A stretch of 48,976 nucleotides of DNA, from contig JAKEFG010000008.1 of assembly GCA_022616195.1 (NCBI GenBank), forward strand, positions 1 through 48,976, in the 5' to 3' direction. Source of the stretch: Candidatus Wolfebacteria bacterium. GTDB taxonomy: Bacteria; Patescibacteriota; Minisyncoccia; Phycocordibacterales; EsbW-18. Positions 1 through 48,976 of this stretch are shown one piece after another; positions within the stretch are counted from its first letter, which is position 1, and each line of letters starts with the position of its first letter. The position numbers were made by a program, and so were the translations under genes. The notes beneath the pieces are model-generated. The model was not told where the DNA came from. It was given only the letters and a program-made list of their open reading frames with translations, and ran no database searches.

Positions 1-206
1 CCTTCACCTCGGGTGCGAGTCTGTGTTTTGAACCCATATGCCTCTCATATTACTCGGTTTCTAAATTCGACCGAGTGTCAAAATTTCGGGGTCCGGGTCA
101 CTGTGCAGAGCTACAGAATCGGAGTATACTCAAAGCCGCACTCTTTCGAGAAGGAGATTAGAGTTGTGGAAAAGGGTTAATAACCTTTTTTGATAAATAT
201 TTTTTT

Positions 207-659
207 ATGAACAAAGGCTTACTCATCGGTATAGTGATACTTCTTGTGGTCATCGGCGGGAGTGTTGTTGTGTTGCAGCAGAAACAGAACAACGAGTCAT
301 CTCCGCCGCCACAAAACAACGCGACAACCACCGCACCAAGCGATTACCCAGGTGAGGCAACCATCACCGCCCGTATTGATCAAGGCGCAAGCGCGTTTGG
401 TGTGAACATCATCCCGCTTGGGGTTACGGAGGACAGCCGTTGTCCGTCGGATGTCACTTGTATCTGGGCAGGCACGGTTCGCCTGCGTGCGCTCGTGACC
501 TACGATACCGGAGAGGGTGAACAAGTGTTCACGTTAGGTGAGCCGGTGGCGACGGATGGTGTGACGATACTACTTACTGATGTGAAGCCGGACCCAGTGA
601 GCACGCGACAAATAGCACCGGGTGAGTATTCGTTCACGTTCACAATACAGAAAAATTAA
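207..659 (+). CDS. Small membrane-anchored/secreted protein of unknown function
   Basis: 150 aa ORF; N-terminal hydrophobic helix (GLLIGIVILLVVIGGSVVVL), low-complexity linker, C-terminal domain with SRCPSDVTCIWAGTV motif. Confidence 0.75.
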   Translation: MNKGLLIGIVILLVVIGGSVVVLQQKQNNESSPPPQNNATTTAPSDYPGEATITARIDQGASAFGVNIIPLGVTEDSRCPSDVTCIWAGTVRLRALVTYDTGEGEQVFTLGEPVATDGVTILLTDVKPDPVSTRQIAPGEYSFTFTIQKN

Positions 660-703
660 TACCGCTCGCTGAACGAATCTCTTTTTGCTACCATCAAACC
701 ACC

Positions 704-786
704 GGGCGAGTGGTGGAACAGTAGACACGCAGCGTTCAGAACGCTGTGGGGGCAACCCCGTGGAGGTGCGAATCCTCTCTCGCCCA
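704..786 (+). tRNA. tRNA-Leu (anticodon CAG)
   Basis: Acceptor GGGCGAG/CTCGCCC, anticodon stem CAGCG-TTCAGAA-CGCTG, long variable arm TGGGGGCAACCCCGTGG, T-arm GGAGG-TGCGAAT-CCTCT; CCA not encoded. Confidence 0.9.
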
Positions 787-873
787 CAGTTGTGTTTTCA
801 TAACTTTTGTTGTATTGTTTCCCCTAGGAATTGTTCACGATAACTACAGGGCATAGCCCGAGGAGGATTTGTC

Positions 874-1584
874 GTGTTGAGGAAACTTCGGCAGTGGCAA
901 GACGACCTCGGCTGGAAGTACGACGGTTGGTGGGCGAAGGTGGCATTCCTGCTTACCAACTACCTGCTCGCGCTCATCGAGTTGTTTTACAAGCCGCTCC
1001 GTGCTCTGGTGCGGCTTGCCAGCGCACATTACAGTGTCGCGGGCACCGCGTCGGCTGCGATGAAGAACCCGCCAAACGGCTCATACCTGGGCCCGATTTC
1101 AAGTTTCGGCTGGGCGGTGCTGTGTGCGTGGGGGGCTCTCGTAGCTACCGCGCTTGGTGTCGGTCTCTACTCGTTCCGCCGCTTTCTCTCGGCGGACGAG
1201 TGCGACGTCTGTTCGCGCGTGGCGCTCCGTGCTCGGTTGCTTGGACTCGCATGGGAGTTTACAGATGCGGGTCTCTTCAGGCGAAGCGGAGTCCGCCATC
1301 ACACAAGGTGCTTGCTCTTCATGACCCGTGCTGGTGTACTTGCTCGGCGTTCCGTAGCGTCCAGTGATGTTAGTCGCTTAGTATTCTTCGCACTTTGTGA
1401 AGTTGACGAGGTGGAGCGCGAGGGGGAACAAGAACAGGCGGGGCGTATCTACAAGCAGGCGGCTGAGCTTTTCAGCCGGCTCGGTGATTTCTCTGCCGCA
1501 AGATCGGCGTGGGACGAAGCGCACCGCCTCTTTAAGCAAGCGGGCGCACGTGACCAACTGCTCAAACTCGGCCCTTGCCCGTAG
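874..1584 (+). CDS. Membrane protein with C-terminal TPR-like helices, unknown function
   Basis: GTG start 7 nt after AGGAGG (861-866); hydrophobic segments then AGRIYKQAAELFSRLGDFSAARSAWDEAHRLFKQAG TPR-like pattern. Confidence 0.7.
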   Translation: MLRKLRQWQDDLGWKYDGWWAKVAFLLTNYLLALIELFYKPLRALVRLASAHYSVAGTASAAMKNPPNGSYLGPISSFGWAVLCAWGALVATALGVGLYSFRRFLSADECDVCSRVALRARLLGLAWEFTDAGLFRRSGVRHHTRCLLFMTRAGVLARRSVASSDVSRLVFFALCEVDEVEREGEQEQAGRIYKQAAELFSRLGDFSAARSAWDEAHRLFKQAGARDQLLKLGPCP

Positions 1585-1588
1585 TACA

Positions 1589-1620
1589 ACTGCCCCGCGC
1601 GACGCGTCGCGCGGGGCAGT
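1589..1620. terminator. 32-bp perfect palindrome between convergent genes, probable bidirectional terminator
   Basis: ACTGCCCCGCGCGACG|CGTCGCGCGGGGCAGT, 16-nt arms, no spacer. Confidence 0.65.
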
Positions 1621-1663
1621 AACTCATCTTGTACTTTTAATAACATCTCTCCTGCCCACACAA

Positions 1664-2419
1664 TCAAAAGTGTCTGTGGCTCTCTTTCCAGTGGTCGGGA
1701 TGGTCAAAAATGTGTTCTTTGTCATGTCGGGCAAGTGTGCGGAGTAGTTTATTGTCATTAACCCATTCATTGCCGTTCCAAAATTCAAGTGTGTCAAAGT
1801 TTGTTTTATAGAGCGCCTTCTCATCGTAGACGGTGCCGAGGTAGTAGTATCTTTTTCCCTGTTTCCGTGCCTCGCGCGCACAGTCAATCATTATCCACAT
1901 ACCAAGGGACTGGTACGCATAGGTAAGGTCGTAGAATGAGTACCAATAATGCCCCATGGTGTCATCACTAACCTCAAAAGCATACCCGACAGTGCGATTC
2001 TGGCCGTTCGTGTAGGTGATAATACTCAAGGGGAAGTCTGCCTCAAGAATGGTCAGCAAACGTTCGCGCGGCATAACACCCCGCCCGTGCCGTTTTTCGA
2101 AATACTCTGTACAAAAAACAAGGAAGTTCTCGTTGGTGTACTCAAACTGTTCAACCGGTGAGACGTGGCGTGTAAGTTTTTCGTCAAAACGTTTTGCAAC
2201 TCGTCGATTCTCGCTGTTGAGGGTGAAGTGCTTCAGGTTGAGACGGGCGCTTCGTGCCATGTAGAGTGTCTTTCTAACGTGCGGTGTGCCGGTGTAGGGC
2301 AAGAATCCCTTTCCGTATACATCGGCGAGCACGTCATCGTTTTCAAACTCGGCGTACTCGCAGTATCCGAACGAGTATGTTGCGTATGAGTGAGCAAACT
2401 CACTTTTGAATCTTTTCAT
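1664..2419 (-). CDS. Arginyl/leucyl-tRNA-protein transferase-like (Ate1/Bpt, GNAT fold) protein
   Basis: C-terminal YSFYDLTYAYQSLGMWIMIDCAREARKQGKRYYYLGTVYDEKALYKTNF resembles the Ate1 C-terminal domain; start overlaps upstream Mur ligase stop (ATGA). Confidence 0.6.
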   Translation of the reverse strand: MKRFKSEFAHSYATYSFGYCEYAEFENDDVLADVYGKGFLPYTGTPHVRKTLYMARSARLNLKHFTLNSENRRVAKRFDEKLTRHVSPVEQFEYTNENFLVFCTEYFEKRHGRGVMPRERLLTILEADFPLSIITYTNGQNRTVGYAFEVSDDTMGHYWYSFYDLTYAYQSLGMWIMIDCAREARKQGKRYYYLGTVYDEKALYKTNFDTLEFWNGNEWVNDNKLLRTLARHDKEHIFDHPDHWKESHRHF

Positions 2420-3858
2420 GGTTGTTTTGGGAATAGCGTTTCTGCAAGCTGTGGCAATGATTGCACCATACCACCAAGATTTCCTGAGGTAAGAAGGAGC
2501 ACAATATCGGTTTTTTGAAGTGTTTGTTTGAGCTTTTCAAGCCCCTCTTTTTCTGAGGTGATGGGAATTGTGTTGACGCCGCTTTCAGAGAGCCTTTTCA
2601 CTATCTCTTCGTGGGTTGCCTGTTCATGATTCTGTATCCCGATCTCCGGTGGGTGGTAGACATAGACGACGTCTGCCTCAAGGAATGCATCGTCATACCA
2701 CGCAAGTTTGTTTTTGTTTCTCCAACTGAAGGCGTGTGGCTCGAAAACAACCACGAGGCGATGTTTGGGGAAATGCGCATGCATGGCAGCAATGGCCGCC
2801 ATAGCTTTCTCTCGTGACGACCCAAAACCTTCATATACCTTTATGGTAGATTTGTCGGTTTTGCTATCAAGGCGCCTTGTTATCCCGTTAAATTCTCGTA
2901 TGGCAGACGCGACCTCTTCCGGTGTGAGAAGCTTTTTCTCAAGTACTATAGCGGCCGCGCCCATAATGTTCAAAACATTATGCATACCGAGAAGCCTCGT
3001 CTCAATGTTAACAATGTCCTCACCACGTCTGGTGAGCGTGAAGCTCGTCGTGTTTGCAAAATCAATATCTTTCGCGCTCCACAGTGGGTGAAAACTCATG
3101 TCGGTACCATACGGCACATACGTACCCTCAAAATCTTTTGTGAGCGCGCGAACGTGGTGGTTGTCGCTACAGGCAACAAGGATGCCGTCTTTTGGAATGC
3201 GCGCTAGGAGCTTTCTGAACGGTTTTAGATAGTCTTCGTGACTCTGAAACTTGTTGACGTGGTCGTGGTCTGCTGAGGTCAACAGAACATCGTGCGTAGA
3301 GAAGAGAAGAAACTTGGACCTGTCGTCTATGCCGGAGGTCGGGTACTCGTCGCCCTCCACCACGAAAACAGCATTTGCGCCAAGATGTCCGTGCGCGGGA
3401 AGCTGGGGGACAAGCGCGCCGATAAAATATCCAGGATCTTTTCCTCTATGATAGAGCATCCATGCGATAAGTGCGGCACAGGTTGTTTTGCCGTAGCTTC
3501 CGGCAATGACAATGTTTTCTTTGTCCCGCGTTATCTCATCAAGCACCTCGGGAAATGTTTTGACGGGAATACCACGAACGTGCGCCTCGTCCACCTCTTC
3601 ATTTTGTGTCCTGTCGAGCGCCGCGCTTGCTCCGGCAACAACCACTTCGGCGTCCTGGGGCACATTGCTCCTTTTGTGGTCTTCAAATGTGAGCAGATTG
3701 TGTTTTTCAAGGTAATCCCGAACGGGCGGGTAACACGATGTGGCAGAGCCGGTGATGTCATACCCTCGCTCTCGCATGAGCGCGGCTGTCGCGCTCATGC
3801 CAACGCCGCAGATGCCGATGAAATGGGCTTTCTTGGTCGTACCTTTTACATCTGCCAT
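2416..3858 (-). CDS. Mur ligase family protein (MurC/Mpl-like)
   Basis: HFIGICGVGMSATAALMRERGYDITGSA, GSYGKTT P-loop, VVEGDEYPTSGIDD, EPHAFSWRNK; internal start MADVKG chosen. Confidence 0.85.
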   Translation of the reverse strand: MADVKGTTKKAHFIGICGVGMSATAALMRERGYDITGSATSCYPPVRDYLEKHNLLTFEDHKRSNVPQDAEVVVAGASAALDRTQNEEVDEAHVRGIPVKTFPEVLDEITRDKENIVIAGSYGKTTCAALIAWMLYHRGKDPGYFIGALVPQLPAHGHLGANAVFVVEGDEYPTSGIDDRSKFLLFSTHDVLLTSADHDHVNKFQSHEDYLKPFRKLLARIPKDGILVACSDNHHVRALTKDFEGTYVPYGTDMSFHPLWSAKDIDFANTTSFTLTRRGEDIVNIETRLLGMHNVLNIMGAAAIVLEKKLLTPEEVASAIREFNGITRRLDSKTDKSTIKVYEGFGSSREKAMAAIAAMHAHFPKHRLVVVFEPHAFSWRNKNKLAWYDDAFLEADVVYVYHPPEIGIQNHEQATHEEIVKRLSESGVNTIPITSEKEGLEKLKQTLQKTDIVLLLTSGNLGGMVQSLPQLAETLFPKQP

Positions 3859-3866
3859 ATTGCTCC

Positions 3867-3872
3867 AATGTA
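3867..3872 (-). promoter_or_regulatory. Extended -10 (TGG-TACATT) for the Mur ligase, 8 nt from ATG
   Basis: Reverse strand TGGTACATTGGAGCAATATGGCAG. Confidence 0.5.
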
Positions 3873-3901
3873 CCATATCTCTGGACGTCCCGCGGGTGTG
3901 G

Positions 3902-3907
3902 TATACT
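3902..3907 (+). promoter_or_regulatory. Extended -10 TGG-TATACT, 7 nt from ATG
   Basis: TGTGGTATACTGTGCCGTATG. Confidence 0.6.
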
Positions 3908-3914
3908 GTGCCGT

Positions 3915-4589
3915 ATGCAGGAAACGAAGCTGACTTCAAAAGAAAAGAAAGTGTTTGAGGGACTGACGCGCCGACTCAAGGTGCCCAAACGTAAGACCAA
4001 GGTGCAGGTGGTTATGGGTATGGTCGGGCTTGTCGGCTCCGGTGTTACGAGTGTCGCGCGAGAACTTACGCGCGGCATTGGTGCGGTTGTACTGGACGCT
4101 GACGATGTACGGGTGCTTCTACGAAAAGAAAAAACTGGCTACGGTCATGTGCGCGAGATTGTCTTGGAACTTGCGGAGCATGTACTCGCACAAGGAGGCA
4201 ATATTGTCATTGACAGTGACCACATTGATCCGAACAAGCGTAATAAGCTTAAAAAGCTCACAAAAGACCGTGGCGCTGAACTTTACTTCGTTCGCACGGT
4301 TTGCAATCCTGACGTGATGCTCGGACGGATGATAACCACGCACTACGGTTCAACATCAAAAGATTTGTTTCAGGCATCGGAGACAGCATGGCGCGGCAAG
4401 TACGGTGCGGCGGTTGATAAAATCCGCGAATTTTGGCGACGCACCCCACTTCACTACTTCTGGAACAGTGAAAACGGTGGTAGCTGGGTCAGCAAGTCAA
4501 TGTCGTTTATCTATGCGGAGATTGATACGACGGACGGCAAAAAGTGGAAGGCGGAAGTAAAACAGGTTGCGGCCAAGCTTCTGCGTTAG
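3915..4589 (+). CDS. P-loop kinase-like protein (AAA/zeta-toxin/APS-kinase-like) with degenerate Walker A
   Basis: VVMGMVGLVGSGVTSVARELTRGIGAVVLDADDVR; NIVIDSDHIDPNKRNKLKKL. Confidence 0.65.
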   Translation: MQETKLTSKEKKVFEGLTRRLKVPKRKTKVQVVMGMVGLVGSGVTSVARELTRGIGAVVLDADDVRVLLRKEKTGYGHVREIVLELAEHVLAQGGNIVIDSDHIDPNKRNKLKKLTKDRGAELYFVRTVCNPDVMLGRMITTHYGSTSKDLFQASETAWRGKYGAAVDKIREFWRRTPLHYFWNSENGGSWVSKSMSFIYAEIDTTDGKKWKAEVKQVAAKLLR

Positions 4590-4603
4590 GACAGATATGC
4601 GTC

Positions 4604-5281
4604 ATGACAAAGCTTTACGTTGTTGCGACACCTATTGGGAATCTTGAAGACATTACGCTTCGGGCGCTACGCACACTCAAGGAAGCGGATGTGATTCTTG
4701 CCGAAGATACGCGGGTGACGAGGAAACTGCTTGCACATTACGACATCCACACACCAGTTGAGCGGTTTGACGCAAAAGTTGAGAACCAGAAAGTCCGTAA
4801 GGTCTCACAATTGTTAGAGGAAGGAAAATCCATCGCGTTGGTATCAGATGCGGGGACGCCGACTATTTCTGATCCGGGCTCTAAGCTTGTCGCGGCGGTG
4901 CACACTGCTGGGTATGAGGTTGTCGCGACTCCCGGACCGAGCGCCTTGACGGCGGCGCTCTCCATAAGCGGTCTACCATCGTCAGAATTTCTATTTCTCG
5001 GCTTTCTCCCACACAAGAAGGGACGTAAGAAACTTTTTCAAGAAATAGTAGAATCGGAGCGGACGGTTGTATTCTATGAGTCGCCGCATCGCATTATGAA
5101 AACACTTTTGCTACTGGACAATTCGCGCGAATTGTCCAGTAAGTATGTGGTTGTGGCCCGGGAGCTGACGAAGATGTATGAGGAAGTGATATCCGGAACA
5201 GCACAGGAGGTATTGGCACATTTTCAAAATAACCCAGAGAAAGTGAAAGGGGAATTTGTGATTATGGTTGCAAAAAAATGA
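4604..5281 (+). CDS. rsmI: 16S rRNA (cytidine(1402)-2'-O)-methyltransferase
   Basis: MTKLYVVATPIGNLEDITLRAL, AEDTRVTRKLL, SDAGTPTISDPG, ATPGPSALTAALS. Confidence 0.95.
   Translation: MTKLYVVATPIGNLEDITLRALRTLKEADVILAEDTRVTRKLLAHYDIHTPVERFDAKVENQKVRKVSQLLEEGKSIALVSDAGTPTISDPGSKLVAAVHTAGYEVVATPGPSALTAALSISGLPSSEFLFLGFLPHKKGRKKLFQEIVESERTVVFYESPHRIMKTLLLLDNSRELSSKYVVVARELTKMYEEVISGTAQEVLAHFQNNPEKVKGEFVIMVAKK
5112..5141. repeat. 30-bp perfect palindrome inside rsmI
   Basis: TACTGGACAATTCGC|GCGAATTGTCCAGTA. Confidence 0.95.
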
Positions 5282-5328
5282 GCAGAGGGTGCTTTCAAAA
5301 GATTTCTATATTTTGTCTTTTTTCACGG

Positions 5329-5334
5329 TATACT
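5329..5334 (+). promoter_or_regulatory. -10 TATACT, 8 nt from ATG
   Basis: CACGGTATACTGTAGATATATGAGA. Confidence 0.55.
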
Positions 5335-5342
5335 GTAGATAT

Positions 5343-5546
5343 ATGAGAACAAAACTCAAAACACTCGCTCTGCTCGGTATGCTTGTCGTTATTGTGCCGT
5401 TTTTCGGTATCCCATTTTCGTGGAAGCAGTGGGCTCTCGTGCTTATCGGTTTGATTATCACCTGGCTTGCCTACTCGCTCCGTCCAATCCCGTCGCGCGG
5501 TGAGTCAAGCACGACTCCTGTCTATACCGAAAACGGGAAGCGGTAG
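5343..5546 (+). CDS. Small two-helix membrane protein
   Basis: MRTKLKTLALLGMLVVIVPFFGIPFSWKQWALVLIGLIITWLAYSLRP; start placed at promoter-proximal ATG. Confidence 0.65.
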   Translation: MRTKLKTLALLGMLVVIVPFFGIPFSWKQWALVLIGLIITWLAYSLRPIPSRGESSTTPVYTENGKR

Positions 5547-5549
5547 CAT

Positions 5550-6794
5550 ATGAAGAAGGGAGCTGGGAAAATGCTGTTTGTCGGGATACTCGGCTTGGGT
5601 GGGCTCTTGGCGCTCTACGGGGCATCGTTTGGAAAGGCATCTATTACCTATGACCCGCATGCGGCTGCGGCGGCGAGCGACACAATAAACGCCGCCGAGC
5701 CGTCGCGGCCCAACGTGACGCATCTCCCGACGCCGGAACCATTCAAGGCGATTTACATGACGCAGTGTGTCGCCGGCACACCGGATTTCAGGCAAAAACT
5801 TGTGAACCTCATAGAGACGACAGAACTCAACGCGGTTATCATTGACATCAAGGACTTCAGCGGCACCATCGGCATTCCGACTACTGACCCGCGATTTGAC
5901 AACGCGACGCTTGCAAGCTGCGGCGCGGCGGATATGCGTGAGTTTGTAGAAGCGCTTCATAGCAAGGACATCTATGTCGTCGGCCGCATCACGGTCTTTC
6001 AGGACCCGCTCTATACCAATGCACATCCGGAGCTCGCAGTTCTCCGCGCGAGTGATGGGAGTGTTTGGAAAGATTTTAAGGGCTTGTCGTTTGTAGATGT
6101 CGGCGCTCGGGAATACTGGGACTATGTTGTGGAGCTCTCCCGCGAAGCATACACCCTCGGCTTTGATGAGCTCAACTACGACTACATCCGCTACCCATCG
6201 GACGGTAACATGAAAGACATCGCGTATCCGTGGAGCGGCACGCTTCCGAAAGCCGATGCGCTTGAGGGTTTTTTTGCGTATCTCTATGAGAATGTCAGAG
6301 GTGACGAGGAAGAACCCGGCCCGCTACTCTCCGCCGACCTCTTTGGCTATACGACGACGAATACCGATGACCTGGGAATAGGGCAACTGCTTGAGCGTAC
6401 CCTCCCGTATTTTGACTATGTGATGCCGATGGTGTACCCGTCGCATTACAATGCCGGCTTCATCGGCATTGAGAAGCCCGCTACGCGTCCTTACGAGGTT
6501 GTGAAGTATTCAATGGAGAGTGCTGTTACCCGTGCACGCGTGATGAAGGAGGCGCTTTCCGGAACAGGCACAAGCACCGAAGAAGTGGCGCTCCGCACGC
6601 TTGCGCAGAAAGGACACGGACGAGTGTCGCAGAGCCAACTCCGCCCGTGGCTTCAGGATTTTGACTTGGGCGCTACCTACACGCCGGAGATGGTCAAGTC
6701 ACAAATACAGGCAACGTATGACGCGGGTTTGACGTCATGGGCGTTATGGGACGCCGGCAATACCTATACACACTCTGCATTGCTTGATGAATGA
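5550..6794 (+). CDS. Putative glycoside hydrolase (DUF4015-like)
   Basis: Signal/TM N-terminus; FKAIYMTQCVAGTP, AVIIDIKDFSGTI, LGFDELNYDYIRYPSDG, YFDYVMPMVYPSHY. Confidence 0.8.
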   Translation: MKKGAGKMLFVGILGLGGLLALYGASFGKASITYDPHAAAAASDTINAAEPSRPNVTHLPTPEPFKAIYMTQCVAGTPDFRQKLVNLIETTELNAVIIDIKDFSGTIGIPTTDPRFDNATLASCGAADMREFVEALHSKDIYVVGRITVFQDPLYTNAHPELAVLRASDGSVWKDFKGLSFVDVGAREYWDYVVELSREAYTLGFDELNYDYIRYPSDGNMKDIAYPWSGTLPKADALEGFFAYLYENVRGDEEEPGPLLSADLFGYTTTNTDDLGIGQLLERTLPYFDYVMPMVYPSHYNAGFIGIEKPATRPYEVVKYSMESAVTRARVMKEALSGTGTSTEEVALRTLAQKGHGRVSQSQLRPWLQDFDLGATYTPEMVKSQIQATYDAGLTSWALWDAGNTYTHSALLDE

Positions 6795-6839
6795 GGCCCT
6801 ACCCCGTGCTTTTTGTGCTCACCTGTACAGAAAGTACGC

Positions 6840-6845
6840 TATACT
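6840..6845 (+). promoter_or_regulatory. -10 TATACT, 7 nt from ATG
   Basis: CGCTATACTGTGAGTGATGCAC. Confidence 0.55.
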
Positions 6846-6852
6846 GTGAGTG

Positions 6853-8550
6853 ATGCACGATCCTCAACAGATAACTTACTTCGCGGAGACCGACTACCGC
6901 AACAAGCGGCAGAAGTTCGGCATCAAAGCGCCAGACCGCACGAAGCATGTCTATGCCATCGGAAAAACCGGCATGGGGAAGTCAACCTTGCTGGAGAATA
7001 TGGCAATCCAGGACATTGTGAACGGCAACGGGTTTGCGTTTGTTGACCCGCACGGCTCAAGCGCCGACGCGCTCCTTGACTACATACCGGAAGAGCGCGT
7101 GAACGATGTCATATACTTCGCGCCGCACGATCTGGACTTCCCGGTGTCCTTCAACGTGATGGAGGACGTTGGCTACGATCGGCGGCACCTCGTCGCGTCC
7201 GGTTTGATGTCGGCGTTCAAGAAAATCTGGGTGGATGCGTGGTCGGCGCGCATGGAATATATTCTCACGAACACCATTCTCGCGCTTCTTGAGTATCCCG
7301 ACTCAACACTCCTCGGTATCAACCGAATGCTCGTTGACAAGGAGTACCGGAGGGCAGTGGTGGAGAATATCGGCGACCCGTCGGTCAAGGCGTTCTGGAC
7401 CGAGGAGTTCGCGAAGTACACCGAGCGGTTCGCCGCCGAAGCGACGCCGGCTATTCAGAACAAAGTCGGACAGTTCACGTCAAACCCGGTCATCAGGAAC
7501 ATCATCGGTCAGCCGAAATCAAGCTTTGACCTGCGCGCGGTCATGGACGAGCGCAAAATAGTCATCGTCAATCTCTCCAAGGGGCAGATTGGGGAGGCAA
7601 ACGCGAATCTCCTCGGCTCCATGCTCATTACCAAACTCTATCTTGCCGCGATGTCGCGCTCCGACCTGTCGCGTCCCGACCTTGAAAAATTACCAAATTT
7701 TTATCTCTACGTTGATGAGTTCCAATCGTTTGCGAATGAATCGTTCGCCGACATTCTCTCCGAGGCGCGCAAGTACAAACTCAACCTCACCATGGCGCAC
7801 CAGTACATTGAACAGATGTCGGAGGAAGTGCGCGCGGCGGTCTTCGGCAACGTCGGCACCATGATTGCCTTTCGGGTCGGCGCGTTTGATGCGGAGGTGT
7901 TTGAGAAAGAATTTGCCCCGCAGTTTACCGCCGAGGATATGGTGAATCTCGGCAGATACCAAATGTATCTCAAACTCATGGTTGACGGTGTGAGTTCAGC
8001 ACCGTTCTCGGCAGTGGGACTAGCTCCGTTTGAGAAACCCGCGATGTCGTATCGTAACATGGTCGTCGCTGCCTCGCGCGAGAAATATGGCCGTCCCCGG
8101 GCGCAAATTGAAGAAGATATTATTACCTGGCACGAGGTACGGCTTGGCAAGGGCGACAGTAAGGTTAGTGGAGACATCACCAATAAAAGGGTTTCTGAGG
8201 GAAGTGGCAGAGACAGGAAAACAAACCAGCATTCTCGCGGAGAGCCCCTACAACGAAATGACCGTGAGGCAGAGCTGCGTCGTGCAATGTCACTTTCTAA
8301 TCTTCGCCGCGAGCGGCGTCCGAGAAGGAAAGCGAAGGGACCCTCTGAGCAAAATGTTCGCGAGCTACGAGATGCACTTGCCTCGGTTCTTGACGCGGAT
8401 CGGCAAGAGCCTGAAGACCAAAAAATGAAAACTGAACAGGAAAGCCGGGAGTCACAGCGGCAGAACAGTGGCAAAGAAGAGACGCCGCGTGAAATCCCGG
8501 AAGGTGTTCTGAGAAAATTATTTGAGATGGACTCGCCGAAGGGAACATAG
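6853..8550 (+). CDS. Type IV secretion conjugative DNA-transfer (VirD4/TraG-like) ATPase
   Basis: Walker A AIGKTGMGKSTLLENM, FVDPHGSSADALLDYIP, Walker B-like FYLYVDEFQSFA; hydrophilic C-tail. Confidence 0.85.
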   Translation: MHDPQQITYFAETDYRNKRQKFGIKAPDRTKHVYAIGKTGMGKSTLLENMAIQDIVNGNGFAFVDPHGSSADALLDYIPEERVNDVIYFAPHDLDFPVSFNVMEDVGYDRRHLVASGLMSAFKKIWVDAWSARMEYILTNTILALLEYPDSTLLGINRMLVDKEYRRAVVENIGDPSVKAFWTEEFAKYTERFAAEATPAIQNKVGQFTSNPVIRNIIGQPKSSFDLRAVMDERKIVIVNLSKGQIGEANANLLGSMLITKLYLAAMSRSDLSRPDLEKLPNFYLYVDEFQSFANESFADILSEARKYKLNLTMAHQYIEQMSEEVRAAVFGNVGTMIAFRVGAFDAEVFEKEFAPQFTAEDMVNLGRYQMYLKLMVDGVSSAPFSAVGLAPFEKPAMSYRNMVVAASREKYGRPRAQIEEDIITWHEVRLGKGDSKVSGDITNKRVSEGSGRDRKTNQHSRGEPLQRNDREAELRRAMSLSNLRRERRPRRKAKGPSEQNVRELRDALASVLDADRQEPEDQKMKTEQESRESQRQNSGKEETPREIPEGVLRKLFEMDSPKGT

Positions 8551-8552
8551 TC

Positions 8553-8711
8553 ATGGATATCTGGATAGTTGCTGTTTGTATTGTGGTGTTGGTAGGGATT
8601 GTTGGTGTGGTGGTACACAAGGTGGGTGGTTCAGAAACATCAGGTGGTGTGGAGACATCTTCCGATGTCCGCCGTGTTGTCGAAGAAATCGAAATCATTG
8701 AGGATGAGTAA
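8553..8711 (+). CDS. 52-aa single-pass membrane microprotein (absent from the ORF track)
   Basis: MDIWIVAVCIVVLVGIVGVVVHKVGGSETSGGVETSSDVRRVVEEIEIIEDE*; overlaps next start. Confidence 0.55.
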   Translation: MDIWIVAVCIVVLVGIVGVVVHKVGGSETSGGVETSSDVRRVVEEIEIIEDE

Positions 8712-9594
8712 CACAGACCAACAACGGGGTGTTTTTACGATAAGCATTGACTATGAATATGCGTGGGGATATGCTGACCTTTTTCCCTCCCCCGATGACG
8801 TGGAACGCATCCACGGCGAGAGCGCTATCACAAAGCGTCTCATTGAACTGTTTGAGCGATACCGTATACCGGCCACCTGGGCAATTGTCGGACACTTACT
8901 TGAGCCGCGTCATGAGGGGGATGCCGACCCGGCGTGGTTTGACCAAGATAATCTTATTGAGCGTATTGCCGCGTCTCCTGTGGGTCACGAGATAGGATGT
9001 CACTCCTACACCCACATTGTCTATGACGGTACGGTGACTGCGCGGACCGAGGTTGAGCGGGATATGCAGGAGGCACATCGCGTCCATATCGCACGCGGTT
9101 TTCCATTTCACTCGTTCGTGTTCCCGCGCAACCGCGAGGGGTATCACGCTATTCTCAAACAACACGGGATTATATGTTTTCGCGGAAGCCGCCGCGTATG
9201 GTACGGTCTCCTACCCCACACACTCCGTCCGCTCGGGCGCGGCATTGACTACTGGCTTCCCACGACACACGTGAGCGTCCCGCGCCGACATACGAGTGGT
9301 CTTGTCAATATTCCCGAAAGTTTACTCTTTGTTTCGCGCAAGGGTGTGCAACGAATGCTTCCCGCGCGACAAGCATACCGGAAAGTGGTTTGGTGTCTCA
9401 ACAGAGCCGTAAAACAGCGAAGGGTATTCCATTTATGGTTCCACCCGTCAAACTTTTCGTATGATACGGACACACAGTTTGTCATCTTTGAGCGCGTGCT
9501 CGCGTATGCGGCAGAATTACAGAAAGAAGGTCGCCTCGCGTGTATGACCATGGGAGCGGTTGGGGATGCGTGTATCGAAAAAGGAAATGTTTGA
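8704..9594 (+). CDS. Polysaccharide deacetylase family protein
   Basis: FTISIDYEYAWGY, IPATWAIVGHLL, EIGCHSYTH, HLWFHPSNF. Confidence 0.85.
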   Translation: MSNTDQQRGVFTISIDYEYAWGYADLFPSPDDVERIHGESAITKRLIELFERYRIPATWAIVGHLLEPRHEGDADPAWFDQDNLIERIAASPVGHEIGCHSYTHIVYDGTVTARTEVERDMQEAHRVHIARGFPFHSFVFPRNREGYHAILKQHGIICFRGSRRVWYGLLPHTLRPLGRGIDYWLPTTHVSVPRRHTSGLVNIPESLLFVSRKGVQRMLPARQAYRKVVWCLNRAVKQRRVFHLWFHPSNFSYDTDTQFVIFERVLAYAAELQKEGRLACMTMGAVGDACIEKGNV

Positions 9595-10546
9595 GCGAAT
9601 TTCACAGGATGAGCGGCATTCGCTTGCCGTAGGGAGCGTGGCGGAGCCGTTTGTGTCCCCAGCGTGGGAACGCATGCTCACGGACGCGTTTCCGTATATG
9701 GTGTTTGAGCACTATCTGTACAACGAGAAGTATGAGGTACGGATTACGAAAATTGGGAACAGAGCCACCGCCATGCCGTTTTCCGACGGAGGGGATGTGA
9801 TTTCAAGAAACAGCGAGCCGCTCCCCCTCACGGCGTTTTATGAAGATTTGAAACAAGAGTTTGGAAAAAATGCTTTTGTCCGTATAAATGAATTGTATTG
9901 CTCTGTGGCGGAAACGGAAGGTTTTTCCGCACCTATTGCGGACTTTCGGGTTGTGCTGAAAGACGACGAGTCAATGATTCGCTCGTTCAGAAAAACCCTT
10001 CGCCATGTTCTTGGAGCCCCGCTATCCATGGGGGTGTCTATTGAAAAAACAAAGGACAGCGGCACGATGCGCAGGGTGTACTACCTGTATCTGGAAAACA
10101 TAAGAAGTGCGGCGGCGCTCGCGCTTCCGTGGGAAGCGTTCTCTGTGCTCGTTGAGGAAGAGAACAACGAGTTGTGGGTTTTCAAGGTACACGGGAACGT
10201 ACGCGCCGCGTCGCTTTTTCTCAATACCTCGCGTGCGAGCCATTACTACATCAGCGCGGGTGACGCTCAAGGTAAAGAACATTTCGGCTCGCACCGTATC
10301 CTCTGGCACGCGATGAAGACATACGCGAAAGAAGGGAAAAAGGAAATGTTTCTCGGCGGCACCGCGGTTGATTCACCACTCTATACGTTTAAGAGCGGAT
10401 GGCGAGGAGATGAGCGTAGTGTATATAGCATCGGCAGTGGTATGCATGAAAGCGCCAGAATATCGCCGGCGAGAAAACTATGGCGGTTTCTACCGCTTGC
10501 GCTCGTCCCCAAAATGAGTCAGCTGGCCGGTAAGTATGTTTTTTAG
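9566..10546 (+). CDS. GNAT/FemAB-like acyltransferase
   Basis: C-terminal HYYISAGDAQGKEHFGSHRILWHAMKTYAKEGKKEMFLGGTAVDSPLYTFKSGWRGDE. Confidence 0.65.
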   Translation: MRVSKKEMFERISQDERHSLAVGSVAEPFVSPAWERMLTDAFPYMVFEHYLYNEKYEVRITKIGNRATAMPFSDGGDVISRNSEPLPLTAFYEDLKQEFGKNAFVRINELYCSVAETEGFSAPIADFRVVLKDDESMIRSFRKTLRHVLGAPLSMGVSIEKTKDSGTMRRVYYLYLENIRSAAALALPWEAFSVLVEEENNELWVFKVHGNVRAASLFLNTSRASHYYISAGDAQGKEHFGSHRILWHAMKTYAKEGKKEMFLGGTAVDSPLYTFKSGWRGDERSVYSIGSGMHESARISPARKLWRFLPLALVPKMSQLAGKYVF

Positions 10547-11521
10547 GAGTGCGAGATAGGTTTTTTCCTTTTCTTTGGTGTGTATGTGCCACCCCGGCGC
10601 GCAGATGACGGATACCGCCGCGCGCTCGGTGTTCGGGTATGCTCCGTATGTGCGGAAGAGTCCGATGGGGTCAAGCCACAGGCGCTCGGCTGCGATGCCA
10701 TTTTCCAAAAGAAGCTGTTGTGCGCTATCAGGGTTGAGAACAATGAACGGGTAGCAGTACCGGCGCCCCTCCGCGGGAGGATTTTCGTAGAGGAAGTAGT
10801 AGAGGAGACGTTTGGTGATAATGCTTGGTTCTTCTATGCGCTTCCACACGGGTGTGGTTTGCCGTGCCTCACGGAGGGATTTGAGGTGGGCGACAAGCGT
10901 GGTAAACGGATTGAAGAGTTTCAGACAGTTTTTAAAGAATTCTGGTGTCTTGGTGTGTGGTGGGAGGTTTGGTGGGGCAACGTCCTTGTGAAAGATCGCG
11001 AGGCCGCCGTCGGGAACAGAAAGCGTCTTGGGCAAGCTGTAGTAGCGCGCATGTCCGTGGATGGTAGTAACTGGCTCGCGCGGCAACGCCACATGCGCGT
11101 AGTCCTCAATAGTGATTTTGCCCGCGTTACGTATCTTTGCGCGGGAGGCGCGCGGTATGGTATTGCCGTAGGTTGCGACAAGCAAGACCGCGTCAACTCG
11201 GGCGAGAAAGTCGTCAGCATAGCTTTCAGGAGCGGGCTCAAATGTCTTTGGGTCTATGTCAATGAAGACAGGTGTAATGTCGTAGTGTCGCAAAACCGGC
11301 AGAAGCACGTTGCAGAGAAACGCGGGAAGCGCGAGACGCGTGCCGCGCAGCTTAAGTGTTTCTATTATGAGCGCGAGCGCCGAGCGACCCGAGTCGGTCA
11401 ATATGCTAGTATGGTTGGGAAACATCATGCGGAACGCCCGCGCAAGGGCGCGGGGTGTGTAGGGCGCGGCAAGCGCTTCGCGGTATGTTTGGTACGTAAT
11501 CGTAGGATGAAACGAAATCAT
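10490..11521 (-). CDS. DegT/DnrJ/EryC1/StrS-like PLP-dependent aminotransferase
   Basis: TDSGRSALALIIETLKLRGTRLALPAFLCNVLLPVL, VLLVATYGNT, TIEDYAH, YYSLPKTLSVPDGGLAIF. Confidence 0.8.
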   Translation of the reverse strand: MISFHPTITYQTYREALAAPYTPRALARAFRMMFPNHTSILTDSGRSALALIIETLKLRGTRLALPAFLCNVLLPVLRHYDITPVFIDIDPKTFEPAPESYADDFLARVDAVLLVATYGNTIPRASRAKIRNAGKITIEDYAHVALPREPVTTIHGHARYYSLPKTLSVPDGGLAIFHKDVAPPNLPPHTKTPEFFKNCLKLFNPFTTLVAHLKSLREARQTTPVWKRIEEPSIITKRLLYYFLYENPPAEGRRYCYPFIVLNPDSAQQLLLENGIAAERLWLDPIGLFRTYGAYPNTERAAVSVICAPGWHIHTKEKEKTYLALLKNILTGQLTHFGDERKR

Positions 11522-12706
11522 ACACAGCTTCGGGTACTTATGCCAGTTCTCCATTATCCTCCAGTACTCGGGGGATTTGAGGTATTCCTTGAGAATATTG
11601 CCGAGCGGATCGGGAAGACGACAGACGTTATCGTGCTAACGGGGCAAGTTGTTGGTGTACCGCGCGAGGAAGTGCGAAACTGTCTCCACATACACCGTAC
11701 CGCATCACTCTATTCGCTCCATGATTTGTCGTACAGCTCATACTGGTATATATTCTCGTCTCTTCCGGTACTGTTGTTCCAGTCACTCCGACTTATTCGG
11801 AAGGAGCACATCACGCTCATGCACGCGAATGGTTTTTTCAGCGGTCTGGTTTGCGCCGGGGCGCACGTGCTCTCCGGCGTTCCTTACGTTATAACCATTC
11901 AATCGGCCGACTTCACTATATACCACCCGGAAGTGCGGCTCAATGCACTCGTCTGGCTCCAAGAAGTGTTTGAACGGTGGGTGTACCGGCGCGCGGTGCT
12001 TTGCCACGCGGTGAGCAACGACCTTGTATCGCATTTCAAAAATCAAGGGAGGAGTGATGCCATTATGATACCGAACGGAGTCGAAACAACATTTTTCCGT
12101 CCCGTGGCGGAAGATGAACGCGACTCTGTCCGCACTCGCCTCGGCACTTCTCCAGACGCATCAATGGTAGCGACTATATCGCGGCTTGAGCATAAAAACG
12201 GCGTTCATGACTTAATTGACGCCGTGGCTATACTTTTTAGACAACATCGCAACATATGCCTTGTTATTGCAGGGGATGGCAGTCAGCGGGAGTACCTTGA
12301 GAAAAAAGTAGCAGCACGCGGTCTTACTGAAAATGTTCTGTTCCTCGGTGGTGTGCCGAAGGAAGAGGTCGGCTCTATTATTGCATCGGCTGATGTGTTT
12401 GCACGGACGCCGCTCTCGGAAGGATTTGGCATCTCATTTCTTGAAGGAATGGCGGCGGGTGTACCGGTGGTCGCGACACCAGTCGGCGGCATTCCCGACT
12501 TCATTGAAGACGGTGTGACCGGTGTTTTTGCAGAGGCAGGGAATCCAGCGTCAATCGCGGAAGCGGTTGGCCGCGTACTCACGGACAAAAAACTTCGCGC
12601 CGCGCTTGTGGCGAATGGGTTGAAACTGACGCAGGAGAAATACAACTGGGATATTATCGCAGAGCGTTTTTATAAAGAGGTGTATACACGTGCATGGCAA
12701 GGATAG
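11507..12706 (+). CDS. Glycosyltransferase family 4
   Basis: VLMPVLHYPPVLGGFEVFLENIAERI, SNDLVSHF, VPNG-like IPNGVETTFF, PLSEGFGISFLEGMAAGVPVVATPVGGIPDFI; the 708-aa ORF's N-terminus is antisense to the DegT gene and excluded. Confidence 0.9.
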   Translation: MKRNHTQLRVLMPVLHYPPVLGGFEVFLENIAERIGKTTDVIVLTGQVVGVPREEVRNCLHIHRTASLYSLHDLSYSSYWYIFSSLPVLLFQSLRLIRKEHITLMHANGFFSGLVCAGAHVLSGVPYVITIQSADFTIYHPEVRLNALVWLQEVFERWVYRRAVLCHAVSNDLVSHFKNQGRSDAIMIPNGVETTFFRPVAEDERDSVRTRLGTSPDASMVATISRLEHKNGVHDLIDAVAILFRQHRNICLVIAGDGSQREYLEKKVAARGLTENVLFLGGVPKEEVGSIIASADVFARTPLSEGFGISFLEGMAAGVPVVATPVGGIPDFIEDGVTGVFAEAGNPASIAEAVGRVLTDKKLRAALVANGLKLTQEKYNWDIIAERFYKEVYTRAWQG

Positions 12707-13761
12707 TTATCACAACTCCCCATGAAGGTGGACCGTTCACGTATACGAAGCTTCTGGAGGAAGAGCTTAGCCGCCGCGGGATATCGGTTGTGATCCGATC
12801 GTTCGGGGAGGTGTTGTATCTTCCGAAGGTGATACGGCACGTGGTGTTTTTCTTCAAACTCGTGAAGTCGTCGCTCGGCGCGCGGGTGCTCTATGCGCAG
12901 GACCCGGTCAGCACTGGGCTCCCGACGCTCCTTGCAGCCCGCCTAACGGGCAAGATTTTCGTGCTTCGTATCGCAGGGGATTATGCCTGGGAGCAGGGGC
13001 AGCAGTTTTTCGACGTGACGGATACTATTGGTATGTTTCAGGATAAGATATATTCAGGACGTGTGGAGATACTTCGTCGTATACAACGCTTTGTTGCCCG
13101 ACACGCGAATCAAGTGATTGTACCGAGTGACTACTTTGCTTCTGTTGTTCGTACGTGGGGTGGGGTTGACCCGGTCGTGATATACAACGGCATTAAGCTC
13201 GGAGTTATGCCACAGGAGCCGCCTGTATCAGTTCCTCCCAAAACCATTGTCTCTGTTGGGAGATTGGTACCATGGAAGGGATTTGATATGCTCGTGACCC
13301 TTATGAAACAATTTCCGGAATGGCACCTGATTCTTGTTGGTGACGGGGAGTTGCGTCTTGCACTTGAACAACATGCCGCGGATATCGGTGTGGGCGACAG
13401 AGTGCAGTTTACAGGATCTCTCTCTCGCGAGGAGATTTACGGTCTTTTTCAGAAAGCAGAGGTGTTCGTGCTCAATACTTCGTTTGAGAGTTTTTCGTTT
13501 CTTGCCGTTGAAGCAATGGACGCTGGTATCCCTGTTGTCGCCGGGCGGACGGGGAGTATCCCTGAGGTTATACGCGACGGCATTGACGGCGTGCTGGTAG
13601 AACCAAGCAATAGTGATGACATCAGAAAGGCAATTGAGAAAATCGCCTCGGAGAAGAAGTTTAGGAGTGCGCTTATCATCTCGGGGAAGGAGCGGGCTAA
13701 GGAATTCACCATCGCTAAAACCACGGACGCTTTTATTGCATTAACAAGATACTTCGTATGA
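12694..13761 (+). CDS. Glycosyltransferase family 4
   Basis: VIVPSDYFASVV, VSVGRLVPWKGFDMLV, ESFSFLAVEAMDAGIPVVAGRTGSIPEVI. Confidence 0.9.
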   Translation: MARIVITTPHEGGPFTYTKLLEEELSRRGISVVIRSFGEVLYLPKVIRHVVFFFKLVKSSLGARVLYAQDPVSTGLPTLLAARLTGKIFVLRIAGDYAWEQGQQFFDVTDTIGMFQDKIYSGRVEILRRIQRFVARHANQVIVPSDYFASVVRTWGGVDPVVIYNGIKLGVMPQEPPVSVPPKTIVSVGRLVPWKGFDMLVTLMKQFPEWHLILVGDGELRLALEQHAADIGVGDRVQFTGSLSREEIYGLFQKAEVFVLNTSFESFSFLAVEAMDAGIPVVAGRTGSIPEVIRDGIDGVLVEPSNSDDIRKAIEKIASEKKFRSALIISGKERAKEFTIAKTTDAFIALTRYFV

Positions 13762-14417
13762 AAGTACAAGTGTCAGAAGGATATTATCTGCGCGAGAAAT
13801 ACACAACACTTAAAAGGTTTATCTCTTATTTCTACCAGATAGATGTGATACGAAGGTGCAGGCCGGAGCGCATTCTTCTTGTTGGTGTGGGGGACGGGAC
13901 AGTCAGTCACTTTCTGAAACAACGATACGATGTCACAACGGTTGATATCGATAAGAGCATTGGACCCGATGTTGTGGGTGACATTCAGAACATGCCCTTC
14001 AAGGATGGGGAGTTTGATATCACCTGTGCGTTTGAGGTTCTTGAGCATTTACCTTTTGACAATGTCGAGGGGGGTTTAAAAGAGATGGCTCGTGTTTCCA
14101 GACGACATATTGCCGTATCGCTTCCGCACCGCTCCGCTGATTTTGAGGTGGTATTGAGGTTTCCGCTGATGCGTACTCTTTTAAAAAGAGACATACTCAG
14201 ATTTCATTTCGGGATTCCCCTTTCTTTTCCGGGGTTTGAATCCTCCGGCCAGCACTACTGGGAGATAGACAGACAGAAGACACCGCTTACACATGTGCGC
14301 TCGCTATTGAGCAGGGTGGGTGATATTCAAAAAGAGATTGTCCCTCCTCTGGACACATATCACAGGTTTTTCCTTCTGACCAAACATATAGCCAGTGGTA
14401 ATGTAGAGAAGAAATGA
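13758..14417 (+). CDS. Class I SAM-dependent methyltransferase
   Basis: RILLVGVGDGTVSHFLKQ, FDITCAFEVLEHLPFDNVEGGLKEMARVSRR. Confidence 0.85.
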   Translation: MKVQVSEGYYLREKYTTLKRFISYFYQIDVIRRCRPERILLVGVGDGTVSHFLKQRYDVTTVDIDKSIGPDVVGDIQNMPFKDGEFDITCAFEVLEHLPFDNVEGGLKEMARVSRRHIAVSLPHRSADFEVVLRFPLMRTLLKRDILRFHFGIPLSFPGFESSGQHYWEIDRQKTPLTHVRSLLSRVGDIQKEIVPPLDTYHRFFLLTKHIASGNVEKK

Positions 14418-15535
14418 GAGAAAGATTTTTATTCATCAGTATTGATCCGGATATTCGGAGCGAAGAGAGCGAAGTATTCGCAAGAATGAAGTCGTATGCG
14501 CGACTCTGCGATGAATTGCACATACTTGCCCTCATCCCCGCAAACGATAATTGGAACCAGAGGTCAGACAATCTGTGTGTACATGGTGTAAGGGGGTTGT
14601 CGCGTCTCGCGCGGTTTATCCGCGGTTTTTTCAAGGTTCTTTCTATCACTAAGCGGCAGAAATTCACAGGCATTATCACCCAAGATCCGTTCTTCCTCGG
14701 GTTCCTCGGATTTGCGGTGGGGAGAATACGACACCTTCCAGTGTCGGCGGGCATATACGGCTCTAATGTATTTGACCCGTACTGGCGGCGCGAATCGCTT
14801 CAGAACAGATTGTATGCGCTTATAGGGCGTTTTGTGCTTCCCCGCGTGTCTGTGATTGAGACAGATACTCATGAGCTTGTTGGTGAACTTGAAGAACGAT
14901 TCGGCGTACCGGTTGTGTGGAAGCCGGTCATTCCACAAAACATAGAACGCTTCAAAATTGCTCGCCGAGCGTACAACAGAGTACCGCTCAAAGTACTGTT
15001 TGTCGGGCGTCTGGTACCGCAGAAAAATATACCGCTACTTCTTGCAACGGTTCAAAAAGTGAATGAACGATGGAGCGGAAAGGTTACATTTACCATTATT
15101 GGGTCTGGACAATACGAAAAAGAAGTGAGAGATGCTACTGGCGATACGGTGGCGTGGCTCTCTTCAGTTGAAAGAGACACAATGCCCGCTGTTTTTGCGG
15201 AGCACGATGTGTTTTTGCTCACTTCGTACCATGAGGGATTTGCGCGCGTTAGTATTGAGGCGGCGGCAAGCGGTATGCCCATACTTTCAACAAGAGTGGG
15301 CGGCGTGGAATCTGTCGTGAGTGACGGCATCTCGGGGTATATTTTTGGGCAAGGAGTGTCCGCGGAGGTCCTTGCTGGAGCTATCTGTGATCTTGAGAAC
15401 CACCGCGACCGTCTCAAGAAAATGTCAGAGGCAATTCAAGATCATTTTTGGAACAATTTTTCCCGCGAGTCCTTGGCCCGGAACCAGTCCAAACTTTTTA
15501 ATGTGCTTGCCACAGCTCGACAGGCGTATGGATAA
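14414..15535 (+). CDS. Glycosyltransferase family 4
   Basis: KVLFVGRLVPQKNIPLLLATVQ, TSYHEGFARVSIEAAASGMPILSTRVGGVESVV. Confidence 0.88.
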   Translation: MRERFLFISIDPDIRSEESEVFARMKSYARLCDELHILALIPANDNWNQRSDNLCVHGVRGLSRLARFIRGFFKVLSITKRQKFTGIITQDPFFLGFLGFAVGRIRHLPVSAGIYGSNVFDPYWRRESLQNRLYALIGRFVLPRVSVIETDTHELVGELEERFGVPVVWKPVIPQNIERFKIARRAYNRVPLKVLFVGRLVPQKNIPLLLATVQKVNERWSGKVTFTIIGSGQYEKEVRDATGDTVAWLSSVERDTMPAVFAEHDVFLLTSYHEGFARVSIEAAASGMPILSTRVGGVESVVSDGISGYIFGQGVSAEVLAGAICDLENHRDRLKKMSEAIQDHFWNNFSRESLARNQSKLFNVLATARQAYG

Positions 15536-17324
15536 AAGACTAAAACTACTCGTTCTTACACAGGTGATGGATATGAACGACCCGGTTTTGGGCTTCTTTC
15601 ACCGATGGGTTGAGGAGTTTGCCAAACACTGCGAGAGTGTTATCGTCATCTGTCTCTATGAGGGCGAGCATGCACTGCCTAAAAACGTTCAGGTGCTCTC
15701 ACTCGGCAAAGAGAGTTGTGTTTCGCGCCTCAAATATCTCTACCGCTTCTTTACATATATCTGGCAAGAACGGAAAAACTACGATGCAGTATTCGTGCAC
15801 ATGAATCAGATTTATGTCATTCTCGGCGGCGTGCTGTGGCGGCTGTGGGGGAAGTGGGTGTCGTGGTGGTACGCTCACGGCGCCACAAGTTTCTCAATGT
15901 GGCTCGCCGAGAAATGCACAGACATTGTTTTTACCTCTACGCCGGAAGGATTCCGCATGCCGAGCAAGAAGTTGCATATTGTTGGTCAGGGGATTGACAC
16001 TGATATGTTTGTTCCGGCTCCGCATACAGGGACGAACAAAGGACTCATTGTTGTCACGACAGGAAGAATATCTCGGGTAAAATACCTGGAACTGCTTATT
16101 GACGCCGTTGAGGTGGCTGTAGAACGGATTCCGGACGTGCAGTTGCACATCTACGGCGCGCCGCAAACAGCTGACGAGGAGGTGTATCATAAAGAGTTAC
16201 AACAACAGGTTGCCGCAAAACGTCTCACGAATATCTTTTTTGAGGGTGCTGTTTTGCACACGGCTTTGCCAAAAATTCTGCAGGGGGCTGATGTGTTCGT
16301 GCAGGCAAGTCAGACCGGCAGTTTGGATAAAGCGGTGCTTGAAGCACTCGCAACGGATATTCCGGTGGTGAGCACCAACAGGGCGTTTAAAGCGTTTCCT
16401 GGTGTGTTGTATACTGCCCACAATGCGTCTGCTGTCGCAGAACATGTGGTGATGACGTGTGGACAGGGGGGCGCCCGAAATAATATTGTGAAGAGCCATT
16501 CAATACATAATCTAGCCACCAACATCGTTCGGACACTCTCTTCTTTTGAAAGGGAAAGCCGAACTACAGAGAGAGAACCGTTGACGAATGTATATGCGCG
16601 AAGGTATTACGACGACTATCTTGAGAAGCACACGGAATCATACAGCGAGTCACGGTGGTTCTCATCCGACGCGGCACGTTTCGATTACGAGCAGACGAAG
16701 CGGGCGCTCATTGCGGCACTAGAGGACAGGAAATTTGCCAAGGCGCTCGAGATCGGCCCGGGAGATGGCGCGTGGACTCCGTATATCGCGGCGCGTTCAG
16801 GATCACTCACGTTGCTTGAACAATCCGAACAGATGCGGCGGCGTGTCGGAGGGCTCATCAAAGAGAAAGGGCTTGCAAACGTAACAGTTGTAGGGGGCAG
16901 CTTCCCGATAGATGTGCCTGCCCAGAAATATGATCTTGTCGTTTCGGTCCGGGCATTTGAATATTTCGAAGATAAAGCCGCCGCTTTCAAAACACTCGCT
17001 GCATTGTTGGCTCCCGACGGAAGGGTTGTGATTATCACAAAGAATCCGCACTATGTCGCCCTTCACGGCAAACCACACCGGACGCTTCATGATGGACAGA
17101 TCGGTCCGCGCATATTCATTGAACTCGCTCGCGCCGCCGGTTTTACCGTCGAAAGTGTCTATCCGGCGACACTCCGCTGGCTCGTTCGTTTCGGGTTCTT
17201 CCGCACACTCTTTGATACGCTCCACGCATGGAGCGTTTTGATGAGAACGGGAACTGTCGTTCCGGTACTTGCTCGTTACACTTCAGAAAGCTATCTCTAT
17301 GTGCTCACTAAGAACGGGGACTGA
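15528..17324 (+). CDS. Fused glycosyltransferase (GT4-like) - class I SAM methyltransferase
   Basis: GT part VVTTGRISRVKYLELLIDAV, DKAVLEALATDIPVVSTNRAFK; MTase part ALEIGPGDGAWTPYIAARSGSLTLLEQSEQM; start MDKRLKLLVLTQ chosen. Confidence 0.85.
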   Translation: MDKRLKLLVLTQVMDMNDPVLGFFHRWVEEFAKHCESVIVICLYEGEHALPKNVQVLSLGKESCVSRLKYLYRFFTYIWQERKNYDAVFVHMNQIYVILGGVLWRLWGKWVSWWYAHGATSFSMWLAEKCTDIVFTSTPEGFRMPSKKLHIVGQGIDTDMFVPAPHTGTNKGLIVVTTGRISRVKYLELLIDAVEVAVERIPDVQLHIYGAPQTADEEVYHKELQQQVAAKRLTNIFFEGAVLHTALPKILQGADVFVQASQTGSLDKAVLEALATDIPVVSTNRAFKAFPGVLYTAHNASAVAEHVVMTCGQGGARNNIVKSHSIHNLATNIVRTLSSFERESRTTEREPLTNVYARRYYDDYLEKHTESYSESRWFSSDAARFDYEQTKRALIAALEDRKFAKALEIGPGDGAWTPYIAARSGSLTLLEQSEQMRRRVGGLIKEKGLANVTVVGGSFPIDVPAQKYDLVVSVRAFEYFEDKAAAFKTLAALLAPDGRVVIITKNPHYVALHGKPHRTLHDGQIGPRIFIELARAAGFTVESVYPATLRWLVRFGFFRTLFDTLHAWSVLMRTGTVVPVLARYTSESYLYVLTKNGD

Positions 17325-17333
17325 CTGACATTT

Positions 17334-17945
17334 ATGATTATCGAATTCTTCGGCGTACCAGGAGCAGGGAAGACATCCGGCGCGCGGTATCTCTCAAGCG
17401 AACTGGGAATCCCTTTCATCAAAGGAGGGGAAGACAGGGTCTGGGATGCGGTGGCATACATTATCAACCATCCTCTGAAGGCATCCTTTTTCTTCTTGGT
17501 CGCGACACGGCAAACGCTTCACTCGGAGACATGGCCGCTTTTCCGTTGGAGAACAAATACCATTCTCGGGACACTCGCTCTTTTGCATCGCGCCACCAGC
17601 CAGAAGAGTGACACTATCGTAGACGAAGGACTCCTTCAGAGGGTTCTGAGCGTCTACGAAGAGCCGCTCACGGAGGAGCGTTCAGCGAAGATTGTGAAAT
17701 TTCTTTCGCCCGAGTTCGTTGTATATATCAGCGATACGAAGCGCGAGTTCCAGCGTTATAACGATTCCGCACATCCAAGACAGCGCTTTGGCGATGAGTA
17801 TATGGACCGATGGAAAGCCACCGTCCGCAAGAACACCAAACTGCTGTATCAAGCGCTTCTTAAGGAGGGAATTCCCCATATTGTCACTGATGACTCACAC
17901 AGTCCTCGCTTTGTGGAAGCGATGAGATTGGGGAGCCCACGATGA
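17334..17945 (+). CDS. P-loop NTPase/kinase-like protein
   Basis: MIIEFFGVPGAGKTSGARYLSSELG Walker A. Confidence 0.7.
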   Translation: MIIEFFGVPGAGKTSGARYLSSELGIPFIKGGEDRVWDAVAYIINHPLKASFFFLVATRQTLHSETWPLFRWRTNTILGTLALLHRATSQKSDTIVDEGLLQRVLSVYEEPLTEERSAKIVKFLSPEFVVYISDTKREFQRYNDSAHPRQRFGDEYMDRWKATVRKNTKLLYQALLKEGIPHIVTDDSHSPRFVEAMRLGSPR

Positions 17946-17956
17946 GCTTTCGGACC

Positions 17957-19069
17957 ATGAACAAGATCAATGTCGCCTTCGTCATCAATGACTTCTCCGG
18001 TGCCGGCGCGCAAAAACTTGTCGCCGACATTCTCGTCGGTATGGATCGCGCGCGGTTCCAGCCGACGCTCGTGACCTTGTTCGCGCTTGGTGGCGCGGCC
18101 GGCATGTATCATCTCGTTCCCCCAGATGTTCCGGTCACACGCCTTTCGTTCAAGAATGTCTGGGATGTGCGTTCGTGGCGCGCCCTCTATAAGATATTCA
18201 AGCGGGAACGCGTTGATGTCGTCGTATCGCACCTCTTCTTCAGTAATACGGTGTGTCGCATTCTGAAGTTGTGCGTCGGGTACCGGGTGATTACGACGGA
18301 GCACAACACTTACACCAACAAATCACATTTGCACCAGCTTGTCGATCGCATTCTCGCGATTGTGACATATGCGATTATCGCGGTATCGTCGACGGTGAAG
18401 AAGTTCACCGCTCGCCAGGAGGGTATCCCACTGTCGAAGTTCCGAGTGATCCTCAATGGAGCAGAGATCGCTACGCTCGGCCGCGCCGCCCGCTCTCTTG
18501 ATGCACAAGAGATCAAACAGGAACTGGGGCTTCAGGATGCGCGTATCATGATCAATGTCGCACGTCTGAATGAGCAAAAGAATCACTCACTGCTTCTAAA
18601 AGGGTTCGCGTCATTTGCGGCAATAGATGAGAGATTCCATCTGCTGATTCTTGGCGAAGGAGAGAAAAGGATGGCTCTCATTGAGGAGGCACGGAAACTC
18701 GGCATTGAAGAGCGCGTGCATTTTCTCGGGTATCGCGACGATGTGTATCGCTACTATGCGGCGAGCGACTTCTTCGTCTCAACATCTACCATCGAAGGAT
18801 TGAGCATTGCCTATATTGAAGCGCTCGCTGCGGGACTCCCGATTCTGGCGACCAAAACATCGGGTACCGATGAGATGATCGAAGAAGGCCAGAACGGATT
18901 CTTCATCGGGGAGCATAACCCATCTGCAGTGACCGAAGGACTCATGAAGATGGCGAGCGCTGATCTCGCAAGCATGCGAGAGGGTGCGAAGCACAGTGCG
19001 CAGCGCTTTGATATCAAAACGACGGTCAAGAACTACGAAGCACTTATCCTTGAAGCGCTGTCTTCATAA
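17957..19069 (+). CDS. Glycosyltransferase family 4
   Basis: VAFVINDFSGAGAQKLVADIL, ILNGAEI, STSTIEGLSIAYIEALAAGLPILATKTSGTDEMI; start could be 17942. Confidence 0.9.
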   Translation: MNKINVAFVINDFSGAGAQKLVADILVGMDRARFQPTLVTLFALGGAAGMYHLVPPDVPVTRLSFKNVWDVRSWRALYKIFKRERVDVVVSHLFFSNTVCRILKLCVGYRVITTEHNTYTNKSHLHQLVDRILAIVTYAIIAVSSTVKKFTARQEGIPLSKFRVILNGAEIATLGRAARSLDAQEIKQELGLQDARIMINVARLNEQKNHSLLLKGFASFAAIDERFHLLILGEGEKRMALIEEARKLGIEERVHFLGYRDDVYRYYAASDFFVSTSTIEGLSIAYIEALAAGLPILATKTSGTDEMIEEGQNGFFIGEHNPSAVTEGLMKMASADLASMREGAKHSAQRFDIKTTVKNYEALILEALSS

Positions 19070-20204
19070 TCCGTTTATCCAGGAGCAAAGTATCCGTAAT
19101 GCGCTTTGACGCATCGCCATCTATGTGAGTGTGGTAGAGCTCACGGACGCGTTCGCGCTCAGCTTTCCATGTGTTGTTCACGAGCGCACGATCAAGCGCG
19201 TCGATAAGCGTTCTGGACGTGCGTACTTTTTCACCCGGTGTTATCAAATCATAAGAATGCGTCAGTCCTTCTTTGATCGAATATTCCTCAAGATCATACG
19301 AATAGAACACGATAGGACGGTCAAACAGCAAAAAGTCGCTGAAGAGCGAGGAATAGTCGGTAATGAGCGCGTCAAAAGCGGGAAGTAGGGGATAGATATC
19401 CGAATCTTCGAGAAAATGAATATTGTCGCTTGCAATCCCGCGTGCCTGGTCGGTATATTTCGGATGCAGGCTCAAGACCAGGAGATAATCATGCCGCACA
19501 AGCCATCGGGACATGCGCTCTAAGTCAAGGAGTTTCTCAAGACCAATACCTTCTTCGCCACGCCGGAATGTCGGCGCATAGAGTATCCGCCTTGCAAAGC
19601 GATGGTCGGCAAGCAGCGTTTTGGTCGACAGACTGACGTGCAGTTCACTTCCCGGGACGTCACCAAACAGCACATCGTTGCGCGGATACCCCGTGACCAC
19701 GACAGAGGCAGAGCCCACGAACTGTTGCGGGAGCATGTCACGGACGAAGGGCGAGGGGCAGAAGATGTAATCGTACCGTCGGGGAGGAGCCGCTGCGTAG
19801 CCACCTTTTTTCATCCCCTTGCCATGTAGGAGCTGAACAAGAATCGTACGACCGCTCCACCTGAAATTTTTTGGCTGAAGATAGGCATCGATACAGGTCA
19901 TCCCCGCACGAAGTGCACACCAAATGCCACGAAAGCTTTGGTGGTAATAGGAACGGTAGCCGCGCTTGCGAAGCTCTTCCGCCAGGTTGCCGTCCCGCGC
20001 GAGCCAGACCGCCTTGATGTTTGGATGCTTGTGTGCAGTATGAAGAAAAAGATACTTCGTGTTGTCGGCGAAGACTTCTTTTCCTTCTTTGCCGTGCCAA
20101 CCGACGAAGACCCAAAGCCGCAGATTACGGGGCATGAGATGCGAGAGCCAAAACAACGGTCTCGCGGTGACCAAAACCAAGAACGTTATAAGTTTGCTAA
20201 GCAT
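19044..20204 (-). CDS. CDP-glycerol glycerophosphotransferase family protein
   Basis: NIKAVWLARDGNLAEELRKRGY, YDYIFCPSPFVRD, ILYAPTFR, LITDYSSLFSDFLLFDRPIVFYSYDLEEY. Confidence 0.9.
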   Translation of the reverse strand: MLSKLITFLVLVTARPLFWLSHLMPRNLRLWVFVGWHGKEGKEVFADNTKYLFLHTAHKHPNIKAVWLARDGNLAEELRKRGYRSYYHQSFRGIWCALRAGMTCIDAYLQPKNFRWSGRTILVQLLHGKGMKKGGYAAAPPRRYDYIFCPSPFVRDMLPQQFVGSASVVVTGYPRNDVLFGDVPGSELHVSLSTKTLLADHRFARRILYAPTFRRGEEGIGLEKLLDLERMSRWLVRHDYLLVLSLHPKYTDQARGIASDNIHFLEDSDIYPLLPAFDALITDYSSLFSDFLLFDRPIVFYSYDLEEYSIKEGLTHSYDLITPGEKVRTSRTLIDALDRALVNNTWKAERERVRELYHTHIDGDASKRITDTLLLDKRIMKTALQG

Positions 20205-20940
20205 CTTTATTGCCTTCCTCGTAATCCTTCCACAGCCGCTTTCCTTCCTCGAAGTCTTGGATGGTGTCGATCTCGATGGCAAGATACTTCGTGATATCGA
20301 GCGCGTGCATGGTCTGTCCGAAGTCGTTAATCGTTATATTGATAGCATCAGCGGCGAAGATGTTCGTGTTACCTTGAGACACGCTCTGATCGAGCACTTG
20401 TATAAGATTATCAAGGAACTCTTTACTGAACTTTGTCGCGCCGATGAACTCGCCCCAACTTCGTTCCTCAGGGATCTGCTTGCCGATCTCTGTGACGTGT
20501 TCCTCTCCGTCAACGATCACATTGACCTCTTCCTCATCCCACGCGCTGCGGTGTATCGCGGTCGCGGAGGGGTGTGTACATTCTATGAGCTTCTTGAAAA
20601 TGAGCGGATCGCAGACCAAATCGCCGTTGAGATAGATCATCGGCTCTGTGAAATGCTCACGAGCGACCCACAACCCATATGCGGCACGTGTCGTAGCGTA
20701 ACTCTCATTGTGCACGAATGTGATATGCGGCTCGGTCCTACACCTCGAGACATGTTCGCGGATCGCGTCGGCACCATACCCGGTGACGATGATGACTTCT
20801 TTGATGTCGTTGTCGGCGAGCGTATCGAGCTGGAAATCGAGCACGGTACGTGTACCGACAGTCAGCAGACATTTGGGGAGATGGTGGGTGATCGGGTGAA
20901 GCCGTACCGCCTGGCCGCCGGCAAGAATGATCGCTTTCAT
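20197..20940 (-). CDS. Sugar/choline-phosphate nucleotidyltransferase family protein (LicC-like)
   Basis: MKAIILAGGQAVRLHPITHHLPKCLLTVGTRTVLDFQLD, IYLNGDLVCDP, WGEFIGATKFSKE. Confidence 0.8.
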   Translation of the reverse strand: MKAIILAGGQAVRLHPITHHLPKCLLTVGTRTVLDFQLDTLADNDIKEVIIVTGYGADAIREHVSRCRTEPHITFVHNESYATTRAAYGLWVAREHFTEPMIYLNGDLVCDPLIFKKLIECTHPSATAIHRSAWDEEEVNVIVDGEEHVTEIGKQIPEERSWGEFIGATKFSKEFLDNLIQVLDQSVSQGNTNIFAADAINITINDFGQTMHALDITKYLAIEIDTIQDFEEGKRLWKDYEEGNKDA

Positions 20941-21071
20941 AGGTTTCTACAATGATGGGGATGCCTCTAAAAATCTCTGTTCTTCAATTGTACCACACTG
21001 TGCCGGTGTTCTCGCCCGGGCGTAGCACTTTTTGTTTCGGTGGAAGAGTGGACTTTACCTTCGTAACAAGG

Positions 21072-21077
21072 TATAGA
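21072..21077 (+). promoter_or_regulatory. -10-like TATAGA, 6 nt from ATG
   Basis: AAGGTATAGATGAGTAATGCATGG. Confidence 0.4.
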
Positions 21078-21083
21078 TGAGTA

Positions 21084-21863
21084 ATGCATGGTTTCAATAA
21101 AATCCGAATCCAAAAGTGGTTGGAAAGAAAGACACCCCCTTTTATAAAGAGTGTTTCACGTCGTATCGGCTTCACTCACCTTTTTCGATCACTATTTTTG
21201 AACAAATACGAAAGTGAGATGGCTTCCAAGCTCGAGTGGGGAGATGCTATGAAGCGTCTGGAAATTCGTGAACGCGCTCGGGAGTACTGGCGGACATACC
21301 GCTTTTTAGAAGACATACAGGCGATGATTGGGCTCAACAACCAAAGTGCTGTCCTCGATGTTGGTTGTGGGATTGCCACAGTACTCCACTTCGTGCCTGG
21401 CAAGGAAAAAATAGGCGTGGATCCGCTTGGCTGCTGGTATGCGGAGGTGTATGAATACCCTGCGCCGATACGCGTGCTCTCCGGCCAAGGCGAGCAACTG
21501 GGTTTCCCCGAAGCGCGTTTTGACGCGGTATTCTGCAGCAATGCGCTTGATCATGTCTCCGACCATCTGCGGACCCTGTCGGAAATCAAGCGAGTAACAA
21601 AAGCAAACGGCTATTTTGTGCTCACTGTTGAGATCCATCCCGCAGAACACGATTACGCAAGAGATCCTCATCATCCCCACACATTTTCCAAAAAGGCGGT
21701 TCGGACAATGCTTGAGACCACAGGGTGGGAGATTCTTTTTGAGCGTGAAACACCGTTTCTCGGGATTAAGCAGTATTCGCTGGGAGGTGAGACGAAGCAT
21801 GACGTCGAACTGGTCATCGTAGCGCAGCAGGAAGGGTGTATCAGTCACACTTCGTCCGACTGA
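21084..21863 (+). CDS. Class I SAM-dependent methyltransferase
   Basis: AVLDVGCGIATVLHF, FDAVFCSNALDHVSDHLRTLSEIKRVTKANGYFVL. Confidence 0.85.
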   Translation: MHGFNKIRIQKWLERKTPPFIKSVSRRIGFTHLFRSLFLNKYESEMASKLEWGDAMKRLEIRERAREYWRTYRFLEDIQAMIGLNNQSAVLDVGCGIATVLHFVPGKEKIGVDPLGCWYAEVYEYPAPIRVLSGQGEQLGFPEARFDAVFCSNALDHVSDHLRTLSEIKRVTKANGYFVLTVEIHPAEHDYARDPHHPHTFSKKAVRTMLETTGWEILFERETPFLGIKQYSLGGETKHDVELVIVAQQEGCISHTSSD

Positions 21864-21882
21864 TCATCGGGACGGTCTCGTC

Positions 21883-21888
21883 TATACT
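21883..21888 (+). promoter_or_regulatory. -10 TATACT upstream of the methyltransferase at 21.9 kb
   Basis: CGTCTATACTCTAATCATTGCACC. Confidence 0.5.
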
Positions 21889-21930
21889 CTAATCATTGCA
21901 CCTTTTCAATCAGAGCGCGCCTACAAAGGT

Positions 21931-22602
21931 TTGAAGACGGGTGATATCATGGCTAGCATGGAGGACGGACCTGCGGAAAGCGTCGCGCGATCGCGAACCT
22001 TCACGAACCTCAGAAAGGTCTTTAAGCTAAAAGACAAGACCGTGCTTGATGTCGGGTGTTCAGAGGGATATTATCTGCAGCATTTCGGAAGGGGGAGCGT
22101 TGGCATCACGCTCATTGACGAGCATGTCGAGGCAGGACGCAGACGCGGTCTCACAATCGTGAAGGCAAACATCGAGAATCGGGAGTTCACGTTGCCGCAG
22201 ACTTTCGATGTCGTATGGGCGAACAATCTGTTCGAGCACATGAACGCACCGCATCTTTTCCTCGTCAAAGTACGAGAGTTCCTCGATGCCGACGGGACTC
22301 TTATCCTCGGTGTTCCAGTACTGCCGCGCCTGCCTTTTTTAACGCGTTTGCGTAAATTTCGCGGGGCATATGCGGTATCGCATGTGAACTTTTTCACAAG
22401 GAGAACGCTTATCGAGACCATATGCAGAGGAGGATGGACAGTGCAGCAGGCGCGCCCATTCTACTTCAAGAACATCCTGCTTGATTCTTTGCTTAATATC
22501 ATCGCACCGCATATATATGTGGTGGCACGCGCGGACACAGCATTCACATATGCCGAGAAACGGATGAAATCACTTAGAGAATACGGCGATACTAACCAAT
22601 GA
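21931..22602 (+). CDS. Class I SAM-dependent methyltransferase (5' end uncertain: 21895, 21931 or 21949)
   Basis: KTVLDVGCSEGYYLQHFGRG, FDVVWANNLFEHMNAPHLFLVKVREFLDADGTLIL. Confidence 0.8.
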   Translation: MKTGDIMASMEDGPAESVARSRTFTNLRKVFKLKDKTVLDVGCSEGYYLQHFGRGSVGITLIDEHVEAGRRRGLTIVKANIENREFTLPQTFDVVWANNLFEHMNAPHLFLVKVREFLDADGTLILGVPVLPRLPFLTRLRKFRGAYAVSHVNFFTRRTLIETICRGGWTVQQARPFYFKNILLDSLLNIIAPHIYVVARADTAFTYAEKRMKSLREYGDTNQ

Positions 22603-22641
22603 CGCGTCACTCCTACGGCGTATATAAAGTAGACAGTGATG

Positions 22642-23898
22642 TTATTTCGTATAAACATAGAACAACGTTGTGGTGATAATGGTGGCACAAAGATGAGTGG
22701 TGACGAGCGCCCACGCAGCTCCCAGGAGACCGTACGCAGGAAGAAGCGCGAGTAGGAGGACCACCTTAATGAGCGCGGTCGATATACGTGTTATGTATAA
22801 GGGTTGTCTCATGCCTTGTGCGATGAAAACGTGTTCGAAGAGCGCGCGGGGCTTCATAAGTATGGACAGAATCATGAGCTGTGTTAAAAGCACCGCTTCG
22901 GGGTAAACGGGGAAGAGTAATTCGAAAACATAAGGCGCGGCGACCGCATAGAGGAGCGCAGCACCTGCGACGGCAATAAAAAATATGCCGACCTTTCGTG
23001 AGAGGCTGGTTCTGAGGGCGGTGATATTTTGCCGTGCGAATTTGGGAAGCACAAGATTGCCGGCAAGACCGAATATGTTTTCAAAATGGGTGATGGGAAA
23101 CAATGCTAGGCCGTATGTTGCCGCAGCCGCGGCACCCAGGAAATGGAAGACCAGTACCGTATCAATACTTGCGCTCACCCTGTTGGCAAGGCCCGCGATG
23201 CTCAAGTGTTTGCTGTATTCCATCAGTTCGGGATCCGGTGTCTCGGGAGCGGGATATCGTCGTCTCACGAGAAGATAGAGGAGGCCGGTCGATACCGCAT
23301 TCGAGACGAAATATACGAATACGAGGACGACCGGATCTTCAGTAAGGAAGAGTGTTATCAAGATTGCGATGACTGGCAAGGGTCTTCGCCATATTCCGAG
23401 CATCGTGCTTTCTCTAAAGTGTTCTTTGCCGACAAGGAATGATTTGTAGAGGCTGAATCCAGAGATGAGCGCTTCAAACACGCCGACAATGAGAAAGGCG
23501 ACACCCAAGTCGGTGTTCCCTGCGATAAAGTAATACACGGCTGTCGCTCCGCCGGCCGCGATGATGCCGATGTTCCAGATGAATTGTTTCTTGAACGCGT
23601 AGGGGAGAATGCCGTCTGATCCCCTGGCAGTTGCACGTGCCAACGCGTTCCTCATTCCTGACAGCGTGAAAGCAGTGATGATCATCGCCCCGGACATGAC
23701 AAACTGATACGTTCCGTATGCCTCCTTCGAAATGAGATTGGTGAACGCGATGACGAGCAAGAGCCCGCTCGCCAGCTGTGCGATGTGCCCGAAAAGGAGC
23801 CAGAAGCCTCCTTTTGCGAGATACATCATATCAGTCTTTGTATGGCGTTCGCTCCAGCGGAGGAAGCGAATGGTTTTTGCGCGTAGCCAACTTATCAT
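22642..23898 (-). CDS. Polysaccharide flippase (Wzx/MATE-like membrane protein)
   Basis: Multi-TM protein: DMMYLAKGGFWLLFGHIAQLASGLLLVIAFTNLISKEAYGTYQFVMS. Confidence 0.85.
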   Translation of the reverse strand: MISWLRAKTIRFLRWSERHTKTDMMYLAKGGFWLLFGHIAQLASGLLLVIAFTNLISKEAYGTYQFVMSGAMIITAFTLSGMRNALARATARGSDGILPYAFKKQFIWNIGIIAAGGATAVYYFIAGNTDLGVAFLIVGVFEALISGFSLYKSFLVGKEHFRESTMLGIWRRPLPVIAILITLFLTEDPVVLVFVYFVSNAVSTGLLYLLVRRRYPAPETPDPELMEYSKHLSIAGLANRVSASIDTVLVFHFLGAAAAATYGLALFPITHFENIFGLAGNLVLPKFARQNITALRTSLSRKVGIFFIAVAGAALLYAVAAPYVFELLFPVYPEAVLLTQLMILSILMKPRALFEHVFIAQGMRQPLYITRISTALIKVVLLLALLPAYGLLGAAWALVTTHLCATIITTTLFYVYTK

Positions 23899-23905
23899 TA
23901 GTTGT

Positions 23906-23911
23906 ATAGTA
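23906..23911 (-). promoter_or_regulatory. -10-like TACTAT for the flippase, 7 nt from ATG
   Basis: Reverse strand GTGTACTATACAACTAATGATAAG. Confidence 0.45.
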
Positions 23912-23916
23912 CACGA

Positions 23917-23945
23917 TTGAGGTCTTGGATATCAGATGCTATGCT
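23917..23945 (+). promoter_or_regulatory. Promoter TTGAGG-N17-TATGCT, 7 nt from ATG 23953
   Basis: Direct reading of 23917-23955. Confidence 0.5.
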
Positions 23946-23952
23946 TGCATCC

Positions 23953-26130
23953 ATGATGCTCAATAAGGCCCTCCGGTTTATCGTTCTTGGTGGCATTTTT
24001 CTCTTGCCGTTTATTCCATTTGTCATATCACAGTCTATGTTCTTTCCGTTCATTACGGGGAAGAATTTTGCGTTTCGGATTCTCTCCGAGATTGTGGTTG
24101 GCGGGTGGCTCATACTTTTGCTCCGTGATGTGCGGTATCGCATCCGTACGTCGTGGGTCGTGTGGGCACTCACCGCCTTCGTTGTAGTGATATTCATTGC
24201 TGATGTTTTTGGCGCTGACTTCGGGAAGAGCTTCTGGAGTAACTTTGAGCGCATGGAGGGTTTTGTGACACTCCTCCATCTCTTCGGCTACGTGCTCGCG
24301 GTAGGCTCAATGCTCCAAACGGAAAAACTCTGGACGCGTCTTCTGCAAACGTCGGTTGGTGCGAGTGTCTTGATGAGCATCTATGGATTTTTCCAGCTTG
24401 CCGGAGTGCTTACTATCAATCAAGGCGGTGTCCGTGTGGACGGTACCTTTGGGAACGCGACGTACCTCGCGGTCTACATGCTCTTTCACGTTTTTCTCAC
24501 GCTCTATCTTATCGTGCGGCATCGTGGCGCGAAGCTCATGTATGGATTGTATGGTGTTGCTGTTGTCTGCCAGCTCATAATGCTCTACTACACCGCCACC
24601 CGCGGCGCTATTTTGGGGCTTGTGGGGGGGCTGTTTCTTTCAGCGCTTCTCGTGGCGCTTTTTGGGCGGGAGGAGCCGCGCTTGCGCAAAGCATCAATCG
24701 GTGCCCTCATCGCGCTTCTTGTGCTCATTGGTGGGTTTTTTGCGGTTCGGAACACCTCGTTCGTGGAGGAGAGCAAGGTGCTCTCGCGCTTCGCCACTAT
24801 TTCATACAACGACGACACGACGCGCTCGCGCATTATCCTCTGGGGCATCGCGTGGGAGGGTGTCAAGGAACATCCGATTTTGGGAACCGGACAGGAAAAC
24901 TTTGAGTCCATATTCGGCACATACTATGATCCACGAATGTACGATCAGGAGCAGTGGTTTGACCGCGCACACAACGTCATCTTTGACTGGTTTACTGCTG
25001 GTGGCACACTCGGACTGCTGACGTATCTTTCCATTTTTGGGGCGGTGCTCGTGCTCCTATGGCATCGTGGGAGCACATTCTCCGTCGTGGAGCGGTCGGT
25101 AGTTACCGGCCTGCTTGCCGCGTACTTCTTTCACAATCTCTTCGTGTTTGACAACGTCGTAAGCTATCTTTTCTTCGGAGCGGTGCTCGCGCTCGTGCAC
25201 GCGCGAGCGGTATATCGCGGCGAGGAAGTTCCGCCACATCCAACGCTTGCTTCTCCATACCGGCACGGCGCGGCGATTGCGGTAGCGCTACTCGCTATTG
25301 CCGCGTTCTACTATTTCAATGTACCGGGCGTCCGCGCGTCGCGCGCCTTGGTTGCGGCGATTCGCTCGCAGGGAGGCGGGCTTATGGAGAACTTGTCGCT
25401 TTTTGACAGGGCGATCGGTCTTGACACCTACGGCACGCCGGAAGCGCGTGAGCGCTTGCTTCTCATAACCCAGCAGTTTCGCAATCGTAGTGATGTCACG
25501 CCGGAGATTGCACAAGCGTTTCTCGCGCGGTCGCTCACCGAGCTCAACACACAGCTTGAAGAGACGCCGGAGTCCGTGCGGGCGACTTTCCTCGGTGGCT
25601 CATTTTTGAATGCGGTTGGTATGTACGATGAATCAATAGCGAAACTGAATCGCGCGCTTGAACTCTCACCTGCGAAACAGAGCATTATGACCGAGCTCGC
25701 GGGTGTGTATTTGAACGCGGGAAAACCCGACGAGGCGCTCGCCATTGCCAAGCGCGCCTTTGACCTCGGGCCGCAGTTTGACACGCTCCGCAAGTTCTAT
25801 GCGGCAATTGCTATCAGGACGGGACACGATGAGATTGCCGAAGAACTGCTTGTCTCCAGATACGGCACGGCGCTTCTTCCCGACGACCTATTCATCAATA
25901 CGTACGCAGCAGTAGGGAATCTCCCTGCAGTGGAGGCGCTCTGGCGCATGCGTGTTGCGGAGGACCCCACGAATATCCAGGCGTATGTGTCGCTTGCGGC
26001 GACCTTGCTTGAAGAGGGGCGCCGTACCGAGTCAATTGAGGTGCTCGAACAAGCCATTGCGGCGGACTCGTCGTTTGCGGCACGGGGGCAGGAATTTATT
26101 GACGCCATCCGTTCGGGCAAGAACTTGTAG
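23953..26130 (+). CDS. O-antigen ligase family protein with C-terminal TPR domain
   Basis: Multi-TM N-terminal half; DDTTRSRIILWGIAWEGVKEHPILGTGQENFE; C-terminal TPR-like repeats; start could be 23941. Confidence 0.88.
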   Translation: MMLNKALRFIVLGGIFLLPFIPFVISQSMFFPFITGKNFAFRILSEIVVGGWLILLLRDVRYRIRTSWVVWALTAFVVVIFIADVFGADFGKSFWSNFERMEGFVTLLHLFGYVLAVGSMLQTEKLWTRLLQTSVGASVLMSIYGFFQLAGVLTINQGGVRVDGTFGNATYLAVYMLFHVFLTLYLIVRHRGAKLMYGLYGVAVVCQLIMLYYTATRGAILGLVGGLFLSALLVALFGREEPRLRKASIGALIALLVLIGGFFAVRNTSFVEESKVLSRFATISYNDDTTRSRIILWGIAWEGVKEHPILGTGQENFESIFGTYYDPRMYDQEQWFDRAHNVIFDWFTAGGTLGLLTYLSIFGAVLVLLWHRGSTFSVVERSVVTGLLAAYFFHNLFVFDNVVSYLFFGAVLALVHARAVYRGEEVPPHPTLASPYRHGAAIAVALLAIAAFYYFNVPGVRASRALVAAIRSQGGGLMENLSLFDRAIGLDTYGTPEARERLLLITQQFRNRSDVTPEIAQAFLARSLTELNTQLEETPESVRATFLGGSFLNAVGMYDESIAKLNRALELSPAKQSIMTELAGVYLNAGKPDEALAIAKRAFDLGPQFDTLRKFYAAIAIRTGHDEIAEELLVSRYGTALLPDDLFINTYAAVGNLPAVEALWRMRVAEDPTNIQAYVSLAATLLEEGRRTESIEVLEQAIAADSSFAARGQEFIDAIRSGKNL

Positions 26131-26153
26131 GTTTGTAGTGTGGTTTGGGACCT

Positions 26154-27509
26154 ATGATTTTCAAGAACATCAACCGACTTGAGGCACTTGTCCTCTTTGT
26201 GGGGGATATTGTGGTGTTTTATTTCTCTCTGTGGCTCGCGCTCATATTCCGGCGCGGAGACATCCCCTCGCCGGAAATATTCGGCGCGCACGTAACGCCG
26301 TTCACCATTATCTTTCTTGTGTGGCTTCTGGTGTTTTTTATTGCAGGACTCTATGAGAAACATACGACCATTCTCAAGAGCCGCCTTCCATTCATTATTT
26401 TGAATGCACAAATAGTGAATAGTATCCTTGCGGTACTCTTCTTCTATCTCATTCCGTATTTCGGTATCACTCCCAAGACGACATTGTTTATTTATCTCGT
26501 GGTGTCATTTGTACTCATTGTAGGGTGGCGGCACCTCTTTCCTCTCTTGGGCGGGCGCAGGCAACAGCCGGCAATCTTAATCGCAAGCGGCAGGGAAATG
26601 CAGGAGTTGATGCGCGAGGTGAACGATAACCCGCGCTACGGACTTCACTTTGTATCATCGGTTGACTTGAGTGAAGTGGAGGAGCTTGATTTTGAACGCG
26701 AGATTGTTGACCGCATTTATACTGAAGGTATCACGACCGTTGTAATTGACACGAACAACGAGAAAGTAGCGGTTATTCTTCCGCGTCTTTATAACCTTAT
26801 CTTTTCAAGTGTACGGTTCATTGATATGCACAAGGTATACGAGGACATCTTTGATCGCGTGCCGCTCTCGCTTGTTGAGTACAGTTGGTTTCTGGAGAAT
26901 ATTTCGGTTACACGCAAGTTTACCTACGAGTTCCTAAAACGCTTAATGGATATCCTCATAACACTTCCTCTTTTTCTGCTCTCGCTCGTTCTTCTGCCGT
27001 TTGTGGCGCTTGCTATTAAGGCGGACGATGGTGGGAGGGTGTTTATTCGGCAGGAGCGGGTGGGGAAGAACAACAAGCCGCTTCACATCGTGAAGTATCG
27101 GACGATGACGGAGGATGCCAAGGACGAGCAGCTTCTCAACGACAGGCAGAATCCGGTGACGCACATGGGAAACATTATCCGCAAGGCGCGCATTGACGAA
27201 CTGCCCCAGCTTTGGAACGTGCTCAAAGGAGATCTCTCGCTCATCGGACCGCGTCCGGAGCTTCCGGTTCTCGTGAAGCGCTACCAGGAAGAAGTGCCGT
27301 TCTATAACATCAGGCACCTCATAAAGCCGGGGCTCTCGGGCTGGGGGCAGATACGAGATGACGATGTGCCGCGGAAAGGGGTTGACGTTGGACGAACTCG
27401 CACGAAGCTCTCCTATGACCTCTACTACATCAAGAACCGTTCGTTTCTCCTTGACCTTGCGATTGCGCTCAAAACCATCAAAACGTTTCTCTCTCGGACA
27501 GGAAGATAA
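26154..27509 (+). CDS. Exopolysaccharide biosynthesis polyprenyl glycosylphosphotransferase (WcaJ-like)
   Basis: N-terminal TMs; C-terminal KRLMDILITLPLFLLSLVLLP, KYRTMTEDAKDEQ, RKARIDELPQLWNVLKGDLSLIGPRPELP. Confidence 0.93.
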   Translation: MIFKNINRLEALVLFVGDIVVFYFSLWLALIFRRGDIPSPEIFGAHVTPFTIIFLVWLLVFFIAGLYEKHTTILKSRLPFIILNAQIVNSILAVLFFYLIPYFGITPKTTLFIYLVVSFVLIVGWRHLFPLLGGRRQQPAILIASGREMQELMREVNDNPRYGLHFVSSVDLSEVEELDFEREIVDRIYTEGITTVVIDTNNEKVAVILPRLYNLIFSSVRFIDMHKVYEDIFDRVPLSLVEYSWFLENISVTRKFTYEFLKRLMDILITLPLFLLSLVLLPFVALAIKADDGGRVFIRQERVGKNNKPLHIVKYRTMTEDAKDEQLLNDRQNPVTHMGNIIRKARIDELPQLWNVLKGDLSLIGPRPELPVLVKRYQEEVPFYNIRHLIKPGLSGWGQIRDDDVPRKGVDVGRTRTKLSYDLYYIKNRSFLLDLAIALKTIKTFLSRTGR

Positions 27510-27601
27510 CAAACCCGCCTACAAGCTTCTCCGGCCCCCACACGCGGTATCATTGACACGTTAATGTGGGAGCTGTTAAGAGAACAGCTGACTCACGCGC
27601 G

Positions 27602-27634
27602 AACACACAACCTGCTTTGGGCAGGTTGTGTGTT
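27602..27634. terminator. 14-bp stem hairpin in convergent intergenic region
   Basis: AACACACAACCTGC-TTTGG-GCAGGTTGTGTGTT. Confidence 0.55.
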
Positions 27635-27651
27635 TGGAGAAGAAGGTTTCT

Positions 27652-28092
27652 CTATAGCGGGACCACCGCTGATTCAGGAATCGGGTTGGTCTCCGCCCGG
27701 ACGACACCGCTATGGAGCGCGAGGTCAACGGGAAGCGCGAGTGCCTGTTCCGCGTTTACTGCCTCAACACTGTCTACGTTGCCGGTCACGGTGATGTATT
27801 GGTATCGAAGCGTACCGTCGCCGTCAACGTCTATCGTTGTGCTGGGAGCGATGTTGCCGCCGATGCCGCCAACGCCGAACACCTGTGCTTCGGTTGCAAG
27901 CGCCGCGCCGCTATCGAGCGCTACGCCGCTATTTGGTGCGCGGTCGGATGCCTGCACCATCGCCTCCTCTGCTGTTTGTGCCTCAACAGTTTTGACATCA
28001 CCTGTCGTAGCAACATACGTATATGTTGCTCCGTAGGACAACAGAGGCAGACCAAGCGCAACGGCAAGAGCAGTGAATATATACTTTTTCAT
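27652..28092 (-). CDS. Small secreted protein with internal duplication
   Basis: Signal peptide MKKYIFTALAVALGLPLLSYG; repeats YTYVATTGDVKTVEAQTAEEAMVQASDRAPNSGVA and YQYITVTGNVDSVEAVNAEQALALPVDLALHSGVV. Confidence 0.7.
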   Translation of the reverse strand: MKKYIFTALAVALGLPLLSYGATYTYVATTGDVKTVEAQTAEEAMVQASDRAPNSGVALDSGAALATEAQVFGVGGIGGNIAPSTTIDVDGDGTLRYQYITVTGNVDSVEAVNAEQALALPVDLALHSGVVRAETNPIPESAVVPL

Positions 28093-28251
28093 AGTGCTTG
28101 CTCTGTTACCTTGTAATCCACTTGAGAAGACGCATGCGCCGTGGGCGTTCTTACGCGCACGCGATGGCACGATAGAAATCCACTTGGTTTTTCCTTGTCT
28201 ACGGGGTTTTTCACCGCGTGGCTTCATGTAACCATCATCATTGGTGGCTCT

Positions 28252-28280
28252 TTGCGTTACTTCCCAAAGAGAGGTATCTT
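28252..28280 (+). promoter_or_regulatory. Promoter TTGCGT-N17-TATCTT, 6 nt from secD ATG
   Basis: Direct reading. Confidence 0.45.
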
Positions 28281-28286
28281 TTGTGT

Positions 28287-29651
28287 ATGTCAAAAGTGCG
28301 GATTACTGCGGTAATACTTCTTTTGGTCGGCATTGGTGTCGGCTATTTCGTCTATGCCTCGCAACGCTCGGAGGCGCGTTTTCCATTTCGCCTCGGCCTT
28401 GATCTCTCGGGCGGCACGCTTCTCACCTACCGCGCAGACGTATCGGACGTTCCGTCGGGCGAAGTGGACGATGCGATGAATACGCTCCGCGACGTCATTG
28501 AACGGCGTGTGAATCTCTTTGGCGTTGCCGAGCCAGTGGTGCAGACGGAGGAAGCGAGCATACTCTCGGGTGAGCGCGAGCATCGGCTTATCGTGGAGCT
28601 TCCGGGAGTAACCGATGTGGAAGAGGCGGTGCGGCAACTCGGTGAGACACCTCTTTTGGAGTTCAAACTTCTTGCTGAAAGCGTTTCAATGTCTGAAATA
28701 AGCGCGACGACAAGCATTGACGAACTCTTTGTCGCGACTGGTCTCACCGGACGATTTTTGAAACGGGCGACCCTGCAATTCGGCGACGGCTCGGGCGGCG
28801 GACTCGTCAGCCAACCAACGGTCGTGCTTGAGTTCAATGACGAAGGCACAAAACTTTTTGCAGACATCACTCGCGAACATGTGGGTGATATTCTCGCTAT
28901 TTTCCTTGATGGTACTCCTATCACGGAGCCGGTTATTCAGACTGAGATTCCTGATGGCACAGCGGTTATTACCGGGGACTTCACACCGAAGGAAGCACGC
29001 GACCTCGTGCGAAATCTCAACTTCGGCGCGCTTCCCGTGCCGGTGGAGCTCATCGGAACGCAAAGCATCGGTGCCTCGCTCGGGGGAGAAATCTTGCGGG
29101 CTGGAGTAACGGCAGGTCTCTGGGGTCTCATACTGGTCGCGATCTTTATGGTTATTTGGTATCGCCTGCCGGGACTCGTCTCTGTCCTTACGCTTGGCAT
29201 GTATGTTGTGGTTGTTCTTGCTCTTTTCAAACTTATTCCGGTAACGCTTACCGCCGCAGGTATCGCGGGCTTCATCCTATCCATCGGTATGGCGGTGGAC
29301 GCCAACGTGCTTATCTTTGAGCGTATGCGCGATGAACGTCGTCGCGGACACAATCTGGAGACCGCTGTACGCGAGGGGTTTGCCCGCGCGTGGCTCTCCA
29401 TCCGTGACGGCAACCTCTCAACACTTATCACCGCAGCAATCCTCTTTTGGTTCGGCACCTCGCTCATTCAGGGCTTTGCGCTCACGCTCGGTATTGGCGT
29501 CTTGGTGAGTATGGTGACGGCGATTACCGCAACGCGTCTTTTCCTGCTCGCGCTCGTGCCCAAGGAACCGGGAGGGGTCGCCGGCGCGCTCTTTGAGGCT
29601 GGTTTTGGCAGGAGTGCACAAAAGGCTGAGGCGGGAGAGCAAAACGTATGA
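28287..29651 (+). CDS. secD: Protein translocase subunit SecD
   Basis: FPFRLGLDLSGGTLLTYRAD, VIERRVNLFGVAEPVVQTE, SIGMAVDANVLIFERMRDE. Confidence 0.95.
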   Translation: MSKVRITAVILLLVGIGVGYFVYASQRSEARFPFRLGLDLSGGTLLTYRADVSDVPSGEVDDAMNTLRDVIERRVNLFGVAEPVVQTEEASILSGEREHRLIVELPGVTDVEEAVRQLGETPLLEFKLLAESVSMSEISATTSIDELFVATGLTGRFLKRATLQFGDGSGGGLVSQPTVVLEFNDEGTKLFADITREHVGDILAIFLDGTPITEPVIQTEIPDGTAVITGDFTPKEARDLVRNLNFGALPVPVELIGTQSIGASLGGEILRAGVTAGLWGLILVAIFMVIWYRLPGLVSVLTLGMYVVVVLALFKLIPVTLTAAGIAGFILSIGMAVDANVLIFERMRDERRRGHNLETAVREGFARAWLSIRDGNLSTLITAAILFWFGTSLIQGFALTLGIGVLVSMVTAITATRLFLLALVPKEPGGVAGALFEAGFGRSAQKAEAGEQNV

Positions 29652-30550
29652 ACGTCATAGCACACAAGAAACTGTTTCTTATCATAAGTGGCGTTTTGGT
29701 TGTGGTGTCACTTCTTGCGGTGGCGGTGTTTGGTTTGCGGCTGGGTATTGATTTTACCGGTGGCTCCGTTGTGGAAGTAAGCTATTCCGCGGGGCGCCCA
29801 CCGGTTGAAGAGATTGAAAACAACCTCACGGCGCTTGACGTCGGCACATTCTCACTCCGGCTTGCGGGAGAAGAGGGTATAATCCTCCGTACGCGTACGC
29901 TCTCCGAAGACGAGCACCAACTGCTCCTCACCGTCCTCTCAAGTAACGGCACCCATCAGATTATAGAAGAACGATTTAACACTGTCGGTCCTACCATCGG
30001 CACAGAGCTTCGCCGCAAGGCAATTCAGTCGCTCATCATTGTGATCATTGCAACTGTTCTCTTTATTGCTTTTACGTTCCGCAAGGTATCCAAACCTGTT
30101 TCGTCGTGGAAGTACGGACTCATTGCAATTGCCGCCCTGATTCATGACATTGCCATTCCGGCGGGCGTGTTCGCAATTCTCGGGCGCTTTGCCGGGTTTG
30201 AGGTTGACTCGCTTTTTGTAACAGCACTTTTGGTCATTCTCGGGTACTCGGTGAACGATACTATTGTCATCTTTGATCGTATCCGCGAGAATCTGCGTCT
30301 CAAAACAGAGCGGCATCTTACCGGCGAGACGTTTGCCGAGACGGTAGGGAAGAGCTTGTCGGAGACCTATGCCCGCTCGTTCAATACGTCCCTCACGGTT
30401 GCCATTGTGCTCCTCGCCCTCTTTTTCCTTGGTGGAAGTACGTTACACAACTTCACTCTCACCCTTCTGATTGGTGTTATTGCCGGTACGTACAGCTCTA
30501 TATTTCTGGCGTCACCACTACTGGTACTGTGGGCTCCTAAATCTGAATAA
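29648..30550 (+). CDS. secF: Protein translocase subunit SecF
   Basis: LGIDFTGGSVVEVSY, IFDRIRENLR, LFFLGGSTLHNFTLTLLIGVIAGTYSSIFLASPLLVLW. Confidence 0.95.
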   Translation: MNVIAHKKLFLIISGVLVVVSLLAVAVFGLRLGIDFTGGSVVEVSYSAGRPPVEEIENNLTALDVGTFSLRLAGEEGIILRTRTLSEDEHQLLLTVLSSNGTHQIIEERFNTVGPTIGTELRRKAIQSLIIVIIATVLFIAFTFRKVSKPVSSWKYGLIAIAALIHDIAIPAGVFAILGRFAGFEVDSLFVTALLVILGYSVNDTIVIFDRIRENLRLKTERHLTGETFAETVGKSLSETYARSFNTSLTVAIVLLALFFLGGSTLHNFTLTLLIGVIAGTYSSIFLASPLLVLWAPKSE

Positions 30551-30602
30551 ATGCTCCGTAACCACTTCTCACCCCGTAGTAAGCTTTGCTTTACTGCGGG
30601 GT

Positions 30603-30665
30603 TCCTCGATTTTTCTCGCCTCACCTTTGCTGGTGCTCTGGGCCCCAGAGGACAAATTAACGTAG
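30603..30665 (+). pseudogene. Second copy of the SecF C-terminal tail (remnant)
   Basis: Encodes SSIFLASPLLVLWAP (30603-30647), identical to SecF residues encoded by 30494-30538 but about 71% identical in nucleotides. Confidence 0.75.
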
Positions 30666-30708
30666 TTCTTGCACTTTTGACCTGGGTCGGGTACGATGTT
30701 CTCATCGC

Positions 30709-30725
30709 CCCCGAAGGGGTTTTTT
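30709..30725 (+). terminator. Short intrinsic terminator-like hairpin just upstream of secE
   Basis: CCCC-GAA-GGGG-TTTTTT. Confidence 0.6.
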
Positions 30726-30734
30726 AGTACCGAT

Positions 30735-30917
30735 ATGTCACGATTCATCACTTATCTTAGGGAGACGCGCGGTGAGCTCAAACATGTTTCATGGCCGACA
30801 CGCCGTCAGGCACTCGTTTTTACGGTCGTGGTGATTATTGTGTCGCTTGCGACTGCGGCGTATCTTGGCCTCTTTGACTACATTTTTGAGAAATTGCTCC
30901 AAGCATTCATAATATAA
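30735..30917 (+). CDS. secE: Preprotein translocase subunit SecE
   Basis: MSRFITYLRETRGELKHVSWPTRRQALVFTVVVIIVSLATAAYLGLFDYIF. Confidence 0.93.
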   Translation: MSRFITYLRETRGELKHVSWPTRRQALVFTVVVIIVSLATAAYLGLFDYIFEKLLQAFII

Positions 30918-31011
30918 ATCCCAATATCCGAATGCAGGCGAATCTACCAGTCGCTACAAATAACCCGAGAACGATTTGCAGACATTCGCAGATTAGAGTG
31001 GATTTGTAGAT

Positions 31012-31017
31012 TAGTAT
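31012..31017 (+). promoter_or_regulatory. -10-like TAGTAT, 7 nt from nusG ATG
   Basis: GATTAGTATTACACGCATG. Confidence 0.45.
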
Positions 31018-31024
31018 TACACGC

Positions 31025-31570
31025 ATGACGAAACAGCAGGCAGACGGAGAACGGCACTGGTACGCCATTCACACATATTCAGGATATGAGGATGCGGTCG
31101 CGCGCAATCTGAAACAGCGCGTGGAATCGCTTGGCATGGAAGATCGCATTTTCAATGTGATTGTGCCGACTGAAAAAAAGATAAAGGTGAAGCGTGGAAA
31201 GCGTGTTGAAGAAGAGGAAAAAATCTATCCAGGCTATGTGCTTGTGGATATGATTGTTACCGATGACTCATGGTATGTGGTGCGCAACACGCCACGGGTG
31301 ACCGGGTTCGTTGGAAGCGGGGTACACCCGGTGCCCCTGAAAGAAGATGAAGTGGCGATGCTCTTCGGACGTATGAATGCAGAGACACCAAAACACACTA
31401 TTGATCTTGAACTTGACGATGCCGTCATGATTATTGACGGACCATTCAAGGAGTTTGAGGGGAAGGTCTCTGAGGTTGACGAGGAACGTGGAAAGGTTAA
31501 AGTACTCGTGTCCATGTTTGGGCGAGAAACACCCGTTGAATTAGATTTTCTCCAAGTGAAAAAAATCTAA
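31025..31570 (+). CDS. nusG: Transcription termination/antitermination protein NusG
   Basis: HWYAIHTYSGYEDAVARNLKQRVE, YPGYVLVDM, VRNTPRVTGFVG, C-terminal KOW-like segment. Confidence 0.96.
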   Translation: MTKQQADGERHWYAIHTYSGYEDAVARNLKQRVESLGMEDRIFNVIVPTEKKIKVKRGKRVEEEEKIYPGYVLVDMIVTDDSWYVVRNTPRVTGFVGSGVHPVPLKEDEVAMLFGRMNAETPKHTIDLELDDAVMIIDGPFKEFEGKVSEVDEERGKVKVLVSMFGRETPVELDFLQVKKI

Positions 31571-31641
31571 TTCAACAGCATTTAGAGATTAGGCCCTAGG
31601 CGCTAGCTAGAGCCTAAAACCTAGAGCCCAATAACTAAACC

Positions 31642-32064
31642 ATGGCTAAGAAAATCCAAAGAACATTGAAGCTGCAGATTCCCGCTGGACAAGCAACGCC
31701 CGCGCCGCCGCTTGGCCCAACACTCGGTCAGGTGGGGGTGAACATTGGTGAATTCGTAAACCAGTTTAACGAGAAGACTCGTGAGATGACGGGAAATCTT
31801 GTATCGGTGGTACTCATCATCTACGAGGACCGCAGTTTTTCATTTGAGGTGAAGGGTTCCCCTGCGTCATTTCTGATTAAGAAGGCACTGAAGCTTGAGA
31901 AAGGCTCAGGCACACCAAACACGAACAAGGTGGGCAAGCTCACTAAAGCACAAGTGCGAGAAATCGCCGAAGAGAAAATGGCTGATTTGAATGCTGATAC
32001 GATTGAAGCGGCGGAGCGAATTATTGCAGGGACGGCCAGGAGCATGGGTGTCGAAATCAAATAG
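31642..32064 (+). CDS. rplK: 50S ribosomal protein L11
   Basis: [45 protein letters not shown]. Confidence 0.97.
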
Positions 32065-32077
32065 GGTCAATAGCTAA

Positions 32078-32104
32078 ATCAATCTCACTTCTAGTGAGAT
32101 TGAT
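32078..32104. terminator. 12-bp stem hairpin downstream of rplK
   Basis: ATCAATCTCACT-TCT-AGTGAGATTGAT. Confidence 0.5.
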
Positions 32105-32110
32105 CGCTCG

Positions 32111-32129
32111 AACACACGGAGTGTGTTTT
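32111..32129 (+). terminator. 7-bp stem hairpin downstream of rplK
   Basis: AACACAC-GGA-GTGTGTT-TT. Confidence 0.4.
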
Positions 32130-32164
32130 GGGGTGTGGAAAGTAAATAGGATATAGAAAGCGTG

Positions 32165-32198
32165 AACGGCACGAAGCGACTCGTCGCTTCGTGCCGTT
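32165..32198. terminator. 15-bp perfect-stem hairpin between convergent rplK and thyA
   Basis: AACGGCACGAAGCGA-CTCG-TCGCTTCGTGCCGTT. Confidence 0.65.
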
Positions 32199-32209
32199 TG
32201 TCAACCAAC

Positions 32210-33052
32210 CTACACTTGAAACGGTGCCTTGATTGCCGGATGGTGCTGGTATCCCTCCAGTCTAATGTCGCTGATTCCGAATTTGTTGATGTCGTTGATG
32301 GTGGGGTTGAGCCAGAGCTGCGGGAGTGGCATCGGTTCGCGAGTGAGTTGTTCGCGGACCGCCTTGAAGTGCGGGTGGTAGATGTGAGCATCATCCAGGC
32401 TAATGACGAACTGGTGTGGTTCCATGTTGACTACTTGGGCGACCATTGAGAGCAAGAGCGCGTAGCTCGCGATGTTGAACGGCACGCCGTGGAACATGTC
32501 GCAACTTCGCTGGACCATGTGCATGGACAGACGTCCCTTGGCAACGAAGAAGTGGAAGAACACGTGGCACGGAGGGAGTGCCATCTCCTCGGTTTCTCCG
32601 GGGTTGAACGCGGTTACCATGATGCGACGGTTATATGGGTTGGTTTGGAGTTCGTTGATTGCCCATGCGAACTGGTCGAACGAGGTTCCGTCCGGTCTCC
32701 GCCAGTCCCGCCACTGGGCCCCGTAAATACGTCCAAGGTCGCCGGGGAATCGGGAACGATTCGCCCAGTAATCGGCCTTGGCATTGGCAGTCCAGATGGT
32801 CTCGTTTTTGCCGACGAGTTCTTGTAGCGCTGTATCATCCATGCGACCTTCGCGGGTCGGTCCCTTGAGGAACCACAGAAGTTCCGCCACGACCTGATTG
32901 AAAGCGAGTTTCTTTGTGGTGACGGCGGGGAACCCGTGTTGGAGGTTGAAACGAAGCTGCTCTACCCACAACACTCGTGTGTACCCGTTACGACCCTCTC
33001 GGTCGACACCCGACTCCATGATCCGGTGAAGTGAATCCAGATATTGGCGCAT
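32210..33052 (-). CDS. thyA: Thymidylate synthase
   Basis: GRIYGAQWRDWRRPDG, LPPCHVFFHFFV, LSMHMVQRSCDMFHGVPFNIASYALL; SD-like AAAGGA upstream. Confidence 0.97.
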   Translation of the reverse strand: MRQYLDSLHRIMESGVDREGRNGYTRVLWVEQLRFNLQHGFPAVTTKKLAFNQVVAELLWFLKGPTREGRMDDTALQELVGKNETIWTANAKADYWANRSRFPGDLGRIYGAQWRDWRRPDGTSFDQFAWAINELQTNPYNRRIMVTAFNPGETEEMALPPCHVFFHFFVAKGRLSMHMVQRSCDMFHGVPFNIASYALLLSMVAQVVNMEPHQFVISLDDAHIYHPHFKAVREQLTREPMPLPQLWLNPTINDINKFGISDIRLEGYQHHPAIKAPFQV

Positions 33053-33144
33053 CGCGATTCCTTTCCTATGGTTAGCCCTAAGGCTGGTTGACTAGGTACT
33101 GACTTCTGGAGCAATGCTACGATTTTTGGAAGGCGAGGTCAATC

Positions 33145-33173
33145 TTGAGGGATGTCCGGTTTAGTGTCATACT
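33145..33173 (+). promoter_or_regulatory. Promoter TTGAGG-N17-CATACT, 6 nt from tmk ATG
   Basis: Direct reading. Confidence 0.55.
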
Positions 33174-33179
33174 GTGTCC

Positions 33180-33785
33180 ATGTCTTTTATTGTTTTTGAG
33201 GGGGGAGAGGGCGCTGGCAAAAGTACATGCATACACCGTCTTAGAGAGTTGCTTCCCAAGGATACATTTGTGTTCACACGAGAGCCCGGAGGCAGTACCC
33301 ATGCGGAGCAGGTGAGGAATATTGTTGTTGGCTCACCTTTTACTGTCTTGGAACAACTGCTTTTTATGGAAGTCAGCCGCGCGATTCATCTCCGCGAAAC
33401 AATCAAACCTGCTCTTGAAGCCGGCCTGCATGTCGTCTGCGACAGGTTTTCGGCATCCACATTTGCCTATCAAATTACCGCTGACCACCAAGGCAAGGAT
33501 CTTGAGGATTTATTTCACACGCTTGAGGAAGAGATTGTTGGGGGGACACGACCGAATCTTTGGGTTGATTTTGTCGTTGACCCAAGCGAGGGCATGGCGC
33601 GTAAACAACGCTCGGGAGATGCACTGAACATCTTTGATAAACATAAATTGGACTATCACATAAGAGTTCGTAAAGGACTTGATATGTATCTTGCTGATAA
33701 GCCCGTGAAGCGCGTTGATGCGAGCCGGCCTCCTGAGGAGCTTGCTCAGAATGTTTTAGCTCTCATACAGAGAGAGATACAATAG
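33180..33785 (+). CDS. tmk: Thymidylate kinase (dTMP kinase)
   Basis: FIVFEGGEGAGKSTCIHRLRELL, FTREPGGSTHAEQVRNIV, CDRFSASTFAYQ. Confidence 0.93.
   Translation: MSFIVFEGGEGAGKSTCIHRLRELLPKDTFVFTREPGGSTHAEQVRNIVVGSPFTVLEQLLFMEVSRAIHLRETIKPALEAGLHVVCDRFSASTFAYQITADHQGKDLEDLFHTLEEEIVGGTRPNLWVDFVVDPSEGMARKQRSGDALNIFDKHKLDYHIRVRKGLDMYLADKPVKRVDASRPPEELAQNVLALIQREIQ
33778..33783 (+). promoter_or_regulatory. -10 TACAAT, 8 nt from argS ATG
   Basis: GAGATACAATAGAGATACATG. Confidence 0.5.
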
Positions 33786-33791
33786 AGATAC

Positions 33792-35453
33792 ATGATTCGC
33801 GAAAGGCTTACAGATGCAATAGCAAAGGCACTTAAATCGCTCGGCATCGAGACGGGAGAGTTTGTTGTAGAACATCCGGCGGACCTGTCGCACGGGGATT
33901 ATTCAACGAATGCGGCGATGGTCGCGGCCAAAGCAACCGGCTCTAATTCGCGCGAATGGGCGAATAAGATCGTTGTCGAGCTTGAGAAACATAAACCGGA
34001 CGGCGTTGCCAGAATTGATATCGCGGGACCGGGTTTCATCAACTTCCATCTCTCGCGCGAGTTTTTTGCCGAGCGCGTCGGGGAAATTGTCAGGGTAAGC
34101 AGCGCGTACGGTAAAAACGACTCGCTCAAGGGGCAGAAAGTGATGGTGGAATACACCGATCCCAATCCATTCAAGGAGTTTCATATCGGACACTTAATGA
34201 GTAACGCCATTGGTGAGTCACTCTCGCGGCTCGTGGAGGCATCCAGTGCGGAAACAAAGCGCGTGTGCTATCAGGGTGACGTTGGCATGCACGTCGCAAA
34301 GGCGCTCTGGGGGAAGATGCACAAGCCGAACGCATCATGGGGAGAGGCGTATGCCATCGGCGCGCAAGAATACGACAAGCGCAAAGAAGACATTGACTCA
34401 CTCAACAAAAAAATCTACGAGCGGAGCGATAAAAACATCAACGCGCTCTACGACGAAGGAAAACAGGCAACACTTGCTGTGTTTGAAAATCTCTACGCAG
34501 TACTCGGAACAACATTTGACCACTACTTTTTTGAGACCGAGGCGGCCCCGGTGGGCAAGAAGATAGTTGAAGACGCTGTCGGTAAGGTATTTGAGGAAAG
34601 TAACGACGCTGTCGTGTTCAAGGGCGAGAAGTATGGGCTTCATACTCGCGTCTTTCTCAACTCGCAGGGCATTCCGACCTACGAAGCGAAGGAACTCGCG
34701 CTCGCCAAACTTAAATACGACTGGTTTCCCTACGATACCTCCATTGTCGTCACCGGGAACGAGATTAACGAATACTTCAGAGTGCTTCTCGCCGCTATGC
34801 GTGAAGTGTTTCCGGAGCTTGCGGCAAAAACAAAACACATCTCACACGGCATGCTCCGCTTGCCGAGCGGAAAAATGTCCTCACGGAAAGGCAACGTGAT
34901 TACCGCGCTGTCACTTATTGAAGAGGTGAAGGATCGTGTGCGCGAGAAGATGGAGGAACCCGACGAAACAATTGCCGAGCAAGTTGCCATTGCCGCCATC
35001 AAGTACTCAATCCTAAAGCAGGCGCCGGGCAAAGATATCACCTTTGATTTTGACAAATCGTTGTCGTTTGAGGGTGACTCCGGCCCGTATCTGCAATACA
35101 CCGCCGTGCGTGCGCGGTCGGTGCTTGAAAAAGGAAAAGCGGAGCAAGTTCCCACTTGGGAGTCGGATTCCCAAGTGAAGGGAGAGGTGCCAGAACAGGT
35201 AACGGAGACCGAGCGCCTGCTCTATCGGTTTCCCGAGGTGGTAGAGGAAGCGCTCACAATGTACGCACCCCAACAGGTCGTGCACTATTTGACGGCGCTT
35301 GCCGGCAGTTTCAATACGTTCTACGCCAAGGAAAAAATTGCAGATGCCAAAGACCCGCGGTCGCCGTACAAACTCGCGCTCACCCGTGCCACTGCCACTG
35401 TGCTTGCAAACGGTCTGTGGCTTCTTGGTATTGTTGTTCCAACAAAGATGTAA
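33792..35453 (+). CDS. argS: Arginine--tRNA ligase
   Basis: VEYTDPNPFKEFHIGHLMSNAIGESLSRL, LRLPSGKMSSRKGN, DPRSPYKLALTRATATVLANGLWLLGI. Confidence 0.96.
   Translation: MIRERLTDAIAKALKSLGIETGEFVVEHPADLSHGDYSTNAAMVAAKATGSNSREWANKIVVELEKHKPDGVARIDIAGPGFINFHLSREFFAERVGEIVRVSSAYGKNDSLKGQKVMVEYTDPNPFKEFHIGHLMSNAIGESLSRLVEASSAETKRVCYQGDVGMHVAKALWGKMHKPNASWGEAYAIGAQEYDKRKEDIDSLNKKIYERSDKNINALYDEGKQATLAVFENLYAVLGTTFDHYFFETEAAPVGKKIVEDAVGKVFEESNDAVVFKGEKYGLHTRVFLNSQGIPTYEAKELALAKLKYDWFPYDTSIVVTGNEINEYFRVLLAAMREVFPELAAKTKHISHGMLRLPSGKMSSRKGNVITALSLIEEVKDRVREKMEEPDETIAEQVAIAAIKYSILKQAPGKDITFDFDKSLSFEGDSGPYLQYTAVRARSVLEKGKAEQVPTWESDSQVKGEVPEQVTETERLLYRFPEVVEEALTMYAPQQVVHYLTALAGSFNTFYAKEKIADAKDPRSPYKLALTRATATVLANGLWLLGIVVPTKM
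35153..35177. repeat. Hairpin (9-bp stem) inside argS
   Basis: CACTTGGGA-GTCGGAT-TCCCAAGTG. Confidence 0.85.
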
Positions 35454-35592
35454 GCGTCCTTGCTTCCTCGCACACACTCGCCCGCAAGCAGAAATCCCCA
35501 TTGTTTCCGCAGGTTGGCTGGTATAATCAGGCGCATAGACAGCATGTGGTTTTCGGACGCCACAGCGCCTTTTGGTTTCCGGTCTATGGGGC

Positions 35593-37894
35593 ATGACAAA
35601 AGGAAAACGAAAACAACGGCATAATCTTGACGCGATGTTTGATGTCTTTGTTGACCCGTCAAAGCGAGTGCTTGACTTGCGGACAAAGCCGCCGGAATTT
35701 CCCGTGCCGAGGCGGCGGGTTCGCCTCATGCGAGCGGCTCGCTACTCTGCTCCCATTGCGGTTTTTCTTATTGTCGCGGGGGTAGTTACAACCGTCTCGT
35801 TTACTGGCAGAGCGACGGTTGTGCATTTTTATCCGTCGGTGTGTCTTGGGAGCTGGCAAAGTCCGGAGCGGGCGCAGGGTGAGCCGGAAACGCTCCGCGG
35901 CAATGTATTCACGCGCGATATTACTGCGGTTGTGCGCGCCGCGGGCGAGGAACTCTTCTGCGGCGGGTTCATGGGAGACATACCAGAGGATGCGGCGGTA
36001 ACAAGTGCTTCGCTCAAGGTCGCGGTCTTCGTAGGTGATTACAACACACTCTCGCCGATGCGCACAACCGACACGTCGACGGTCTCACCGGCAGAGGATG
36101 GTGACTCTTCTCCATCATCTCCACAACCGGACGCGTCCGCGCCGGACACGGAATTGTCCGACGAAACCCCCACAGATATCTCAGACGAGGCGAGCGATTC
36201 ACCGGCTGAAGAGAGTGTGCCGGAAGAGAACGGGGCGCAGGGCGAAGAAACACCATCTGACATACCGACGGAAGAATCTCCAGCCGAACCCCTCTCGCTT
36301 TTCTCCAAAGCCATGCGGTTTGTTCGGGGGAGTTCGCTTAAGGGTATTGCGTTTGCATTTCCCCGCGCGAGGGCGCAAGAAGAAACGCCCTCAATCCCGC
36401 CGCAGGGCGAACCGGAAGTTATTATCGAGGAAAGCGCGCCTGCCACAGAGAGCGACGCTTCTACGGAAGCTGATTTTTCGGATGCCAATACTCCGCTTGA
36501 AAACGGTTTGCCGGAGGACGGCACGACAGAAGGTGAGGAAAGTGATACGGCGCCGGCTGAAGAAACACCGGACGCGAGTACCGATTTGTTCTCTGGTTCC
36601 GCCTTTGAGATTCTGGAAGCCGCCTACACGCTTGATGGCACGGAGTGGCTACCGTTGGGGAGTATTGCCGAGAGTGACATATTCAATGGTGTTGCGACAC
36701 TTCCGCTCCCCAAGATTTTCTGGGAGGAGCTCGCCGGCATTCAAATTCGGCTCACCAGCGGCGGACGTATTGACGCGGACACCGCCCTTGCGGTTGACGC
36801 GGTGTGGATTGAGGTTGACCACGAGGAAACACTTGTTGGACAAAAGCTCACCCCCAAGGAGGAGGCGGAGCTTCAAGCTTCCCAAAATAAATGAGTCTGT
36901 CTATAACATTCTCCAGAAGGGAAAGAGCCACTTCGCCGGGGACGAGGATGTGCTCCTTGAGTTTGAACTGCCGCCGTACAGCGATCCGTTTGCAACCACC
37001 ACACCCGCAGACACTTCCTCCCCCGACGACGCTGAAACAGAAACAGTATTCTCGCCCGAGGTGTCTGTACCGACGGCGACAACCGCGCCGGAATTGTCGA
37101 CAGAGAACGAGAGTGCTCCGTCCACCCCACTGGAAGAGCCAGCGACTACCACAACACCAACCGTTGAGAGTGAAGGAAATTCCACATCGTCTCCCGCGGC
37201 AGAAGAGCCGATGTCTCTGGAATCTGAAGACGCTGAAACACCGTCACCCGATGAATCCGAAAACACCGGACCACCCGCCTCGACAACTGCTAAAGTGAGC
37301 GTGCGTGTTGGCGATGAAGCGGAAAAAGAAAGTAACGGAGCCGTAGCGGCTCTGATTTTGCATCTCCCGCGGTGGCGTCCGCGGGAGGCGAGTGCGCAAC
37401 AGGTGCCCGAACAGCCCATACCGCACGTCGCGCGGGTCACGGTGCGCGATCCTCTCGGTGAAGAACTTCCGATTCCTGCAGAGGTGCAGGAAGCCAGTGA
37501 CCTATCCTGATACCGAAGTACACGTGTTTCTCAAGCGACGCGACAGAGACGTCGTTGCACAGTACACGGCGTCGAGCGATGCGGGCGGTAACTTCTTGTA
37601 TCGGCACGCTGAGCGCGCCGGCGCCCAGCGGCTGGTCTCGGAAACGCACTCGCCATTCTTAGGCCGCTCGCAGAGAGGGGTGCATACCAGTTCTGGCTCA
37701 CTGCGGTGCTGGACAGCGGTGAGACCGACCCAACCCAGCCGTTTGATGTAGCTGTCGGTCAAAACGACAGTGTTGTTGCGACGCTCCTAACGATTGGCAG
37801 TACGGTCATCATATTGCTTCTTGTGCTGGTAGTGACGGCATTGTCCCTCCGACACTACGTTCTGCTCAAAGAACAACAGACTCCCGCCAAGTGA
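35593..37894 (+). pseudogene. Large TM-anchored, acidic low-complexity surface protein, reading frame interrupted by apparent frameshifts
   Basis: Coding signal passes frame 1 (to 36894), frame 2 (KINESVYNILQ...IPAEVQEA), frame 3 (VTYPDTEVHVFLKRRDRDVVAQYTASSDAGGNFLY), frame 2 (LAERGAYQFWLTAVLDSGETDPTQPFDVAV + C-terminal TM). Confidence 0.65.
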
Positions 37895-38006
37895 TACATC
37901 GGGCAAGCCCCCCCCGCGGTGTCGGCGGAGTGACTGCTGGCAATGTTCAAGTAACGGTCTGCCGATTGCACGCGGAAACACCGGTGTCCGAGTGACGGCT
38001 CTCTGG

Positions 38007-38012
38007 TACAAT
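38007..38012 (+). promoter_or_regulatory. Extended -10 TGG-TACAAT, 7 nt from ileS ATG 38020
   Basis: CTCTGGTACAATGGAGCGCATGGATG. Confidence 0.6.
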
Positions 38013-38019
38013 GGAGCGC

Positions 38020-41000
38020 ATGGATGCGGAATCACACAAGAGCGAGGCGACAGAGCGCACCGTCGCCGCAAAGAAACCCGCCTTCGCTAAAGCTGTGGCG
38101 GGCAAGTCCGCTCTGGCGGAGAGAGAAGAGCGTATTCTTGCGTTTTGGCAAGAAAACAACATTTTTGAGAAATCGCTGGCGAAGCCCTCGCCAAAGGGTG
38201 AGTTTGTCTTCTATGAAGGGCCGCCGACGGCGAACGGTCGCCCCGGCATTCATCATGTGGAAGCGCGCGCATTCAAGGACATCATTCCGCGGTATAAGAC
38301 GATGTGCGGGTACCATGTGCGCCGGAAAGGCGGCTGGGACACGCACGGACTCCCCGTGGAGCTTGAAGTAGAAAAAGAACTCGGGTTCAAGACCAAGAAA
38401 GATATTGAAACCTACGGTATTGCCGCATTCAACCAAAAGTGCCGCGAGAGTGTCTGGAAATACAAAGAGGAATGGGAGCGATTTACCACACGCATCGGCT
38501 ACTGGCTTGACCTTGAGCACTCTTACATTACCTACGAGACGAACTATATTGAGTCGCTTTGGTACATTATCAAGCGGGTTGCCAAGAAGAATCTGCTCTA
38601 CAAGGATTACAAAGTGGTGCCGTGGTGCCCCCGTTGTGGCACCGCGCTCTCCAGCCACGAGCTCGCGCAGGGATACGCGGATGTTGAAGACACTTCAGTC
38701 TATGTAAAGTTTCGGGTAAAAAACCCGGAGAGAGTCGGCCTATCGGGAGATGTGTACCTCCTCGCGTGGACAACAACCCCGTGGACCTTGCTGGGAAACG
38801 TTGCATTGGCTGTCGGAAAAAATGTTGAGTATGTAAAACTTCAGATACTTGATCCTGAAAAGTCAAAAAAAGGAGAAAGAAAAATTATAAACCTAATTTT
38901 ATCTAATGATATTTATTTAAAATTATACGATGCGGATATTAAGAATCCTCTCAAGATAGCTCTGGGGCTGGCACATACTCACAGCGAGGAGTTACATGAT
39001 ATACAAAAAACACTCGGATACTTAAAAGGAGAAGAATTAATTGGCCTTGAATACGAACCGTTGTTTCCGTATCTTGCTGACTCACTTCCCGAAAGCGAAA
39101 AGATAAAACTTGATAATGCGTTCAAGGTCTACGCGGCGGATTTTGTGTCCACCGAAGAAGGAGCCGGCATCGTGCATACCGCAGTAATGTACGGACAGGA
39201 TGACTTTGAGTTGGGAACGAAAATAGGACTCCCAAAGCATCACTTAGTAGACGAAGAGGGCAAATTTACCAAAGACACGGGGGAGTTTTCCGGCATGTTC
39301 GTAAAAGACGCGGATACTGCCATTATCGCCGCGTTGACGAGGCAAAATCTCTTTACAGAGGAGAAGATAACTCACACCTACCCGTTCTGCTGGCGCTGCA
39401 AGACGCCGTTAATCTACTACGCGCGCGACTCGTGGTATATTGCGATGTCAAAGTTGCGTGACAAACTCATCAAGGAGAACCAGAAGATACACTGGGAGCC
39501 GACGCACATCAGGGACGGACGATTTGGTGAGTGGCTTCGCGAGGTAAAGGACTGGGCGATAAGCCGCAATCGCTACTGGGGTACGCCGCTCCCGGTCTGG
39601 AAATGCACTGACTGCGGTGGGACAAAAGTCATCGGCTCTATTGCAGAGCTGCGGAAACACACCAAAACATCCGGCAACACCTATTTTGTCATGCGGCACG
39701 GACAGTCGGAGGGAAACACAAAAGGCACGGTGAACTATTTACCAGAGGTGTCAGACGGGCTCACGGATGTTGGCAGGGCGGAGGTAGCGCGAACGCTCAA
39801 ACATCTGCGCCCCGGTACGATTGATGTCATCATCACATCACCTCTTCAGCGAACACGAGAAACCGCAGAGATGGTTCGGGAATACCTCGGGCTTGGCGCA
39901 GACGGTGTTCTTGTTGACGAACGGCTCGGAGAGGTGCGTGTCGGGGAGTTTCAGGGGCTGACGTGGGGTGAGTATCATGATACGTATACTCTGGAAGAAC
40001 AATTCGTAACGGCTCCCGAAGGCGGAGAGACACGAACTGAAGTCAAACATCGTGCCGGGGAATTGCTCCACGAGATTGAAGAGCGTTACCAGGGAAAGAG
40101 CATACTTCTCATTTCTCACGAGGGTGTTATAGAGCTTTTCTACGCTGTTATTGAAGGGGCCGACGCGAAACGCTCGGCGGAGATTATTAGTGGACGGAGT
40201 ATACCCAACGCTCACTTGGAAAAACTTTCCTTCGTGCCCCTGCCGCACAATGCCAACTACGAGGTTGACCTGCACCGCCCGTATATTGACGACATTGCGC
40301 TTGTCTGCGAGTGCGACAGTGTTATGGAACGGGTGCCGGAAGTAATGGACGTGTGGTTTGACTCGGGCGCCGTGCCTTTTGCGCAGGACCACTATCCGTT
40401 TGAAAACAAACGATGGGTGGACTCCAAGGGATACCCGGCGGACTATATTTCTGAAGGACTTGATATGACACGCGGTTGGTTTTATACCTTGCATGCTGTC
40501 GGCATCTTGGCGAAAGGTAAACGAGCGTTTCAAAATGTCATCGCTGTTGGGCTTCTTAATGATGCGAGTGGAAAGAAGATGTCGAAGTCAGTCGGGAACG
40601 TGGTTGACCCGTGGAAAATGCTTGAGAAATACGGCGCGGACGTGCTCCGCTATTGGATGTATACCATCAACCAGCCCGGAGAGTCCAAAAATTTTGATGA
40701 ACGAACAGTTGATGAGGTAGCAAAACGAGTGTTTGGCATTTTGGAGAATGTTACCAAATTTTATGAGCTGTATGCGGACACTGACATTATGCCGGGTATA
40801 GAGAGTAACAATGTACTAGACCGGTGGATTCTCGCACGTCTCGGTATGCTCATTGGTAATATCACGGGAAACCTTGATGCACTCAAGGTGCTTGAGCCGG
40901 CGCGGGCTATTCGTGATTTTGTGACTGACCTCTCAACATGGTACATTCGTCGCTCGCGCGACCGTTTCAAGGGTGACGACGAGAAAGACAAACAGGCGGC

Positions 41001-41691
41001 GCTTGCGACGACCCGCTTTGTGCTTCTGGAGCTTGCCAAAGTGATGGCGCCGTTCACGCCCTTTATCGCTGAAGACATCTACCAGCGCGTAAAGGCGCAA
41101 CACGACACTAATCCGCGAATGGATGCGAATGACACGAATGAGAAATGGAAGGAAAGCGTTCACCTAGAGGCATGGCCGCGTGCAGGGAAGCCGGATGTAA
41201 AGGTCCTTGCCGATATGACAGAGGTGCGCCGTGTGGTGTCCCTCGCGCTTGAATCGCGTATGACCGCGGGCATTAAGGTACGACAACCGCTCGCTACGCT
41301 TAAAATCCGAAATCCGAAATCCGAAATCCGAAATAATGAGGGACTTTTACAACTTATTCGAGATGAGGTGAACGTCAAAAAAGTGGTGTTTGAGGACGCG
41401 ACCGGCTGGGAGGTTGAATTGGATACGACGCTCACATCGGAGCTTAAAGCGGAGGGGCAGGCCCGCGAGCTTATTCGCGCCGTTCAGAATCTACGCAAGG
41501 AGGCTGGCCTCTCACCGAGCGATGCCGTAGTGCTTGAAGTTGACGCTGATGTCGCCGGACGCGCACTTATTGAAAAATTTAAGAATGAGATACAGAGAAC
41601 GGCGCTTCTTCGTGATATTCGGTTTGTAAAAGTTATAGGGACGGAGACAACGATTGACAATGTATCGTTCACTCTGGCTCTCAAAAAATAG
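38020..41691 (+). CDS. ileS: Isoleucine--tRNA ligase (IleS2-like) with inserted histidine phosphatase domain
   Basis: GPPTANGRPGIHHVEARAFKDIIPRYKTM, GGWDTHGLPVELEVEKELG, DVWFDSGAVPFAQ, GKKMSKSVGN; insert FVMRHGQSEGNTKG...ITSPLQRTRETAE...LLISHEGVIE. Confidence 0.96.
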   Translation: MDAESHKSEATERTVAAKKPAFAKAVAGKSALAEREERILAFWQENNIFEKSLAKPSPKGEFVFYEGPPTANGRPGIHHVEARAFKDIIPRYKTMCGYHVRRKGGWDTHGLPVELEVEKELGFKTKKDIETYGIAAFNQKCRESVWKYKEEWERFTTRIGYWLDLEHSYITYETNYIESLWYIIKRVAKKNLLYKDYKVVPWCPRCGTALSSHELAQGYADVEDTSVYVKFRVKNPERVGLSGDVYLLAWTTTPWTLLGNVALAVGKNVEYVKLQILDPEKSKKGERKIINLILSNDIYLKLYDADIKNPLKIALGLAHTHSEELHDIQKTLGYLKGEELIGLEYEPLFPYLADSLPESEKIKLDNAFKVYAADFVSTEEGAGIVHTAVMYGQDDFELGTKIGLPKHHLVDEEGKFTKDTGEFSGMFVKDADTAIIAALTRQNLFTEEKITHTYPFCWRCKTPLIYYARDSWYIAMSKLRDKLIKENQKIHWEPTHIRDGRFGEWLREVKDWAISRNRYWGTPLPVWKCTDCGGTKVIGSIAELRKHTKTSGNTYFVMRHGQSEGNTKGTVNYLPEVSDGLTDVGRAEVARTLKHLRPGTIDVIITSPLQRTRETAEMVREYLGLGADGVLVDERLGEVRVGEFQGLTWGEYHDTYTLEEQFVTAPEGGETRTEVKHRAGELLHEIEERYQGKSILLISHEGVIELFYAVIEGADAKRSAEIISGRSIPNAHLEKLSFVPLPHNANYEVDLHRPYIDDIALVCECDSVMERVPEVMDVWFDSGAVPFAQDHYPFENKRWVDSKGYPADYISEGLDMTRGWFYTLHAVGILAKGKRAFQNVIAVGLLNDASGKKMSKSVGNVVDPWKMLEKYGADVLRYWMYTINQPGESKNFDERTVDEVAKRVFGILENVTKFYELYADTDIMPGIESNNVLDRWILARLGMLIGNITGNLDALKVLEPARAIRDFVTDLSTWYIRRSRDRFKGDDEKDKQAALATTRFVLLELAKVMAPFTPFIAEDIYQRVKAQHDTNPRMDANDTNEKWKESVHLEAWPRAGKPDVKVLADMTEVRRVVSLALESRMTAGIKVRQPLATLKIRNPKSEIRNNEGLLQLIRDEVNVKKVVFEDATGWEVELDTTLTSELKAEGQARELIRAVQNLRKEAGLSPSDAVVLEVDADVAGRALIEKFKNEIQRTALLRDIRFVKVIGTETTIDNVSFTLALKK
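41303..41330 (+). repeat. 4 x AAATCCG tandem heptamer within ileS
   Basis: AAATCCGAAATCCGAAATCCGAAATCCG. Confidence 0.95.
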
Positions 41692-41695
41692 TGAT

Positions 41696-42277
41696 ATGAA
41701 AAAACGAGTCATCATTGTGCATCGCTGGAGCGGCTCGCCGACCTCGGACTGGTATCCGTGGCTCAAGAGTAAACTTGAAAAAAGGGGATTTGAAGTGGTC
41801 GTTCCTGTTATGGGCGATACTGAGGAGCCGACGATTTCCGAGTGGGTTGACAATTTGCCTAAGGTGGTTGGAGAGCCGAACGAATGGACGTTGTTTGTCT
41901 GTCACAGCATTGGCACACAAACCGTCTGGCGTTATTTGGAAGGTATTGGTGAAAGAAAGGTTGGCGGCGTGGTAGCTGTAGCGCCGTGGTTTCATCTTGA
42001 GCACCTTGAAGATGAGGATGTCGAAAGGATTGTTCGACCGTGGTTGGAGACCCCGATTGATTTTGCGGAAGTGCGCCGCGCCGCAGAAAAGGTTGTGGCC
42101 TTTTTCTCGGACAACGACCCGTATGGAGTTTCACAAGACACGGACGGTGTGGTTCTCAAAGAGAAACTTGGGGCGGAACTTGTTCTTATACCCGAAGCGG
42201 GACATTTTACTGAAGATGACGGCTATACCGAATTTCCCGAAGTTTTAGATGTGGTCCTGCAGTTGGCTAGAGACTAA
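41696..42277 (+). CDS. Alpha/beta hydrolase (RBBP9/YdeN-like)
   Basis: RVIIVHRWSGSPTSDWYPWLKSKLEKRGFEVVVPVM, FVCHSIGTQTVWRYL, IPEAGHFTEDDGYTEFPEV. Confidence 0.85.
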   Translation: MKKRVIIVHRWSGSPTSDWYPWLKSKLEKRGFEVVVPVMGDTEEPTISEWVDNLPKVVGEPNEWTLFVCHSIGTQTVWRYLEGIGERKVGGVVAVAPWFHLEHLEDEDVERIVRPWLETPIDFAEVRRAAEKVVAFFSDNDPYGVSQDTDGVVLKEKLGAELVLIPEAGHFTEDDGYTEFPEVLDVVLQLARD

Positions 42278-42301
42278 TGACTACAAACTAAGGACTGATT
42301 T

Positions 42302-42892
42302 ATGTACACCAAGTATCATACGGAAGGGTTGGTGTTGAAAAGTTTTAATCTGGGCGAAGCAGACCGAGCGTACCATATCTTTACACGTGATTTAGGGCTT
42401 GTGTATGCCAAGGCGCAGAGCGTCCGTGAGCTCAAGTCAAAACTGCGCCCTAATCTGCAGGAACTGTCGCACGGTGCGTTCTCGCTCGTCCGTGCCAGGG
42501 ATGTGTGGCGCGTGACGCATGCCGACGCGGAGGCACATTTCTTTTCAGAATTGAGCGGTGACAGCGTGCGAATGGATATGGTGCGGAGGGTATTAAAACT
42601 CTTGCGCCGATTGCTACCGCAGGAGGAGCCGTACGCAGTGCTTTACCAAAGTGTTGTGCACGGACTTCTGTTCTTAGTCCGATATCCGCTTCGTGGCGCG
42701 GAACTGGAAAATTTTGAAGTGCTCTTGGTTCTCCGGATATTAAACCAACTTGGCTATCTTGGCGGGTCCGGGGCGTTCGGCTATGTACTCGCCGCGCCGC
42801 ACATCAACGATATGCATGTGGCGGAAGTGGGACGTGTGCGTCACCGCGCGGTCTACGAAATCAACCGCGCGCTCCGGTCTGTTGATTTGTAA
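42302..42892 (+). CDS. recO: DNA repair protein RecO (short)
   Basis: TEGLVLKSFNLGEADRAYHIFTRDLGLVYAKAQSVRELKSKLRPNLQELSHGAFSLVRARDVWRVT. Confidence 0.8.
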   Translation: MYTKYHTEGLVLKSFNLGEADRAYHIFTRDLGLVYAKAQSVRELKSKLRPNLQELSHGAFSLVRARDVWRVTHADAEAHFFSELSGDSVRMDMVRRVLKLLRRLLPQEEPYAVLYQSVVHGLLFLVRYPLRGAELENFEVLLVLRILNQLGYLGGSGAFGYVLAAPHINDMHVAEVGRVRHRAVYEINRALRSVDL

Positions 42893-42895
42893 CTG

Positions 42896-42941
42896 GTATA
42901 CCCCGCACCACTTTTGTGTACAAAAGTGGTGCGGGGTATAC
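42896..42941. terminator. 46-nt perfect hairpin (22-nt arms, 2-nt centre) between recO and next gene; 3' arm contains a -10 box
   Basis: GTATACCCCGCACCACTTTTGT-GT-ACAAAAGTGGTGCGGGGTATAC. Confidence 0.8.
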
Positions 42942-42942
42942 T
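42937..42942 (+). promoter_or_regulatory. -10 TATACT, 7 nt from ATG 42950
   Basis: GCGGGGTATACTACAGAGAATGACG. Confidence 0.55.
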
Positions 42943-42949
42943 ACAGAGA

Positions 42950-44881
42950 ATGACGAGAAAACAATCCGATGACGATAGCCCGCTTGAAGAGCTTGAGGGA
43001 CAGCTCTATGCTCGCCGCGAGATGCCGGCTTCGCGCCGCCCGCGCCTCCATCCGGACGATGCGCGAGAGGTCGCGTCGGATTGGCAACATGAGCATCCGC
43101 ATGTCACCCCGGGACTAGACAGTATGGTACGGAGAAAGAAGGGAAAATTTGTAAAACCGTTTCTTCTCTTTGCGGTTATCTTTTTTGTCATCGCCGTGGG
43201 CATTGCGGCGGTGGTAATTACCCGCGGCGGCAACACAGTATCGTCGCGCAACGTGGAGGTGTCGGTGACCGGTCCGGTGCAGGTGGACGCCGGCGACATT
43301 CTGTCGTTTACTGTTTCAGTAAGCAACGAGAACACAACGGCGCTTGAAACGACAGACCTCATTGTGGAGTTTGCGCCCGGTACGCGTGATCCCGACGATA
43401 CTGCCCGGGAACTGCCTCGCCTCCGCGAGTCGCTCGGGAGATTGAACCCCGGTGCCGTGGCCAAGAAAGAGATGCACGCCACAGCGTTTGGCAAATCGGG
43501 TGACAAACAGGAAATTATCGTAAGTGTTGAGTATCGCATTGTCGGGTCAAACGCGGTGTTCGTGAAAGAAAAGGCATTTACGTATGAAATCGGACACACT
43601 CCGGTAACGCTTCTCGTGGATGCTCCGTCGGAGATAAATGCCGGTCAGGAGTTTGAGATGGAAGTGTCGGTGGTTTCCAACTCCACGGAGACGCTCAAAA
43701 ATCTCTTGCTTGTTGCCGAATACCCGTTTGGTTTTGTGTTTGGGGACGCAGCGCCACGTCCAAGTCAAGGGAGTCGTGTATGGGATCTCGGTGACTTGGC
43801 ACCCGGAGCGAAGAAAGTGGTCCGGCTCCGTGCTACCGTTGAAGGGCAGGATGAGGAGGAACGGACTGTGCGATTTACCGTCGGGGTCGCCGACGCAAAC
43901 AAGATTGACGTCGTCACGCCATTTCTGACCGAGACGCACACTCTCGCTTTGCGGCGTCCGTTCGTGGAAGTGAATATAACGCTCAACGGGAGTGTTGCGG
44001 ATGAAGTTGCCGTGCTGAGCGGCGAGCCGGTGCGAGTGGATCTTTCGTGGCGCAATAATTTGCCGGACTCGGTTGTCGATGTGGTTGTTGTGGCGCGATT
44101 GTCGGGAACGGTATTGAATAAATCATCGGTTACCGTTGATGACGGATTCTACCGTTCAAACACGAACACGGTGACGTGGGATAGGCAAAGTGATTCGTCA
44201 CTTGGCGAGCTTCCGCCGGGGGCAACAGGACAGCTGTCGTTTACGTTTGAGCCGCTTGATCTCTCGGATCGTGCGGATATCACGAGTCCTGAAATTGATA
44301 TTGTATTCTCACTCACAGCACGGCGCTTAGGTGACGCAAGTGCACCAAGTACTATTGCAACGGACCTGGGTGAGAAAATCATTCGTGTCAACTCCGATAT
44401 CGCGCTCGCGCAGCGAGCGGTGCACTTTGTTGGGCCGTTTACGAACAGTGGTCCGATGCCGCCAGAGGCGGAAGAAGACACGACGTATACCATCATCTGG
44501 TCAATCTCCAATACGTCGAACAACGTTGACGACGTACAAGTATCGGCAACGCTCCCGTCATACGTCGAGTGGATGGGAGCAACAGATCCATCCGGCGAGA
44601 AAATCTCCTTCAGCCCCGTGGGCGGGCAGGTCATATGGGATGTTGGAGAAGTGGCGCGCGGTATCGGTATTGGCAACTCGCCGCGCGAGGTTGCGTTCCG
44701 GGTATCGCTTACCCCGAGCATCTCACAGGTCGGTGCCGCTCCAACGCTTGTGAGCGAGGTGCGACTCTCGGGCACGGACGAATTTACCGGTGCGCCTGTC
44801 GGCGCCAGCAGCGGGGCCGTTACCACGCGACTTACGACCGATCCGGAGTTTGAAGAAGATCAGGGACGGGTGGTGGAGTAA
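42950..44881 (+). CDS. Membrane-anchored surface protein with DUF11/Ig-like repeats
   Basis: Single TM (FLLFAVIFFVIAVGIAAVVI) then repeated beta-rich segments such as YTIIWSISNTSNNVDDVQVSATLPSYVEWMG. Confidence 0.8.
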   Translation: MTRKQSDDDSPLEELEGQLYARREMPASRRPRLHPDDAREVASDWQHEHPHVTPGLDSMVRRKKGKFVKPFLLFAVIFFVIAVGIAAVVITRGGNTVSSRNVEVSVTGPVQVDAGDILSFTVSVSNENTTALETTDLIVEFAPGTRDPDDTARELPRLRESLGRLNPGAVAKKEMHATAFGKSGDKQEIIVSVEYRIVGSNAVFVKEKAFTYEIGHTPVTLLVDAPSEINAGQEFEMEVSVVSNSTETLKNLLLVAEYPFGFVFGDAAPRPSQGSRVWDLGDLAPGAKKVVRLRATVEGQDEEERTVRFTVGVADANKIDVVTPFLTETHTLALRRPFVEVNITLNGSVADEVAVLSGEPVRVDLSWRNNLPDSVVDVVVVARLSGTVLNKSSVTVDDGFYRSNTNTVTWDRQSDSSLGELPPGATGQLSFTFEPLDLSDRADITSPEIDIVFSLTARRLGDASAPSTIATDLGEKIIRVNSDIALAQRAVHFVGPFTNSGPMPPEAEEDTTYTIIWSISNTSNNVDDVQVSATLPSYVEWMGATDPSGEKISFSPVGGQVIWDVGEVARGIGIGNSPREVAFRVSLTPSISQVGAAPTLVSEVRLSGTDEFTGAPVGASSGAVTTRLTTDPEFEEDQGRVVE

Positions 44882-44978
44882 GACAAAGGAAAAATTAAAA
44901 TTGAAAAATCAAAGAAAGACCGGTTGTCCGGAGACTATTTTACATTTTACTTTTTTACTTTTTAATATAACTTTGTGG

Positions 44979-44984
44979 TATACT
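44979..44984 (+). promoter_or_regulatory. Extended -10 TGG-TATACT, 7 nt from ATG
   Basis: TTTGTGGTATACTGGCGGATATGC. Confidence 0.6.
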
Positions 44985-44991
44985 GGCGGAT

Positions 44992-46071
44992 ATGCAAGGA
45001 ACGCGTATCAGCATAGACCCGTTTTCCGTACTTAAAGGCGCTCTAGTGCTCGTGTTGCTCTATGTTCTGTTTTTGCTCCGCGATCTGGTGCTCGTGGTCT
45101 TAACCGCGATTGTCATTGCGTCTGCCATTGAGCCGGGGACGAGGTGGTTTATGCGACACCGAGTACCGCGTCTCATTGCGGTGGTGCTGATCTATCTTAT
45201 TGTTGCGGTAATCCTATTTGGCGTGTTCTATTTCCTTCTGCCGCCGCTACTTGCCGATCTTTCCGGCTTTCTTGCCCAGGTTCCCGAGTACCTCGGCTCG
45301 TTTGAGTTTCTAAGGTCGTTCAGCCCGCTTGATTCATTTGATGCGGTTGGTTCGCAGGGAGTGGTTGACGGTATACGACAGACATTCTCGGCGCGTGATG
45401 TCGTACAGGGGGTTTCCCAGTATCTGGTGGATATTCCGGGAGGTGTTTTCGGTACGGTGAGCGCGGTGTTCGGAGGTGTGCTGTCGTTTGTGCTCATTGT
45501 CGTTATTTCGTTCTATCTTTCGGTGCAGGAGGGGGGTATTGACGCGCTATTGCGCATTATTGTGCCGTTTCGCCACCAACGCTATGCCGTTGATTTGTGG
45601 CGGCGCGCCCAAGGGAAAATCGGCAAGTGGATGCAGGGGCAGCTCCTGTTGATGCTTATCGTGGGCGTGCTCGTATTTCTCGGACTGACAATCCTGGGTG
45701 TTGAGCACGCACTACTCTTCGCGATTCTCGCAGCGCTCTTTGAACTTATCCCGGTCTTTGGACCGATACTCTCAAGCATTCCGGCTATCGCCGCCGGTTT
45801 TATCGACGGCGGTCTGACTCTCGCGCTTATCATTGCCGGCGTGTATATCATCATTCAACAGTTTGAGAACCATCTCATTTATCCTCTGGTGGTGCACAAG
45901 GTGGTGGGTGTTCCGGCACTTCTCGTGATTTTGGCGCTTATCGTAGGCGCTCAACTCGCGGGGTTCCTCGGAATTATTTTAGCGGTACCGCTCGCGACAG
46001 CACTTATGGAATTTACAAACGACATTGAAAAGGGAAACCGTTCTCGGGTGGCGCGTGAGACGAGCGCATAA
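44992..46071 (+). CDS. AI-2E family transporter
   Basis: Multi-TM; IVVISFYLSVQEGGIDALL, FELIPVFGPILSSIPAIAAGF, LAGFLGIILAVPLATALMEF. Confidence 0.92.
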   Translation: MQGTRISIDPFSVLKGALVLVLLYVLFLLRDLVLVVLTAIVIASAIEPGTRWFMRHRVPRLIAVVLIYLIVAVILFGVFYFLLPPLLADLSGFLAQVPEYLGSFEFLRSFSPLDSFDAVGSQGVVDGIRQTFSARDVVQGVSQYLVDIPGGVFGTVSAVFGGVLSFVLIVVISFYLSVQEGGIDALLRIIVPFRHQRYAVDLWRRAQGKIGKWMQGQLLLMLIVGVLVFLGLTILGVEHALLFAILAALFELIPVFGPILSSIPAIAAGFIDGGLTLALIIAGVYIIIQQFENHLIYPLVVHKVVGVPALLVILALIVGAQLAGFLGIILAVPLATALMEFTNDIEKGNRSRVARETSA

Positions 46072-46100
46072 TACGCCCGCGCCACCAGCACACTACGTCG

Positions 46101-47558
46101 ATGGCAAACAACACGTTCTACATCACGACGCCGATTTTTTATCCGAACGGCAAACCGCACATGGGACATGCCTATGTGGTCACGCTTGCGGACACGCTTG
46201 CCCGCTACCACCGACTCATCGGCGATGAAACATATTTTCTGGTCGGGACGGATGAGAACACGGAGAAAGTGGTACAAGCGGCGAAGAAGGCGGACATACA
46301 ACCGGAGACATTTACCAAAGAAATCGTTCAAAGCTTCAAGGAGTTTTTTTCTGCGCTCTACATCTCGTACAACCAGTTTATCAGGACGTCCGATACGGAA
46401 CGTCACTGGCCCGGTGCCATTGCCGTGTGGGAACGCCTTGTAAAGGCGGGCGATATCTATAAAGGAACCTACGAGGGGCTCTACTGTGTCGGATGCGAGG
46501 CGTTTAAAACGGAAAAAGATTTGGATGAGAAAGGCAACTGCCCCGAGCACGGCGAGCCGCCGCAGAAACTCAAGGAGGAAAACTATTTTTTCAAACTCTC
46601 CAAATACACCAAGGACATCAGGAAGCTGGTGGAGGAAGGAGCGTTCCAGGTATTTCCCGAGACTCGTCGCAATGAGCTCCTCGCGCTCTTGGATGAAGGG
46701 CTGCAGGACATAAGCTTCTCGCGTCCCAAGAAAACCATTCCGTGGGGCATTCCGGTGCCGGGCGACCCCGAGCAAGTTATCTATGTGTGGTGTGACGCCT
46801 TAACAAACTACATTTCAGCACTCGGTTTCGGGCGCGAGGACGACCACAACTTCAAGCACTTCTGGCCGGCGAACTACCATCTCATCGGCAAGGATATTCT
46901 GCGCTTTCACGCCGCTATCTGGCCGGCGATGCTCCTTTCGGCGAAACTTCCGCTCCCCACGGCGGTCTTTGTTCACGGACTTATACTCTCTGGTGGTAAG
47001 AAGATGAGCAAAACGCTCGGCAACGTGCTTGACCCACAGAAATTCATTGACGAATACGGTGCGGATGCGCTCCGCTACTATCTTATCCGCGAGGTGTCGC
47101 CGCTTGAGGACGGTGATATGACCGAGGAAAAATTTAAGGAAGTGTACAACGCGAATCTCGCAAACGGTTTGGGGAACCTCGTGAGCCGGATTCTCACCAT
47201 GGTTGAGCAGTACGGCGTTGATATAACGGATGTGATGCTTGACGGCGACGATGAGACGCTCGGAGGAGAGGAAGTTGCCGATTATCACAAAGCATTTGAG
47301 TGTCTGGAGGTGAACAAGGCGGCGGATTCTGTCTGGTCACTGATTGCGTTTATGGATTCGTATATTCAAGAGGAAGAACCGTTCAAGACGATTGAAGAGG
47401 ACGAGGACAAGGCACATCAGGACATTAGGTTTCTGGTGGAGCGTCTGTGGGAGGTTGCGGTGCTTTTGGAGCCGCTTATGCCCGAGACATCGGAGATCAT
47501 CAAGAGCGCGATTAAACGCGGCGAGAAACCAGAGACGCTCTTTCCCCGGAAGCAATGA
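46101..47558 (+). CDS. metG: Methionine--tRNA ligase
   Basis: FYITTPIFYPNGKPHMGHAYVVTLADTLARYHRL, VWCDALTNYISALGFG, GGKKMSKTLGNVLDP. Confidence 0.95.
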   Translation: MANNTFYITTPIFYPNGKPHMGHAYVVTLADTLARYHRLIGDETYFLVGTDENTEKVVQAAKKADIQPETFTKEIVQSFKEFFSALYISYNQFIRTSDTERHWPGAIAVWERLVKAGDIYKGTYEGLYCVGCEAFKTEKDLDEKGNCPEHGEPPQKLKEENYFFKLSKYTKDIRKLVEEGAFQVFPETRRNELLALLDEGLQDISFSRPKKTIPWGIPVPGDPEQVIYVWCDALTNYISALGFGREDDHNFKHFWPANYHLIGKDILRFHAAIWPAMLLSAKLPLPTAVFVHGLILSGGKKMSKTLGNVLDPQKFIDEYGADALRYYLIREVSPLEDGDMTEEKFKEVYNANLANGLGNLVSRILTMVEQYGVDITDVMLDGDDETLGGEEVADYHKAFECLEVNKAADSVWSLIAFMDSYIQEEEPFKTIEEDEDKAHQDIRFLVERLWEVAVLLEPLMPETSEIIKSAIKRGEKPETLFPRKQ

Positions 47559-48358
47559 TGCCGAGATATTTTGACGCGCACTCGCATCTCAACTTTAAGC
47601 AGTACGGTGCTGACCGTGACGATGTCATAGCCCGCATGCAGGACGAGGGCGTGTGGACGATTACCGTTGGCACGGACACAGTGACATCGCGCGAAGCGGT
47701 TGCGCTTGCGGAGGGTCACGAGCATCTCTTTGCAACAGTGGGTGTGCACCCAACTGACTGGGAAAGCGGTTTTGACGCGGATGTATTTCGCATATTTGCC
47801 AAAAATAAAAAAGTTGTGGCGGTAGGCGAGTGCGGCTTGGATTACTATCGACTGAAAACTGGAGACCAAAGACAGAAGACAGGACAAGAGGAACTTTTTG
47901 AGAGTCAGATACAACTTGCGCTTGAACAGGATTTGCCGTTGATGGTTCACGCCCGCCCGTCAGCCGGCACGATGGACGCATACAATGATGTTGTGGATAC
48001 TCTTACTTCATACTTCAACACCCATACTTCAAAACTTCGCGGCAATGTGCATTTTTTTGTCGGTGACACGGATATCGCCGCGAAGTTTTTGGATATGGGC
48101 TTCACGCTTTCATTCGACGGTCCTATTACCTTTACCCGCGAGTATGACGAGGTAGTGCGCTATGTGCCGCTTGATATGCTCCTTGCCGAGACGGATGCGC
48201 CGTTTGCCGCGCCGGAGCCATACCGCGGCAAGCGCAACGAACCCGTGTATGTGAAAGAGATAGTGCGAGCAATAGCCAATATCCGTAAGGAGGACGAAGA
48301 GGAAGTGCGCAGAACACTGGTTGAAAATACACTACGGGTGTTTCACATCACGCTCTAG
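47555..48358 (+). CDS. TatD family hydrolase
   Basis: YFDAHSHLNFKQY, VAVGECGLDYYRLK, LPLMVHARPS, LLAETDAPFAAPEPYRGKRNEP. Confidence 0.93.
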   Translation: MMPRYFDAHSHLNFKQYGADRDDVIARMQDEGVWTITVGTDTVTSREAVALAEGHEHLFATVGVHPTDWESGFDADVFRIFAKNKKVVAVGECGLDYYRLKTGDQRQKTGQEELFESQIQLALEQDLPLMVHARPSAGTMDAYNDVVDTLTSYFNTHTSKLRGNVHFFVGDTDIAAKFLDMGFTLSFDGPITFTREYDEVVRYVPLDMLLAETDAPFAAPEPYRGKRNEPVYVKEIVRAIANIRKEDEEEVRRTLVENTLRVFHITL

Positions 48359-48360
48359 GG

Positions 48361-48366
48361 TACAAT
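48361..48366 (+). promoter_or_regulatory. -10 TACAAT, 6 nt from GTG start
   Basis: TAGGGTACAATAGAAGCGTGGCG. Confidence 0.5.
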
Positions 48367-48372
48367 AGAAGC

Positions 48373-48822
48373 GTGGCGGGCTATGTCATTAACACAGACG
48401 GTGGAGCGAGAGGAAATCCCGGTCCTGCGGGGGCGGGGTGGGTCATCGTTGACGAAAAAGGGCGGGAGCTCAAGAAAAACGCCAAGGCGCTCGGCGTCCA
48501 GACCAACAATTGGGCGGAGTATGAGGCGGTGATTTTGGCGCTCGCTGAGCTCAAGCGTATTTTGGGCACCGCGCGCTTGCGCGATGCGTCGGTTGAGGTG
48601 CGTATGGATAGCGAGCTTGTCGCGCGACAGCTCCGCGGCGAGTATCAGGTGAAGGAGGAGCCGCTCCAGCTCCAGTTCGTACGGGTGCACAATATGCAGG
48701 TCAAGGACTTTCCGAATATTACGTTTACCTACGTCCCGCGGGAGAAAAACAAAGAAGCGGATAAACTTGCGAACACGGCAATGGATGGCCACTCGGGTGA
48801 TTTGTTTGAAAAACACACATAG
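48373..48822 (+). CDS. RNase HI family protein
   Basis: VINTDGGARGNPGPAGAGWVIVDEKG, TNNWAEYEAVILALAEL, RMDSELVARQLRGEYQVKE. Confidence 0.93.
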   Translation: MAGYVINTDGGARGNPGPAGAGWVIVDEKGRELKKNAKALGVQTNNWAEYEAVILALAELKRILGTARLRDASVEVRMDSELVARQLRGEYQVKEEPLQLQFVRVHNMQVKDFPNITFTYVPREKNKEADKLANTAMDGHSGDLFEKHT

Positions 48823-48842
48823 CGCGCCCCAGCGGGCGCGCT
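48821..48842 (+). terminator. GC-rich hairpin overlapping the RNase H stop codon
   Basis: AGCGCGCCC-CAGC-GGGCGCGCT. Confidence 0.5.
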
Positions 48843-48976
48843 TGCTCTGCTCGTGTCCGTGAGTCCGAATAAAAGTCGGTCTAATGGACAAAACGGGTTG
48901 CTAATCGACGCCTTTCAATAGTTCAGAAATAACCTTGTAGCGTCTCTCCCTTGTCAGTCCCTGGTGACACCTGAGC

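Follow-up and report, generated by a model that had tools for sequence, protein, structure and literature searches.

Comparison of sequences makes it very probable that the perfect hairpin between recO and a DUF11-domain gene in Candidatus Wolfebacteria bacterium is a mobile palindrome, akin to larger units in which such arms flank a GIY-YIG nuclease gene. The evidence from sequence is strong that a solo element, here 36 bp in length, inserted at a TATA within the -10 region of the recO-DUF11 promoter, and the insertion would have duplicated the 4-bp TATA, with the right-hand duplicate rebuilding the -10 box. Solo palindromes would be MITE-like relatives of an element of ~280-310 bp, which carries the same arms around one small GIY-YIG nuclease gene. 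The nuclease would recognise its own arms, cut G-TNNA-C with a 4-nt stagger and mobilise full copies and, in trans, solo copies, and insertions would be retained at sites where a hairpin or an added peptide is barely harmful, i.e. in intergenic regions, in rebuilt promoter boxes, in loops of catalytic RNAs and in the prepilin leader. That the GIY-YIG nuclease serves as mobiliser or transposase, which would make this a DNA transposon of a new type, found in Patescibacteria and diversified into several arm families, each having its own nuclease lineage and shedding bare palindromes, is a tentative proposal to which we give somewhat less than an even chance; we know of no GIY-YIG nuclease that makes 4-nt staggers.

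In the window, meaning the whole stretch of 48,976 nucleotides that was analysed, the region is organised as follows.

42302..42892, + strand: recO (PF11967 RecO_N, E 8e-12)
42896..42941, no strand: inverted repeat as earlier described, comprising the element, the duplicated TATA and one base per side (GTATAC...GTATAC)
42897..42900, no strand: probable target duplication TATA, left copy (4 bp)
42901..42936, no strand: probable mobile palindromic element, solo copy (CCCCGCACCACTTTTGTGTACAAAAGTGGTGCGGGG; 36 bp; boundary from the direct-repeat test on 81 copies)
42937..42940, no strand: probable target duplication TATA, right copy (4 bp), at the same time bases 1-4 of the -10 box
42937..42942, + strand: probable -10 box TATACT of the DUF11 gene (-10-like box in 16/19 orthologs)
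42950..44881, + strand: DUF11-domain protein, 643 aa (PF01345), conserved beside recO within the order

The inverted repeat is present exactly as the original prediction had it, with 22-nt arms at 42896-42917 and 42920-42941 that are 100% complementary across a 2-nt spacer, and it is the longest perfect arm pair in the window. It starts 3 nt past the recO stop codon TAA (42890-42892). Within it, 34 of the 36 positions of the element are self-complementary, the exception being the 2-nt centre. The coordinates also agree with the claim that a -10 box overlaps the hairpin end, as TATACT at 42937-42942 is separated by a 7-nt gap from the ATG at 42950. The folded RNA is very stable (-43.5 kcal/mol, z = -8.8), and none of 200 shuffles was as good. 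The stem had been described as terminator-like, which is not borne out: no run of T follows it, and a terminator scan gave no hit at the hairpin, so an intrinsic terminator was rejected. The only Rfam element in the window is a tRNA. Three further perfect short inverted repeats of different sequence, with 15-16-nt arms and a 0-2-nt spacer, lie at window positions 1589-1620, 5112-5141 and 32165-32198.

The hairpin is not unique. When the 631-kb Candidatus Wolfebacteria genome was searched with one arm, allowing up to 3 mismatches, the same arms were found to recur in inverted pairs at other sites; seven compact palindromes of the form GCACCnnTTTT-loop-AAAAnnGGTGC, that of the window among them, and one split copy were recovered. 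Copies vary at two positions and in the outer CCCC/CCCA, and these changes are matched on the partner arm in every compact copy. The original prediction had proposed to look for other hairpins of this ending; besides the window copy, one copy in this genome is followed by TATACT, that at C4:56947-56992, and the remaining copies are not. Having inverted ends and being scattered through one genome in several copies are MITE-like traits. The compact form was found in neither of two other genomes of the family, whereas the palindrome core is present in 12/384 genomes of the class, against a single genome matched by the reversed control pattern. Overall, 106 stretches of the genome collection carry the core, and among the 80 matches listed most are named as Patescibacteria lineages and a few as Bacteroidetes or others. 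Tight arrays of palindromes, some with near-identical loops, were seen at L095 7295-7434 and L113 904-1129, the latter in a pilin leader region.

The limits of the element were set by comparing the flanks of 81 copies of the collection, left against right, at varying distances outside GCACC, in search of direct repeats. Identical flanking 4-mers were found in 31 of the 81 copies at a single boundary, 4 nt outside GCACC (mean 6.5 and maximum 14 in 200 shuffles), whereas all other offsets gave 0 to 3 such copies, and inside the boundary the flanks are complementary instead. The element thus delimited reads YCCR-GCACC...GGTGC-YGGR, and the duplicated targets are TNNA, usually with G ahead and C behind. 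The signal for TTTA comes in part from one recurrent target in pilin codons, the copies of which are not independent; duplications of TTGA, TCAA, CTTG, GGAA and TATA lie outside pilin codons. TATA flanks the window copy on both sides, as it does most copies in the Wolfebacteria genome, where it might conceivably belong to the element itself; it is the other genomes that decide for a duplication.

Empty sites were found within one genus. G275 reads GAATTGA, followed by the insert TCCAGCACCACTTTTAATTCCCTTAAAAGTGGTGCTGGA and then by TTGACACG, where G326 reads GGAATTGACACG; the aligner placed this gap differently, the repeated bases being interchangeable, and the placement given is our own reading. 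Similarly, a pilin gene that is empty in G326 (MKQKGFTLIELLVV) carries inserts in its congeners G275 and G359. The G275 pilin, MQQKQKGFT-QHHFSKK...KSGAG-FTLIELLVV, contains two palindromic inserts, of which one is degraded. In G359 these codons hold a different palindrome, with TTTA on either side. That a congener has such empty sites confirms insertion.

The gene-bearing relatives came to light among six small GIY-YIG genes of the Wolfebacteria genome, two of which lie between the arms ACCCAGCACC...GGTGCTGGGT (19 and 17 nt); the domain of the C7 copy matches PF01541 with E 2.3e-16. The window copy itself is devoid of a gene. The solved structures nearest to the nuclease in sequence are UPF0213 proteins and, weakly, SLX1. 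An arm-to-arm search at a spacing of 274-287 nt revealed the same arm-GIY-YIG layout in two more genomes; three of its six matches (L197, L200, L201), which start unlike a GIY-YIG ORF, were dismissed as chance. The other four small genes of the Wolfebacteria genome (L171, L172, L174 and L175, at C8:6947, C18:3228, C7:22471 and C24:7014) abut tRNA-Ser, -Gln, -Phe and -Lys, and part of the tRNA sequence is repeated at the opposite end of the ORF; this may be another way in which the nuclease family inserts.

In a survey of 107 small GIY-YIG genes from the class, 30 passed the threshold of a best inverted flank match scoring at least 13, compared with 4/428 shuffled pairings and 0/180 random windows of the same loci. 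Five of those passing (L222, L270, L281, L311 and L218) resemble other repeats and were excluded from the duplication statistics, and about 25 of the 30 bracketed units look genuine, mostly with a span of 280-310 bp. Their arms fall into several families, including GCACC (that of the window), GTTAGAG, CACAC and GCTCTTTT, and the outer ends are mostly YCC[CA]. Exact 4-bp duplications were present in 8 of the 25 GIY-bearing units and absent in 17; at the offset where most of the duplications fall, shuffling gave a mean of ~0.6. Two solo GTTAGAG palindromes were found, with TGAA and TAAA duplications, respectively; for the B type, solo and GIY-bearing copies are not always in the same genome. Among copies of one nuclease lineage the flanks differ, and the only shared target is the short G-TNNA-C. 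In a tree of 105 GIY-YIG domains (85 columns), many forks of which are weak, the bracketed genes cluster, as the label 'no arms' needs 4 changes vs a shuffled mean of 24. Cumulatively, the relationship between solo and GIY-bearing forms is supported by anatomy, duplications and phylogeny, as far as these can be read from sequence.

Alternatively, an ordinary transposase could mobilise the same palindrome in trans, the GIY-YIG gene being a passenger or an independent homing gene that lodges in palindromes; we consider this unlikely while still giving it real weight. Duplications of 4 bp combined with terminal inverted repeats are a usual mark of classical transposases and would fit such an origin, and an IS200-like Y1 transposase does exist in the Wolfebacteria genome; duplications are, however, to our knowledge not expected from Y1 enzymes. 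Further, closely spaced paired arms were not found to enclose any other gene, and the GIY-YIG gene fills the whole unit, the spans of which are uniform. Across distant hosts, the arm family tracks the GIY lineage, GTTAGAG forming one clade (100/92), GCTCTTTT one clade (100/96) and GCACC two clades; the nuclease of the GTTAGAG family has its final residues, SLTG, encoded by the arm. Both the lineage tracking and the arm-encoded SLTG are what would be expected if arms and nuclease move as one unit.

A third reading, the one originally put forward for this hairpin, is that of a promoter-built switch, in which readthrough from recO folds the -10/start region whereas internal initiation yields an unfolded, leaderless mRNA. 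It has a real geometry and a strong RNA fold to its credit, and its promoter part stands. The DUF11 gene is present in 56/60 genomes of the order, and in 17 of 19 ortholog loci it has a recO match upstream. A -10 box resembling TATAAT/TATACT (at least 5/6 matches, no more than 45 nt from the start) was found in 16 of the 19 orthologs, compared with 7.1 on average and at most 13 after base shuffling, which supports a promoter at the hairpin site; 13 of the 16 boxes lie 6-10 nt before the ATG, and 13 have TG one base upstream. A leaderless mRNA of the DUF11 gene is probable. The switch itself is not supported and strikes us as highly improbable: within the 200 nt upstream, none of the 19 orthologs has a perfect stem longer than 9 nt, although the promoter is kept, and relatives of just this kind had been named in advance as evidence against it. 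Moreover, the palindrome is dispersed at unrelated sites with target duplications, and the T tract is absent.

We therefore return to the mobile palindrome, under which the two features can be separated in time. When the element and one TATA are removed in silico, the junction becomes TAACTGGTATACTACAGAGAATG, with an extended -10 and a 7-nt gap in the ortholog-like layout. Since orthologs have the promoter without the hairpin and removal of the element restores the layout, we infer that the promoter is older than the palindrome, and the -10 box would overlap the hairpin because the TATA target was duplicated. The predicted empty recO-DUF11 junction, reconstructed from distant orthologs, is CTGGTATACTACAG, with a single TATA. 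The TG extension was replaced by GGGG through the insertion, which may have altered promoter strength, and any regulatory effect of the hairpin would be a by-product of the insertion.

Copies in other genomes occupy diverse sites. In pilin genes one of the arms codes for KSGAG-FT; a strict pattern finds this in 14 of 82 copies and a looser one in 17 leaders, and several leaders have one GFT ahead of the insert and a second GFT behind it. These leaders read through the insert in frame, whereas the window copy is intergenic. Because prepilin peptidase removes the leader, the latter can be inferred to be a safe place for insertion. An origin solely from pilin genes was rejected, as most solo copies lie away from pilins and only 1 of the 107 GIY-YIG genes is at a pilin. 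At L127 2819-5809 and L130 2349-3137, a GIY-YIG nuclease continues in frame into the following type IV pilin, with a palindrome at the junction. Further copies are located within RNase P RNA (L059 and L126, which are the same sequence, L093, L108 and L128) or within group I introns (L052, L096, L112 and L137). That the palindromes are selected host sites, i.e. terminators, protein-binding sites or DNA-uptake signals, might be suggested by their being palindromic, partly intergenic and alike across lineages, but is extremely improbable given the target duplications and empty site, the copies within pilin codons, RNase P RNA and group I introns, the lack of a T tract at the window copy, and copies that are too few per genome, with arms mostly paired, for uptake signals in particular.

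Considering known systems, the palindrome shares with MITEs a short, gene-free body with inverted ends, several copies per genome, target duplications and a gene-carrying relative with the same ends. It differs from them in that this relative encodes only a GIY-YIG nuclease and no known transposase, and in that the solo form is almost a pure palindrome. Rickettsia palindromic elements are longer than the palindrome described here, and we know of no link between them and a nuclease gene. The likeness is one of habit: in both cases palindromes are dispersed in a reduced genome and also occur inside coding genes, with in-frame insertion into protein genes, here in pilin leaders. Proteins containing the Rickettsia elements have been described (PMC2635572). 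REP sequences are likewise palindromes dispersed in a genome, 20-40 bp long, and bear a GTAG or CGTC tag at one end (PMC3733652). This tag is absent from the window flanks CTGGTATA and TATACTAC, and the palindrome here has symmetric ends and 4-bp duplications; with the tag lacking, a RAYT/REP origin was rejected. An IS200-like gene lies ~6.5 kb from the C17 copy, and no arms of the window family were seen to bracket it. That IS200-like (Y1/RAYT) transposase, at L036:8035-8796 (C17), has an apparent palindromic repeat of its own, ACTTGGGAATC...GATTCCCAAGT, read from nearby translations and unlike the window palindrome.

With GIY-YIG homing endonucleases the nucleases share the domain family, including a weak match, below cut-off, to a group I intron endonuclease model. 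Here, in contrast, there are many target sites, terminal inverted arms and 4-bp duplications vs one conserved homing site. In Penelope-like retroelements a GIY-YIG endonuclease serves integration with target duplications, of 8-10 bp in the cited cases (PMC3846280), but these are eukaryotic and based on reverse transcriptase, for which the present unit is too small. GIY-YIG inserts that fit no intron have been reported in CPR rRNA genes, along with many short inserts without a gene (PMC11270868), and the text of that paper makes no mention of inverted repeats or palindromes. We found no description of GIY-YIG genes inside palindromes in the open-licence literature, and an earlier account is possible.

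Patescibacteria are streamlined, hard to culture and rich in unexplained inserts. If our proposal is true, a minimal element with a small nuclease as its sole gene would widen the range of DNA-moving enzymes and offer a testable source for those CPR rRNA GIY-YIG inserts that fit neither introns nor homing. It would also account for some of the extra-long prepilin leaders and for hairpin insertions in RNase P RNA, and it supplies a rule by which such palindromes may be separated from regulatory hairpins, namely YCCR ends together with a 4-bp TNNA duplication. Elsewhere in the window, at 38011-41691, an isoleucyl-type tRNA synthetase ORF of 1226 aa has an entire histidine phosphatase domain (PF00300, residues 559-725, E 4.5e-31) inserted within its catalytic region.
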